DNA of 42,914 nt from Shackletoniella antarctica (GTDB taxonomy: Bacteria; Cyanobacteriota; Cyanobacteriia; Phormidesmidales; Phormidesmidaceae): positions 1-42,914 of the forward strand of contig QBMN01000011.1 of NCBI GenBank assembly GCA_003241845.1, written 5' to 3'. The notes under the pieces were generated by a model that saw nothing but the letters and a program-made list of their open reading frames with translations, was not told the origin of the DNA and searched no databases. Made by a program: the position numbers and the translations under genes. Below are positions 1-42,914 of the stretch, piece by piece (the first letter of the stretch is position 1; each line of letters begins with the position of its first letter).

Positions 1-60
1 GAATTAGGGGGCAGAGAATTAGGGGGCAGAGAATTAGGGGGCAGAGAATTAGGGGACAGA
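1..60. repeat. 15-bp tandem repeat, 4 visible copies
   Basis: Four head-to-tail copies of a 15-bp unit (GAATTAGGGGGCAGA) fill positions 1-60. The last copy has one change (GGGGA for GGGGG). The array runs off the left edge of the window, so its true length is unknown. Its last copy holds the stop codon and final codons of the adaptor gene on the minus strand, so the array starts at that gene's 3' end. Read on the minus strand each copy contains TAA. Confidence 0.9.
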
Positions 61-1410
61 GACGCTAACAGACTGACCGGGCACCACCCGATGGGTGCCA
101 GCGGTGATGACGCGATCGCCCCCCTGCACCAGCCCCTGCACCAGCACTTGGTCTCCTTCGGTGTGCACAATTTCCACCGGCTGGCGGGCCACCGTGGCCT
201 CGGCAGACAAACTGCCAGCTACATTCTCCCCGGCCGCCGCCACGTACACCGACCACAGCCCCTGATCCCCCTGCACCAGGGCGGTAGCGGGTAGCCAGAA
301 CCCGGCAGTGGGCTGGATGTCCTTTAGAACTAACCGAGCGGTTTGGCCCAGGGTCAAATCCTCGCTGGTAGCCAGCGTCAGCACGGCTGTGACGGTGCGG
401 CTGGTCGATTCCAGCTCTGGCAGCAGGGCGGTAACGGTGGCGGAAAAGGTGCGATCTCTCACCTCAACGGTCTGAGCACTGCCAAGGGCTAGGCGGTCAG
501 CCACCTCAGCCGGTACCCCAATGCGGGCTTCGGTAGCGCCGCCTTCGGTCAGCTGTAGAACGGTCTGGCCACCGCTGACGACCACGCCTTCGTCAACTAG
601 GCGATCGCCAATGCGTCCACCAAACGGCGCGGTAATCACCGCCTTCGACAAGTCCACCGCCACCGCCTCAATGCTGGCGTCAAGCTGGCGCACCCTGGCA
701 TTCTGGGCGGCGATCTGCTCAGGACGAGTACCGGCTAGCAACTCATCTAGCTCGCTTTGGGCCTGGGCCAGGCGGTTTTCTAGCGCCCCCGTGCCGAAGG
801 TTTGCTGGTCGAGTTCTTCGAGGGAGATGGCACCGCGCTCGTAGAGGTCGGCGCGGCGATCGCGCTGGGCCACCGACAGCGCCACCTGCTGCTCTAGATC
901 GCCCACGGCAGCCTGGGCAGCGGTGATCGACTGCTGGCGCGGGCCATTCTGTAGCTCAGTCAGCGTGGCCACAGCCTGATCGCGCTGGGCCACCAGCTGC
1001 TGGCGCTGGGTTTCTAAACTGCGGGTGTCGAGGCGGGCCAGGGGTTGCCCGGCAGAGACGCGATCGCCCTCCTGCACCAGCAGCGCCACCACCGTGCCCC
1101 CCGACTCAAACCCCAGGGCGCTGCGGCGCTGGGCCACAATTTCGCCCGTGTACTGCCGCTCCACAGCATAAGACTCCACCGGCGATAGAGAAACCACCTC
1201 CACCGGCAGCAGTGCCGCCGCCGGGGCCTCGGCAGGCTGGCTAATCTGGCGCAGCCCTACCGCCACCGCCAAAGGAATCGTCGCCAGCGGCAGCAGCCAC
1301 CAGCGCCGCAGCCGCCACCGCCACCGACGGGGCTTTTTCGGCTCCTGCGCCGAGTCAGCAGGTCGAGTTTGGGTAGAAATCAGATGGACAGAAACGGGAG
1401 CGTCGGTCAT
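49..1410 (-). CDS. HlyD/RND-type efflux periplasmic adaptor subunit (membrane fusion protein)
   Basis: A 453-residue membrane fusion protein that would link an inner-membrane transporter to an outer-membrane channel. After a basic, Trp/Arg-rich stretch there is one membrane anchor (about residues 37-53). A biotinyl-lipoyl-like half (AQRRSALGFESGG, EGDRVSAGQPLARLD), a long Gln/Ala-rich coiled-coil hairpin with the second lipoyl half (APFGGRIGDRLVDEG), and a beta-barrel/membrane-proximal C-terminus follow. The start is taken at ATG 1410 (MTDAPVSV); the frame is open upstream to 1503, but that extension overlaps the repeat-rich promoter and looks unlike protein. The permease partner would lie downstream, left of the window. 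The gene is divergent from a PadR regulator, which probably controls it. The family is clear; the substrate is unknown. Confidence 0.88.
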   Translation of the reverse strand: MTDAPVSVHLISTQTRPADSAQEPKKPRRWRWRLRRWWLLPLATIPLAVAVGLRQISQPAEAPAAALLPVEVVSLSPVESYAVERQYTGEIVAQRRSALGFESGGTVVALLVQEGDRVSAGQPLARLDTRSLETQRQQLVAQRDQAVATLTELQNGPRQQSITAAQAAVGDLEQQVALSVAQRDRRADLYERGAISLEELDQQTFGTGALENRLAQAQSELDELLAGTRPEQIAAQNARVRQLDASIEAVAVDLSKAVITAPFGGRIGDRLVDEGVVVSGGQTVLQLTEGGATEARIGVPAEVADRLALGSAQTVEVRDRTFSATVTALLPELESTSRTVTAVLTLATSEDLTLGQTARLVLKDIQPTAGFWLPATALVQGDQGLWSVYVAAAGENVAGSLSAEATVARQPVEIVHTEGDQVLVQGLVQGGDRVITAGTHRVVPGQSVSVSVP

Positions 1411-1510
1411 GACGGCACCTTTAGCGAGGAGAGGAGAGCAAAAAGCGGAAACACAAGTGAACTGGATAGACAACAAAACACGTTGCAAGCAGTCGATATC
1501 CAACTAGCAG

Positions 1511-1560
1511 GTATCCAACAAGTAGGCATCCAACAAGTAGGTATCCAACAAGTAGGTATC
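1511..1560. repeat. 15-bp tandem repeat, 3 copies plus a partial
   Basis: Three copies of GTATCCAACAAGTAG (the middle one begins GC) plus a 5-bp remnant sit in the divergent promoter region between the efflux adaptor and padR. The period of 15 bp is not a whole number of helical turns, so this is more likely slipped-strand expansion than a set of phased operators. It is unrelated in sequence to the 15-bp array at 1-60. Confidence 0.85.
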
Positions 1561-1585
1561 AAATTTGTTGTGTATCTTGTTCAAA

Positions 1586-1609
1586 GAGTATACTCAAATA
1601 GTTGAGTAT
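1586..1609. promoter_or_regulatory. Candidate PadR operator (inverted repeat)
   Basis: Positions 1590-1609 read ATACTCAA-N4-TTGAGTAT, an 8-bp perfect inverted repeat, and 1586-1595 is itself the palindrome GAGTATACTC sharing the left arm. PadR dimers bind dyads of about this size. The site overlaps the first possible padR start codon (1608) and lies in the shared divergent region, so it could autoregulate padR and control the adaptor operon. The dyad is seen directly; binding by PadR is inferred. Confidence 0.65.
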
Positions 1610-2180
1610 GTCAACCGATTTATTCGCCCTTACCCCTATGGCCCTGTCCCACACAATTTTGGCGGTACTGTCGCAGCAGCCCTACAGCGGCTACGACATC
1701 AGCAAGCGCTTTGAAGAGAGCGTCAGCTGCTACTGGCAGGCCAGCCAGCAGCAGATCTACCGCGAGCTGAGCAGAATGGAGCACCAGGGCTGGGTCACCT
1801 ACGAAACCGTGCCCCAGGCGGGCAAGCCCGACAAAAAGATCTACAGCATCACCGAGGCGGGCAAAGGCGAGCTCACCCGCTGGTACGCCGAGCCCACCGA
1901 ACCCACCCCCATTCGCGAAGACCTGCTGGTGAAGGTGCTGGTCGCCCCCTACGTGGCCGACGAGCTGCTGCTGCAAGAGCTGCACCGCCGCCGCCAGCTG
2001 CACTGCGAAAGACTGGCCAATTACCAGACCATGGAAGCGCTGTACAGAGCGATCGCCCATCCCCCCCGCATCGAGCAGTTTCGCTACCTCACCCTGCGCC
2101 GGGGTATGCGCTATGAGCAAGACTGGATCGACTGGATCGACGAAGTGCTGACTTTTCTGAAAACAGAGGAACGCCTGTAG
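1608..2180 (+). CDS. PadR-family transcriptional regulator
   Basis: A 190-residue PadR-type repressor. The N-terminal winged helix is typical: MALSHTILAVLSQQPYSGYDI, an ARM-like segment QQQIYRELSRMEHQGWV, and the wing GKPDKKIYSITEAGKGEL. The C-terminal half (about 100-190) is the helical dimerisation domain of the Vir_act_alpha_C type, as in longer (PadR-s1) members. Starts are possible at ATG 1608, at TTG 1602, or at ATG 1638, which begins exactly at the conserved MALSH; none has a good Shine-Dalgarno. It is divergent from an efflux adaptor, the usual partner of such regulators, and an inverted repeat overlaps its start, suggesting autorepression relieved by a drug or phenolic ligand. The ligand cannot be read from the sequence. 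Confidence 0.88.
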   Translation: MSTDLFALTPMALSHTILAVLSQQPYSGYDISKRFEESVSCYWQASQQQIYRELSRMEHQGWVTYETVPQAGKPDKKIYSITEAGKGELTRWYAEPTEPTPIREDLLVKVLVAPYVADELLLQELHRRRQLHCERLANYQTMEALYRAIAHPPRIEQFRYLTLRRGMRYEQDWIDWIDEVLTFLKTEERL

Positions 2181-2329
2181 GGCAACTCCACCAAAATCTC
2201 CCGGCTCTAGCGCCAGTGACGCAGCCCAGGTAACAACACGACACCAGCCCCTAGGCTTTTTGCCCTGGGCCATGGCCCCTTGCCTGGGCAACAGATTGTT
2301 TGTAGAGTTGCCCTAGGCTTTTGACTGCG

Positions 2330-2383
2330 CTGGCGCATTCCACTGGCGCATTCCACTGGCGCATTCTGGCGCATTCCACTGGC
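2330..2383. repeat. Short tandem array upstream of tamB
   Basis: The unit CACTGGCGCATTC is repeated about four times with one shortened copy (TGGCGCATTC) and a diverged end (CACTGGCACC). It ends about 20 bp before the tamB start. The frame stays open through it from a TTG at 2321, but translating it gives only a repetitive peptide (AHSTGAFHW..), so I treat it as leader DNA. Confidence 0.75.
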
Positions 2384-2401
2384 ACCTACCCTGGCAAGAC
2401 C

Positions 2402-5400
2402 ATGACGCAGCCCAGCGATCTGCCCCCCAATCAGGACGATGGTTACCGCTGGCCGCTGGCCCTGAAGGTGGGAGCTGGTTTGGGCGGCCTTGTCTTGGTC
2501 GGCGGTGCGGCCACCGCAATTTGGGGCCGCACCGTAGTCAATCAGCAGGTGATTCCCCGCCTGGAGGTGGCCCTCGCAGAGACCCTAGAACGGCCGGTTC
2601 AAGTTGGTCAGCTAGAGCACTTCACCCCCACGGGCTTTCGCATTGGCCCCTCCCATCTGCCGCCCACCGAGGCGGTACAGACCGAGGCCACCGTCGAGGC
2701 GATCAACGTCAGCATTAGCTGGCGTGACCTGTTGTTTCAGCGCACCCTGCGCCCCTCCCTCACCCTGATCGATGCCAATGTCATTGTTGTGCAGGCTGCC
2801 GATGGTCGCTGGGTAGACCTCACCCTGCCTGAACCCGACGATGACGATGACGGGTTCATTTCTTTTGAGCTGGGTGAGTTGCAGGTCGAAAACGCTCAGG
2901 TGTCGGTGACCAGCCTGGTGCCTCGTCCCGATGCGATCGTGGTGGCAGAGACAATTTTGCTGGAAGCGATCAATGGCAATGCCTATTTGACCCCGCTGGA
3001 AGATGCCGAGGTCGATGAACTGGTCTTCGATATCGGGGGCACCCTGGGCGAGGGCACCTTTCAGGCCGAGGGCAGCGGGCAGATCGAGCAGCAAGCCCTC
3101 AACCTCAGCATAAGAACCAACAATTTGCCCACGGTCGGGGTGAACATGTTTTTGCCGCCCGAACTGGGTCTGAGGGGCGGCACCCTGAACAGCAAGCTCA
3201 CCGCCGAGGTGCGCCTCCAGGACGAGGTGCAGCCCATGACGGCTCGGGGAACCGCCCAGTTTCGCGATGGGGAGGTGCTGATCAGCCAGCTGCCTGAGCC
3301 GATTCGCGACCTAAATACTACCCTGCGGTTCCAGGGCGATCGCGTCTTACTTGAAGAAACAGCCCTATCCCTGGGGACTATTCCCCTGACGGCGGCGGGC
3401 ACCGTTGACTTTGAGACCGGCTATGACCTGACGGCGGCAGTTCCCGCTGTCAGCCTGGCCCAGGTGACGGCGCTACTCGACTTCGATCTGCCCGTCCAGG
3501 CCGCTGGCAGCTTTCAGTTTGAGGGGGCGGTGTCTGGCCCACTAGATCAGCCCAGCCTGGTGGGTCAGATCGCCAGTCTTGGCCCCGTGCAGGCCGACCG
3601 GGTGACGGTAGACAGCCTATCGGCCAACTTTGCCGCCAGCCTCGATCAGTTCACCCTACAGGCGCTGCGGGTGATTCCCGCCGCAGGTGGGTTCATCACC
3701 GGCCAGGGGGAGGTCGATCTCACCCGGCTAGACAACCCCAGCTTTGCCTTTGACCTCCAGGCCGACCTGCCCGGCGATGCCCTGGCAGGCCTCTACGGAG
3801 TGGCGCTGCCCAACCAGGCAGTGATTGGCCCAGTGCAGGCGGTGTGTGAGCTAGGGGGCACCCTGGCCGACCCCCAGGCGGTGGTGCAGTTTGAGCTGCC
3901 CGAGTCCACCTATCCGGGGGGCGGTCAGGCCAGGTTTCGCGACAGCACCCTGGTGGTCGACCAAACCCAGTTTCAGGTCGAAGGGGGCCAGGTCAATGCC
4001 ACCGCCCTAGCCCGCTTTGATCGAGGCGACTGGTCAGCCGATATCACCACCGCCAATGTGCCGGTAGAACGCTTCACCGACCGGGCGCGGGGTCTGCTGA
4101 GCGCGGTGGTAAATGCCTCCGGCAGTTTGCAAAATCTCAGTCTGGCGGCGATTCAGGCCAGCGGCACCGCCAGGGTGGTCGATGCCGAGGTGGCCCTGGC
4201 CCCCGGTGCCCCGTCGCTGCTGGAGCGGGGCGACTGGGGCACCGCCTTTCGCTGGGCGGGCAACGGAGTCGAGGTCGAACGGTTTGCTGCGCCGGGGGTG
4301 GCGGCGGCGGGGTTTATCGCCACCAATCTGGCCAATAATTTAGATGGCAGGCCGCCCATTGACACCGTAAATTTAGCCGTGCAGCTCAGCGCCTACAACC
4401 TGGAGCGGCTGGCCCCGCTGATCCCCGAGGCCGCCCGCGCTGAGGTCACCCTGGCCGGGCTGACCAGCTTTGCCGGGCGGGTCAGCGGGCCGCTGGCCAA
4501 CCTGCGGCTGCGAGGCGACGCCCAGCTCGACAACCTGGCGGTCAACGCCTTTGCCTTTGAGCCGCGCCTGGCTGGGCCGGTGAATTTGGCTCTGGCTGAG
4601 GGGGGTAAGGTGGATCTGCGGGGTGGGCGCGATCGCCTCACGGTCACCCTCGATCGCGATCTGCTGCCCAGCCAGTTTGCCCTGCGTCAGGGTGACACCA
4701 CCGCCGAGGGCCAGCTGGTCAACCGCCAGCTGATCGCCACCCTGCAAAACTTTCCGATCGAGGCGCTCAACCTAGCCCCCGCCGCCGACCTGGGCAGACT
4801 GGCAGGCACCCTCGACGCCACCCTCAGGGCCGACCTGAGCGATTTGGCCAACCCCGCCGCCCAGGGCTTGGCGGCGATCGCCAACCCGGCCCTGGGCGAT
4901 ATCGTGGCTGAAAGCTTTGCGGGGCAGTACAGCTACAGCAATGGTGTGGTCGCCCTGACCGACGGCGATCTGCGCTTTGCCAACAGCCAGTATCGGCTCG
5001 CTGGCCAGGCGGAGCTGGCCACCCTCACCTACAGCGGCCAGATCGACATTGTCGCCGGCAACTTTGAAGACCTACTGGCCACCCTGGGCTGGGCTGACTT
5101 TGCCGACATTGGCTTTGGCCCTTCGGCAGAGGCCACCGGCAGCGCCGCCGATGTGGCTACTGTTCTTCCAGCCGCCTTGCCCACGGCCCCGTTCTTAGCG
5201 CAGGTGCAGGCCTTCGCCGAGTTTCTCGCCGCCCACGAGCCACGGGGCAATGGCACCCAATTGGCCCTGCCTCCCCTAGACGAGCTGCGGGGTGAGTTCA
5301 CCGGCTCCATCACCGTGCAGGGGGAAGGGCTGGCTGCCGACACCGTGCAGGCCACCGCCGAGGTACAGGGCCAAGACTGGCGCTGGGGTAGTCTGCTGCC

Positions 5401-7450
5401 CTGCGGCCCTAGGGAAATGGCTGAGTCTTTAGACTTCAGCCGCCCAGCGATCGCCCCCAATCCCTGCAATCAGTTTCAACTGGCCGCCCGCTACGACCAG
5501 GGCGAGTTCGCGGTCAGCCCCCTAGAGTTTCGCTCTGCCGACACCGAGATCCGCTTTGTGGGCAGCGGCACCCTCGCCGATCTCGACGGCCAGCTCACCG
5601 CCAGCGGCATTTCGGCGGGGCTGGCGGAGCTGTTTGTCGATCTGCCCGTGGCGGTTGAGGGAGACATTGCCACCACCGCTGATCTGGGGGGCAGTCTGGG
5701 CAATCCCCTGGTGGTGGGGCAGGTGTCTGTAGTCGAGCCTCGCCTCAACCAGCAGGCGCTGGACTCGGTCGCCGTAGATTTCACCTACGACAACGCCCTG
5801 CTGCGGTTTGACGGGGCGGCGGTATTGGCCGAGCCAGCCCAGATCACCCTGCGGGGCGCGGTGCCCTACGCCCTGCCGTTTATGACGGTGCAGCCCGCCA
5901 GCGACCAAATAGAAGTGCTGGCCAGGCTGCAAAACGAGAGTCTGCAAGTGCTCAACCTGCTGACGGAAGAACAGCTGCGCTGGGATGGGGGGCAGGGCGA
6001 CATCACCGTGCGGGTGGAGGGCACCCTGGCAGAGCCAATTGTGGCCGGTCGTGCCCAGTTTCAAGATGCTCAGCTGTCGAGCAGCGCCCTGTCTGAGGCG
6101 GTGAGCGACCTGAATGGCACGGTTTTATTCAATCTGGAGCAGGTGCGGGTCAACCAGCTTCGGGCGGCCTTTGGCGGCGGCACCATTGAGGTGCATGGAG
6201 CGTTACCCCTGCGGCAGACCGCCGGGGCGACCCTGGCCCAGGCAAAGCAAGATCCGCCGACCGAGGCTGCCGGGGGCATTGCGATCGCCCTCAACCAGCT
6301 CAATGTCGACTACACCAACCTGCTGGAGGCCCAGGTCGATGGCCAGGTGCTGATTGGCGGTGCCGTGCTAGACCCGACTGTCTCGGGGGCCATCCAGGTG
6401 AGTCGGGGGCTGATCAGAGCCAACAATGTGCTGGGCCAGATGGGGTCACTGCCCGCTGACGACCTGGCTGGAGCGGGCAGTGACCCCGCCACCCCAGCGC
6501 CTCTGCCAGACTATGTGGCGGCCTACCGGGCCGAGAGGGGTGGGTTTGATCCGCCGCCAGCCCGGCCCCAGCCCTTGCCCAACCAGCTGATGGAGCGCGT
6601 TAACCTAGACAATTTCAACCTGGTCTTGGCCGATCAGCTGCTGATTGCCGGGCAGCCCTTCTACAATCTGTCGGCCTCGGGCCGCATTCAGGTCAACGGC
6701 ACCCTGGCCGATCTGCAACCTGAAGGCGTCATCACCCTCGATCGCGGCTGGATAAACCTCTTCTCCACCCAGTTTCGCCTGATTGCTGGGGAGACCAACA
6801 CCGCCACCTTTACCCCGGCCAACGGGCTAGATCCCTTCTTAGATGTGCGGCTGCGAGCCCGGCTACGAGATCAAGAAATTCGTCAGGCGATCGCCACCCC
6901 CTTTGCCAGTGCGGAGGTGGCCGACACCGCTAGCCTGACCACGGGCCAGGTGGAGTTTGTCAACCTGTTTGCCACCGCCTACGGCTATGCCAGCGAGCTT
7001 CAAAATGCCGACTCGCCGGGGCAGGCCCCGGAGCTAATTGCCCTCACCAGCCGCCCGACCCGCAGCCAGGAATATCTGATCGGTCTGCTGGGTCGCAGCG
7101 TGCTGTCAAATGTCGCCGGAGCCTCCCTCGGGCAGGTGGCCGGATTTTTGGGCTCGGGGACGCTAGCGGGTTTTGGCGATCGCATTGCCGACACCATAGG
7201 CCTGCGCTCTTTCAGTGTCTTCCCCACCACCGATACGGCCGCTGACAGCAGTGTGGGCATTGGCATTGGGGTCGAGGCAGCCTTTGATATTGGCGATCGC
7301 ATCAGCATCGACGCCCTAGAGATTCTCAACAGCGGCAACCCGCCAGAGGTGGGGGTATCTTACCGGTTTAGCAATCAGCTGCGGGCCAGGGGGGCCACCA
7401 ATTTCTCGGGCAATGAGACCGTCACCGTCGAGTACGAGGTCAGGTTCTAG
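2402..7450 (+). CDS. tamB: TamB-like translocation and assembly module protein (DUF490)
   Basis: A 1682-residue envelope protein of the TamB/AsmA-like superfamily. One N-terminal membrane anchor (about residues 20-42, LALKVGAGLGGLVLVGGAA) is followed by a very long, repetitive beta-rich periplasmic part (GxVxGxLxxP-type repeats, as in bridge-like lipid-transfer grooves) and a C-terminal DUF490/TamB domain ending in the typical aromatic C-terminus (TVTVEYEVRF). In Proteobacteria TamB works with an Omp85 protein; in cyanobacteria a role in envelope assembly or lipid transfer is inferred. Start at ATG 2402 is preferred over the upstream TTG that lies in a tandem repeat. An acidic run (EPDDDDDG) lies near residue 150. 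The last 176 bp of the gene are duplicated at 13748-13923. No Shine-Dalgarno is obvious. Confidence 0.9.
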   Translation: MTQPSDLPPNQDDGYRWPLALKVGAGLGGLVLVGGAATAIWGRTVVNQQVIPRLEVALAETLERPVQVGQLEHFTPTGFRIGPSHLPPTEAVQTEATVEAINVSISWRDLLFQRTLRPSLTLIDANVIVVQAADGRWVDLTLPEPDDDDDGFISFELGELQVENAQVSVTSLVPRPDAIVVAETILLEAINGNAYLTPLEDAEVDELVFDIGGTLGEGTFQAEGSGQIEQQALNLSIRTNNLPTVGVNMFLPPELGLRGGTLNSKLTAEVRLQDEVQPMTARGTAQFRDGEVLISQLPEPIRDLNTTLRFQGDRVLLEETALSLGTIPLTAAGTVDFETGYDLTAAVPAVSLAQVTALLDFDLPVQAAGSFQFEGAVSGPLDQPSLVGQIASLGPVQADRVTVDSLSANFAASLDQFTLQALRVIPAAGGFITGQGEVDLTRLDNPSFAFDLQADLPGDALAGLYGVALPNQAVIGPVQAVCELGGTLADPQAVVQFELPESTYPGGGQARFRDSTLVVDQTQFQVEGGQVNATALARFDRGDWSADITTANVPVERFTDRARGLLSAVVNASGSLQNLSLAAIQASGTARVVDAEVALAPGAPSLLERGDWGTAFRWAGNGVEVERFAAPGVAAAGFIATNLANNLDGRPPIDTVNLAVQLSAYNLERLAPLIPEAARAEVTLAGLTSFAGRVSGPLANLRLRGDAQLDNLAVNAFAFEPRLAGPVNLALAEGGKVDLRGGRDRLTVTLDRDLLPSQFALRQGDTTAEGQLVNRQLIATLQNFPIEALNLAPAADLGRLAGTLDATLRADLSDLANPAAQGLAAIANPALGDIVAESFAGQYSYSNGVVALTDGDLRFANSQYRLAGQAELATLTYSGQIDIVAGNFEDLLATLGWADFADIGFGPSAEATGSAADVATVLPAALPTAPFLAQVQAFAEFLAAHEPRGNGTQLALPPLDELRGEFTGSITVQGEGLAADTVQATAEVQGQDWRWGSLLPCGPREMAESLDFSRPAIAPNPCNQFQLAARYDQGEFAVSPLEFRSADTEIRFVGSGTLADLDGQLTASGISAGLAELFVDLPVAVEGDIATTADLGGSLGNPLVVGQVSVVEPRLNQQALDSVAVDFTYDNALLRFDGAAVLAEPAQITLRGAVPYALPFMTVQPASDQIEVLARLQNESLQVLNLLTEEQLRWDGGQGDITVRVEGTLAEPIVAGRAQFQDAQLSSSALSEAVSDLNGTVLFNLEQVRVNQLRAAFGGGTIEVHGALPLRQTAGATLAQAKQDPPTEAAGGIAIALNQLNVDYTNLLEAQVDGQVLIGGAVLDPTVSGAIQVSRGLIRANNVLGQMGSLPADDLAGAGSDPATPAPLPDYVAAYRAERGGFDPPPARPQPLPNQLMERVNLDNFNLVLADQLLIAGQPFYNLSASGRIQVNGTLADLQPEGVITLDRGWINLFSTQFRLIAGETNTATFTPANGLDPFLDVRLRARLRDQEIRQAIATPFASAEVADTASLTTGQVEFVNLFATAYGYASELQNADSPGQAPELIALTSRPTRSQEYLIGLLGRSVLSNVAGASLGQVAGFLGSGTLAGFGDRIADTIGLRSFSVFPTTDTAADSSVGIGIGVEAAFDIGDRISIDALEILNSGNPPEVGVSYRFSNQLRARGATNFSGNETVTVEYEVRF

Positions 7451-7452
7451 GG
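7275..7452 (+). repeat. Left copy of 178-bp direct repeat (tamB 3' end)
   Basis: Identical at 173 of 178 positions to 13748-13925 (offset 6473 bp). The five differences lie at 7304, 7345, 7360, 7413 and 7429; four are synonymous in the tamB frame and one gives Ser to Gly. Homology starts abruptly at 7275 and ends 2 bp after the tamB stop codon. Together the two copies enclose the NACHT/IS605/toxin-antitoxin-like region. Confidence 0.93.
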
Positions 7453-7649
7453 CGACTTCCGGGCACTGCTCGCTTAAGAGGGGATGAAGCTCTACACCCC
7501 TTGCTGCACAAGGATTGTAGCCAATTAGTCCTAGAATTTCTAAAGTGCTTGCCGGGCAAGACTTTCAGCCATCTATCTCCTGTTAGCAGACCAGTGCCCA
7601 GGTGCATTCAGCTTACCGAGAGGAACCGAGCCCCTTGGCATGGGGTGGC

Positions 7650-7732
7650 GTAGGATGGGCAAAGCGCAGTGTGGCCATCAAGGTTGCAAAGATGGGGTGA
7701 TGGGCACGGGCAAAGCCCTTTGCATATCCTAC
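7650..7732. repeat. Palindromic intergenic repeat (MITE/REP-like)
   Basis: In the 395-bp gap between tamB and the NACHT gene, an 83-bp segment is bounded by GTAGGAT and its inverted complement ATCCTAC and contains two copies of GGGCAAAGC. A related element (GTAGGCTGGGCAAAGC..CAGCCTGC) lies at 22890-22943. The remainder of the gap (7453-7649 and 7733-7845) shows no gene that I can support. Confidence 0.55.
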
Positions 7733-7845
7733 CGAAATCACAATGCCGGGTGACAAAGACTATGGCTAAGAGTATTTAGGGAAGCGTCGCCACCTTCAGA
7801 AAGCTTGGCTATCTTTGAAGCAGATTCCTCAGCGGTAAGTGAGCC

Positions 7846-10800
7846 ATGCAAGCGCTAAACGGGTTTTGGCAGTTTCTCAATACCGATGTGCGAGATATCC
7901 CCTGGGGAGAACTGGCAGAGCAAGGCATTGAGGTCGTTACCGCCACTAAAGATTTTGGCGAAACCTTTCAAGAGCAGGCCCCCAACCTCAAGCCGCTAAA
8001 GCCCTACCTCCAGCAGGTAGAGCCGTTTCTAACCGCCCTAGACTCCCCTGTAACCCAGCTGGCGGTCTCAGGCTTACCGTTTGTTTCCATTGGCATTGGG
8101 CTGCTGAGAATTTATCTTGACCACTCGAAGACCGAACCCACCTACGAAAGCTCGGTAGCTATTGTGGCCCAGCTGGCCTACCTAAACAGTCTAGAAGTTG
8201 TGCTGAGTCAGGTCAGCGACGAATCTATTAATGAGAAGCTCAATCAAGTCTCGCTGAAGTCGCTGATAGAGCGGCAGCTGGCGCGGCTCGACACCGCGCA
8301 GCTAAATGCAGCAGACGCCAAAGTTGTTACCAGTCTGTTTCGAACATCTGTCTTAGCCGAACAGTTTAGCCAAGCTCTAACCGAAGGATTAATGCAGGCT
8401 GAACTGAACCCAGCAGATACCCAGCGGCTGGTTGAACAGGTGGCCTGGGGCACCCACCGCTATCTGCATCAGGCGATTGCCGAGGCGGGCGATCGCGTTG
8501 AGCCACTGGCCGAGGTCTACCGTACCGGCGGGCAAGCCATTCAAGACCGCTACGACAGCATCGAAACCTACCTAACCGAAAAAATTGCCCCCCTGCCCAA
8601 AGGGCAGGTCTTTGATGAACGCAACCCGCTGATTACCTTTCAAGATATTTATGTGCCTCTCAACGTGCTGCCGTTGACTCAATCGGGTGAACCGCAGCGG
8701 GATGCGGAGCCTGAGAACATTCACACTTGGGTGCAGCAGCAGCTAGAGCAGCCCGAGCAGCCTCGGCGGGTGATATTTGTGGAAGGAGACGCCGGGCGGG
8801 GCAAGTCGGTGTTTTGCCGCATGCTGGCCGATCGGGTGCGGCAAGAGATGGCATTTTCGTACATTCCAATTTTGGTGCGGCTGCGTAACCTGCGACACCT
8901 GGCCAACAACCTGACGGAAACCCTAGAAGACTGCCCCGACTTAGAACAGGTCAAATTTGTGCGGGGCGATTCTGACTGGCTGGCCGACCGCAACACCCGG
9001 TTTTTAATCATTCTGGATGGCTTTGACGAGCTGCTGCTAGAAGGACGAGCCACCGGGGGCCTAAAGGAGTTTTTGCAGCAGGTGGCCGACTTTCAGGAAC
9101 GCAGCCACCATCAATGCCTGGTAACGGGCAGACCCCTGGCCCTACAGGGTGTAGAACGCCTGATTACCCAAACCAAAAACCTGGAGCGGGTGCGGCTAGA
9201 GCCGATGGGCGACCCATTAAGAGAACAGTGGTTGCAGAAATGGCAAGCCCTCTTTGGGGCGGAAGAGACTCAGAAGTTTCGAGGGTTTATTCAAGCCTGC
9301 CCGACCGAAATTGGCAATACGCTAGCGCGGGAACCCCTGTTGCTCTATTTGCTGGCTAGGCTGCACCGCGAAGGGCAGCTCACTCGCAGCATGTTTGCCG
9401 ATGCACCCAGTCAGGTTAGCAATTCAACCCAGGCGAAGCTGCGGATATATCGAGAATCGGTGAACTGGGTGCTAGAAGAACAACGCCAGGATGAAAACCT
9501 GCGGCTGGCGGGCTTAGAAGACATAGAAGACCTGCGAGAAGTGCTGAGAGAAGCCGCCCTGTGCGTGGTGCAGTCGGGCAACGAGACCGCCCGACTGGAG
9601 ATGCTAAAGCAGCGGTTTCAAGACACGGCCAACCCGGTGGCAGCCCTGCTAAAGCAATCTCAACAGACCACGGGCCAGTCTGAAGATAAGGCCCTAAACA
9701 ACCTGCTCACCACTTTTTACCTCAAGCCGGGGGAAGGAGATAAACGCGGCTCGGTGGAATTTGCCCATAAGAGCTTTGGCGAATATCTGTTTGCCGAGCG
9801 CCTGCTTGCAGCTTTTAAAGACTGGACAGAGCTAAATAGCCGCCACCGCCTTGCCATGGATGACCGCAAGGTGAACGAGCAAATCTACGACCTACTGGGC
9901 TACGACAGCCTCAGCGTTGAAATCGTGGAATATTTGTTTGAGCTACTGCAAGAGAGTGATGTTGACCCGGTGCGCCTGTTTGAACGGCTGCACGGGTTTT
10001 ATCTGCGCTGGTGCGAGGGGGAGTTTTTAGACCAGGGGCCAAACGAAAACCTGCCCCAAAAGAAAATGCTTCAGCTCAAAGCCCAGGAGGTGCCGACCGG
10101 GCTAAAGCAGGTCGATGTATTTGCAGGGCTAAACGTGCTGATTGTGCTGTTTAAGCTGCACGCCGCCGCCCAGCCCGACCGCTACCCCACTGTGCCAGCA
10201 GATGCCCCCAAACCAGCCATCTCATTTTATCCCTGTGGCAAGCCAGGCACCGACACCTCTGAGATCGACCGACTGCTCAAAATCATTCACTATGCAGATT
10301 CATTAGAGGCAAGAACCTTTACTCGCAGCGTTGGGCCTCACCTCTCCAGAGCCGACCTCTCCAGAGCCAACCTCGACAGCGCCAACCTCTCCAGCGCCAA
10401 CCTCTCCAGAGCCAACCTCTCCAGCGCCGACCTCTCCAGCGCCGACCTCTACAGCGCCGACCTCTCCAGCGCCAACCTCTCCAGCGCCAACCTCTACAGC
10501 GCCCGCCTCGACAGCGCCGACCTCTACAGCGCCGACCTCTCCAGCGCCCACCTCTACAGCGCCGACCTCTCCAGCGCCGACCTCTCCAGAGCCAACCTCT
10601 CCAGAGCCAACCTCTCCAGCGCCAACCTCTACAGCGCCGACCTCTACAGAGCCAACCTCTACAGCGCCGACCTCTCCAGAGCCGACCTCTCCAGAGCCGA
10701 CCTCTCCAGAGCCGACCTCTCCAGCGCCGACCTCTCCAGCGCCGACCTCTCCAGCGCTATCTTGCTAAACACGGCCCTGGGCACTGCGACTGCTCTATCT

Positions 10801-11001
10801 CAACAGCAACTGGAGGGAGACTCTCCTCCCCTAATTTGCAATGCAGTGCTGCCCCCTGACATTTCTATTTCTTCAAATCGAGACTGCGAGCAGCTCCCTG
10901 CGGTCTTAGTCGAGCGATATTCAGACGCCTTTGATTCTCTTGAAGCGGCTGAGGCATACGTTCGTCAGCATCAGCGAGAACCAGCCAGCGAAAATCTTTA
11001 A
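7846..11001 (+). CDS. NACHT-domain NTPase with C-terminal pentapeptide repeats
   Basis: A 1051-residue STAND-type NTPase. Residues 1-260 are mostly helical and match no domain I recognise, with one hydrophobic stretch near 68-90 ([16 protein letters not shown]); this is where NACHT proteins carry an effector or NNH-type helical domain. The NACHT core has Walker A G314-S321 (GDAGRGKS), Walker B with its acidic extension ([11 protein letters not shown], 386-396) and a sensor-like arginine (CLVTGRPLA). A helical arm and winged-helix-like region follow ([14 protein letters not shown]). Residues 833-972 are 28 perfect pentapeptide repeats (A[DN]LSx type), presumably a right-handed beta-helix acting as sensor or partner surface; the last 80 residues are unique. 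Bacterial NACHT proteins include anti-phage factors, so a defence role is inferred from family and context. It is a single gene in a tamB-flanked island with low HIP1 content. Confidence 0.9.
10342..10761 (+). repeat. 15-bp coding minisatellite, 28 units (pentapeptide repeats)
   Basis: Twenty-eight exact 15-bp units of the form CTC-TCC-AGC-GCC-GAC, without a single indel. Variation is almost confined to three codons: second TCC/TAC/GAC, third AGC/AGA, fifth GAC/AAC (rarely CAC, CGC or ATC). Leu and Ala always use CTC and GCC, except GCT in the last unit. Such DNA-level uniformity goes beyond what protein selection demands and points to recent expansion or continuing homogenisation. Confidence 0.95.
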
Positions 11002-11004
11002 CCA

Positions 11005-11082
11005 TGGTTTGGCCTCGCCATCGCCGCAGCCCGCGACGGCCTCACCTACTGGCACTACACCGACTCCGCCCAGGCGGCATAA
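11005..11082 (+). pseudogene. Gene-tail fragment (copy A), parent gene not recognised
   Basis: Just after the NACHT stop codon and in the same frame lies a short stretch reading FGLAIAAARDGLTYWHYTD.. and ending in TAA (11080-11082). It has no start of its own. A second, frameshifted copy is found at 13570-13645; the two are about 87% identical over 76 positions and share a perfect 32-bp block (11050-11081 and 13613-13644). I read it as the C-terminal remnant of a gene I cannot name. It could also be an old extension of the NACHT protein, since only the TAA at 10999 separates them. Confidence 0.5.
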
Positions 11083-11085
11083 TCT

Positions 11086-11121
11086 ATGGCTATCCGTTTT
11101 GAACTTTTAGAGCGACGCATT
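11086..11121 (+). pseudogene. Probable 5' end of the DUF4258 gene, cut off by IS605
   Basis: ATG 11086 opens a short frame (MAIRFELLERR) that runs straight into the left-end hairpin of the IS. On the other side of the IS the DUF4258 reading frame begins abruptly (..IATPLGFSVRTT) without a start of its own. Joining the two would give a normal beginning for such a protein. The join is inference; exact IS boundaries are not determined. Confidence 0.45.
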
Positions 11122-11145
11122 CCCCCACCTCGGAACAGGTGGGGG
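11122..11145. other. IS605 left-end hairpin
   Basis: A 9-bp perfect stem (CCCCCACCT / AGGTGGGGG) with a 6-nt loop (CGGAAC), 18 bp beyond the tnpA stop. This is where the Y1 transposase would recognise the left end as a single-stranded hairpin. Confidence 0.75.
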
Positions 11146-11162
11146 TCAAGGAGCGGCAGGGT

Positions 11163-11594
11163 CTAGTCGTCATAGCCCTGATTCTCGATGTACTGCTTCA
11201 GAACAGAGAGCGGCGCACCGCCACAAGAGACTGCGCTAAACCCACGCTTCCAAAAGACAGGCTTCCAGTAATAGGGTTTCAGCTCCTCTGCATACCGCTT
11301 TCTGATCTCACGACTGGTTACGGTTTTAATCGTATTGCACAGCCTCGACACTGACACTTTTGGGGCCAAGTCTATCAAGAGGTGGATGTGGTCATTGGTG
11401 CCCAGGTCAGCCTTGGCCTCCTCCAGGATGCAGTCATTTTTCTGGCAGATACTCTGGGCCAGTGCCTTGATGTCTACCTCTATGTCACCGTGTATGACTG
11501 GATGCCTATATTTGGTGACGAAAACAACATGCACCTTAATCAGGGCAACGGTATGAGAGAAACTTCTAAGCTTGGCCACTGTGCCTGTCACCAT
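11163..11594 (-). CDS. tnpA: IS200/IS605 TnpA, Y1 HUH transposase
   Basis: A 143-residue single-strand DNA transposase that cuts and joins the IS ends. The HUH metal site is DHIHLL (His69 and His71) and the catalytic tyrosine is in VLKQYIENQ (Tyr135); KVHVVFVTKYRHPV near the N-terminus and FWKRGFSAVSCGG near the C-terminus are also typical. The length fits the family. I take ATG 11594 (MVTGTVAKL); an upstream in-frame ATG at 11651 would overlap tnpB and add a non-conserved extension. All key residues are present, so the gene appears functional. Confidence 0.92.
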   Translation of the reverse strand: MVTGTVAKLRSFSHTVALIKVHVVFVTKYRHPVIHGDIEVDIKALAQSICQKNDCILEEAKADLGTNDHIHLLIDLAPKVSVSRLCNTIKTVTSREIRKRYAEELKPYYWKPVFWKRGFSAVSCGGAPLSVLKQYIENQGYDD

Positions 11595-11610
11595 GAGGTA
11601 AACTATAGTC

Positions 11611-12966
11611 ATGATAACGAAAAAGCCGACCAAAATCATTCGCACCGACAAATGGACGCTTAACCCGACTGCTGCTCAGCGTGTGCTGATTGGCCAGACG
11701 GTTGAGGTCTATCGTCGGCTGTGTAGGCATTTGGTCGGGGTTATCATGACGCACTGGGCCGACTTGGGGGCGCTCTCCAACAACGAGCTAGTCCCTGCTG
11801 TAGAGCGGCTTATCCATCAAACGGCGAAGAACCCTAACCCGAAGTACGCGCCGATTGATGAGACGTTCCATAAGTTCCCGAGCTACTATCGCCGGGCCGC
11901 CATCATGTTTGCGGCGGGCCAGGTCAGCAGCTACCTAACTCGCTACCGGGATTGGCAATGCGGGCAGTCTCGCAACCGCAGGGATGCGAAGCCGCCCATG
12001 TTTAACCCCAGCGCAGGCTGTTACCCCGCACTGTACAAAGGGCAGTGCTACAAGCTGCATGGCTACGACCAAATTGAGATCAAGGTGTTCACGGGGTCTG
12101 ACTGGGTTTGGACTACGGTTCAGATTACGGGGCTACGTGACCGTCATGAGGTGGCGGGCAATCTAATGCTGTCGCCGTCCCTCATCCTCAACAGTCACTC
12201 ATGCCATCTATCGGTTCCCTTTCACTGCACCCCAGCGAAACGTAAGCCTGATGGCAACGTGACCGCTATCGACCTGGGCATCAATACCACGGCCACCGTG
12301 GCAGTCGTCACTCACGACGGTACTGTAATCCATCGTGAATTTATTCACCCTGGAAGAGACATAGACCGTCGCGACAAACGACTCAAGTCCGTTTCAATGC
12401 GGGCCTCTAAGACGATGGGCAAAGGCGGCAAACTCCACAAAGGGTTTTGCGCCAATACCTATCGGAAATGCCGCAATATCAACCAGCAAATTAGCCACAT
12501 CGTTTCTAAACGAATCGTGCAGATAGCGGCTGAGTTTAACTCAGAAGCGATTGTCTTTGAGAACCTGAAGGGCTGGAAGGCGACGGGCGGGCGGCGACGT
12601 TCTAACCTGCGCCAACGCTTTCACGGCTGGCTCAAGGCCATGATTCGGGAGTTCACCGAAATGAAGTGGCGAGAGGTGGGCGGCAAGGTGATAGACATCG
12701 TTGCCGCCTATACCTCAAAGCTGGCCTATGACGGTTCAGGGGTCGTAAAGCGTGACTCCAAGAACTACGCGCTAGCAAAATTCTCCTCTGGCAAGCGATA
12801 TTCTGCTGACCTCAACGGTGCTCAGAATATCGCGGCCAGAGGCATCATAAAACTCACTGACCGAAAGGATCGTGAGTTCCGTTCTAGCCAAAGTTCTGGA
12901 CGGAAGCCTAGAAGCTGGGCCTGCCTGTGTGATCTCTGGACTCTGGATAGTTCGAGATTAGCATAG
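11611..12966 (+). CDS. tnpB: IS605 TnpB, RNA-guided nuclease-like protein without zinc ribbon
   Basis: A 451-residue TnpB (OrfB). The RuvC-like acidic triad is complete: D221 (AIDLGINTT), E317 (IVFENLKG) and D400 (SADLNGAQNI). The N-terminal RNA/DNA-binding half includes TDKWTLNPTAAQ. The usual C-x2-C...C-x2-C zinc ribbon between the last two motifs is absent: the segment reads YTSKLAYDGSGVV and has no cysteines. From memory, similar ribbon-less TnpBs with LAYDGSG occur in cyanobacteria, so this is probably a subfamily trait rather than damage. TnpB proteins of this family are guided by an RNA transcribed from the element's right end; here that would be the tnpB 3' end through about 13000. 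The guide-RNA role is from the family, not seen here. Confidence 0.9.
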   Translation: MITKKPTKIIRTDKWTLNPTAAQRVLIGQTVEVYRRLCRHLVGVIMTHWADLGALSNNELVPAVERLIHQTAKNPNPKYAPIDETFHKFPSYYRRAAIMFAAGQVSSYLTRYRDWQCGQSRNRRDAKPPMFNPSAGCYPALYKGQCYKLHGYDQIEIKVFTGSDWVWTTVQITGLRDRHEVAGNLMLSPSLILNSHSCHLSVPFHCTPAKRKPDGNVTAIDLGINTTATVAVVTHDGTVIHREFIHPGRDIDRRDKRLKSVSMRASKTMGKGGKLHKGFCANTYRKCRNINQQISHIVSKRIVQIAAEFNSEAIVFENLKGWKATGGRRRSNLRQRFHGWLKAMIREFTEMKWREVGGKVIDIVAAYTSKLAYDGSGVVKRDSKNYALAKFSSGKRYSADLNGAQNIAARGIIKLTDRKDREFRSSQSSGRKPRSWACLCDLWTLDSSRLA

Positions 12967-12970
12967 GACA

Positions 12971-12998
12971 CTCCCACCTCGGCTACGCCAGGTGGGAG
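12971..12998. other. IS605 right-end hairpin / probable 3' end of the TnpB guide RNA
   Basis: A 9-bp stem (CTCCCACCT / AGGTGGGAG) with a 10-nt loop, 5 bp after the tnpB stop. Its arms resemble those of the left-end hairpin. In characterised elements the right end encodes the scaffold of the TnpB guide RNA, with the guide taken from the flanking DNA, here the remainder of the DUF4258 gene from about 13000. Confidence 0.7.
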
Positions 12999-13297
12999 AG
13001 CTTCATATTGCGACTCCCCTCGGCTTTAGCGTTAGAACCACCGATGCCTACTGGCAAAAGCTGATCATCAAACATCCAGATATCGCCAGTCTCGAAGACC
13101 TGATACAGCAAGCCCTACGAAACCCCGATGAGATCCGTCAAAGCAGCCGCGATGACAATATCTTGCTGTTTTATGGCCTGCGTAAGCCCCAGCGTTGGGT
13201 CGTTGCCGTTGCTCGACGCTCAAATGGAGAAGGGTTCCTAATCACGGCTTATCAAACCGATGCCATTAAAGAAGGAGTAGCGCTATGGCCCAAGTAA
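12992..13297 (+). CDS. DUF4258-like protein, probable toxin of a TA pair; 5' end replaced by IS605
   Basis: About 98 native residues remain (IATPLGFSVRTTDAYWQKLIIKHP.. onward to ..TAYQTDAIKEGVALWPK). The pattern SSRDDNILLFY..RWVVAVARR..GFLITAYQTD resembles the DUF4258-type small proteins found beside DUF2283 proteins. BECR/RelE-like RNase folds have been proposed for related families, so a toxin role is inference. The only in-frame start is GTG 12992, which lies inside the IS right-end hairpin and has no internal Met after it, so the native start was most likely removed to 11086 by the IS. It overlaps the next gene by 13 bp, typical of translational coupling. Expression in its present form is doubtful. 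Confidence 0.6.
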   Translation: MGELHIATPLGFSVRTTDAYWQKLIIKHPDIASLEDLIQQALRNPDEIRQSSRDDNILLFYGLRKPQRWVVAVARRSNGEGFLITAYQTDAIKEGVALWPK

Positions 13298-13512
13298 AAG
13301 TTTTCTACGAACCAGAGATGGAATTGCTGACAGTCTTTTGGCAAAGCCCGCGCCCCAATCAGCTCTGTACCGAACTTGGCGATGGCGTCATTCTCATTAA
13401 AGATGCCGACAGCGGCGAACCGATCGGCATGGAACTGCTGTCCTACCGTCCTGGAGATGCCCGCTTCGATTCCGTCAGCGTTGAAATTGGCGCGGCTCAG
13501 TCGGCAGCATAG
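13285..13512 (+). CDS. DUF2283 family protein, probable antitoxin
   Basis: A 75-residue acidic protein: VKVFYEPEMELLTVFW, then a DADSGEPIGMELLSY core, which is the DUF2283 pattern (short beta-rich proteins usually next to DUF4258 or similar genes). A good Shine-Dalgarno (AAGGAG) lies about 8 nt before ATG 13285, inside the end of the upstream gene, which it overlaps by 13 bp. It looks intact. The antitoxin role is inferred from the pairing. If the partner is disrupted by the IS, this would be an orphan antitoxin. Confidence 0.7.
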   Translation: MAQVKVFYEPEMELLTVFWQSPRPNQLCTELGDGVILIKDADSGEPIGMELLSYRPGDARFDSVSVEIGAAQSAA

Positions 13513-13518
13513 CGGCTG

Positions 13519-13645
13519 GGCCTTCAGCCTAATCTGACCGCTATTGCAAACCTCGAACGCATCAAATAGTTCGGCCTCACCATCCCCGCAGCCCGAGATC
13601 GCCTCCCCCACCTGGCACTACACCGACTCCGCCCAGGCGGCATAG
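13519..13645 (+). pseudogene. Decayed gene tail (copy A'), parent gene not recognised
   Basis: Reads GLQPNLTAIANLERIK, then an in-frame TAG at 13567, then FGLTIPAARDR, then a 1-bp insertion near 13610 that destroys the frame seen in copy A (11008-11082). The last 32 bp before the stop region are identical to copy A. The two copies flank the toxin-antitoxin-like pair and the IS. The parent family is unknown to me. Confidence 0.5.
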
Positions 13646-13649
13646 ATTA

Positions 13650-13747
13650 AAGTAGAGAGCGCTCTCGGGATAGTCGGCAAAGTCATCGTTGAGAATGCGA
13701 TCGCACCCCGTCAGCGCCGCCTCTAGCCGCACCATGCGCCCCGACTT
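13650..13747 (-). pseudogene. C-terminal fragment resembling an F1-type ATPase beta subunit
   Basis: Read on the minus strand, this stretch gives MVRLEAALTGCDRILNDDF and then ADYPESALYF. That matches the end of F1-ATPase beta chains (family pattern: TIRG..ILxGE.DDLPEQAFYLVG), most like the alternative N-ATPase beta form with PESALY. Homology stops at 13650, where copy A' begins, and at 13747, where the tamB tail begins. With no start, Walker motifs or neighbours it is debris, not a gene. The assignment rests on about 30 residues. Confidence 0.45.
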
Positions 13748-13925
13748 AGGCAGCCTTTGATATTGGCGATCGCATCGGCATCGACGCCCTAGAGATTCTC
13801 AACAGCGGCAACCCGCCGGAGGTGGGGGTATCCTACCGGTTTAGCAATCAGCTGCGGGCCAGGGGGGCCACCAATTTCTCGGGCAACGAGACCGTCACCG
13901 TAGAGTACGAGGTCAGGTTCTAGGG
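13748..13925 (+). pseudogene. Detached second copy of the tamB 3' end (right direct repeat)
   Basis: A 178-bp near copy of 7275-7452 (173 of 178 identical), covering the last 58 codons and stop of tamB. It keeps the reading frame but has no start. It ends 4 bp before the cobA stop codon, so without the intervening DNA tamB and cobA would be tail to tail. I interpret it as the original tamB end, displaced when the island entered. Confidence 0.9.
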
Positions 13926-13927
13926 TC

Positions 13928-14731
13928 TCAGGCAGGCCAGATAGTGCTGGTGGGCTGGGAGTGGCGGAATATCTCGTGCCAACTCACCACATGGCCAATC
14001 ACGGCGATCGCCGGAGCCTCAAACCCCTTTTCAGCCACCTGGGCCACAATCGTTGCCAGGGTGCCAATCAGGGTTTCTTGCTGAGGGTAGGTGCCCCAGC
14101 GAATCAGCGCCACCGGGGTCTCGGGGCTAAGCTCGGCGGCCAGCAGCTCGGCGGCAATGGTGCCCAGGTTATGAATGCCCATGTACACCACAATGGTTTC
14201 AGACCCCTGGGCCAGGGCGCGCCAGTTGACCCTGGGGCGATACTTGCCCGCCGACTCGTGCCCCGTCACAAAGGTCACCGACGAACTCTGGCTGCGGTGG
14301 GTGATGGGAATGCCCGCGTAGGCGGGCACCGCCACGCCAGCGGTAATACCGGGCACTACCTCTACAGCAATGCCCACCGCTACTAGGGCCGCCATCTCTT
14401 CGCCGCCGCGCCCAAACACAAAGGGGTCGCCCCCCTTGAGGCGCACCACCACGGCGTGGGCCTTGGCCTGGTCAATAATCAGCTGGTTGGTGTCTTCCTG
14501 CACGAGAGCATGCCGCCCCCGCCGCTTGCCCACATCGATCACCTGGGCCTGGGGATTGATCATGGCCAGAATGGGCGCGCTCACCAGGGCGTCGTGAATC
14601 ACCACATCGGCGCAATCTAGCAGCCCCTTACCCCGCAGGGTAAACAGCCCCGGATCGCCCGGCCCCGCTCCCACCAGATATACCTTGCCGTAGGGTTGGC
14701 CCCCTGCGGGCCTAGCAGCTGCCGACACCAT
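13928..14731 (-). CDS. cobA: Uroporphyrinogen-III C-methyltransferase
   Basis: A 267-residue SUMT that uses two S-adenosylmethionines to methylate uroporphyrinogen III at C2 and C7, giving precorrin-2, the branch point to siroheme and cobalamin. The family motifs are all visible: VGAGPGDPGLFTLRG near the N-terminus, VVIHDALV, RLKGGDPFVFGRGGEE, VVPGITAGVAVPAYAGIP and VTGHE. It is a stand-alone methyltransferase without the CysG dehydrogenase/chelatase domain, usual in cyanobacteria. It lies downstream of a CbiX-type chelatase on the same strand (136-bp gap), consistent with joint siroheme synthesis for nitrite and sulfite reductases. Start ATG 14731 has no strong Shine-Dalgarno; the conserved part begins about 15 residues in. 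Confidence 0.95.
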   Translation of the reverse strand: MVSAAARPAGGQPYGKVYLVGAGPGDPGLFTLRGKGLLDCADVVIHDALVSAPILAMINPQAQVIDVGKRRGRHALVQEDTNQLIIDQAKAHAVVVRLKGGDPFVFGRGGEEMAALVAVGIAVEVVPGITAGVAVPAYAGIPITHRSQSSSVTFVTGHESAGKYRPRVNWRALAQGSETIVVYMGIHNLGTIAAELLAAELSPETPVALIRWGTYPQQETLIGTLATIVAQVAEKGFEAPAIAVIGHVVSWHEIFRHSQPTSTIWPA

Positions 14732-14867
14732 AAGCGCTCATTAAACTCAGACTGTAGGGCAAGGCTAAGAAAAAACTGTCTTCTCAGGGTAGACCTTTCT
14801 CGATTCGTTGAGGGGCCTCTGTTGTGGGGCCTCTATTGTGGTGACTCTATTGTGGTCGCGCCGTTGC

Positions 14868-15899
14868 CTAAGACACCAGCGACGACGGGTGAATAGTATG
14901 GCGAAAGGCCACCCGCTGCATCGGCAGCGGTGCCTGCTGGGCCTTGGCGGGCACCTGATCGAGGGCCAGCTCAACCACCAGGCGGGCCAGCTCAACCGAC
15001 GGCCCCAGGGGCGGCAGCAGGTGAAACCCCAGCTGCGGAAAGCGCTCAGCTAGCTCTTCGGTGAGGTGGGTGATGGCGTCGGTGGTACTGCCCGCAAACA
15101 AAAAGTAGGGCAAAATCGCCACCCGCTGCACCCCAGACTGCATATGGCGAATCACCTCAGACTCTAGGCTCGGGGCAACGGCCCAAAAGGCGGCGCTGCC
15201 CCCCAGAGATTGAGCCAGAGCCGCGATCGGGGCGTTGCCTCCGGGGCGACGGCTACCGTGGGCTAACAACACCAGCGTTTCGGCGGCGTTAGCTCTGAGC
15301 TGGTGACGCAGCAGCCCCTCAATACCCGGATGGCTACCCAGGTGGGGGCACAGTTCTAAAATCAGGTCGGGCAGCCCCTGGCGAGCCTGCTCGATCTCAG
15401 CCGGGATATCGTCCATAACGTGAACCCCGGCCAGCAAAAACAGCGGCACCACCCGCAACCGCTGGGCACCTGCGGCCCGCGCGCGACGGCTAAAGGCAAT
15501 GATTTGCTGATGCAGCGGCACCGCCCCGACCTCTAGGCAGGCGGTGCCCACCAGCGGGCTGCTCATCGTCTGAGGCAGCGATACCCGGCTGCGAAAAATA
15601 CCTGGTTCCCCCAGGGCCAGACCGCCAGCGCGCAAACCGTCTAGAGTAAAGGCTCGGCGCATCAATGGAGCAGCCTGACCACCGGCTAATGGTTCTGGTG
15701 CTGACCGATCGCTGCGGTCTGCACGACTGCCCGAGCGGTCTTCGATATCCGCAGAGAGGCCATTGTGAGCAGCTTGCAGCTCGGTTTCGGGCGATCGCAC
15801 AAAGTGAGCCAACCGCTCCATGGCCTGGCCCGGTCGCGGGTCGCGGCTACCGTGAGACACCAATAAATAAGCGGTCAACGCAGATGCAGACACAGGCAA
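14868..15899 (-). CDS. Sirohydrochlorin chelatase, two CbiX domains
   Basis: A 343-residue CbiX/SirB-type chelatase that would insert Fe2+ (or Co2+) into sirohydrochlorin. Each half begins with the metal-site signature: YLLVSHGSRDPR near residue 10 and LVLLAHGSRRPGGN near residue 210. Further histidines lie in the first half (LFLLAGVHVMDDIP). In the second half the equivalent of that His is lost (YFLFAGSTTDAI). About 85 residues of low-complexity Arg/Ser/Ala-rich sequence (DRSGSRADRSDRS and following) are inserted after the first strand of domain one, probably a loop. It lies upstream of cobA on the same strand. Confidence 0.88.
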   Translation of the reverse strand: MPVSASALTAYLLVSHGSRDPRPGQAMERLAHFVRSPETELQAAHNGLSADIEDRSGSRADRSDRSAPEPLAGGQAAPLMRRAFTLDGLRAGGLALGEPGIFRSRVSLPQTMSSPLVGTACLEVGAVPLHQQIIAFSRRARAAGAQRLRVVPLFLLAGVHVMDDIPAEIEQARQGLPDLILELCPHLGSHPGIEGLLRHQLRANAAETLVLLAHGSRRPGGNAPIAALAQSLGGSAAFWAVAPSLESEVIRHMQSGVQRVAILPYFLFAGSTTDAITHLTEELAERFPQLGFHLLPPLGPSVELARLVVELALDQVPAKAQQAPLPMQRVAFRHTIHPSSLVS

Positions 15900-16179
15900 A
15901 CCCTAAGATATTAGACAAAGCAATAATTAGACAAAGCTTTCGGCAAAACGTTTAGACAATAGCAGCTAGGCTGCGAATCATCGCCCTCCTACACCGTGAC
16001 GCCGCCCTAGAGGCTAACTTTCTTTACCCTTAGGTTAACGGTCTGGCCCTTCATTATAAAGATTTAGCCTTGACTATCTGGTATCGAAACCATCAAAAGG
16101 ATACTCACTTGGCCAAGACTCAGCTCGGTCGCTTCAGCCCGACCTAGCCTAGAGGGTGTGATAAGCTAAAGGTCAGTTT

Positions 16180-16250
16180 GCGGGTGTAGTTTAGTGGTAA
16201 AACCCTAGCCTTCCAAGCTAATGATGGGGGTTCGATTCCCCCCACCCGCT
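16180..16250 (+). tRNA. tRNA-Gly (anticodon TCC)
   Basis: The acceptor stem GCGGGTG pairs with CACCCGC, with discriminator T. The D-arm region is TAGTTTAGTGGTAAAA, the anticodon loop CTTCCAA (TCC), and the T-arm GGGGGTTCGATTCCCCC. No CCA is encoded. It is a 71-nt standard cloverleaf upstream of uvrB. The 280 bp before it (15900-16179) holds three loose copies of TTAGACAA (15911, 15927, 15952) and no gene. Confidence 0.97.
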
Positions 16251-16336
16251 TAGGTGTTGCACAGTGACACTTTATTTGTCCATGACGGCTAAATCGCCGC
16301 TGTAGGCAAATAATAAAGTCGTCGTATGGGTAGAAC

Positions 16337-16369
16337 GGGCATCTTGCCCTTGCAGGCGAGACGCCTGCC
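16337..16369. repeat. Double-hairpin intergenic repeat
   Basis: Two adjacent small hairpins, GGGC-ATCTT-GCCC and GCAGGCG-AGA-CGCCTGC, of the kind scattered between genes in many cyanobacterial genomes. It lies between tRNA-Gly and uvrB and could act as a processing site or weak terminator. Confidence 0.5.
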
Positions 16370-16467
16370 CTAGGAATTTTCAGAATTCACGCCGGATTGC
16401 TGTGGGTGGGGTTGCCGCTGTTCTTGGGCGGCGACGATTTCGGGGTGATTGGCCGTGGCTTTTAATT

Positions 16468-16506
16468 GATTGACCAAGGATGATTGACCAAGAGTGATTG
16501 ACCAAG
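16468..16506. repeat. 14-bp tandem repeat, 3 copies
   Basis: GATTGACCAAG occurs three times at a strict 14-bp spacing (16468, 16482, 16496), about 115 bp before the uvrB start. It may be slippage or a regulatory repeat; nothing else is seen in this gap apart from the double hairpin. Confidence 0.7.
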
Positions 16507-16621
16507 AAACTTACCGAGCTGCACTTTGCTACGAGGGTAACCAACGCCCTAGCGAAAATCAGTCATTATGAAGAGGTTTAGTAGTGTCTTTGTACCGTTG
16601 ATCTCTTTGTATCCTTGACCC

Positions 16622-18625
16622 ATGGGCGACTTCAACATTCAGGCCCCCTTTGAACCCGCCGGAGACCAGCCCAAGGCGATCGCCGGCCTGACCCAGTTTC
16701 TGCAAGACAACACCAAATACCAAACCCTGCTGGGGGCTACGGGCACGGGCAAAACCCACACCGTCGCCCGCGTGATTGACAACATTGGCAAGCCTGCCCT
16801 GGTGCTGGCCCACAACAAGACCCTGGCGGCGCAGCTGTGCAACGAGCTGCGCGAGTTTTTCCCCGACAACGCCGTCGAGTACTTCATCAGCTACTACGAC
16901 TACTACCAGCCCGAGGCCTACATTCCCACCACCGACACCTACATCGCCAAGACGGCCTCGATCAACGACGAGATCGACATGCTGCGGCACTCGGCCACCC
17001 GCTCTCTGTTTGAGCGCAAGGACGTAATTGTGGTGGCTTCGATCAGCTGCATCTACGGCCTGGGCATCCCATCAGAATACCTGAAGGCGTCGATTCCGCT
17101 GCAAGTTGGGATGGAGGTGAACCAGCGCCAGGTGCTGCGCGACTTGGCTTCCATTCAGTACGAGCGCAATGATTTAGATCTGGGCCGGGGCAAGTTTCGG
17201 GTCAAGGGCGACGTGCTAGAGATCGGCCCCGCCTACGAAGACCGCATTATTCGCATTGAGTTTTTTGGCGACGAGATCGACGCCGTCCGCTACGTAGACC
17301 CGATTACTGGGGCCACTCTGCAAAGTATGGATGGAGTGAGCATTTACCCCGCCAAGCACTTCGTCACCCCCGAAGATCGAGTCGAAGAAGCCTGCCAAGA
17401 CATTCAAAACGAGCTGAAAGAACGCCTGGAAGAACTTGAAAAAGAAGGCAAACTGCTGGAGGCCCAGCGGCTCGAACAGCGCACCCGCTACGACCTGGAG
17501 ATGATCCGCGAGGTGGGCTACTGCAATGGGGTAGAAAACTACGCCCGCCACCTGGCCGGTCGCACCGCCGGGGCACCGCCGGAGTGTTTGCTCGACTACT
17601 TTCCCAAGGACTGGCTGCTGGTGATCGACGAGTCCCACGTCACCATTCCCCAGATTCGCGCCATGTACAACGGCGATCGCAGCCGCAAGATGGTGCTGAT
17701 CGACCACGGCTTTCGCCTGCCCAGCGCCGCCGACAACCGCCCCCTCAAGGCCGAAGAATTCTGGGACAAGGTGAACCAGTGCATCTTTGTCTCCGCCACC
17801 CCCGGCAACTGGGAAATAGAGATCTCTGAAAACAAAGTAGTCGAGCAAATCATTCGCCCCACCGGGGTGCTCGACCCCGAAATCTTTGTGCGCCCCACCG
17901 AAGGGCAGGTCGATGACCTGCTGGGCGAGATCAAAGAGCGGGCGGCCCGCCAAGAGCGGGTGCTGATCACCACCCTGACCAAGCGCATGGCCGAAGACCT
18001 GACCGACTATTTCGACGAACACGGGGTGCGGGTGCGATACCTGCACTCCGAGATTCACTCCATCGAGCGCATTGAGATCATCCAAGACCTGCGGGAGGGG
18101 CTCTACGACGTGCTGGTGGGGGTAAACCTGCTGCGGGAGGGGCTGGATCTGCCGGAGGTTTCCCTGGTGGCGATTCTCGATGCCGATAAGGAAGGCTTCC
18201 TGCGGGCCGAGCGATCGCTGATTCAAACCATCGGTCGCGCCGCCCGCCACATTCGCGGCCAGGCGATTCTCTACGGCGACAATCTCACCAACAGCATGGC
18301 CAGGGCCATTAGCGAAACCGATCGCCGCCGCGCCATCCAAACCGCCCACAACGAAGCCAATGGCATTACGCCTACCTCAATTATTCGCCGCAACAGCAAC
18401 TCGATTCTGTCGTTCTTAGAGACCTCACGCCGCCTCGCCGCCCATGAGCTAGAAGAAGTCTTTGAGCACAAAGACGAGCTGCCCCTGGAGGAAATTCCCG
18501 AACTGATCGGCCAGATCGAAAAGCAGATGAAAGAAGCCGCCAAGAACCTCGACTTTGAGGAAGCGGCTAAATTTCGCGATCGCATCAAATCCCTGCGCGA
18601 TCAGCTCTTGGGCAAGCGATCGTAG
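16622..18625 (+). CDS. uvrB: Excinuclease ABC subunit B
   Basis: A complete 667-residue UvrB, the damage-verifying helicase-like subunit of nucleotide excision repair, which receives DNA from UvrA and recruits UvrC. Walker A is GATGTGKT (38-45). The aromatic beta-hairpin that clamps DNA is [18 protein letters not shown] (about 91-108). Walker B is DESH (336-339), helicase motifs V/VI include [13 protein letters not shown] and [10 protein letters not shown], and a C-terminal UVR coiled-coil (about 628-662, [20 protein letters not shown]) contacts UvrC. Start ATG 16622 matches the conserved N-terminus ([11 protein letters not shown]). It is transcribed alone. All catalytic residues are present. 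Confidence 0.98.
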
Positions 18626-18735
18626 AGAGCTGTCATCGGGTGTTATGGCAAACAGGTGTGGCAAAAAGGTACAGCAAACAGGCTAAAAAATAGGGCAATG
18701 GGGAGGGTTGGTCTCGGCGCACCATTCCCAATACC

Positions 18736-19848
18736 CTAGGGAATCGCAGTACCAGTGGACGTAGCCGGGGCTTGATATAGAGACTTCAGCCCTGCCTCAC
18801 TGGCGGGGACGATGCCGCGCTCGGTGATCAGGGCGGTCACCAACCGCCCAGGGGTAACGTCAAAGCCGTAGTTACCCGTGGCGGCCCCATCTACCGTAAT
18901 CTGCACAGGGATCACGTCGCCCGTGGCGGCCTTGCCCCAGATGTGGGTGATTTCTTCATCGCTGCGGCGCTCGATGGGGATCTCAGCAAGGCCATCCTGC
19001 ATAGACCAGTCGATGGTGGTGTAGGGCAGGGCCACGTAAAAGGGGACGCCGTTGTCGTAGGCGGCGAGGGCCTTGAGGTAGGTGCCGATTTTGTTGCACA
19101 CGTCGCCCTGGGCGGTGACGCGATCGGTGCCGACGATGCACATATCCACTAGGCCGTGCTGCATCAGGTGGCCCCCAGCGTTGTCGACCACCAGGGTAAA
19201 GGGCACGCCGTGGTTGGCCAATTCCCAGGCGGTGAGGCTAGCCCCCTGGTTGCGGGGCCGGGTTTCGTCGACGTAAACGTGCACGGGGATGCCCGCGTCG
19301 TGGGCCATATAGATGGGGGCCAGGGCGGTGCCCCAGTCGACGGTGGCCAGCCAGCCAGCGTTGCAGTGGGTGAGCAGGTTGACGGGCTGGCCGGGCCTGG
19401 CGGCGGCAATTTGCTCAATAATCTCCAGCCCGTAGCGACCGATCGCCTGGTTGGTCTCGACTTCTTCGTCGCAGAGGTTGGCGGCGATCGCCCTTGCTGC
19501 CCCAGGTCTCTCGCCCTCGGGTAGTGCCTTCACCCCCTGATAAACCTGATCTAACGCCCAGCGCAGGTTGACCGCCGTGGGGCGAGTGGCTAGCAGGGTA
19601 TCGTAGGCATTGGCTAAGGACGCATCGCTGGAGTCTTCCCGCAGCGCAAAACCCAGACCGTAGGCACCCACCGCCGCCAGCAGCGGCGCACCACGAGTCC
19701 ACATGGCCTGAATCGCCTGGGCGCACTGGGCGGCGGTTGCTAGCTCGACCCAGCGCAGCTCGTGGGGTAGCCGCCGCTGGTCGATGATGGCGATCGCCCC
19801 CTCGTCGGTTTCGCGCAGCGATCGATACCAGGTTCCTTGAATTTTCAC
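18736..19848 (-). CDS. mtnA: S-methyl-5-thioribose-1-phosphate isomerase
   Basis: A 370-residue MtnA, converting methylthioribose-1-phosphate to methylthioribulose-1-phosphate in the methionine salvage pathway. Signature segments are WTRGAPLLAAVGAYG, the catalytic-Cys motif LTHCNAGWLAT, TRPRNQGASLTAWEL and the catalytic-Asp motif GTDRVTAQGDVCNKIGTY, plus the C-terminal YGFDVTP. The archaeal/eukaryotic eIF2B-like relatives differ in these places. I choose GTG 19848 (VKIQGTWYRSL); a TTG at 19866 in frame would add six residues. No other salvage gene is adjacent. It is preceded on the same strand by tRNA-Pro, only 33 bp upstream, and may be partly read from it. Confidence 0.95.
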   Translation of the reverse strand: MKIQGTWYRSLRETDEGAIAIIDQRRLPHELRWVELATAAQCAQAIQAMWTRGAPLLAAVGAYGLGFALREDSSDASLANAYDTLLATRPTAVNLRWALDQVYQGVKALPEGERPGAARAIAANLCDEEVETNQAIGRYGLEIIEQIAAARPGQPVNLLTHCNAGWLATVDWGTALAPIYMAHDAGIPVHVYVDETRPRNQGASLTAWELANHGVPFTLVVDNAGGHLMQHGLVDMCIVGTDRVTAQGDVCNKIGTYLKALAAYDNGVPFYVALPYTTIDWSMQDGLAEIPIERRSDEEITHIWGKAATGDVIPVQITVDGAATGNYGFDVTPGRLVTALITERGIVPASEAGLKSLYQAPATSTGTAIP

Positions 19849-19881
19849 GGCAAGGCGCTTTCGCAATAGATTTTAGAAGAA

Positions 19882-19955
19882 TCGGGATGGCGGGATTCGA
19901 ACCCACGGCCCCTTCGTCCCGAACGAAGTGCGCTACCAAGCTGCGCTACATCCCG
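19882..19955 (-). tRNA. tRNA-Pro (anticodon CGG)
   Basis: On the minus strand the acceptor CGGGATG pairs with CATCCCG, discriminator A. The D-arm is TAGCGCAGCTTGGTAGCGC, the anticodon loop TTCGGGA (CGG), and the T-arm GTGGGTTCGAATCCCGC. The 74-nt cloverleaf is standard and lacks an encoded CCA. The 289 bp from here to the mutase gene show no further gene. Confidence 0.97.
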
Positions 19956-20244
19956 TAATTTCCATAATTCACTCAATTAGGGTAACACGAGAGCAGGGGA
20001 GCACGGGAGACTCGAGCTTCCAGAAAACTTGCTTCAGATGAACTAATACAAGATCAGTGCGTCTAAGGTTTGCAGGGCGGCGATCGTGTCCTCAGGATAA
20101 TTGGGGAATGTTTCAAGACATTTCTGCAAAGGGGGTGGGCTAGGTAAATTGTCTGTAGTGCCCTAGGTCTGGTCGTGTCGCCACCGAAGTAAGCGAGTAA
20201 ACTCAGGTAAAACAGTCCCCTAGTCCTGTCGTTTGGATTCTGCT

Positions 20245-21708
20245 ATGGCAGCCCCCTCTGGCCCGATTCCAGCTATCCCAAAGCCTATTAAGTTTGGTAC
20301 CGACGGTTGGCGAGGCATCATTGCCGCTGACTTCACCTTTGAGCGGGTGGCTCAGGTGGCGGCGGTGTCTGCCCACGTGCTGCACCGCTGCTTTGGGGCC
20401 GAAACCGGCAGCCGCACGATCGCAGTGGGCTACGATCGCCGTTTTCTTGCCGCTGAGTTTGCCCGTACGGCAGCTGAGGCGATCGCCGCCCAGGGTTTCG
20501 ATGTGCTGTTCTCCCAAGACTACGCCCCGACGCCCGCCTTTAGCTATGCCGCCAAGCATCAAAACCTGCTGGGGGCGATTGTGATTACCGCCAGCCACAA
20601 CCCGGCGGCCTACTCGGGGCTAAAAATTAAAGGGGCCTTTGGCGGGTCGGTCTCCCCTGAGGTGACGAAGCAGGTGGAGGCGATGCTGCCCAACCTGCCT
20701 GCCCCCATCGGCGATCGCGGCACCATCTCGACCTTTGACCCCTGGCCCGACTACTGCGAGGCGCTTCAGGCGCAGGTGGATGTGGGAGCGATTCAGCAGG
20801 CGATTTCGAGCGGCCAGCTGACGGTGTTTGCCGATGTCATGTACGGCTCCGCCAGCGGCGGGCTGCCCCGGCTGCTGGGCGAAGGCAGCGTCCACGAACT
20901 GCACAGCGAGGCCGACCCGCTGTTTGGTGGCTTCCCCCCCGAGCCGCTGCCCAAGTACCTGGGCGAAATCATGGCAACCCTCAAACAGTGCCCGTCTAAA
21001 CAAGACGTGCAGGTGGGGCTGGTGTTTGATGGCGACAGCGATCGCATCGCCGCCGTCGACGGCCAGGGCAACTTTCTCAGCTCCCAAATTTTGATCCCCA
21101 TTCTGATCGACCACCTGAAGTCGCGGCGGGGCTACAGCGGCGAAATCGTCAAAACCATCAGCGGATCGAACCTAATTCCCGCTGTGGCCAAGCTCCACGG
21201 GCTAGAGCTACACCAGACCCCCGTGGGCTATAAGTACATCGCCGATCGCATGCAGGAGGCCCAGGTGCTCCTCGGCGGCGAAGAGTCCGGGGGCATCGGC
21301 TACGGCCACCACATCCCCGAGCGCGACGCTCTGCTGTCGGCCCTCTATGTATTGGAGGCAGTGGTCGCTTCTGGCCTCGACCTGAGCGACTACTACCGCA
21401 CCCTGCAAGAGCAAACCGGCTACTTCTCGGAGTACGATCGTATCGACCTGCCCCTGGCCAGCATGGATGTGCAGGCCAAGCTGCTCGATGCCCTCGCCAC
21501 CGCCCCGCCCACCGAGGTCGCTGGCAAAGCCGTCACCCACATCCTCGACATCGACGGCTACAAGCTCACCCTGGCCGACGACAGCTGGCTGCTGATCCGC
21601 TTTAGCGGCACCGAGCCGGTGCTGCGCCTCTACAGCGAGGCCAAAACCCTCGATGAGGTGCACAAGCATCTGCACTGGGCTAAGGATTGGGCGAGTTCGT
21701 TTGGGTAG
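20245..21708 (+). CDS. Phosphoglucomutase/phosphomannomutase family protein
   Basis: A 487-residue alpha-D-phosphohexomutase. The four domain signatures are intact: the phosphoserine loop TASHNPAAYSG (domain 1), the Mg-binding loop FDGDSDRIAAVD (domain 2), the sugar-specificity loop GGEESGGIGYGHHIPERDA (domain 3) and the phosphate-binding loop RFSGTEPVLRLYSE (domain 4). GEESGG is the motif usually linked to glucose/mannose-phosphate substrates. It would interconvert hexose-1-P and hexose-6-P for glycogen, sucrose and cell-wall sugar synthesis. ATG 20245 is preferred over an upstream TTG at 20233. It is a single gene; por follows 167 bp later on the same strand. Confidence 0.93.
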   Translation: MAAPSGPIPAIPKPIKFGTDGWRGIIAADFTFERVAQVAAVSAHVLHRCFGAETGSRTIAVGYDRRFLAAEFARTAAEAIAAQGFDVLFSQDYAPTPAFSYAAKHQNLLGAIVITASHNPAAYSGLKIKGAFGGSVSPEVTKQVEAMLPNLPAPIGDRGTISTFDPWPDYCEALQAQVDVGAIQQAISSGQLTVFADVMYGSASGGLPRLLGEGSVHELHSEADPLFGGFPPEPLPKYLGEIMATLKQCPSKQDVQVGLVFDGDSDRIAAVDGQGNFLSSQILIPILIDHLKSRRGYSGEIVKTISGSNLIPAVAKLHGLELHQTPVGYKYIADRMQEAQVLLGGEESGGIGYGHHIPERDALLSALYVLEAVVASGLDLSDYYRTLQEQTGYFSEYDRIDLPLASMDVQAKLLDALATAPPTEVAGKAVTHILDIDGYKLTLADDSWLLIRFSGTEPVLRLYSEAKTLDEVHKHLHWAKDWASSFG

Positions 21709-21848
21709 GGGTGTCTGGTGCGAGGTGTACGGTGCAAGGCATAAGGCGGAACCGCAAACCGTGTGCCGTATACCTTATGTAACAGCACCTCAAAAAACGT
21801 TAAGACTCTGCATCACTGTCCTCGTAATCCCTAACACTGGAAAACTAG

Positions 21849-22880
<1,032 letters not shown>

Positions 22881-22889
22881 AAGAACCCC

Positions 22890-22943
22890 GTAGGCTGGGC
22901 AAAGCAGCCCATTCTTGACATAGCTGGGCATTGGTCAGCCTGC
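22890..22943. repeat. Palindromic intergenic repeat related to 7650-7732
   Basis: Begins GTAGGCTGGGCAAAGC and ends CAGCCTGC, giving an imperfect terminal inverted repeat. It shares GTAGG.TGGGCAAAGC with the element at 7650, so both appear to belong to one dispersed repeat family. Confidence 0.45.
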
Positions 22944-22960
22944 AAATGACTTACACAAAA

Positions 22961-22991
22961 AACATCCCGGTCAGTTGCTGACCGGGATGTT
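22961..22991. terminator. Bidirectional terminator hairpin between por and fusA
   Basis: A perfect 14-bp stem (AACATCCCGGTCAG / CTGACCGGGATGTT) with a 3-nt loop lies between convergent por and fusA. A-rich sequence on the left and T-containing sequence on the right allow it to act in either direction, more clearly for fusA (the minus-strand transcript reads into TTTTTTGTG). Confidence 0.85.
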
Positions 22992-23045
22992 CTACTATCC
23001 GAAGAAATTGTTAGGGGCACAGCCTGCTGTGCCCCTACGTGGTGT

Positions 23046-25145
23046 CTACTTAGCGGCGGCGGCGGCAGCCTGGCGCTCCTTGGCTTCCTTGATCACTTCC
23101 TCGGCCACGTTGGTGGGGCAGGGAGCGTAGTGAGAAAACTCCATGGAGAACTGGCCGCGACCGGAGGTCATGGTGCGCAGGTCGCCAATGTAGCCAAACA
23201 TTTCGCTCAGGGGCACATCGGCCTTGACCCGCACGCCAGTAGCACCGGGATCTTGGGATTTGATCATGCCTCGGCGACGGTTGAGGTCGCCGATCACATC
23301 GCCCATGTAGTCGTCGGGGGTGAACACGTCAACATTCATGATCGGCTCTAGCAGCTGGGGGCCAGCTTTTGGCAGCGACTGACGGTAGGCGGCGCGGGCG
23401 GCAATCTCGAAGGCGATCGCCGACGAGTCAACCGCGTGGTAGCCACCGTCGGTGAGGGTCACCTTGAGGTCAACCACCGGGTAGCCCGCCAGGGGGCCTT
23501 TGCCAACGCTGGTCTCAAAGCCCTTCTGCACGGCGGGCCAAAATTCGCGGGGCACGTTGCCGCCGGTCACCGCCGACTCAAACTGGAAGCCGGTGCCGGT
23601 TTCGCCCGGCTCGATCACGTAGTCGATCTTGCCGTACTGACCCGAACCACCCGACTGCTTTTTGTGGGTGTAGCTGTCGACCAGGCGCTTGGTGATCGAC
23701 TCGCGGTAGGCCACCTGGGGCTTGCCGACTTCGACTTCGACGCCGTGGGTGCGCTTGAGAATGTCGACCTTGATGTCGAGGTGCAGCTCGCCCATGCCCT
23801 TGAGGATGACTTCGCCGCTCTCTTCGTCGGTTTCCACCTGGAAGGAGGGGTCTTCTTGCACCATCTTGCTGATCGCCATGCCCATTTTCTCGTTGTCGCC
23901 TTTTTTCTTCGGCGACACCGCAATGGAGATCACCGGGTCGGGGAAGACCATCGGCTCTAGGGTGGCGGGGTCTTTGGGGTCACAGAGGGTGTGGCCGGTC
24001 TGCACGTTTTTCATGCCGATCAGGGCAACGATATCCCCCGCCTGGGCTGAATCCACTTCCTGGCGATCGTTGGCGTGCATTTCCACCAAGCGGCTAATCC
24101 GCTCGGTTTTACCGGTAAAGGTATCCAGAATGGTGTCACCTTTCTTCAGCTGTCCCGAGTAGAGACGGGTAAAGGTAAGCGCCCCAAACCGGTCGTCCAT
24201 AATTTTGAACGCTAGCGCCCGCAGGGGCTTATCGGCATCGGCATAGGCTACCTTACCGGTGGGATTGCCTTCCAGGTCGATTTCAGGCTGGGGAGGCACT
24301 TCCAGAGGGTTGGGCAGGTAGTCAACGACGGCATTTAGCACCAGCTGCACGCCCTTGTTTTTAAACGAGGAGCCACAGTAGGTGGGGAAGAAGACCAGGT
24401 CACGGGTGCCCTTGCGAATGCAGAACTTGATCTCGTCAATGGTGATCTCTTCACCCTCAAGGTACTTACTGAGAATTTCGTCGTCCTGCTCGACAGCCAG
24501 CTCGATCATCGCCTCGCGATACTCTTCGACCTGGTCTTTCATGTCCTCGGGGACATCTTGGATATCGTAGTTCTCAGGTAGCCCTGACTCATCCCATACC
24601 CATGCTTTGCGGGTGAGCAGGTCAACTACACCGATAAAGTCGTTCTCGGTGCCGACTGGCAGCACCATGACCAGAGGCTTAGCGGCCAGCACCTTTTCGA
24701 CCTGCTTGATCACGCGATAGTAGTCGGCCCCAATCCGGTCGAGCTTGTTGACGTAGATGATGCGAGACACCTTGGAGTCGTTGGCGTAGCGCCAGTTGGT
24801 CTCCGACTGAGGCTCGACGCCGCCAGAACCGCAGAATACGCCGATGCCACCGTCGAGCACCTTGAGAGATCGGTACACCTCAATGGTGAAGTCAACGTGG
24901 CCGGGAGTGTCAATAATGTTGAGCTGGTGCTCTTTCCAGAAGCAGGTGGTGGCCGCCGACTGAATCGTGATCCCCCGTTCTTGCTCTTGCTCCATAAAGT
25001 CGGTGGTGGCGGCACCGTCGTGCACCTCACCCATTTTGTGAATGCGGCCAGTGAGAGAGAGGATACGCTCGGTGGTGGTGGTTTTGCCCGCGTCTACGTG
25101 GGCAAAGATGCCAATATTGCGATAACGGGTGATGTCTTTAGCCAT
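23046..25145 (-). CDS. fusA: Elongation factor G, second-type paralogue
   Basis: A 699-residue translational GTPase. The G domain has P-loop [15 protein letters not shown], switch [14 protein letters not shown] and NKLD. Domains II, III, IV ([16 protein letters not shown]) and V follow, all complete. The N-terminus ([36 protein letters not shown]) is closer to the accessory EF-G of gamma-proteobacteria and Synechocystis than to the str-operon EF-G, which normally reads AHIDAGKTT and TDWM. Consistent with that, there is no rpsL, rpsG or tuf beside it. It may favour ribosome recycling or stress conditions rather than bulk elongation (inference). A good Shine-Dalgarno (GGAGA) precedes ATG 25145. 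The Ala-rich C-terminus is ordinary. Confidence 0.93.
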
Positions 25146-25668
25146 AACTGCTTCTCCGGATTCTGTGCGATGGGCCGCTGGTGCCCATCTTCATGGGGTA
25201 CTCAGACGGGGTCTGGGGGCTGTCGTTGGTAGCCTTGACAACAGAAAACTCTATCACGAGACCATGACGGGGAGTCTGAGCTGAGGCCGTGGCAAACAAC
25301 ACCTAATTATGAACTATTGTAAAACCCCCAGGCGCATCCGTGACAGGGGGCAGCTTACTACTTAGGCTCTTGATTCCAGAATAGCGGTCAGCGGGGCGGG
25401 AATGAGTGGTGAAAACCCATCATTCGCCGACGGTGGAGCACCAGCCTAGGAAAAGGCGAATTCTTTTTTACAACGGGGCCAATGCAGCTGTAGATATAAG
25501 GTGGTCTCCAGGAAAGAAAATACCACCAGGTAGAGGCGCAGAGCCTGCGTCCTCTGCGTCATTAATGGGGTGGCAAAATTAGGAGGCAGCAAAATTCTTG
25601 GGTATTTTCGTTGCCAGAATTGCCCTAGGGGATATCGAGCGCTGGGCAGCGCTGGGCGACAAAGCCGG
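25146..25668. other. Intergenic, no gene supported
   Basis: About 520 bp upstream of fusA. The first 100 bp should hold the fusA promoter. Near 25530-25560 there is the GGCGCAGAG..CTCTGCGTC type of inverted sequence common in cyanobacterial spacers. I see no reading frame with family character. Confidence 0.5.
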
Positions 25669-25935
25669 TCATCCATGGGCGAAAGCATCGTTAAATTGCT
25701 CTTGACCCTGGAGAAAATCAATCCATACCCTCGCTTTTGACGGCATATAGCGGCCGGAAGGATACACCAGCCAGGCGGCGGTGCCGAAGTCTGTGCCGGT
25801 CACCTCATAGTCGGGCAGTAACTCAACGAGGGCACCCGTTCGCAGATCTTGGCCCACTAGCCAGTGGGGCAGCAGCGCTAGGCCCATGCCCGCGATCGCA
25901 CAATGCTGCAAGGCAAGGCCGCCAGAGATAATCGT
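25669..25935 (-). pseudogene. C-terminal fragment of a LysR-type regulator
   Basis: About 88 codons on the minus strand match the last third of a LysR effector-binding domain (..LQHCAIAGMGLALLPHWLV, TGALVELLPDYEV, AWLVYPSGRYMPSKARVWIDFL) and end at a TGA. The wHTH and the first half of the effector domain are missing; upstream sequence does not continue the homology. A typical LysR protein is about 300 residues, so this is a remnant. Confidence 0.75.
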
Positions 25936-25981
25936 GCGCCAGCAATTGTAAATTCAAAAATTCTAGGGGCTGAAACCCTTG

Positions 25982-26209
25982 ATGACTCGTTTAGATCAAC
26001 CTCCATTGATGGACATTGATCGGCTAGAACGCCCTAAACTCGTTCCGAATTTATTTTTGCTGATGGCCTGGCCCTTAGCCCAGCAACACCGTCACGCGGA
26101 GTTAGCTCGGGCGACGGCCAAGCGTGAGCGCTGTCAGCGCCATCCTCACCCTGATCGTCCCCCCAGGTTTGAGGTCGCCAACCTGCCACTGCCACCCTCA
26201 AAGGCATGA
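25982..26209 (+). CDS. Short hypothetical frame in a decayed stretch
   Basis: A 75-codon frame (MTRLDQPPLMDIDRLERPK..) that I do not recognise. Its C-terminal half is His/Pro/Arg-rich and unconvincing. Overlapping it at 26206, another frame (MTETLTDASKLADACTKLL..) encodes a hydrophobic end (LPLVLSLFALV), reaches a TGA at 26293, and would continue as VRGIAEGFIIGVA if that stop were read as Trp. This suggests a decayed small membrane-protein gene. Neither is well supported as functional. Confidence 0.22.
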   Translation: MTRLDQPPLMDIDRLERPKLVPNLFLLMAWPLAQQHRHAELARATAKRERCQRHPHPDRPPRFEVANLPLPPSKA

Positions 26210-26360
26210 CCGAAACTCTCACCGATGCCTCCAAGCTGGCCGACGCCTGCACCAAACTCCTGCCCCTGGTGCTCAGCCTGTTTGCCCTGGTCTGAGTTCG
26301 GGGCATTGCTGAGGGGTTTATCATAGGGGTAGCTTGATTTTGTCATGGGCCTGGTCTGCT

Positions 26361-26915
26361 GTGAAAGCTCTTGCTAAATGGTCAATCAGTGATTATCACC
26401 GCATGGTGGAGTGCGGGCTGCTGCGCGATCGCCGCGTTGAGCTGCTGCGGGGAGATATTGTCGAAATCAGCCCAGAGTCGCCCATTCACTATGCCACCGC
26501 CAAGCACGGCAGCAAATATCTAGAAACCCTGCTGGCGGGTCGCGCCGATGTCCGCTTCAATGGGCCGATCACCCTAGCCGATTCAGAACCAGAGCCTGAC
26601 ATTGCCGTCGTTCGGCTTCCTGAGTCAGCCTATTTTGAGCGCCATCCCCTGGCGGCAGATATTTACTGGATTGTGGAAGTCGCCAAGAGCAGCCTCAAAA
26701 CTGATCGCGATATCAAGGCCGATATCTATGCAATCGCAGGCATACCAGAGTATTGGCTGCTCGACCTGGTCGGCCAGTGCCTGACCGTTTTTAGAACTCC
26801 CCAGGCGGGCCGCTATACCGAAGAACAGAGCCTCCAGATGGGTGCAATCGCACCGCTGGCGTTCCCCAATATCAAAATTTCCATCGAGCGATTGCTCATT
26901 CAGGCCCAAATCTAG
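26361..26915 (+). CDS. Uma2-family endonuclease-like protein (DUF820)
   Basis: A 184-residue member of the large cyanobacterial Uma2/DUF820 family with a PD-(D/E)XK-like fold. The N-terminus KWSISDYHRMVECGLLRDR is typical; RRVELLRGDIVEISPES gives the Glu, PDIAVV the Asp, and WIVEVAKSSLKTD the E-x-K-like site, followed by YWLLDL. GTG 26361 is chosen because it directly precedes the conserved KWS..YH; the frame is open to a TTG at 26334. These genes occur in dozens of copies in cyanobacteria, often near mobile DNA; their cellular role is not established. It is convergent with the deacetylase gene, 11 bp apart. Confidence 0.88.
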   Translation: MKALAKWSISDYHRMVECGLLRDRRVELLRGDIVEISPESPIHYATAKHGSKYLETLLAGRADVRFNGPITLADSEPEPDIAVVRLPESAYFERHPLAADIYWIVEVAKSSLKTDRDIKADIYAIAGIPEYWLLDLVGQCLTVFRTPQAGRYTEEQSLQMGAIAPLAFPNIKISIERLLIQAQI

Positions 26916-26926
26916 CGGATCCGTCC

Positions 26927-27847
26927 CTACAACCGATGGGCCGAGTACACCTCTGCCGCCGCCCGATGCAGCAGCGAGTGGCGAAAGATCAGGTCATCCA
27001 TTGACTTGCCGTAGCCGCCGCCGATGACGCAGGCGACGGGGTAGCCTGCTCTGACGCAGGTGTCGAGCACGTAGCGATCGCGCCCGTAGATCCCCGTATT
27101 GCTCAGCGCCAGCTTGCCCAGCAGGTCATCGCGGTGGGGGTCGGCCCCGGCGTCGTAGAGCACCAGGTCGGGCCGCACCTGAGCCAGCAGATCGGGCACG
27201 TACTGGGCCAAACAGTCCAGATAATCCTGATCTTCCATGCCCAAAGCCAGGGGCACATCGAGATCGCTGGACTGCTTGCGGGCCGGAAAGTTCTCCTGGC
27301 AGTGCATGGAGAAGGTGAATACATTGGGGTCGTCGCGAAAGATCCAGGCGGTGCCGTCCCCCTGGTGGACATCCAGGTCGAGAATCAGCACGCGCTGGAC
27401 GCGGCCCTGCTTTTGCAGGACGCGGGTGGCGATCGCCAAATCATTAAAAATGCAGAACCCTGACCCGTAGTCGGGAAAGGCGTGGTGAGTGCCCCCGGCG
27501 GTGTTGCAGGCCAGCCCCCGCTCTAGGGCTAGCTTGGCGGTGAGAATGGTGCCCCCCACCGCCGTGCAGGTGCGCTTCACCAGGGCGGCGCTCCAGGGCA
27601 ACCCAATGCGGCGCTGGGCCTTGGCATCGAGGGTGCCCAAGCGGTAGGCATTCACATACTCACGGTGGTGAACAAACTCTAGCCAGGTCTGGGGCGGTTC
27701 GCCGGGCTGGTAGATCTGGTCGGGGGTGATGACGCCGTCTTGCAGCAGGCGATCGCGCAGCAGCCGAAACTTTGGCATCGGAAACCGATGCCCCTCGGGC
27801 AGAGGAACCACATAGTCGGGGTGATAGATAACTGGAAGCTGACTCAA
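26927..27847 (-). CDS. Histone deacetylase-family (HDAC/AcuC-like) hydrolase
   Basis: A 306-residue arginase/deacetylase-fold zinc hydrolase. The tandem His pair is in GGTHHAFPDYGSGFC, the zinc ligands in LDLDVHQGDGT (Asp, His) and DAGADPHRDD (Asp), and the oxyanion/Gly loop in VIGGGYGK. GxCxFND (SGFCIFNDLA) is also present. The closest pattern is the class IV-like bacterial group rather than AcuC. The substrate may be an acetylated protein, polyamine or small molecule; it cannot be told from sequence. It is transcribed on the minus strand, in the same direction as the two genes upstream of it at 27900-29916, so it could share transcription with them. Confidence 0.9.
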   Translation of the reverse strand: MSQLPVIYHPDYVVPLPEGHRFPMPKFRLLRDRLLQDGVITPDQIYQPGEPPQTWLEFVHHREYVNAYRLGTLDAKAQRRIGLPWSAALVKRTCTAVGGTILTAKLALERGLACNTAGGTHHAFPDYGSGFCIFNDLAIATRVLQKQGRVQRVLILDLDVHQGDGTAWIFRDDPNVFTFSMHCQENFPARKQSSDLDVPLALGMEDQDYLDCLAQYVPDLLAQVRPDLVLYDAGADPHRDDLLGKLALSNTGIYGRDRYVLDTCVRAGYPVACVIGGGYGKSMDDLIFRHSLLHRAAAEVYSAHRL

Positions 27848-27899
27848 CGCCCCTAGGTAAAACGCTGTCTTTATAGTTACATGGCTGAGAGTTACATTT

Positions 27900-28721
27900 C
27901 TACATGAGTGATGACAGCGATCGCCGCTGCCGCATATCTAGGGCGTGGGCCACGCTGCCCTCAGACCAGTCGAGGGGCAGGTCGGCGCTCTCAGGCACCA
28001 CTGCTGGGGTGCGAGACTGGGCCTGAGAGGTAGCCAGCCTAGCAGGTATCGGCTGAGGCCAAGTCTGGGCCACCGCCGCCGGCACCAGGCGCTGTGCAGC
28101 GGCAGGGTGGGATGCTGACTTTACTGGTCGAAAGGCGGCGGGCGTTGCCGACTGGGGAATGGCCGCCGCATCTACGGCTCTGGCTCCCAGCACCAGGACG
28201 CCATCGCGCTCGGGCAAATAGGGGGTAAGGCGCTTGGGATGGGACGGTCGGGCCGGAGCAGCCTTAGCTACCGGACGCGGCTTTTTGCGCTTGGGGCGGC
28301 TTGACGCCTTAATTTGCTGGGTCAGCGCAAAGCAGCCAAAGGCGCACAGCCCCACCAGGCTCAGCAAGCCCCACAGGGTGACGGTGCCCAACTGAGGTGT
28401 CTCAGCACTAGCGAGTTCTACATTAGGAGGTTCTTTATCACCGGCATCGGGCGCAGTGGCAGGTTCTAAATCTTGGGGCAAGGGCGCGGCGATGGCGATG
28501 GGCGCGTCTCGGTGGGCGACATCTGGCGCTGGTTCGTTAGCCATCAGGCCGTGGTAGGCGATCGCCGACACGCACACCAGGGTTAGCCACAGCCCGCCCA
28601 GCAAAAACAGAGGCCGATAGGCCAACAGGCGCACCCAAAACAACCCCGATGTCAAAGCCGGGTCTTGGGCTTCAGAAAAGGGCGGTGGAGCGGTGGGCGG
28701 TCTCGAAGAATGCTGCGCCAT
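27900..28721 (-). CDS. Hypothetical two-segment membrane protein
   Basis: A 273-residue protein I do not recognise. It has a hydrophobic segment near residues 35-57 (LLGGLWLTLVCVSAIAY) and another near 110-133 (VTLWGLLSLVGLCAFGCFAL), an acidic Pro/Ala-rich linker between them, a highly basic stretch after the second (SSRPKRKKPRPVAKAAPAR) and a low-complexity Ala/Pro-rich tail. The likely topology is both ends in the cytoplasm with a periplasmic linker. It lies downstream of a LysM/M23-like protein on the same strand (gap 166 bp), so a link to the cell wall is possible but unproven. Confidence 0.65.
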   Translation of the reverse strand: MAQHSSRPPTAPPPFSEAQDPALTSGLFWVRLLAYRPLFLLGGLWLTLVCVSAIAYHGLMANEPAPDVAHRDAPIAIAAPLPQDLEPATAPDAGDKEPPNVELASAETPQLGTVTLWGLLSLVGLCAFGCFALTQQIKASSRPKRKKPRPVAKAAPARPSHPKRLTPYLPERDGVLVLGARAVDAAAIPQSATPAAFRPVKSASHPAAAQRLVPAAVAQTWPQPIPARLATSQAQSRTPAVVPESADLPLDWSEGSVAHALDMRQRRSLSSLM

Positions 28722-28887
28722 AGGGTCATTCGGGGCCGTTGATGAACAAAATTTTGCCTTGCCGATGCGCCTCCTGGGGCCAATTGTAGGCGGTCTTGCT
28801 TCCCGGCGCTAGAGCCAGCACGGTGCCCTGGGGCTGAGCTATTGAGGCTGAGCTAGTAGAGTCATACTGCCCGCTGGGAGCGGTGGC

Positions 28888-29916
28888 CTATCGCAGCACC
28901 ATGGCGGGCACAAAATCTTGGGGGTTTTGTGCCACCCACCCCATGGCTGAGTTAAGCCTGACTTCAAAAAACAAAAATGAATTGTCTGCGCCTGTCTGGG
29001 ATATCACGGGCTGGGGTGCCACGGGCTGGGGTGCCACCGGGCCAAGGCGATCGCCCTGGCGCACCATCTGCCCAGCCCTTACCTCTAGGGCGTCGAGGTT
29101 GGCATAGCGCGTTTGCAGCCCCTGGGCATGGTTAATCACCACCAGGTTGCCGTAGGTGGCGTCGGTGCCCGCAAAGGCCACGGTGCCTGGCCCTACCGCC
29201 AAGACCGGGGTGCGGGGCTGGCTGGCCAGAGCGACGCCAGTGTTAAAAACCAGTCTCCCCTGGGCCGAGTCGGGCTGCCAGCCGTAGTTGACTATCACCT
29301 GCGATCGCCTCGGCAGTGGGTAGCCCTGCAGCGGGCTGGCGCTGGGGGCTGCGCTGGCCGCCGTCGTCGTCCGCACCCCTTGAAACCAGTTCACACCCGG
29401 CACAAAAACGCTGACAGGTACGGTGCTGACACAGCCATTGACCTCAAATAGCACATCGGCCCGGCTGTTGTAGGCCTCCGCCACCTGCGGCCAGGTTTGC
29501 CCAGGGGTGACGCTGACCCGGATACCGTTAAAGGGCGGAATCAGCAGCTCTTGACCGGGGCTAACCGTGCCCCCCTGGGTGGCGGGGTTAAAGCCCATCA
29601 GGGTGGCAGACAGCAGGCCATACTGCTGGGCAATGGTGTCGAGGCTTTCGCCCTGGGCGACCCGGTGGCGGGTCAGCCGCGACAGCGCCGGCTGAGGGCA
29701 GGTCGCTGTGCCGCTCTGGGCGATCGCCTGGGGCATAGCAACACCTAGAGTCAAGGCCGTGGTCAGGCCTGTCAGCACCGCCCCCAGCCTGAGACAGTTT
29801 TGAGGGCAATGAGTCGCACCAGACCGTCGCTGGCAACCCGGCGTTTTTGTCAAAAATGTTGGCTGACGGGCTGCCGAAACTCGAAAGGAGCGGCTTAAAA
29901 AAGAGTGAAATACCAT
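28888..29916 (-). CDS. LysM protein with degenerate M23 (LytM) domain
   Basis: A 342-residue exported protein: basic N-terminus, signal-like hydrophobic segment about residues 45-66 (LTGLTTALTLGVAMPQAIA), a LysM domain (RHRVAQGESLDTIAQQYG..), a second weak LysM-like repeat, and a C-terminal M23 fold (TPVLAVGPGTVAFAG, YGNLVVINHAQGLQTRYANL, GQMVRQGDRLGPV). The zinc ligands are missing: the usual HxGxD motif reads FNTGVAL, and HLHFEVR reads FLFFEVR. It is therefore probably not an endopeptidase but, like EnvC or NlpD, an activator or peptidoglycan-binding factor (inference). A downstream repeat VAPQPVAPQPV is also seen. It is divergent from the HtrA protease. Confidence 0.85.
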   Translation of the reverse strand: MVFHSFLSRSFRVSAARQPTFLTKTPGCQRRSGATHCPQNCLRLGAVLTGLTTALTLGVAMPQAIAQSGTATCPQPALSRLTRHRVAQGESLDTIAQQYGLLSATLMGFNPATQGGTVSPGQELLIPPFNGIRVSVTPGQTWPQVAEAYNSRADVLFEVNGCVSTVPVSVFVPGVNWFQGVRTTTAASAAPSASPLQGYPLPRRSQVIVNYGWQPDSAQGRLVFNTGVALASQPRTPVLAVGPGTVAFAGTDATYGNLVVINHAQGLQTRYANLDALEVRAGQMVRQGDRLGPVAPQPVAPQPVISQTGADNSFLFFEVRLNSAMGWVAQNPQDFVPAMVLR

Positions 29917-30000
29917 AGAGATCTGTTTCTCAACCCGCCTTGATTGGGCTGCCTACTAAGGGTGCATAGCTGCCCCTGTGCTCCCTCAGGGGTATACCCC

Positions 30001-30006
30001 TATAAT
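30001..30006 (+). promoter_or_regulatory. Candidate -10 box upstream of the HtrA protease gene
   Basis: TATAAT sits within GGGGTATACCCCTATAATAGG. The palindrome GGGGTATACCCC (29990-30001) overlaps it and could be an operator. No clear -35 is seen. The distance to the protease start is about 240 bp, so a long leader is implied. Downstream, 30160-30200 holds loose repeats of TAGACAGGCC. Confidence 0.35.
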
Positions 30007-30244
30007 AGGCAGAACAGACGCACTTGCTCAGGGGTTGCCTAGGGTTCCTCTGGTCGATGTCAGAAATTCACGCATTATTCTCCCGAGAGACTATTCTCTA
30101 AGGTGAGGCTGCCAGGGCTAGGTCTAGGGCCATGCAGCATTGAACGGCCTACAGGCGTTAGATTGGACAGGCCGATTAGATAGGCCATTTAGACAGGCCA
30201 CCCAGGCCGGGCCAGCGCAGGCAAAGTAGCAGAGGGCGTAGATC

Positions 30245-31513
30245 ATGAACTCGTTGCTAAAGCAGTTTCCCCCACAGGTTGCGTGGGTGGCAGCAGCCTT
30301 AATGGTGGGGGGCAGCGCGGGTTGGGCAAGCCATCACTACGTATCTCAAGCGGGCCTGTTGTCGGCAGAGGCTGAAACCGCCCCAGAGGTAGTTGCAGAG
30401 GCATCTTCCGTGCTCAAAGCTTCGCTCAGCCAGGCCGCTGAGCCGCCCCTACAGGCCCTAGTCCCAGGCCAGATCGAGGGGAGCAACCAAAACTTTATTG
30501 CCCTGGCCGTAGAGCGAGTTGGGCCAGCCGTGGTGCGTATTGATGCCGAGCGGTCAGTGCCAGATCTTGGCCCTGATGCCCTCAACAATCCCTTCTTTCG
30601 CCGCTTTTTTGAAGAAGAAATGCCCCCCTCCAACCTGCCCGATCGCCTAGAGCAGGGCACTGGCTCAGGGTTTATTCTCACCGCCAGCGGCCAAATTCTC
30701 ACCAACGCCCACGTGGTCGAGGGAGCTAAAACCGTACAGGTCACCCTCCGCGACGGGCGCAAGTTTGAGGGCGAGGTGGTGGGGGTTGACTCGGTCACCG
30801 ACGTGGCCGTGGTCAAAATCGAGGCCGATGATCTGCCCGCTGTACAGCTTGGCAGCACCCAAAACCTAGCGCCGGGTCAGTGGGCGATCGCCATCGGCAA
30901 CCCCCTCGGTCTCGACAACACCGTCACCGCTGGCATCATCAGCGCCCTGGGGCGCAGCAGCAACCAGGTGGGCATTCCCGACAAGCGGGTGCAGTTCATT
31001 CAGACCGATGCCGCCATTAACCCCGGCAACTCCGGCGGCCCCCTGCTCAACGACCGGGGTGAAGTCATCGGCATGAACACCGCCATTCGCGCCAATGCCC
31101 AGGGGCTGGGGTTTGCCATTCCGATCGAAACCGCCAAACGCATTGCCGATGAGTTGTTTACCAACGGGGTCGTGCAGCATCCCTTCTTGGGCATTCAAAT
31201 GGTGGAGCTGTCGGCAGAAATGGTGGATCGCATCAACCAAGATCAGCAGCTCAACCTCCAGATTGAAGATGACGACGAGCCGGGCGTGCTGATTGTTGGC
31301 ATAGTGCCCAACAGCCCGGCCCAGGCCGCTGGGCTACAGGTGGGGGATGTAATTCGCGCCATTGAGGGTGCGCCCGTAGACAGCCCCCCCGACGTCCAGG
31401 CCAGGGTAGAAACTACCGCCATTGGCGATACCCTAAACCTCGAAATTCACCGCGATGGCCGCGATCAAACTGTCGCAGTCAAACCTGCGGCCATGCCCCC
31501 TGATTTGCGGTAG
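30245..31513 (+). CDS. HtrA/Deg-family serine protease with PDZ domain
   Basis: A 422-residue trypsin-like protease of the cyanobacterial HhoA/HhoB/HtrA group, acting in periplasm or lumen on misfolded proteins. An N-terminal signal or anchor (VAWVAAALMVGGSAGWA, about 11-28) precedes the protease domain with the triad His156 (TNAHVVEG), Asp186 (SVTDVAVVK) and Ser263 (NPGNSGGPL). One PDZ domain follows (about 325-415, GVLIVGIVPNSPAQAAGLQVGDVIRAI). An acidic insert (QIEDDDEPG) lies at the PDZ entrance. All catalytic residues are present. Which of the three paralogues it is cannot be decided without comparison. It is divergent from the LysM/M23-like gene, with a long leader. Confidence 0.93.
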   Translation: MNSLLKQFPPQVAWVAAALMVGGSAGWASHHYVSQAGLLSAEAETAPEVVAEASSVLKASLSQAAEPPLQALVPGQIEGSNQNFIALAVERVGPAVVRIDAERSVPDLGPDALNNPFFRRFFEEEMPPSNLPDRLEQGTGSGFILTASGQILTNAHVVEGAKTVQVTLRDGRKFEGEVVGVDSVTDVAVVKIEADDLPAVQLGSTQNLAPGQWAIAIGNPLGLDNTVTAGIISALGRSSNQVGIPDKRVQFIQTDAAINPGNSGGPLLNDRGEVIGMNTAIRANAQGLGFAIPIETAKRIADELFTNGVVQHPFLGIQMVELSAEMVDRINQDQQLNLQIEDDDEPGVLIVGIVPNSPAQAAGLQVGDVIRAIEGAPVDSPPDVQARVETTAIGDTLNLEIHRDGRDQTVAVKPAAMPPDLR

Positions 31514-31522
31514 CCACAACCA

Positions 31523-31640
31523 CCAGGGAGTGAACTCCCTGGCTCACCGCGAAAGTCTGCTAAAGCAGACTGGGGTAGCCAGTCCTTAATCCTCTTGAGA
31601 GGATTTCCGCTTTGAGCCTTGGACTTCTAGTCCTAGGCTC
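31523..31640. repeat. Array of four consecutive hairpins
   Basis: Four stem-loops in 118 bp: CCAGGGAG-TGAA-CTCCCTGG; AGTCTGCT-AA-AGCAGACT; AATCCTCT-TG-AGAGGATT; and GAGCCTTGGACT-TCT-AGTCCTAGGCTC with one mismatch. From memory, similar strings occur as dispersed repeats in cyanobacteria. It lies between the convergent protease and larB genes, where it probably ends transcription from both sides. Confidence 0.7.
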
Positions 31641-31712
31641 AGCAGCAAATCCAAGGGATTCCCCCTTTATCTGCCCCACCTCGACAGGGGTAATTCAAAA
31701 CTCTCCACCCAT

Positions 31713-32492
31713 CTACTCTCTTGCCCTCAGCTTTGCCCCAGTGCGCAAAATCTGCCCGGCCAGCACCGCTGCCCCAAAGCCATTGTCGATGTTGACCACG
31801 CCAATGCCCGTCGCGCAGGAGTTGAGCATGGTGAGCAGGGCTGAGAGACCGTTGAAGCTGGCCCCATAGCCAATGCTGGTGGGCACCGCCACAATTGGGC
31901 AGTCGGACAGGCCCGCCACCACGCTGGGCAATGCCCCCTCCATGCCCGCTACCACAATCAGCACGTCCACATCGCGAATGAGCTGGCGGTGGCGCAGCAG
32001 GCGATGCAGACCCGCCACCCCCACATCCCACAGGCGCTTGACCGCAAAGCCAGACAGTTCGGCAGTAACGGCGGCTTCTTCGGCTACTGGCAAATCGGCG
32101 GTGCCTGCGGTCAGCACACCAATGCTGCCGGGGCGGTGAGCTGACAAGTTTAGGGGCACCAGGGCGCAGATGCGGGCCATGTCGTAGTACAGCGCCGCCG
32201 GGATTTGCTGCTGAATCTGAGCAAACACCTCTGGCTCGATGCGGGTGGCCATGACTACGGGGTTTTGCTGGTGCAGGCTGCGCATGATCTGCACAATCTG
32301 GTGCACTGTTTTGCCCGGCCCCCAGATCACTTCAGGGAACCCGGTTCTCAGGGTACGGTGGTGATCAACCTTGGCAAAATCGTCGATGGGTTCGAAGTCG
32401 AGGTATTTGAGCTGGTCAAGGGCCGCTTCGGGGCTGAGCTGCCCTTGGGAAACGGCGTTGAGCAAAACGCGCAGAGCATCGGGCTGGGTCAC
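31713..32492 (-). CDS. larB: Nickel pincer cofactor biosynthesis protein LarB
   Basis: A 259-residue LarB, the PurE-like enzyme that carboxylates and hydrolyses nicotinic acid adenine dinucleotide to pyridinium-3,5-biscarboxylate mononucleotide, first step of the nickel-pincer cofactor. The N-terminal region contains DQLKYLDFEPIDDFAKVDHHR and GFPEVIWGPGKT, both family hallmarks, and the C-terminal PurE-like domain contains GVLTAGTADLPVAEEAA, WDVGVAGLHRLL and VVAGMEGALPSVVAGL, VPTSIGYG. Length is normal. No larC, larE or lactate racemase gene is adjacent, as is common in cyanobacteria, where larB stands alone. ATG 32492 starts the conserved N-terminus closely. Confidence 0.95.
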   Translation of the reverse strand: MTQPDALRVLLNAVSQGQLSPEAALDQLKYLDFEPIDDFAKVDHHRTLRTGFPEVIWGPGKTVHQIVQIMRSLHQQNPVVMATRIEPEVFAQIQQQIPAALYYDMARICALVPLNLSAHRPGSIGVLTAGTADLPVAEEAAVTAELSGFAVKRLWDVGVAGLHRLLRHRQLIRDVDVLIVVAGMEGALPSVVAGLSDCPIVAVPTSIGYGASFNGLSALLTMLNSCATGIGVVNIDNGFGAAVLAGQILRTGAKLRARE

Positions 32493-32565
32493 GGAATGAG
32501 ACTCGCAGAGTAGTTGAAAATGTCACAAGGTTGACATATCCAGGCTACCTCAGTGACATACTCGG

Positions 32566-32636
32566 CCCCTACATTAGTAATCAATCGTTCACTCCTCAAC
32601 ACCCCAAGCGCCGGAGCTAGCTCCGGCGCTTTTTTG
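32566..32636 (+). ncRNA. Yfr1-like small RNA candidate
   Basis: Between larB and the next gene there is a compact transcription unit without an ORF. A TTGACA box (32531) is followed about 20 bp later by CATACT. Then comes the single-stranded-looking motif CACTCCTCAACACC (32590-32603), then a perfect hairpin AGCGCCGGAG-CTAG-CTCCGGCGCT (32607-32630) and a T-run. The cyanobacterial RNA Yfr1 has the conserved motif ACUCCUCACAC directly 5' of its terminator and is 54-69 nt long; here the motif has one extra A and the RNA would be about 70 nt. The upstream hairpin of Yfr1 is not clear here, so this is a candidate. It would act on outer-membrane porin mRNAs if genuine. Confidence 0.5.
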
Positions 32637-32808
32637 TCGTCTTTTTTTGTCGGCTTGGGGGGGACGCAGTTTTTTAGCTGGGGCATCCGGAAAGCCCAGG
32701 GGCAATCTGTATTAATTAAATAGGCCGTCTGGCCCGCCTCTGGTCGTGGTCTTAGGACCATGGACCTAGGGGGGCCATGGCATCTGTCCTGACATTGACT
32801 TAACTACT

Positions 32809-33171
32809 ATGAAACGGCATCTATGCGCGATCGCCCTGGCCAGCCTGGGCTTAATTTCTATCTCACAACCCGCCAGCGCTCGCCCCGAAATCGCCAGCGG
32901 CGACCAGCTTTTGACCACAACTGTAGAGGGCTGCCTGTCGCGGGCTGACCGGCTGATTGCCGACCTGGGCGTGCAGTCTGACCAGGGCAGCATTGATCGC
33001 ACTGGCTACTTCGAAGACGGCACCTTTCGCATTCTTTGCTACGGAGCCGGAGATGATAGCAGCCTGGCGATCGTGTTTGCGACCCACGATCAGTCGGCAG
33101 ACGTGGCTTCTAGCTTTATTCAAATGATGTTGACCGAGCTGTCGCGCAGCGAGTCGGTCTCGCAACAGTAG
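32809..33171 (+). CDS. Small secreted hypothetical protein
   Basis: A 120-residue protein of unknown function. A clear signal peptide (MKRHLCAIALASLGLISISQ, cut near PASA-R at about residue 24) is followed by a 95-residue domain with two Cys (VEGCLSRADR and RILCYGAGDDSS), which could form a disulfide in the periplasm. The sequence VVTxxDQ-like end (FATHDQSADVASSFIQMML) suggests an alpha/beta sandwich. It is probably a conserved cyanobacterial family. It is followed by a strong terminator and is transcribed alone. Confidence 0.75.
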   Translation: MKRHLCAIALASLGLISISQPASARPEIASGDQLLTTTVEGCLSRADRLIADLGVQSDQGSIDRTGYFEDGTFRILCYGAGDDSSLAIVFATHDQSADVASSFIQMMLTELSRSESVSQQ

Positions 33172-33200
33172 GCCCTTTGGCGACTGACCGGTGATTGACC

Positions 33201-33241
33201 AACAAAACAGGGGCTTAACCTAGTTAAGCCCCTGTTTTGTT
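33201..33241. terminator. Strong bidirectional terminator
   Basis: A perfect 19-bp stem (AACAAAACAGGGGCTTAAC and its complement) with a 3-nt CTA loop, carrying A-rich and T-rich flanks within the stem ends. It separates the small secreted-protein gene (plus) from the convergent kinase gene (minus) and suits both. Confidence 0.9.
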
Positions 33242-33315
33242 TAATGCAGGTGTGAGGAACCAGGTCAGCCTCCCTCAGAGGTCAAACTACTGTTTTCCCC
33301 TACTCCTGTGATCCC

Positions 33316-34257
33316 CTAATCGTAGATATTGGCGGCCTTAAGCATGTGGAAAGTAATCAGCAGCTGGGTCAGGGCTAGGGGATAGCTTTGCAGGGTCTCG
33401 CCCGTGGTGCCCACCACCTTGCCGATGTCGGTGTTGCCCTCAATGCTGCAAAATTTGCCCAGGTAAGGAACTTCGCTGCACAGGGTGCGCTCTAGCTCCT
33501 GGACGGGCTTCTCGGTGGCGTGGCCGTCGATTTCGAGCACGTCAACGGGTTTGCCCATGTCGCGATCGAGGCCGAGGCGCACCGCATCGCTGAGGGAGCC
33601 GCCGTTTTTATCGCCCAGCAGGTGGGTAAAGTCGGGGTGGGGAATAGTGGGCCGCATCACTAGGCGCACGTTGAGCAATAGCTCGTCTTCAGTCTTTTCG
33701 TTGTCGGGGGGGTAAAAGCTCACCACCACGTCGGCCCACTGGCGCTGGGGGCGAATAAATGCTTCAGAGTCTGGTTCTCGCGCTTCGATCTGCTTGATCA
33801 CCTCTTCGGGGGTGTAGCCCCGCTTGCGGGTGTCGCGCTTGATCTTCCAGTTGGCGCGCAGGTCTTCGGGCGGGGCCAGGTAGACTTTGATATCGTAGGC
33901 GTCGCGGCAGGCGCGGGTTGAGTAGCCCAGCAGCCCCTCTGCAATCACAAACCGCCTGGGCTCGATGTATTCGGGGGCATCAAACTCGCCGGTGGTGTGG
34001 TTGTAGATGGGCTTGAGAATGGGCTGCCCGGTGCGCAGCAGGCCCAGGTGCTGCTGAATGATATCGACGTAATTGCAGTCGGGGTGCAGGGCCGAGATGC
34101 CCATTTCTTTGCGCTGTTTGCGATCGTAGCGGTGATAGTCGTCCGTGCAGATGGTGGTGACCTGGTCTTCACCTAAAATCTGCGCAATGCCTCGCGTCAG
34201 GGTGGTCTTACCTGCTGCGCTATCACCCACAATGCCGAGGATAATCGGACGACTCAT
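33316..34257 (-). CDS. Phosphoribulokinase/uridine kinase-family protein (PRK paralogue)
   Basis: A 313-residue P-loop kinase of the PRK family. Walker A is GDSAAGKTT (11-19), followed by TICTDDYHRYDRKQRKEMG, then YNHTTGEF and FVIAEGLL. Cyanobacterial Calvin-cycle PRK has GDSGCGKST and CLDDYHS, where Cys19 and Cys41 form the redox switch. Here the first Cys is Ala15 and only the second (Cys37) remains, so thioredoxin/CP12-type regulation of that kind is impossible. Sequence differs from the canonical enzyme in many places (ADVVVSFYPPDNEKTEDE). It is likely a second PRK-like enzyme with ribulose-5-P or another sugar or nucleoside substrate (uncertain). A good Shine-Dalgarno (GGAG) precedes ATG 34257. 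No Calvin-cycle gene is nearby. Confidence 0.8.
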   Translation of the reverse strand: MSRPIILGIVGDSAAGKTTLTRGIAQILGEDQVTTICTDDYHRYDRKQRKEMGISALHPDCNYVDIIQQHLGLLRTGQPILKPIYNHTTGEFDAPEYIEPRRFVIAEGLLGYSTRACRDAYDIKVYLAPPEDLRANWKIKRDTRKRGYTPEEVIKQIEAREPDSEAFIRPQRQWADVVVSFYPPDNEKTEDELLLNVRLVMRPTIPHPDFTHLLGDKNGGSLSDAVRLGLDRDMGKPVDVLEIDGHATEKPVQELERTLCSEVPYLGKFCSIEGNTDIGKVVGTTGETLQSYPLALTQLLITFHMLKAANIYD

Positions 34258-34509
34258 AGATTTCTCCGAGATTTTACAATCGACAGTTAATTACACCATT
34301 GTAGGAACCAGTAGGATCATCACCAAAATATTTCTTACCCTGCTTACGGTGACTCTAGAAAAATCCTGAGCAAAGCATTGAACCTGGGAGAGACAGTCGG
34401 TAGAGTTGCATGCTTTTTGCAGGCCGCCTAAACCGCTGAAATTTGTCAAAATAGGCTGCTCCGCTGGCCACCCCGAGGGGCACCTGTTTAGCACCGCCCT
34501 CCTCAGCCC

Positions 34510-34930
34510 ATGGATTTCCTCAACTCATCTGCTGCCTTGAATAGTCCAGCGACCTCGCCTGACCTGCCAGAGTTGCTGGCCCCGGCAGGCAACTGGGACT
34601 GCACCAAAGTGGCCTACTCGGGCCAGTGCTTAACGAGTGAGGCGCTGGGCGGGCGAGGTCGGCCAACCGAGGGGAGCGTGCCCAGGCCTGCTGCATGCCC
34701 TACGACCTGATCGCCGATGGGAAAAAGTTGGATTTGGGCAATTCCGGGACGGATCGCTCTGCGGATCGCGGCTACCTGCTCAGCCCCCAAGACCTCTCGG
34801 GCTTGGATGTACTGCCCGAACTCATCGGGATCGGGGTAAGCCGCCTCAAAATTGGAGGCCGCCTTAAAGCGCCGGAATACGTCGCCAACGTTACCCGCAT
34901 TTACCACGAGACATTGGAACGCCACCCCAT
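34510..34930 (+). pseudogene. Peptidase U32 (RlhA/YhbU-like) pseudogene
   Basis: The first 30 codons read like the U32 N-terminus (LPELLAPAGNWDC) and then jump to a segment normally near residue 170-200 (VAYSGQCLTSEALGGR), so roughly 150 codons are missing. A frameshift near 34655 follows, then the frame continues ANRGERAQACCMPYDL.. with Arg in place of a conserved Cys, ..YLLSPQDLSGLDVLPELI.. and KAPEYVANVTRIY, where it ends. The C-terminal half of the about 400- to 800-residue protein is gone. It carries deletion, frameshift and truncation, so is not functional; an intact homologue elsewhere in the genome is likely. Confidence 0.88.
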
Positions 34931-34961
34931 AACCTATCCCTGGGCAACCTATCCCTGGGCA

Positions 34962-35522
34962 CTAACGCACCCGCTTAAGCTGGTAGTTGGCTTCTTCTAG
35001 GTCAAACAGCTCCGAGTCAAACTGACCACCGACCCACTCCAGCATTTCGTCATGTTCAGGGTGTTTGGGATCTCGAATGATCTCTAGAAAATCGGCATAA
35101 CCCCACACGCCGCCGCAGTCTTCTGGGGGGCACGCCCGTTTGCCCTTAATGCAGACCGGGTAGCGAGTTTCTGGGTCGGGAGGCAAAATTTTCTCCACCA
35201 AAATTTCGTGATCCCAGCCGTCGCCCATGTCGTAGACATAGACGAACTTAAACTTTTCTTTGGTGACAAACTGATTGAGGCGGATACGTTGTTCGTTGAG
35301 CAGGTCTAAATCGTACTCTGGCATGGGCTGACCGTAGGTTTGCCCACCCACCTCAAACTCGTGCAGGTGACAGTCATACCAACCCATGGCCAGCTGAATA
35401 ATCTTGTGGAGCTTCGCCAGGGTAATATCGCTGGGCACCTGCACCCGTCGCCAGATGGGCGGGCGCGCATTTCTTAAGGTAATTTTGAGCTGATAGACTG
35501 GCTGATTGCTGAGTTTGGCCAT
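34962..35522 (-). CDS. Plasmid pRiA4b ORF-3 family protein
   Basis: A 186-residue protein of the pRiA4b ORF-3-like family (PF07929). The hallmark segments are all there: YQLKITLRNARPPIWRRVQV, TLAKLHKIIQLAMGWYDCHLHEF, VYDMGDGWDHEI and CIKGKRACPPEDCGG(V)WGY, then the C-terminal HPEHDEMLEWVGGQFD. The function is not established. The Cys/Asp cluster in ACPPEDCGG looks like a metal site, but this is a guess. It starts at ATG 35522 and is divergent from the gene at 35644. Confidence 0.9.
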   Translation of the reverse strand: MAKLSNQPVYQLKITLRNARPPIWRRVQVPSDITLAKLHKIIQLAMGWYDCHLHEFEVGGQTYGQPMPEYDLDLLNEQRIRLNQFVTKEKFKFVYVYDMGDGWDHEILVEKILPPDPETRYPVCIKGKRACPPEDCGGVWGYADFLEIIRDPKHPEHDEMLEWVGGQFDSELFDLEEANYQLKRVR

Positions 35523-35643
35523 AGCTACAAGCTAGTATCTCCAGAGCTAGCCTACTCCGAAATCTGGGGGGCGTGACTGCGGTTCTTGGCTCTCGTTACA
35601 ATTCAGGGAACAATGAACTTGGCCCGCACATTCAGTAGACGGC

Positions 35644-36276
35644 ATGGCGATAAAACCCATTCAGTATGAAACGCTGCTCTCGGTCTGCACCGACCACGAA
35701 GGGGCGCTAGAGCTGCTCAAGCACCACCGCCCCTACCTAGAGGCGGTGCCCAGCATGCGGCGACCCGAAGACAGCGTCATCACCCTGCCTCTGCCCAACA
35801 TTCGCCTGCGCGATGCCGTACACCTCAACACCCATAGCCCCAGCATTGCCCCCGGCGCGGTGATTACCCTGCCCTGCGATGTGGCGCTGCTAATGTGCGA
35901 CCCCGAGTGGAAGATCAAGACCGGCATCGAAATTTTTGTCTACATTCACCGCCCCCAGGAAGATTTTTCAGACCTGCTGCTGCGCTGGCGGCACACGCAG
36001 ATTTTGACCGATCGCGGCTATGAGTGGCTGCTGCCGCACAAATATGAGCACCTGCTCAGCGACGGCACCGACAAAGGCCATCCGCTATTTGTGGTGTTTC
36101 CAGAGACGCCGAGCCACATTCTCCAGGGGCTGCGGGGGGCGGGGTTGCCCACGGTGGTGCTGACCTCAGAGGCTGAAGAGTCAGACCCCGTGGAGCCAGA
36201 GAGCACCCTTGAGATTGGCGATATTCCAGGGCTAGACGACATTGACACCAGCGCCCTAGAACTGCCCGATGAGTAA
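35644..36276 (+). CDS. Conserved hypothetical protein, coupled to a GT39-like gene
   Basis: A 210-residue soluble protein that I do not recognise. No signal peptide or membrane segment is seen. The core (about 40-150) is alternating hydrophobic/polar with Pro and Asp, including LPLPNIRLRDAVHLNTHS, TLPCDVALLMCDPEWK and FVYIHRPQEDFSDLLLRW. The last 45 residues are very acidic (EEESDPVEPES.. type). Its stop overlaps the next gene by 8 bp, so the two are translationally coupled and probably work together, perhaps on sugar transfer. There is no known-family evidence. Confidence 0.7.
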   Translation: MAIKPIQYETLLSVCTDHEGALELLKHHRPYLEAVPSMRRPEDSVITLPLPNIRLRDAVHLNTHSPSIAPGAVITLPCDVALLMCDPEWKIKTGIEIFVYIHRPQEDFSDLLLRWRHTQILTDRGYEWLLPHKYEHLLSDGTDKGHPLFVVFPETPSHILQGLRGAGLPTVVLTSEAEESDPVEPESTLEIGDIPGLDDIDTSALELPDE

Positions 36277-37846
36277 GCGCTGGGGCTTGTTTGAGTCGCC
36301 CGTTTGGCGCTGGGGGCGGTGGTTTTTGCTGGGGTTTTTGGCCCTGCGGCTGGGGTTTTGGCTCACGGCTTTCCCCAACCCCGACGAGGCCTACTACTGG
36401 CTTTGGGGGCAAAAGCCAGGCTTTTCTTACTACGACCACCCGCCCCTGCACGCCTGGGTGCAGGGAATGTTTGGGGCAGCGCTGGGGCGATCTGCTCTGG
36501 TGCTGCGGCTGCCTAACCTCCTCAGCAGCGGGCTTTTGGGGTTCACCTTTTACCACATCTGCCGCTACCTCTATGGCGATCAGGCCAGAGATCGCTTCTG
36601 GCTAGTCATGCTGATCGTCGCCTCGTCGCCCCTGTACTTTTGGTATCTGGGCTTGGCCTGGCACGACCACTGGCTGGTGACCTTTGCGGTGGTCAGCAGC
36701 TTTTTGTTTGTGCGCTACGTCGATCGCAGCGTTGAGCATCCCGGCCAGGGCAGCGGCCGCGATCTCTACGGCGCGGCGCTTTTTCTCGGGCTGGCGGGGC
36801 TGTGTAAGTACAACGCGGTGTTTGTGGGTCTGGGTTGCCTGGCGCTGGTTTTGGCAGACAAACGCAGGCGGCAGGTGCTGGGCGATCGCCGCCTCTACCT
36901 GGCCCTGGGTCTGCTAGCGCTAGTGCTCTCACCAATTCTGATTTGGAATGTTCAGCACGACTTTTTTTCGTTTCGGTTTTACCGCGATCGTACCTCCGGC
37001 GACGGTCTCACGATCAACCTGCTTCAGCCCGTGGTGTTTTTGGCCCTGTGTGGCCTCACCCTTGGGCCAATCCAGTCGTGGAGCATTGGCCGCTGGCTGA
37101 AGACACGGGGGCAGACGGGGCTGACTCGATCCTCCTGTTACCCAGCCCTAGGCCTGTGGGTATTTGGCCTCTCCACCGTCGCCTTTACCGCCCTGTCCAC
37201 AGTGTCAGTTGCCCTGTTTTACTGGAATATCTTGGCCTACCCGCTGCTGCTGCCGCTGCTGAGCGACCAGTTTTATCGACCCCAATTGCCACCGCCTGCG
37301 CGGGTTGGGCAGCTGGCGATCGCCCAAGGCCTGGGTCTCTTTGTCTCAGCGGCCCTGGTGACCTATTACACGGTCATGCCCCTCGGCACGTTCTTTGGTG
37401 CCGTTGACCCCGACGGAGCCGCCCTCTTCGGCTGGCCCCAGGTGGCCCAGGCGGTGACGGCCCAGACTGAAGGCTTGGACAATCCGCTGCTGCTCACCAC
37501 CGACTATCGCTCAGCCTCGGCCCTGGCCTACACCCTCGACAATCCCGACGTACTGGCGATCTCAGGCCGCCTTGACCAGTTCGACTTTTGGTACGACGCC
37601 CCCGCCCTAGAGGGCCGCGACACCGTGCTGCTGGGCGAAACCTGGCACCCTATTTGCCCTGCCCACCGGGCTATGTTTGACCGAGTAGACCCACCCGAAA
37701 CTGTTGAGGTACGCCGCTTTGGCCAGGTGCTACAAACCTACGAAATTGTCAGGGGCTACGGCTTCAGGGCTGGGCCAGAGGGGTATCCGCTCAGCCCTGA
37801 CTATCCCCTCGCCTACACCAGCGATGGAGAGCATTGTTTGCCCTGA
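36269..37846 (+). CDS. GT39/ArnT-like membrane glycosyltransferase
   Basis: A 525-residue integral membrane glycosyltransferase of the PMT_2/ArnT type, using a lipid-linked sugar donor. The first membrane segment (GRWFLLGFLALRLGFWLT) is followed by the catalytic first loop FPNPDEAYYWLWGQKPGFSYYDHPPLHAWVQ region (Asp-Glu motif and DHPPL), then about ten more segments. The C-terminal 110 residues form an extracytoplasmic domain (LLTTDYRSASALAYTLDNPD). The acceptor may be a glycan, lipid or protein; unknown. Translation is coupled to the upstream gene (8-bp overlap). It is convergent with tyrA (17 bp apart). Confidence 0.85.
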   Translation: MSKRWGLFESPVWRWGRWFLLGFLALRLGFWLTAFPNPDEAYYWLWGQKPGFSYYDHPPLHAWVQGMFGAALGRSALVLRLPNLLSSGLLGFTFYHICRYLYGDQARDRFWLVMLIVASSPLYFWYLGLAWHDHWLVTFAVVSSFLFVRYVDRSVEHPGQGSGRDLYGAALFLGLAGLCKYNAVFVGLGCLALVLADKRRRQVLGDRRLYLALGLLALVLSPILIWNVQHDFFSFRFYRDRTSGDGLTINLLQPVVFLALCGLTLGPIQSWSIGRWLKTRGQTGLTRSSCYPALGLWVFGLSTVAFTALSTVSVALFYWNILAYPLLLPLLSDQFYRPQLPPPARVGQLAIAQGLGLFVSAALVTYYTVMPLGTFFGAVDPDGAALFGWPQVAQAVTAQTEGLDNPLLLTTDYRSASALAYTLDNPDVLAISGRLDQFDFWYDAPALEGRDTVLLGETWHPICPAHRAMFDRVDPPETVEVRRFGQVLQTYEIVRGYGFRAGPEGYPLSPDYPLAYTSDGEHCLP

Positions 37847-37863
37847 GGCCGACAGAGCCATTG

Positions 37864-38712
37864 CTATTTCGGTTTGAGATAGGCAGGGCGAGCGGCCTGG
37901 GCTTGGGCCAGGGTGTTGTGCAAAGCGTCCCAATCTTCGCCAGCGATCTGGGCTTTGAGGTGGTCGATCTGCCGCTGATATTGGGTGAGGGCATCTAGCA
38001 GAGCCGCCCGATTGTGGCGGGCCATCAGGGTGCCTAGCTCGGGCACGCCGCCGCCCACCCGGCTGGTGTCTTTAAAGCCAGAGCTAGCCAGGGCCTGGGC
38101 TAGGGCGAGAATGGCTGGGTCAGCCTCCTGCTGGCAGGCGAGAATCAGGCCGCCGCTCACCATCACTGGCAGGTGCGAGATCCAGGCCACGGCGCGGTCA
38201 TGCTGGCTGGGGTGGCACTGGCAGAGGGTAGCCCCGAGGGTGGCGGCGATCGCCCGCACCCGCCCCAGCGCCTCAGGCGGCGTCGCCTCGGTGGGGGTGA
38301 GCACGTAGGGGCGATCGAAAACCAGCCCCGCCTCCGCTACCCCCAGCCCCGCTTCGGCCTTGCCCGCCATCGGGTGACCGCCCACAAACCCCGGCCACAG
38401 CGCTTCGATCGCCGGCACAATCTCGCCCTTAACCGAAGCCACATCCGTCACCACCGTCGTTGGCGACAGGTGTGGGACAATCGCCGCTACCGTAGACACG
38501 GTGACGTCAATAGGAGTGCAGATAAACACCACATCGGCCCCGGCCACCAGAGCCAAATCAGTCCCCCCCTCAGCGATCGCCCCCATCGCCAGCGCCGCCT
38601 GGATGGTTTCTGGCCGTCGAGCAATGCCGATGACGGGGTGGCCCTGGCGAGTCAAATCTAGCCCCAGGGAGCCGCCGATCAGGCCCAGGCCAACAATGGC
38701 AATGCGTTCCAT
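37864..38712 (-). CDS. tyrA: Prephenate/arogenate dehydrogenase
   Basis: A 282-residue TyrA. The Rossmann loop is VGLGLIGGSLGLDL (about 7-20). The active-site His and substrate loops are VGGHPMAGKAEAG and SQHDRAVAWISHLPVMV, and the helical C-terminal dimer domain includes SGFKDTSRVGGG. In cyanobacteria this enzyme normally oxidises arogenate with NADP to tyrosine; the Arg of RR at 31-32 (GIARRPE) agrees with NADP binding. It lacks the ACT or chorismate mutase domains found in other TyrAs. It lies 43 bp downstream of proA on the same strand, so the two may be co-transcribed although pathways differ. Confidence 0.94.
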   Translation of the reverse strand: MERIAIVGLGLIGGSLGLDLTRQGHPVIGIARRPETIQAALAMGAIAEGGTDLALVAGADVVFICTPIDVTVSTVAAIVPHLSPTTVVTDVASVKGEIVPAIEALWPGFVGGHPMAGKAEAGLGVAEAGLVFDRPYVLTPTEATPPEALGRVRAIAATLGATLCQCHPSQHDRAVAWISHLPVMVSGGLILACQQEADPAILALAQALASSGFKDTSRVGGGVPELGTLMARHNRAALLDALTQYQRQIDHLKAQIAGEDWDALHNTLAQAQAARPAYLKPK

Positions 38713-38755
38713 AGGTTTCTCAGAAGTTGCTCAGAAGTTTATCTAGGGCCTCAGC

Positions 38756-40075
38756 CTATAGAGGCAAGTCTCTGTGGGTAAAGGGCCTGGCCTCGCTGCC
38801 GCTGTAGGGGGCTGAAATATGCCCATCGCCCACCAGCCGGTACTTATAGGTGACTAACCCCTCTAGCCCCACCGGGCCACGGGGGGGCATTTTTTGGGTG
38901 CTGATGCCCACCTCGGCCCCAAAGCCGTAGCGAAACCCATCGGCAAAGCGAGTCGAGCAGTTGTGAAACACCCCAGCGGCATCGACGCGATCCATAAACT
39001 GGGCGGCGGTGACGGGGTTGCGGGTGGCGATCGCCTCGGTATGGCGCGAGCCATAGGTGCTGATGTGGGCGATCGCCTCATCTACCGAATCCACCACCTT
39101 GATCGACAAAATTAAATCGCTGTACTCCGTGGCCCAGTCTTCCTCGGTAGTAGGCACCAGGTAGGGCACAATCTGGCAGGCGGTCTCATCGCCCCGCAGC
39201 TCGACTCTGGCCTGGTGTAGGGCCTCAGCTAGAGCGGGCAGCCCGACCACAGCCATGTCTCGGTGAATCAGCAGGGTTTCAATGGCGTTGCAGGCCGAAG
39301 GGTAGGCAGTCTTGGCATCGAGGGCGATCGCGATCGCCTGCTCCAAATCTGCCTCGCTATCCACATACAGATGGCAAATGCCGTCGGCGTGGCCCAGCAC
39401 CGGAATGCGCGTATTCTCCTGCACAAACCGCACAAAGGCATTTGACCCACGGGGAATGATCAGATCCACGTAGCCTTCTAGATCTAGCAGGGCGCGGGTC
39501 TCTTCGCGGGTGGTCAGCAGCTGCACTGCCGCCGGGTCTATCCCCGCCTTTCTCAGCCCCTGCTTAATCGCCTGCACCAGGGCCGTACAAGAGCCCACCG
39601 CCTCCCTGCCGCCCTTGAGAATCACCCCGTTGCCCGACTTGATCGCCAGGGCCGCAATCTGCATCACCGCATCGGGGCGCGATTCAAAAATCACCCCCAA
39701 TACCCCCAGGGGCACCGCTACCCGCTTCAGCACCAGGCCGTCATCTAGCTCGCGGTGAATCTGCACCGTGCCCACCGGGTCAGGCAGCCGAGCCACGTCG
39801 CGCACCCCGGCGATCGCCCCCGCCAGCTTCACCCCATCGAGCTTTAGCCTGCCGTAGAGGGGCTTGGCCAGGTGGTCAGCGATCGCCGCCTCGCAGTCGG
39901 CCTGGTTGGCCGCCACAATCTCATCGGCGTGAGCCTCCAGCGCCGCCGCCACCGCCTCAATGGCGCGGTTCTTCGCATCGGCAGACAGACCAGCTAGCGT
40001 CTGGGCCGCCTGGCGCGTAGCTTGGGCGATCGCCAGCAGTGGCTGAGCGTCCTGAGCCATGGGGGAAACAGTCAT
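38756..40075 (-). CDS. proA: Gamma-glutamyl phosphate reductase
   Basis: A 439-residue ProA, the NADPH-dependent enzyme making glutamate-5-semialdehyde for proline synthesis. It is an aldehyde dehydrogenase-fold protein: [36 protein letters not shown] near the cofactor site (motif at about 125-160), the catalytic Cys in [12 protein letters not shown], and C-terminal [29 protein letters not shown] pattern with [13 protein letters not shown] 40075 is taken; ATG 40060 (MAQDAQPLL) is equally possible. It has no proB neighbour here. The downstream tyrA is in the same direction. Confidence 0.96.
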
Positions 40076-40180
40076 AGCAATACAAGAAACCCGACAATAC
40101 CCCAGTCTACCGCCTCAGCGAGAACGCCCTGAAGGTTCCAAAGCTGAGGCAATTCCCCAAAGCCCTCAGCCAGCACCCAC

Positions 40181-40288
40181 TCATACCAAATCCTGCTTGT
40201 TCATCTCCGATTCAACTGGGCGCATGCAATGCGCCCCTACGGTTTGGCGTTTTGGGAATCGGGGTTATGTGATTCGGATTTGGTATGA
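40181..40288. mobile_element. MITE-like element with 13-bp terminal inverted repeats
   Basis: A 108-bp element bounded by perfect 13-bp inverted repeats (TCATACCAAATCC / GGATTTGGTATGA), with an internal palindrome GGGCGCAT-GCA-ATGCGCCC. No ORF of its own. A target-site duplication is not obvious. It sits in the 225-bp spacer between proA and smtB; the smtB stop lies 13 bp after it, so it may form the 3' end of the smtB message. Confidence 0.75.
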
Positions 40289-40300
40289 CTCACCACTCAC

Positions 40301-40690
40301 CTACTCCTCCCCCGGCTCATCCAAATGCTCCGACGCCTCCCGGTAGAGGTTAAACACGTGGTCATCCTTGAGGCAGTACAGCACGTTGCGCCCTCGCTTG
40401 CGGTAGCTAACCAGGCGCGTCGTCCGCAAAATTCGCAGCTGGTGCGACACCGCCGACTCGCTCATCTCCACCGCCGCCGCCAGATCCCCCACCCGCATTT
40501 CGCCCAGGGCCAGGGCCGAGAGAATGCGCCAGCGGTTGGGGTCACCCAGCACGCCAAAAAACTCCGCCATCCGCTGGGCCTTCTCCAGGCTCAAAATCTC
40601 CGCCACGGGCGATGCAGCAGAGTGGCCACAGGTGGGTTGATCAGCTGCGTCAAGATGGGGTTTATCAATCGAGGGGCGATCGCCAACCAT
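40301..40690 (-). CDS. smtB: SmtB/ArsR-family zinc-sensing repressor
   Basis: A 129-residue winged-helix metalloregulator. The DNA-binding helix is MSESAVSHQLRILRTTRLVSYRKRGR. The alpha-5 zinc site of SmtB is exact in spacing: Asp109, His111, His122 and Glu125 (DDHVF...EHLDE). An N-terminal Cys and His (CGH, 21-23) can serve the alpha-3N site, but the alpha-3 Cys of SmtB (ELCVGDL) is replaced by Arg (EMRVGDL), so that site is weakened. Zinc binding at alpha-5 is what releases SmtB from DNA, so regulation should be kept. It is divergent from smtA with two 6-2-6 operators between them. Start ATG 40690. Confidence 0.95.
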   Translation of the reverse strand: MVGDRPSIDKPHLDAADQPTCGHSAASPVAEILSLEKAQRMAEFFGVLGDPNRWRILSALALGEMRVGDLAAAVEMSESAVSHQLRILRTTRLVSYRKRGRNVLYCLKDDHVFNLYREASEHLDEPGEE

Positions 40691-40772
40691 AAAAGCCTTT
40701 TCGAAAGAACAGCCGCGACCCTAGCCAGGGCAGTCCAGAAATTGCAGCGCCCAACATCTGCCATACGAAATC

Positions 40773-40786
40773 TGAACATTTGTTCA
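40773..40786. promoter_or_regulatory. SmtB operator, 6-2-6 site 1
   Basis: TGAACA-TT-TGTTCA, a perfect 6-2-6 dyad of the type bound by SmtB (TGAACA arms). It lies in the smtB/smtA spacer, 83 bp from the smtB start; nearby TATAGT (40791-40796) may be the smtA -10. Confidence 0.8.
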
Positions 40787-40804
40787 TATGTTATAGTTAA
40801 TCCA

Positions 40805-40818
40805 TGAACAGGTGTTCA
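40805..40818. promoter_or_regulatory. SmtB operator, 6-2-6 site 2
   Basis: TGAACA-GG-TGTTCA, extending to an imperfect 12-2-12 dyad (AATCCATGAACA and AATACTTGAACA, 10 of 12). It is 32 bp from site 1 centre to centre, about three helical turns, so two dimers would bind the same face. It lies about 50 bp upstream of smtA. Confidence 0.85.
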
Positions 40819-40866
40819 AGTATTTCAGCACCAGTTTAGTTCACCTAGCCTGAGAGAAAAATTGCC

Positions 40867-41037
40867 ATGACTACCGTTACCCAAATGAAATGTGCCTGTG
40901 AGTCGTGCCTGTGCGTTGTCGACACTAGCCAGGCCATCGCAAAAGACAACCAGTACTTTTGCAGCGACGCCTGCGCCAACGAGCATCCTGAAGGATCCAC
41001 CGGCTGCGGCCACACGGGCTGCGGCTGCCACAACTAG
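40867..41037 (+). CDS. smtA: Bacterial metallothionein SmtA
   Basis: A 56-residue zinc metallothionein, too short for routine gene finding. It has nine cysteines at 9, 11, 14, 16, 32, 36, 47, 52 and 54 and His40 and His49, which are the SmtA ligand positions for a Zn4 cluster (length 56 is also the same as in Synechococcus SmtA). Reads MTTVTQMKCACESCLCVV, with KDNQYFCSDAC forming the zinc finger-like half. It sequesters excess zinc and cadmium. Start ATG 40867. It is divergent from smtB; two SmtB operators precede it. A small CGCCTA-GGAA-TAGGCG hairpin begins right after the stop. Confidence 0.96.
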   Translation: MTTVTQMKCACESCLCVVDTSQAIAKDNQYFCSDACANEHPEGSTGCGHTGCGCHN

Positions 41038-41053
41038 CGCCTAGGAATAGGCG
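41038..41053 (+). terminator. Small hairpin at the end of smtA
   Basis: CGCCTA-GGAA-TAGGCG, 6-bp stem with a GGAA tetraloop, begins immediately after the smtA stop. There is no U-run, so it may stabilise the mRNA rather than end transcription. Confidence 0.4.
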
Positions 41054-41056
41054 TCC

Positions 41057-41166
41057 AAATAAAGTACCGGAAGCGTTGATCGCTGTAAGTTGCATAACGC
41101 TAAGGCGAGGCTCCGCCAACGCGGAGCAATGCATCAATAGGAAAGATGGTAATTGGTACCTTATTT
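41057..41166. repeat. Possible MITE with imperfect terminal inverted repeats
   Basis: AAATAAAGTACC and GGTACCTTATTT are inverted with 11 of 12 matching. Between them lies a stem-like core (CGAGGCTCCGCC, CGCGGAGC, and TTGCAT/ATGCAT). The 330-bp spacer between smtA and the next gene contains nothing else recognisable except CCGCTGTAGGGG / CCCCATAGCGG (41200-41229). Confidence 0.4.
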
Positions 41167-41365
41167 TCTTGTGCGTCCGCCACATAGCCTGCTGTACTGG
41201 CCGCTGTAGGGGTGCCACCCCATAGCGGCCCCTACGTGTGGTCGTACAGTCGCTCTGTCGCGTCTAGCCTTTGGTTGTAATTAACCCCTTAAAATCAACA
41301 CCCCTTAAAATTGACACAGAGCACCCGACATAGATCAACCGAAGCAAAGGGGCAGATTTTAGAAG

Positions 41366-42013
41366 ATGGCGCAAAATGACCCAAATCGGGTGCTGCGGCT
41401 GCTGCCTCTAGTCACCGGAGGCATCGGCGGTACGCTGTTGATGCTAAATCGAGTGCTGACTCCAGCCCTGACAGAATCTCAGGCGCGATCGGACGTTATG
41501 GGGGTAATTCTCAGCGCTTTGCTGATTTTGACGGGTCTGCTGTGGCAGCGGGTGCAGTCCATTTCTCCCGAAGCGGTGGCGCTGATTGGTGACGAAGGGC
41601 TTGAGCTAGACAACACCCTGCCCGATGCCGCCCAGACCGAGCTGGCCTGGGCCTCGCATCTGCTGCTGACCAACACCGTCACCTGCTCCGTTGTCGCCTA
41701 CCGCCAGGGCAAAACCCTGCTGCGGCGTGGCGTGCTGGCACCCAAGGCCGAGATCACTCCCGGCCCTATTCTCAAGCGGGTGCTGGAAACGGGCAAAGCG
41801 GTTTATTTAGTCAAGCTCAGCATTTATCCAGGCCGGGTGGAGTTTGACTATCTACCGGAAAACACCCAGGGCGTGATCTGCCAACCCATGGGCAAAGATG
41901 GCGCGCTAATTCTGGCGGCCAACGCCCCCCGCAGCTACACCCGCCAAGACGAGGCCTGGATCGAGGGCGTCGCCGACAAACTGGGGCACACCCTAGATGC
42001 GTTTATGGGGTGA
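41366..42013 (+). CDS. Cofactor assembly of complex C subunit B-like protein (CCB)
   Basis: A 215-residue protein resembling the CCB2/CCB4 type, which attaches haem c(i) to cytochrome b6 in cyanobacteria and plastids. Two membrane segments lie at about 10-30 (LLPLVTGGIGGTLLML) and 45-63 (GVILSALLILTGLLW). The soluble domain (65-215) has a GAF-like pattern, including TNTVTCSVVAYRQGKTLLRRG, IYPGRVEFDYLPENTQGVICQPMG and GALILAANAPRSYTRQDEAWIEGVADKL. I am confident of the family, less so of which CCB subunit. It is a single gene with no neighbours of the cyt b6f complex here. Confidence 0.8.
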   Translation: MAQNDPNRVLRLLPLVTGGIGGTLLMLNRVLTPALTESQARSDVMGVILSALLILTGLLWQRVQSISPEAVALIGDEGLELDNTLPDAAQTELAWASHLLLTNTVTCSVVAYRQGKTLLRRGVLAPKAEITPGPILKRVLETGKAVYLVKLSIYPGRVEFDYLPENTQGVICQPMGKDGALILAANAPRSYTRQDEAWIEGVADKLGHTLDAFMG

Positions 42014-42036
42014 AGCGCGTGGTGACCTGGATGACG

Positions 42037-42330
42037 GTGGCGGGTTTAGGCCCTCCGCCTGGGGATACCGGAGGCTATAGCAAAGCTCGCAAGCAGTTGC
42101 CCGAATCGCGTTCCCCCCGCTGTTGAAACGTACCGCCGCGGCCTTGCAAGCGCCGGTCAAGCCGTCGCAGCGGTGATGTGGTCGTACAGTAGAGGCCTTT
42201 GATGCCACGACGGTGCTGATGAGTGATCCCGCCGCGAATCAGGACAGCTATCTGCAACAGAGTAACCAAAAGGCTGGTCGTGGCTTTCCGATTCTCAAAA
42301 ATACCTTAACCAACCTTCACCAGGTCTAGA
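42037..42330 (+). pseudogene. Decayed IS4-family transposase fragment
   Basis: Two stretches in different frames match IS4 transposases: GLGPPPGDTGGYSKARKQLPES (42043-42108 region; family form SPDTGAYCKARQRLPE) and EAFDATTVLMSDPAANQDSY through GRGFPILKNTL (42194-42306; family form DGTTVSMPDTPANQAAYPQ..GFPI), where Glu-Ala replaces the expected Val-Asp-Gly. Frameshifts and deletions separate them and no DDE residues beyond the first Asp can be traced. It begins 20 bp after the CCB gene. Confidence 0.75.
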
Positions 42331-42443
42331 ACACTACCGAAACCGGGTTTCTGTATGCAGACCCAATTGAGCTAGGAGCCTACGTCGCCAAAGCTGAGCG
42401 ATTCAGGTCGGTGGCGTAGCTCCTGAAAAAAAGTTTAGGCAGG

Positions 42444-42461
42444 GGGGTGCGATCGCACCCC
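42444..42461. repeat. Perfect 18-bp palindrome centred on HIP1
   Basis: GGGGTGCGATCGCACCCC, an unbroken palindrome around GCGATCGC. It lies in a 200-bp stretch (42331-42531) with an additional inverted pair, AGGAGC..ACGTCGCC at 42376 and GGTGGCGTAGCTCCT at 42410. No gene is seen here. Confidence 0.6.
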
Positions 42462-42531
42462 AGAGGTGTTAGCTTAAGCCCATAAAGTCCTAATGCAGAC
42501 TATTTGAGGCGAGACAAACGGGAGGTATCCG

Positions 42532-42630
42532 ATGACTTGCCTTTTGCTCACATTGCTCACCTTCCCGTTGGCGATCGCCGCCACCCTCCCCGTAGCCAAC
42601 GCTCCTAGCAATTACGAACCCCTACCGTGA
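42532..42630 (+). CDS. Possible 32-residue secreted peptide
   Basis: ATG 42532 is preceded by a near-perfect Shine-Dalgarno (GGAGGT, 5 nt spacing). The peptide begins MTCLLLTLLTFPLAIAAT and ends ANAPSNYEPLP, so it consists almost wholly of a signal peptide with a likely cut after VANA. Without homologues it could equally be the remaining leader of a frameshifted secreted protein, since the sequence beyond the stop (Pro-rich) looks compatible. Confidence 0.3.
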   Translation: MTCLLLTLLTFPLAIAATLPVANAPSNYEPLP

Positions 42631-42766
42631 ACCCCCCGGTGCCGCCTCCGCTGACCAGCCAGCCCGCGCAGGCCCCTGCAACCTCACCCCTAGCTTTCTG
42701 CTCATTTGTTCTATTTAGAACTATCTGTTCCAGGCCAATCCTGCTCATCCACCCATCCACTCGCCC

Positions 42767-42914
42767 ATGACCCTCCCCACCTTCTTCATCTCCCACGGAG
42801 TGCCAGATCTGCCCATTCGCACTGGCCCCACCCAAGACTTTTTGCGCCAGCTCCTGGCTACCCTGCCCCAAAGCCCCACCGCCATTCTGGCGATCTCGGC
42901 TCACTGGCTCACCG
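42767..42914 (+). CDS. DODA-type extradiol ring-opening dioxygenase, N-terminal part
   Basis: The first 49 residues of a class III extradiol dioxygenase (LigB/YgiD, DOPA-dioxygenase type) that run off the right edge. The start motif TLPTFFISHGVPDLP supplies the first iron-ligand His (usual form: LFxxHGSP), and AILAISAHWLT is the second (SAHW). YgiD-type enzymes open catechol rings; the substrate here is unknown. The remaining Glu/His iron ligands are outside the window. Confidence 0.85.
   Translation, partial: MTLPTFFISHGVPDLPIRTGPTQDFLRQLLATLPQSPTAILAISAHWLT

Follow-up and report, generated by a model that had tools for sequence, protein, structure and literature searches.

The phosphoribulokinase (PRK)-family gene at positions 33316 to 34257 of the window, by which we mean the whole 42,914-nt stretch of Shackletoniella antarctica DNA that was analyzed, encodes a second PRK, csPRK, which is kept beside a canonical prk and lacks all but one of the four canonical redox cysteines. 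We put at roughly two in three the probability that csPRK is an active ATP-dependent ribulose-5-P (Ru5P) kinase, one that would be out of reach of the switches known for PRK, thioredoxin and CP12. The Ru5P chemistry is strongly inferred, since the family of the protein, its predicted fold, its orthology to csPRK proteins of known structure, and its retention of catalytic and Ru5P-contact residues all argue for this activity. Accounts of how light governs the Calvin cycle in cyanobacteria (e.g., the accessible part of PMC9978339) treat PRK as a single enzyme, oxidized and CP12 bound at night.

A PRK-family gene beside the canonical prk

The gene and the residues discussed below are located in the window as follows.

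33316..34257, minus strand: csPRK, a 313-aa phosphoribulokinase-family protein (open reading frame, PF00485, NF005655, PDB matches, and fold Z scores)
34204..34227, minus strand: P-loop GDSAAGKT, residues 11 to 18, with Ala15 at the position of canonical C19 (sequence and alignment)
34147..34149, minus strand: Cys37, counterpart of canonical Cys41, without its canonical disulfide partner (Cys in 110/110 loci)
34138..34140, minus strand: Asp40, counterpart of the catalytic base Asp58 of AtPRK, as mapped by alignment (invariant in a 45-sequence alignment and in 23/23 csPRK paralogues)
34075..34077, minus strand: Cys61, invariant; Ala in canonical PRK, and also Cys in the Mycobacterium and Allomeiothermus PRKs (alignment)
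33997..33999, minus strand: His87, counterpart of AtPRK His106 and MhPRK His100, a residue of the dyad and a contact of the Ru5P phosphate (invariant in 45 sequences and in 23/23 paralogues)
33478..33480, minus strand: Cys260, invariant across csPRK proteins; replaced by Trp in both chemotroph PRKs and by a gap in canonical PRK (alignment)
33448..33450, minus strand: Cys270, invariant across csPRK proteins; another residue in canonical PRK and in both chemotroph PRKs (alignment)

The open reading frame starts with ATG and encodes 313 aa. Its product matched the Pfam PRK domain (PF00485) with an E value of 6.9e-41 and, at 456.4 bits, exceeded the curated cutoff of 236 for the NCBIfam phosphoribulokinase model NF005655 (PRK07429). 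The scores against the class I (bacterial-type) PRK model NF011997 (40.3 bits; cutoff, 362) and the uridine kinase models NF004018 (109.4 bits; cutoff, 180) and TIGR00235 (98.3 bits; cutoff, 220.3) all fell below the respective cutoffs; together with the residues described below, these family scores led us to reject a uridine kinase or class I PRK identity. Comparisons with seven close relatives gave dN/dS values of 0.039 to 0.085, which, with the constancy of the P-loop in 110/110 loci, exclude a chance open reading frame or a decaying gene. The gene is thus strongly constrained. Across 20 genomes, the mean pairwise identity was 74% for csPRK versus 78% for canonical PRK.

The host genome comprises 4.71 Mb in 287 contigs, with the window lying on contig G000:C22. 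The sequence-only reading had taken the gene for a probable paralogue, a view that would have failed had no other prk existed in the genome and this one been the Calvin cycle enzyme. A canonical prk was found: the sole other PF00485 match in the genome, at L001:1474-2478 on contig G000:C232, encodes a 334-aa protein with the P-loop GDSGCGKS and both cysteine pairs. Since the genome thus holds a second, canonical prk, the gene at 33316 to 34257 is a paralogue. The two proteins match the same NF005655 model, have the catalytic dyad and Ru5P contacts in common, and are identical at 110/311 aligned positions; they differ in that the canonical protein has C19/C41, C230/C236, and a longer clamp loop, whereas csPRK retains the C41 counterpart only. 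A second RuBisCO was considered as a partner for csPRK and set aside, because the host genome has one RuBisCO large-subunit match; it has two CP12 matches.

The closest proteins of known structure are cyanobacterial. A sequence search of the PDB with csPRK returned 9qkn (E = 1.3e-162) and then 9qko and 9qkp (E = 7.5e-162), all released on 2026-04-08, from Gloeocapsa PCC 73106 (9qkn) and Hyella disjuncta/Chroococcidiopsis PCC 6712 (9qko and 9qkp). Their depositors titled them "Structure of the cyanobacteria specific PRK," while the molecule name of 9qkn_A is "Uridine kinase." The window protein is 73 to 77% identical to them over nearly the full length and has GDSAAGKT in common with them in the alignments listed, and the only difference seen was sequence drift; it is their orthologue. 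The family was therefore already known through these entries, and the window contributes a further member. A search of the open-licence PMC literature found, among the matches listed, neither a paper on the three entries nor any account of the enzymatic activity or cellular function of the family. What we add here is the loss of three of four redox cysteines, the persistence of named Ru5P residues, new invariant cysteines, and a branch held in common with two PRKs from chemotroph Calvin clusters.

The predicted fold agrees with this placement. An AlphaFold model of csPRK (mean pLDDT, 84.0) matched 9qko, 9qkp, and 9qkn with Z scores of 38.0 to 38.8, archaeal PRK with 28.6, and Arabidopsis PRK with 28.2, while class I PRK (1a7j) scored 21.0, the same Z score as that of uridine kinase 3w8r. 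The model could be aligned over 279 to 305 residues with csPRK and with plant-type and archaeal PRKs and over ~200 residues with uridine kinases. The archaeal match, Methanospirillum hungatei PRK (5b3f), aligned over 279 residues and, by our mapping onto the accessible part of its description, has the same Ru5P-contact residues as csPRK; the two proteins differ in being only 31% identical, and our trees took in no archaeal PRK.

Redox cysteines and substrate-contact residues

We compared residues in an alignment of 23 csPRK paralogues, 23 canonical cyanobacterial PRKs, four udk proteins, and two PRKs from chemotroph plasmids, naming the canonical pairs C19/C41 and C230/C236 by the numbering of the genome's own canonical prk. 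The sequence-only reading had pointed out that the P-loop reads GDSAAGKT instead of GDSGCGKS and that only the later cysteine, Cys37, is kept, and both observations agree with the sequence. Among 110 paralogue loci, including that in the window, the P-loop was GDSAAGKT in 108 and GDSAAGKS in 2. At the C19 column, all 23 csPRK proteins have Ala and all 23 canonical PRKs have Cys; at the C41 column, Cys is present in 23/23 csPRK proteins. The earlier count of one missing cysteine was correct for C19 and too low overall: all 23 csPRK proteins have a gap at the C230 column, the C236 column is Cys in 0/23, and the clamp loop that carries this pair is 12 columns shorter in the window protein, so that C19, C230, and C236, three of the four redox cysteines of the canonical enzyme, are absent from every one of the 23 paralogues.

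With three of the four regulatory cysteines absent, neither disulfide of the redox-regulated plant-type (class IA) PRKs could form, and the known thioredoxin switch would thus be unable to inactivate csPRK in the dark. The C-terminal disulfide of PRK has been postulated to be important for assembly of the GAPDH-CP12-PRK complex (PMC9978339, accessible part), and the missing cysteines make it probable that CP12/GAPDH sequestration would also fail to switch csPRK off. We infer that the known switches, as described for the canonical enzyme, would not work on csPRK. The paralogues have an invariant set of cysteines, with C37, C61, C260, and C270 all being Cys in 110/110 loci.

The catalytic residues named for PRKs are retained. 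In the accessible parts of the sources, the catalytic dyad of AtPRK is Asp58 and His106 (PMC9978339), and in M. hungatei PRK, His55, Arg59, Arg62, Tyr98, His100, and Lys151 contact Ru5P or its phosphate, while Arg154 contacts ATP (PMC5241800; Kono et al. 2017). By our mapping, these M. hungatei contacts correspond in order to csPRK H42, R46, R49, Y85, H87, K138, and R141. These seven residues and D40 are identical in 23/23 csPRK proteins, 23/23 canonical PRKs, and the PRKs of both chemotroph plasmids. At six of these eight positions, csPRK differs from the four udk rows (40, 42, 46, 49, 87, and 138); Y85 and R141 are common to udk as well and have no power to discriminate. One nearby motif is changed: canonical EGLHP reads EGLLG in csPRK, and canonical H114 is replaced by Leu110 in 23/23 paralogues, which means that the substrate pocket differs from the canonical one. 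Leucine also occupies this position in 4/4 udk rows and in the Mycobacterium and Allomeiothermus PRKs; since the latter two belong to RuBisCO clusters, Leu110 by itself is no sign of lost PRK activity.

Relatives in RuBisCO clusters outside the cyanobacteria

The best of 67 matched plasmid records was a Mycobacterium intracellulare subsp. chimaera plasmid (NZ_CP012886.2), whose PRK, WP_069954220, is 44% identical to csPRK over residues 3 to 309. This protein scored 279 and 269 bits against the csPRK structures and 154 bits against the best canonical PRK. Its gene lies in an rpe-tkt-PRK block, with FBA, both subunits (large and small) of form I RuBisCO, and cbbX encoded about 6 to 9 kb away. 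Like csPRK, it has GDSAAGKT and Cys61 and no clamp-loop cysteine pair; it differs in having Ser at Cys37, in lacking C260 and C270, and in being encoded in a Calvin cluster. The gene for a second relative, WP_013159592, immediately follows those for form I RuBisCO and CbbX on the Allomeiothermus silvanus plasmid NC_014213.1. This protein resembles csPRK in having Cys37 and Cys61, no P-loop cysteine, and no clamp-loop pair, and it differs in its P-loop (GDSGAGKT), in the absence of C260 and C270, and in its position beside RuBisCO.

Both plasmid proteins score above the PRK model cutoff, and neither has the P-loop cysteine. A Calvin cycle kinase without dark inactivation had been judged surprising in the sequence-only reading; this expectation fits oxygenic phototrophs, and the absence of the P-loop cysteine extends to these two chemotroph-plasmid PRKs.

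Phylogenies placed csPRK and the Mycobacterium and Allomeiothermus PRKs in one clade, with support of 99/95 in a 59-row tree and 98/95 in a 51-row tree, and a canonical PRK clade that excludes csPRK was recovered with support of 100/98 and 89/95, respectively. The deeper branching differs by outgroup: an approximately unbiased (AU) test rejected the grouping of csPRK with canonical PRK with one outgroup set (59 rows; P = 0.005) but not with another (51 rows; P = 0.25). Within the clade, csPRK joins the Mycobacterium PRK first in the 59-row tree (96/67); in the 51-row tree, the Mycobacterium protein pairs instead with that of Allomeiothermus, both being long branches. Grouping of csPRK with long uridine kinase-like proteins was rejected (P = 0.02). 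These results support a tie between csPRK and the PRKs of chemotroph RuBisCO clusters as sampled in two plasmid records, and they suggest that the label "cyanobacteria specific" fits the orthologue group and not the wider branch that includes these two plasmid proteins.

A phage origin of csPRK was also considered and rejected; tblastn against a phage collection returned five records with query coverage of at most 57% and identity of at most 32.8%.

Other features of the plasmid records were observed. On the Mycobacterium plasmid, hydrogenase maturation genes (hypC-like, hypD, hypE, and hypF) lie beside the RuBisCO cluster (L153:1-6054), an arrangement suggesting that the plasmid carries a gene block for autotrophic growth on hydrogen. 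A separate family of proteins of about 680 to 720 aa with a PRK/uridine kinase-like domain is encoded on E. coli, Hirschia, and Azospirillum plasmids (L154, L155, and L157) and at loci L135 to L138. On the three plasmids, its genes adjoin GtrA, glycosyltransferase, and phospholipase C-like genes, and five proteins of this family form their own clade in the 59-row tree.

Distribution, gene neighborhood, and candidate roles

Orthologues of csPRK were found in 78 of 386 sampled genomes of the phylum (65 to 80% identity, plus the window's own). Besides the orthologue, each of these 78 has a second or third query match, which was a canonical PRK in 20/20 genomes examined. Among the genomes listed, csPRK occurs in 42/42 of family f7, 11/11 of f11, and 0/17 of f6; it is present in 15 and absent from 14 of the 29 same-class families listed, counts that cover listed genomes, with 31 unlisted genomes without a match that may belong to any family. 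Its absence from 14 listed families indicates that the Calvin cycle as such can run without csPRK. A scan of named GTDB contigs yielded 293 relatives; the best 80 of these 293 were taken further, and their record titles include Nodosilinea, Leptolyngbya, Tolypothrix, Spirulina, Okeania, and Xenococcaceae. Distances among csPRK and canonical PRK proteins of 20 genomes with both genes were weakly correlated (Mantel r = 0.18, with 492 of 10,000 permutations as high), and for this reason strict vertical descent of csPRK is not claimed.

We clustered the open reading frames around csPRK in these 80 loci (the best 80 of 293), of which 65 extend to at least 10 kb and 33 to at least 20 kb, so that some flanks are short. 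Queries with the RuBisCO large subunit (the genome's own and that of Mycobacterium), the Mycobacterium RuBisCO small subunit, CbbX, FBA, Rpe, and Tkt gave no tblastn match in any of the 80 loci at an E value of 1e-10. The commonest neighbor cluster, a peptidase U32 gene, occurs in 14/80 loci. With no Calvin gene nearby and no neighbor more frequent than this, the genomic context is silent on the role of csPRK in cyanobacteria. Among the examples listed, the most frequent neighbor families are those of Nodosilinea-like loci. Pfam assignments for ten representatives from 24 listed neighbor clusters were peptidase U32, rhodanese, M23 peptidase, deacetylase, hydrolase, ABC exporter, Dfp flavoprotein, RadC, rotamase, and LapA.

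The evidence also bears on other functions for csPRK. A sugar-phosphate kinase that kept its phosphate-binding and catalytic residues and changed its substrate, to ribose-5-P, xylulose-5-P, sedoheptulose-7-P, or glucose-6-P, would account for the EGLLG motif with its udk-like leucine in all 23 paralogues; the canonical PRK still in the genome would leave the copy free to change, and the lack of Calvin neighbors in the 80 loci would fit as well. We consider such a change unlikely, because the RuBisCO cluster PRKs of Mycobacterium and Allomeiothermus have the same leucine and because all listed Ru5P contacts are kept. The stand-alone position of the gene would equally suit a catalytically idle homologue with a regulatory or scaffold function, for example in mixed dimers with canonical PRK, and so would the further match in each of the 78 genomes and the canonical PRK in all 20 examined. 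Low dN/dS is compatible with both activity and idleness, but the Walker A motif, the catalytic Asp and His, and every listed contact are invariant, which would be unexpected in an idle enzyme and makes this explanation improbable.

A nucleoside kinase of the uridine/cytidine kinase type is scarcely credible. It could draw on the common PF00485 domain, the molecule name of 9qkn_A, and the residues Leu110, Y85, and R141, which are as in udk. Against it stand scores of 109 and 98 bits, below the model cutoffs of 180 and 220, the divergence of the four udk rows at D40, H42, R46, R49, H87, and K138, and the fold, which aligns with PRKs over 279 to 305 residues versus ~200 for uridine kinases. The sequence-only reading had considered another role probable for the paralogue. 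As another substrate, this is not supported and is judged unlikely, given the invariant Ru5P residues (23/23) and the location in RuBisCO clusters of the nearest noncyanobacterial relatives found; a separate role could lie in regulation, timing, or cell type.

On the reading that we prefer, csPRK would belong to a group of PRKs separate from the canonical plant-type enzyme, would convert Ru5P to RuBP, and would stay on in the dark, with neither canonical disulfide formed and with the thioredoxin switch, and probably CP12/GAPDH sequestration, ineffective. It is conceivable that csPRK supplies RuBP, or drains Ru5P, while canonical PRK is locked, and that it might be used in the dark, at the dark-light transition, under oxidative stress, or in a special cell state. 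A new thiol switch on C37/C61 or C260/C270 might also exist. A wider proposal, which we regard as possible but doubtful, is that many cyanobacteria (15 of the 29 same-class families listed) have a second, switch-free route to RuBP through a PRK like those of chemotroph clusters, active when thioredoxin and CP12 shut the canonical enzyme, such that RuBP formation would not be strictly light gated and might answer to a new switch on these same cysteine pairs. If many cyanobacteria do hold a switch-free second PRK, the formation of RuBP in the dark, the futile use of ATP, and what becomes of Ru5P at night would need reexamination there, and model strains without csPRK would be poor guides.

Several observations concern single loci. 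In a further genome, G153, whose canonical prk is open and lies on a different contig, a csPRK copy (contig C143, L144, at about 15.2 to 16.1 kb) lies in four pieces in three frames with 60 to 82% identity, consistent with gene decay or with errors in sequencing. In the window, the plus strand at 34567 to 34922 holds the remains of a peptidase U32 gene as three short pieces in two frames, matching residues 55 to 70, 226 to 241, and 241 to 329 of a 912-aa homologue, with the intervening part missing; this homologue is PF01136 (Peptidase_U32) and belongs to the cluster found beside csPRK in 14/80 loci. Adjoining these remains, a plasmid pRiA4b ORF-3-like protein is encoded at 34962 to 35522 on the minus strand (PF07929; E = 5.9e-77). 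The second gene downstream of csPRK, at 31713 to 32492 on the minus strand, encodes an AIR carboxylase-domain protein (PF00731), a homologue of which lies 1.6 to 1.8 kb downstream of csPRK in 13/80 loci.
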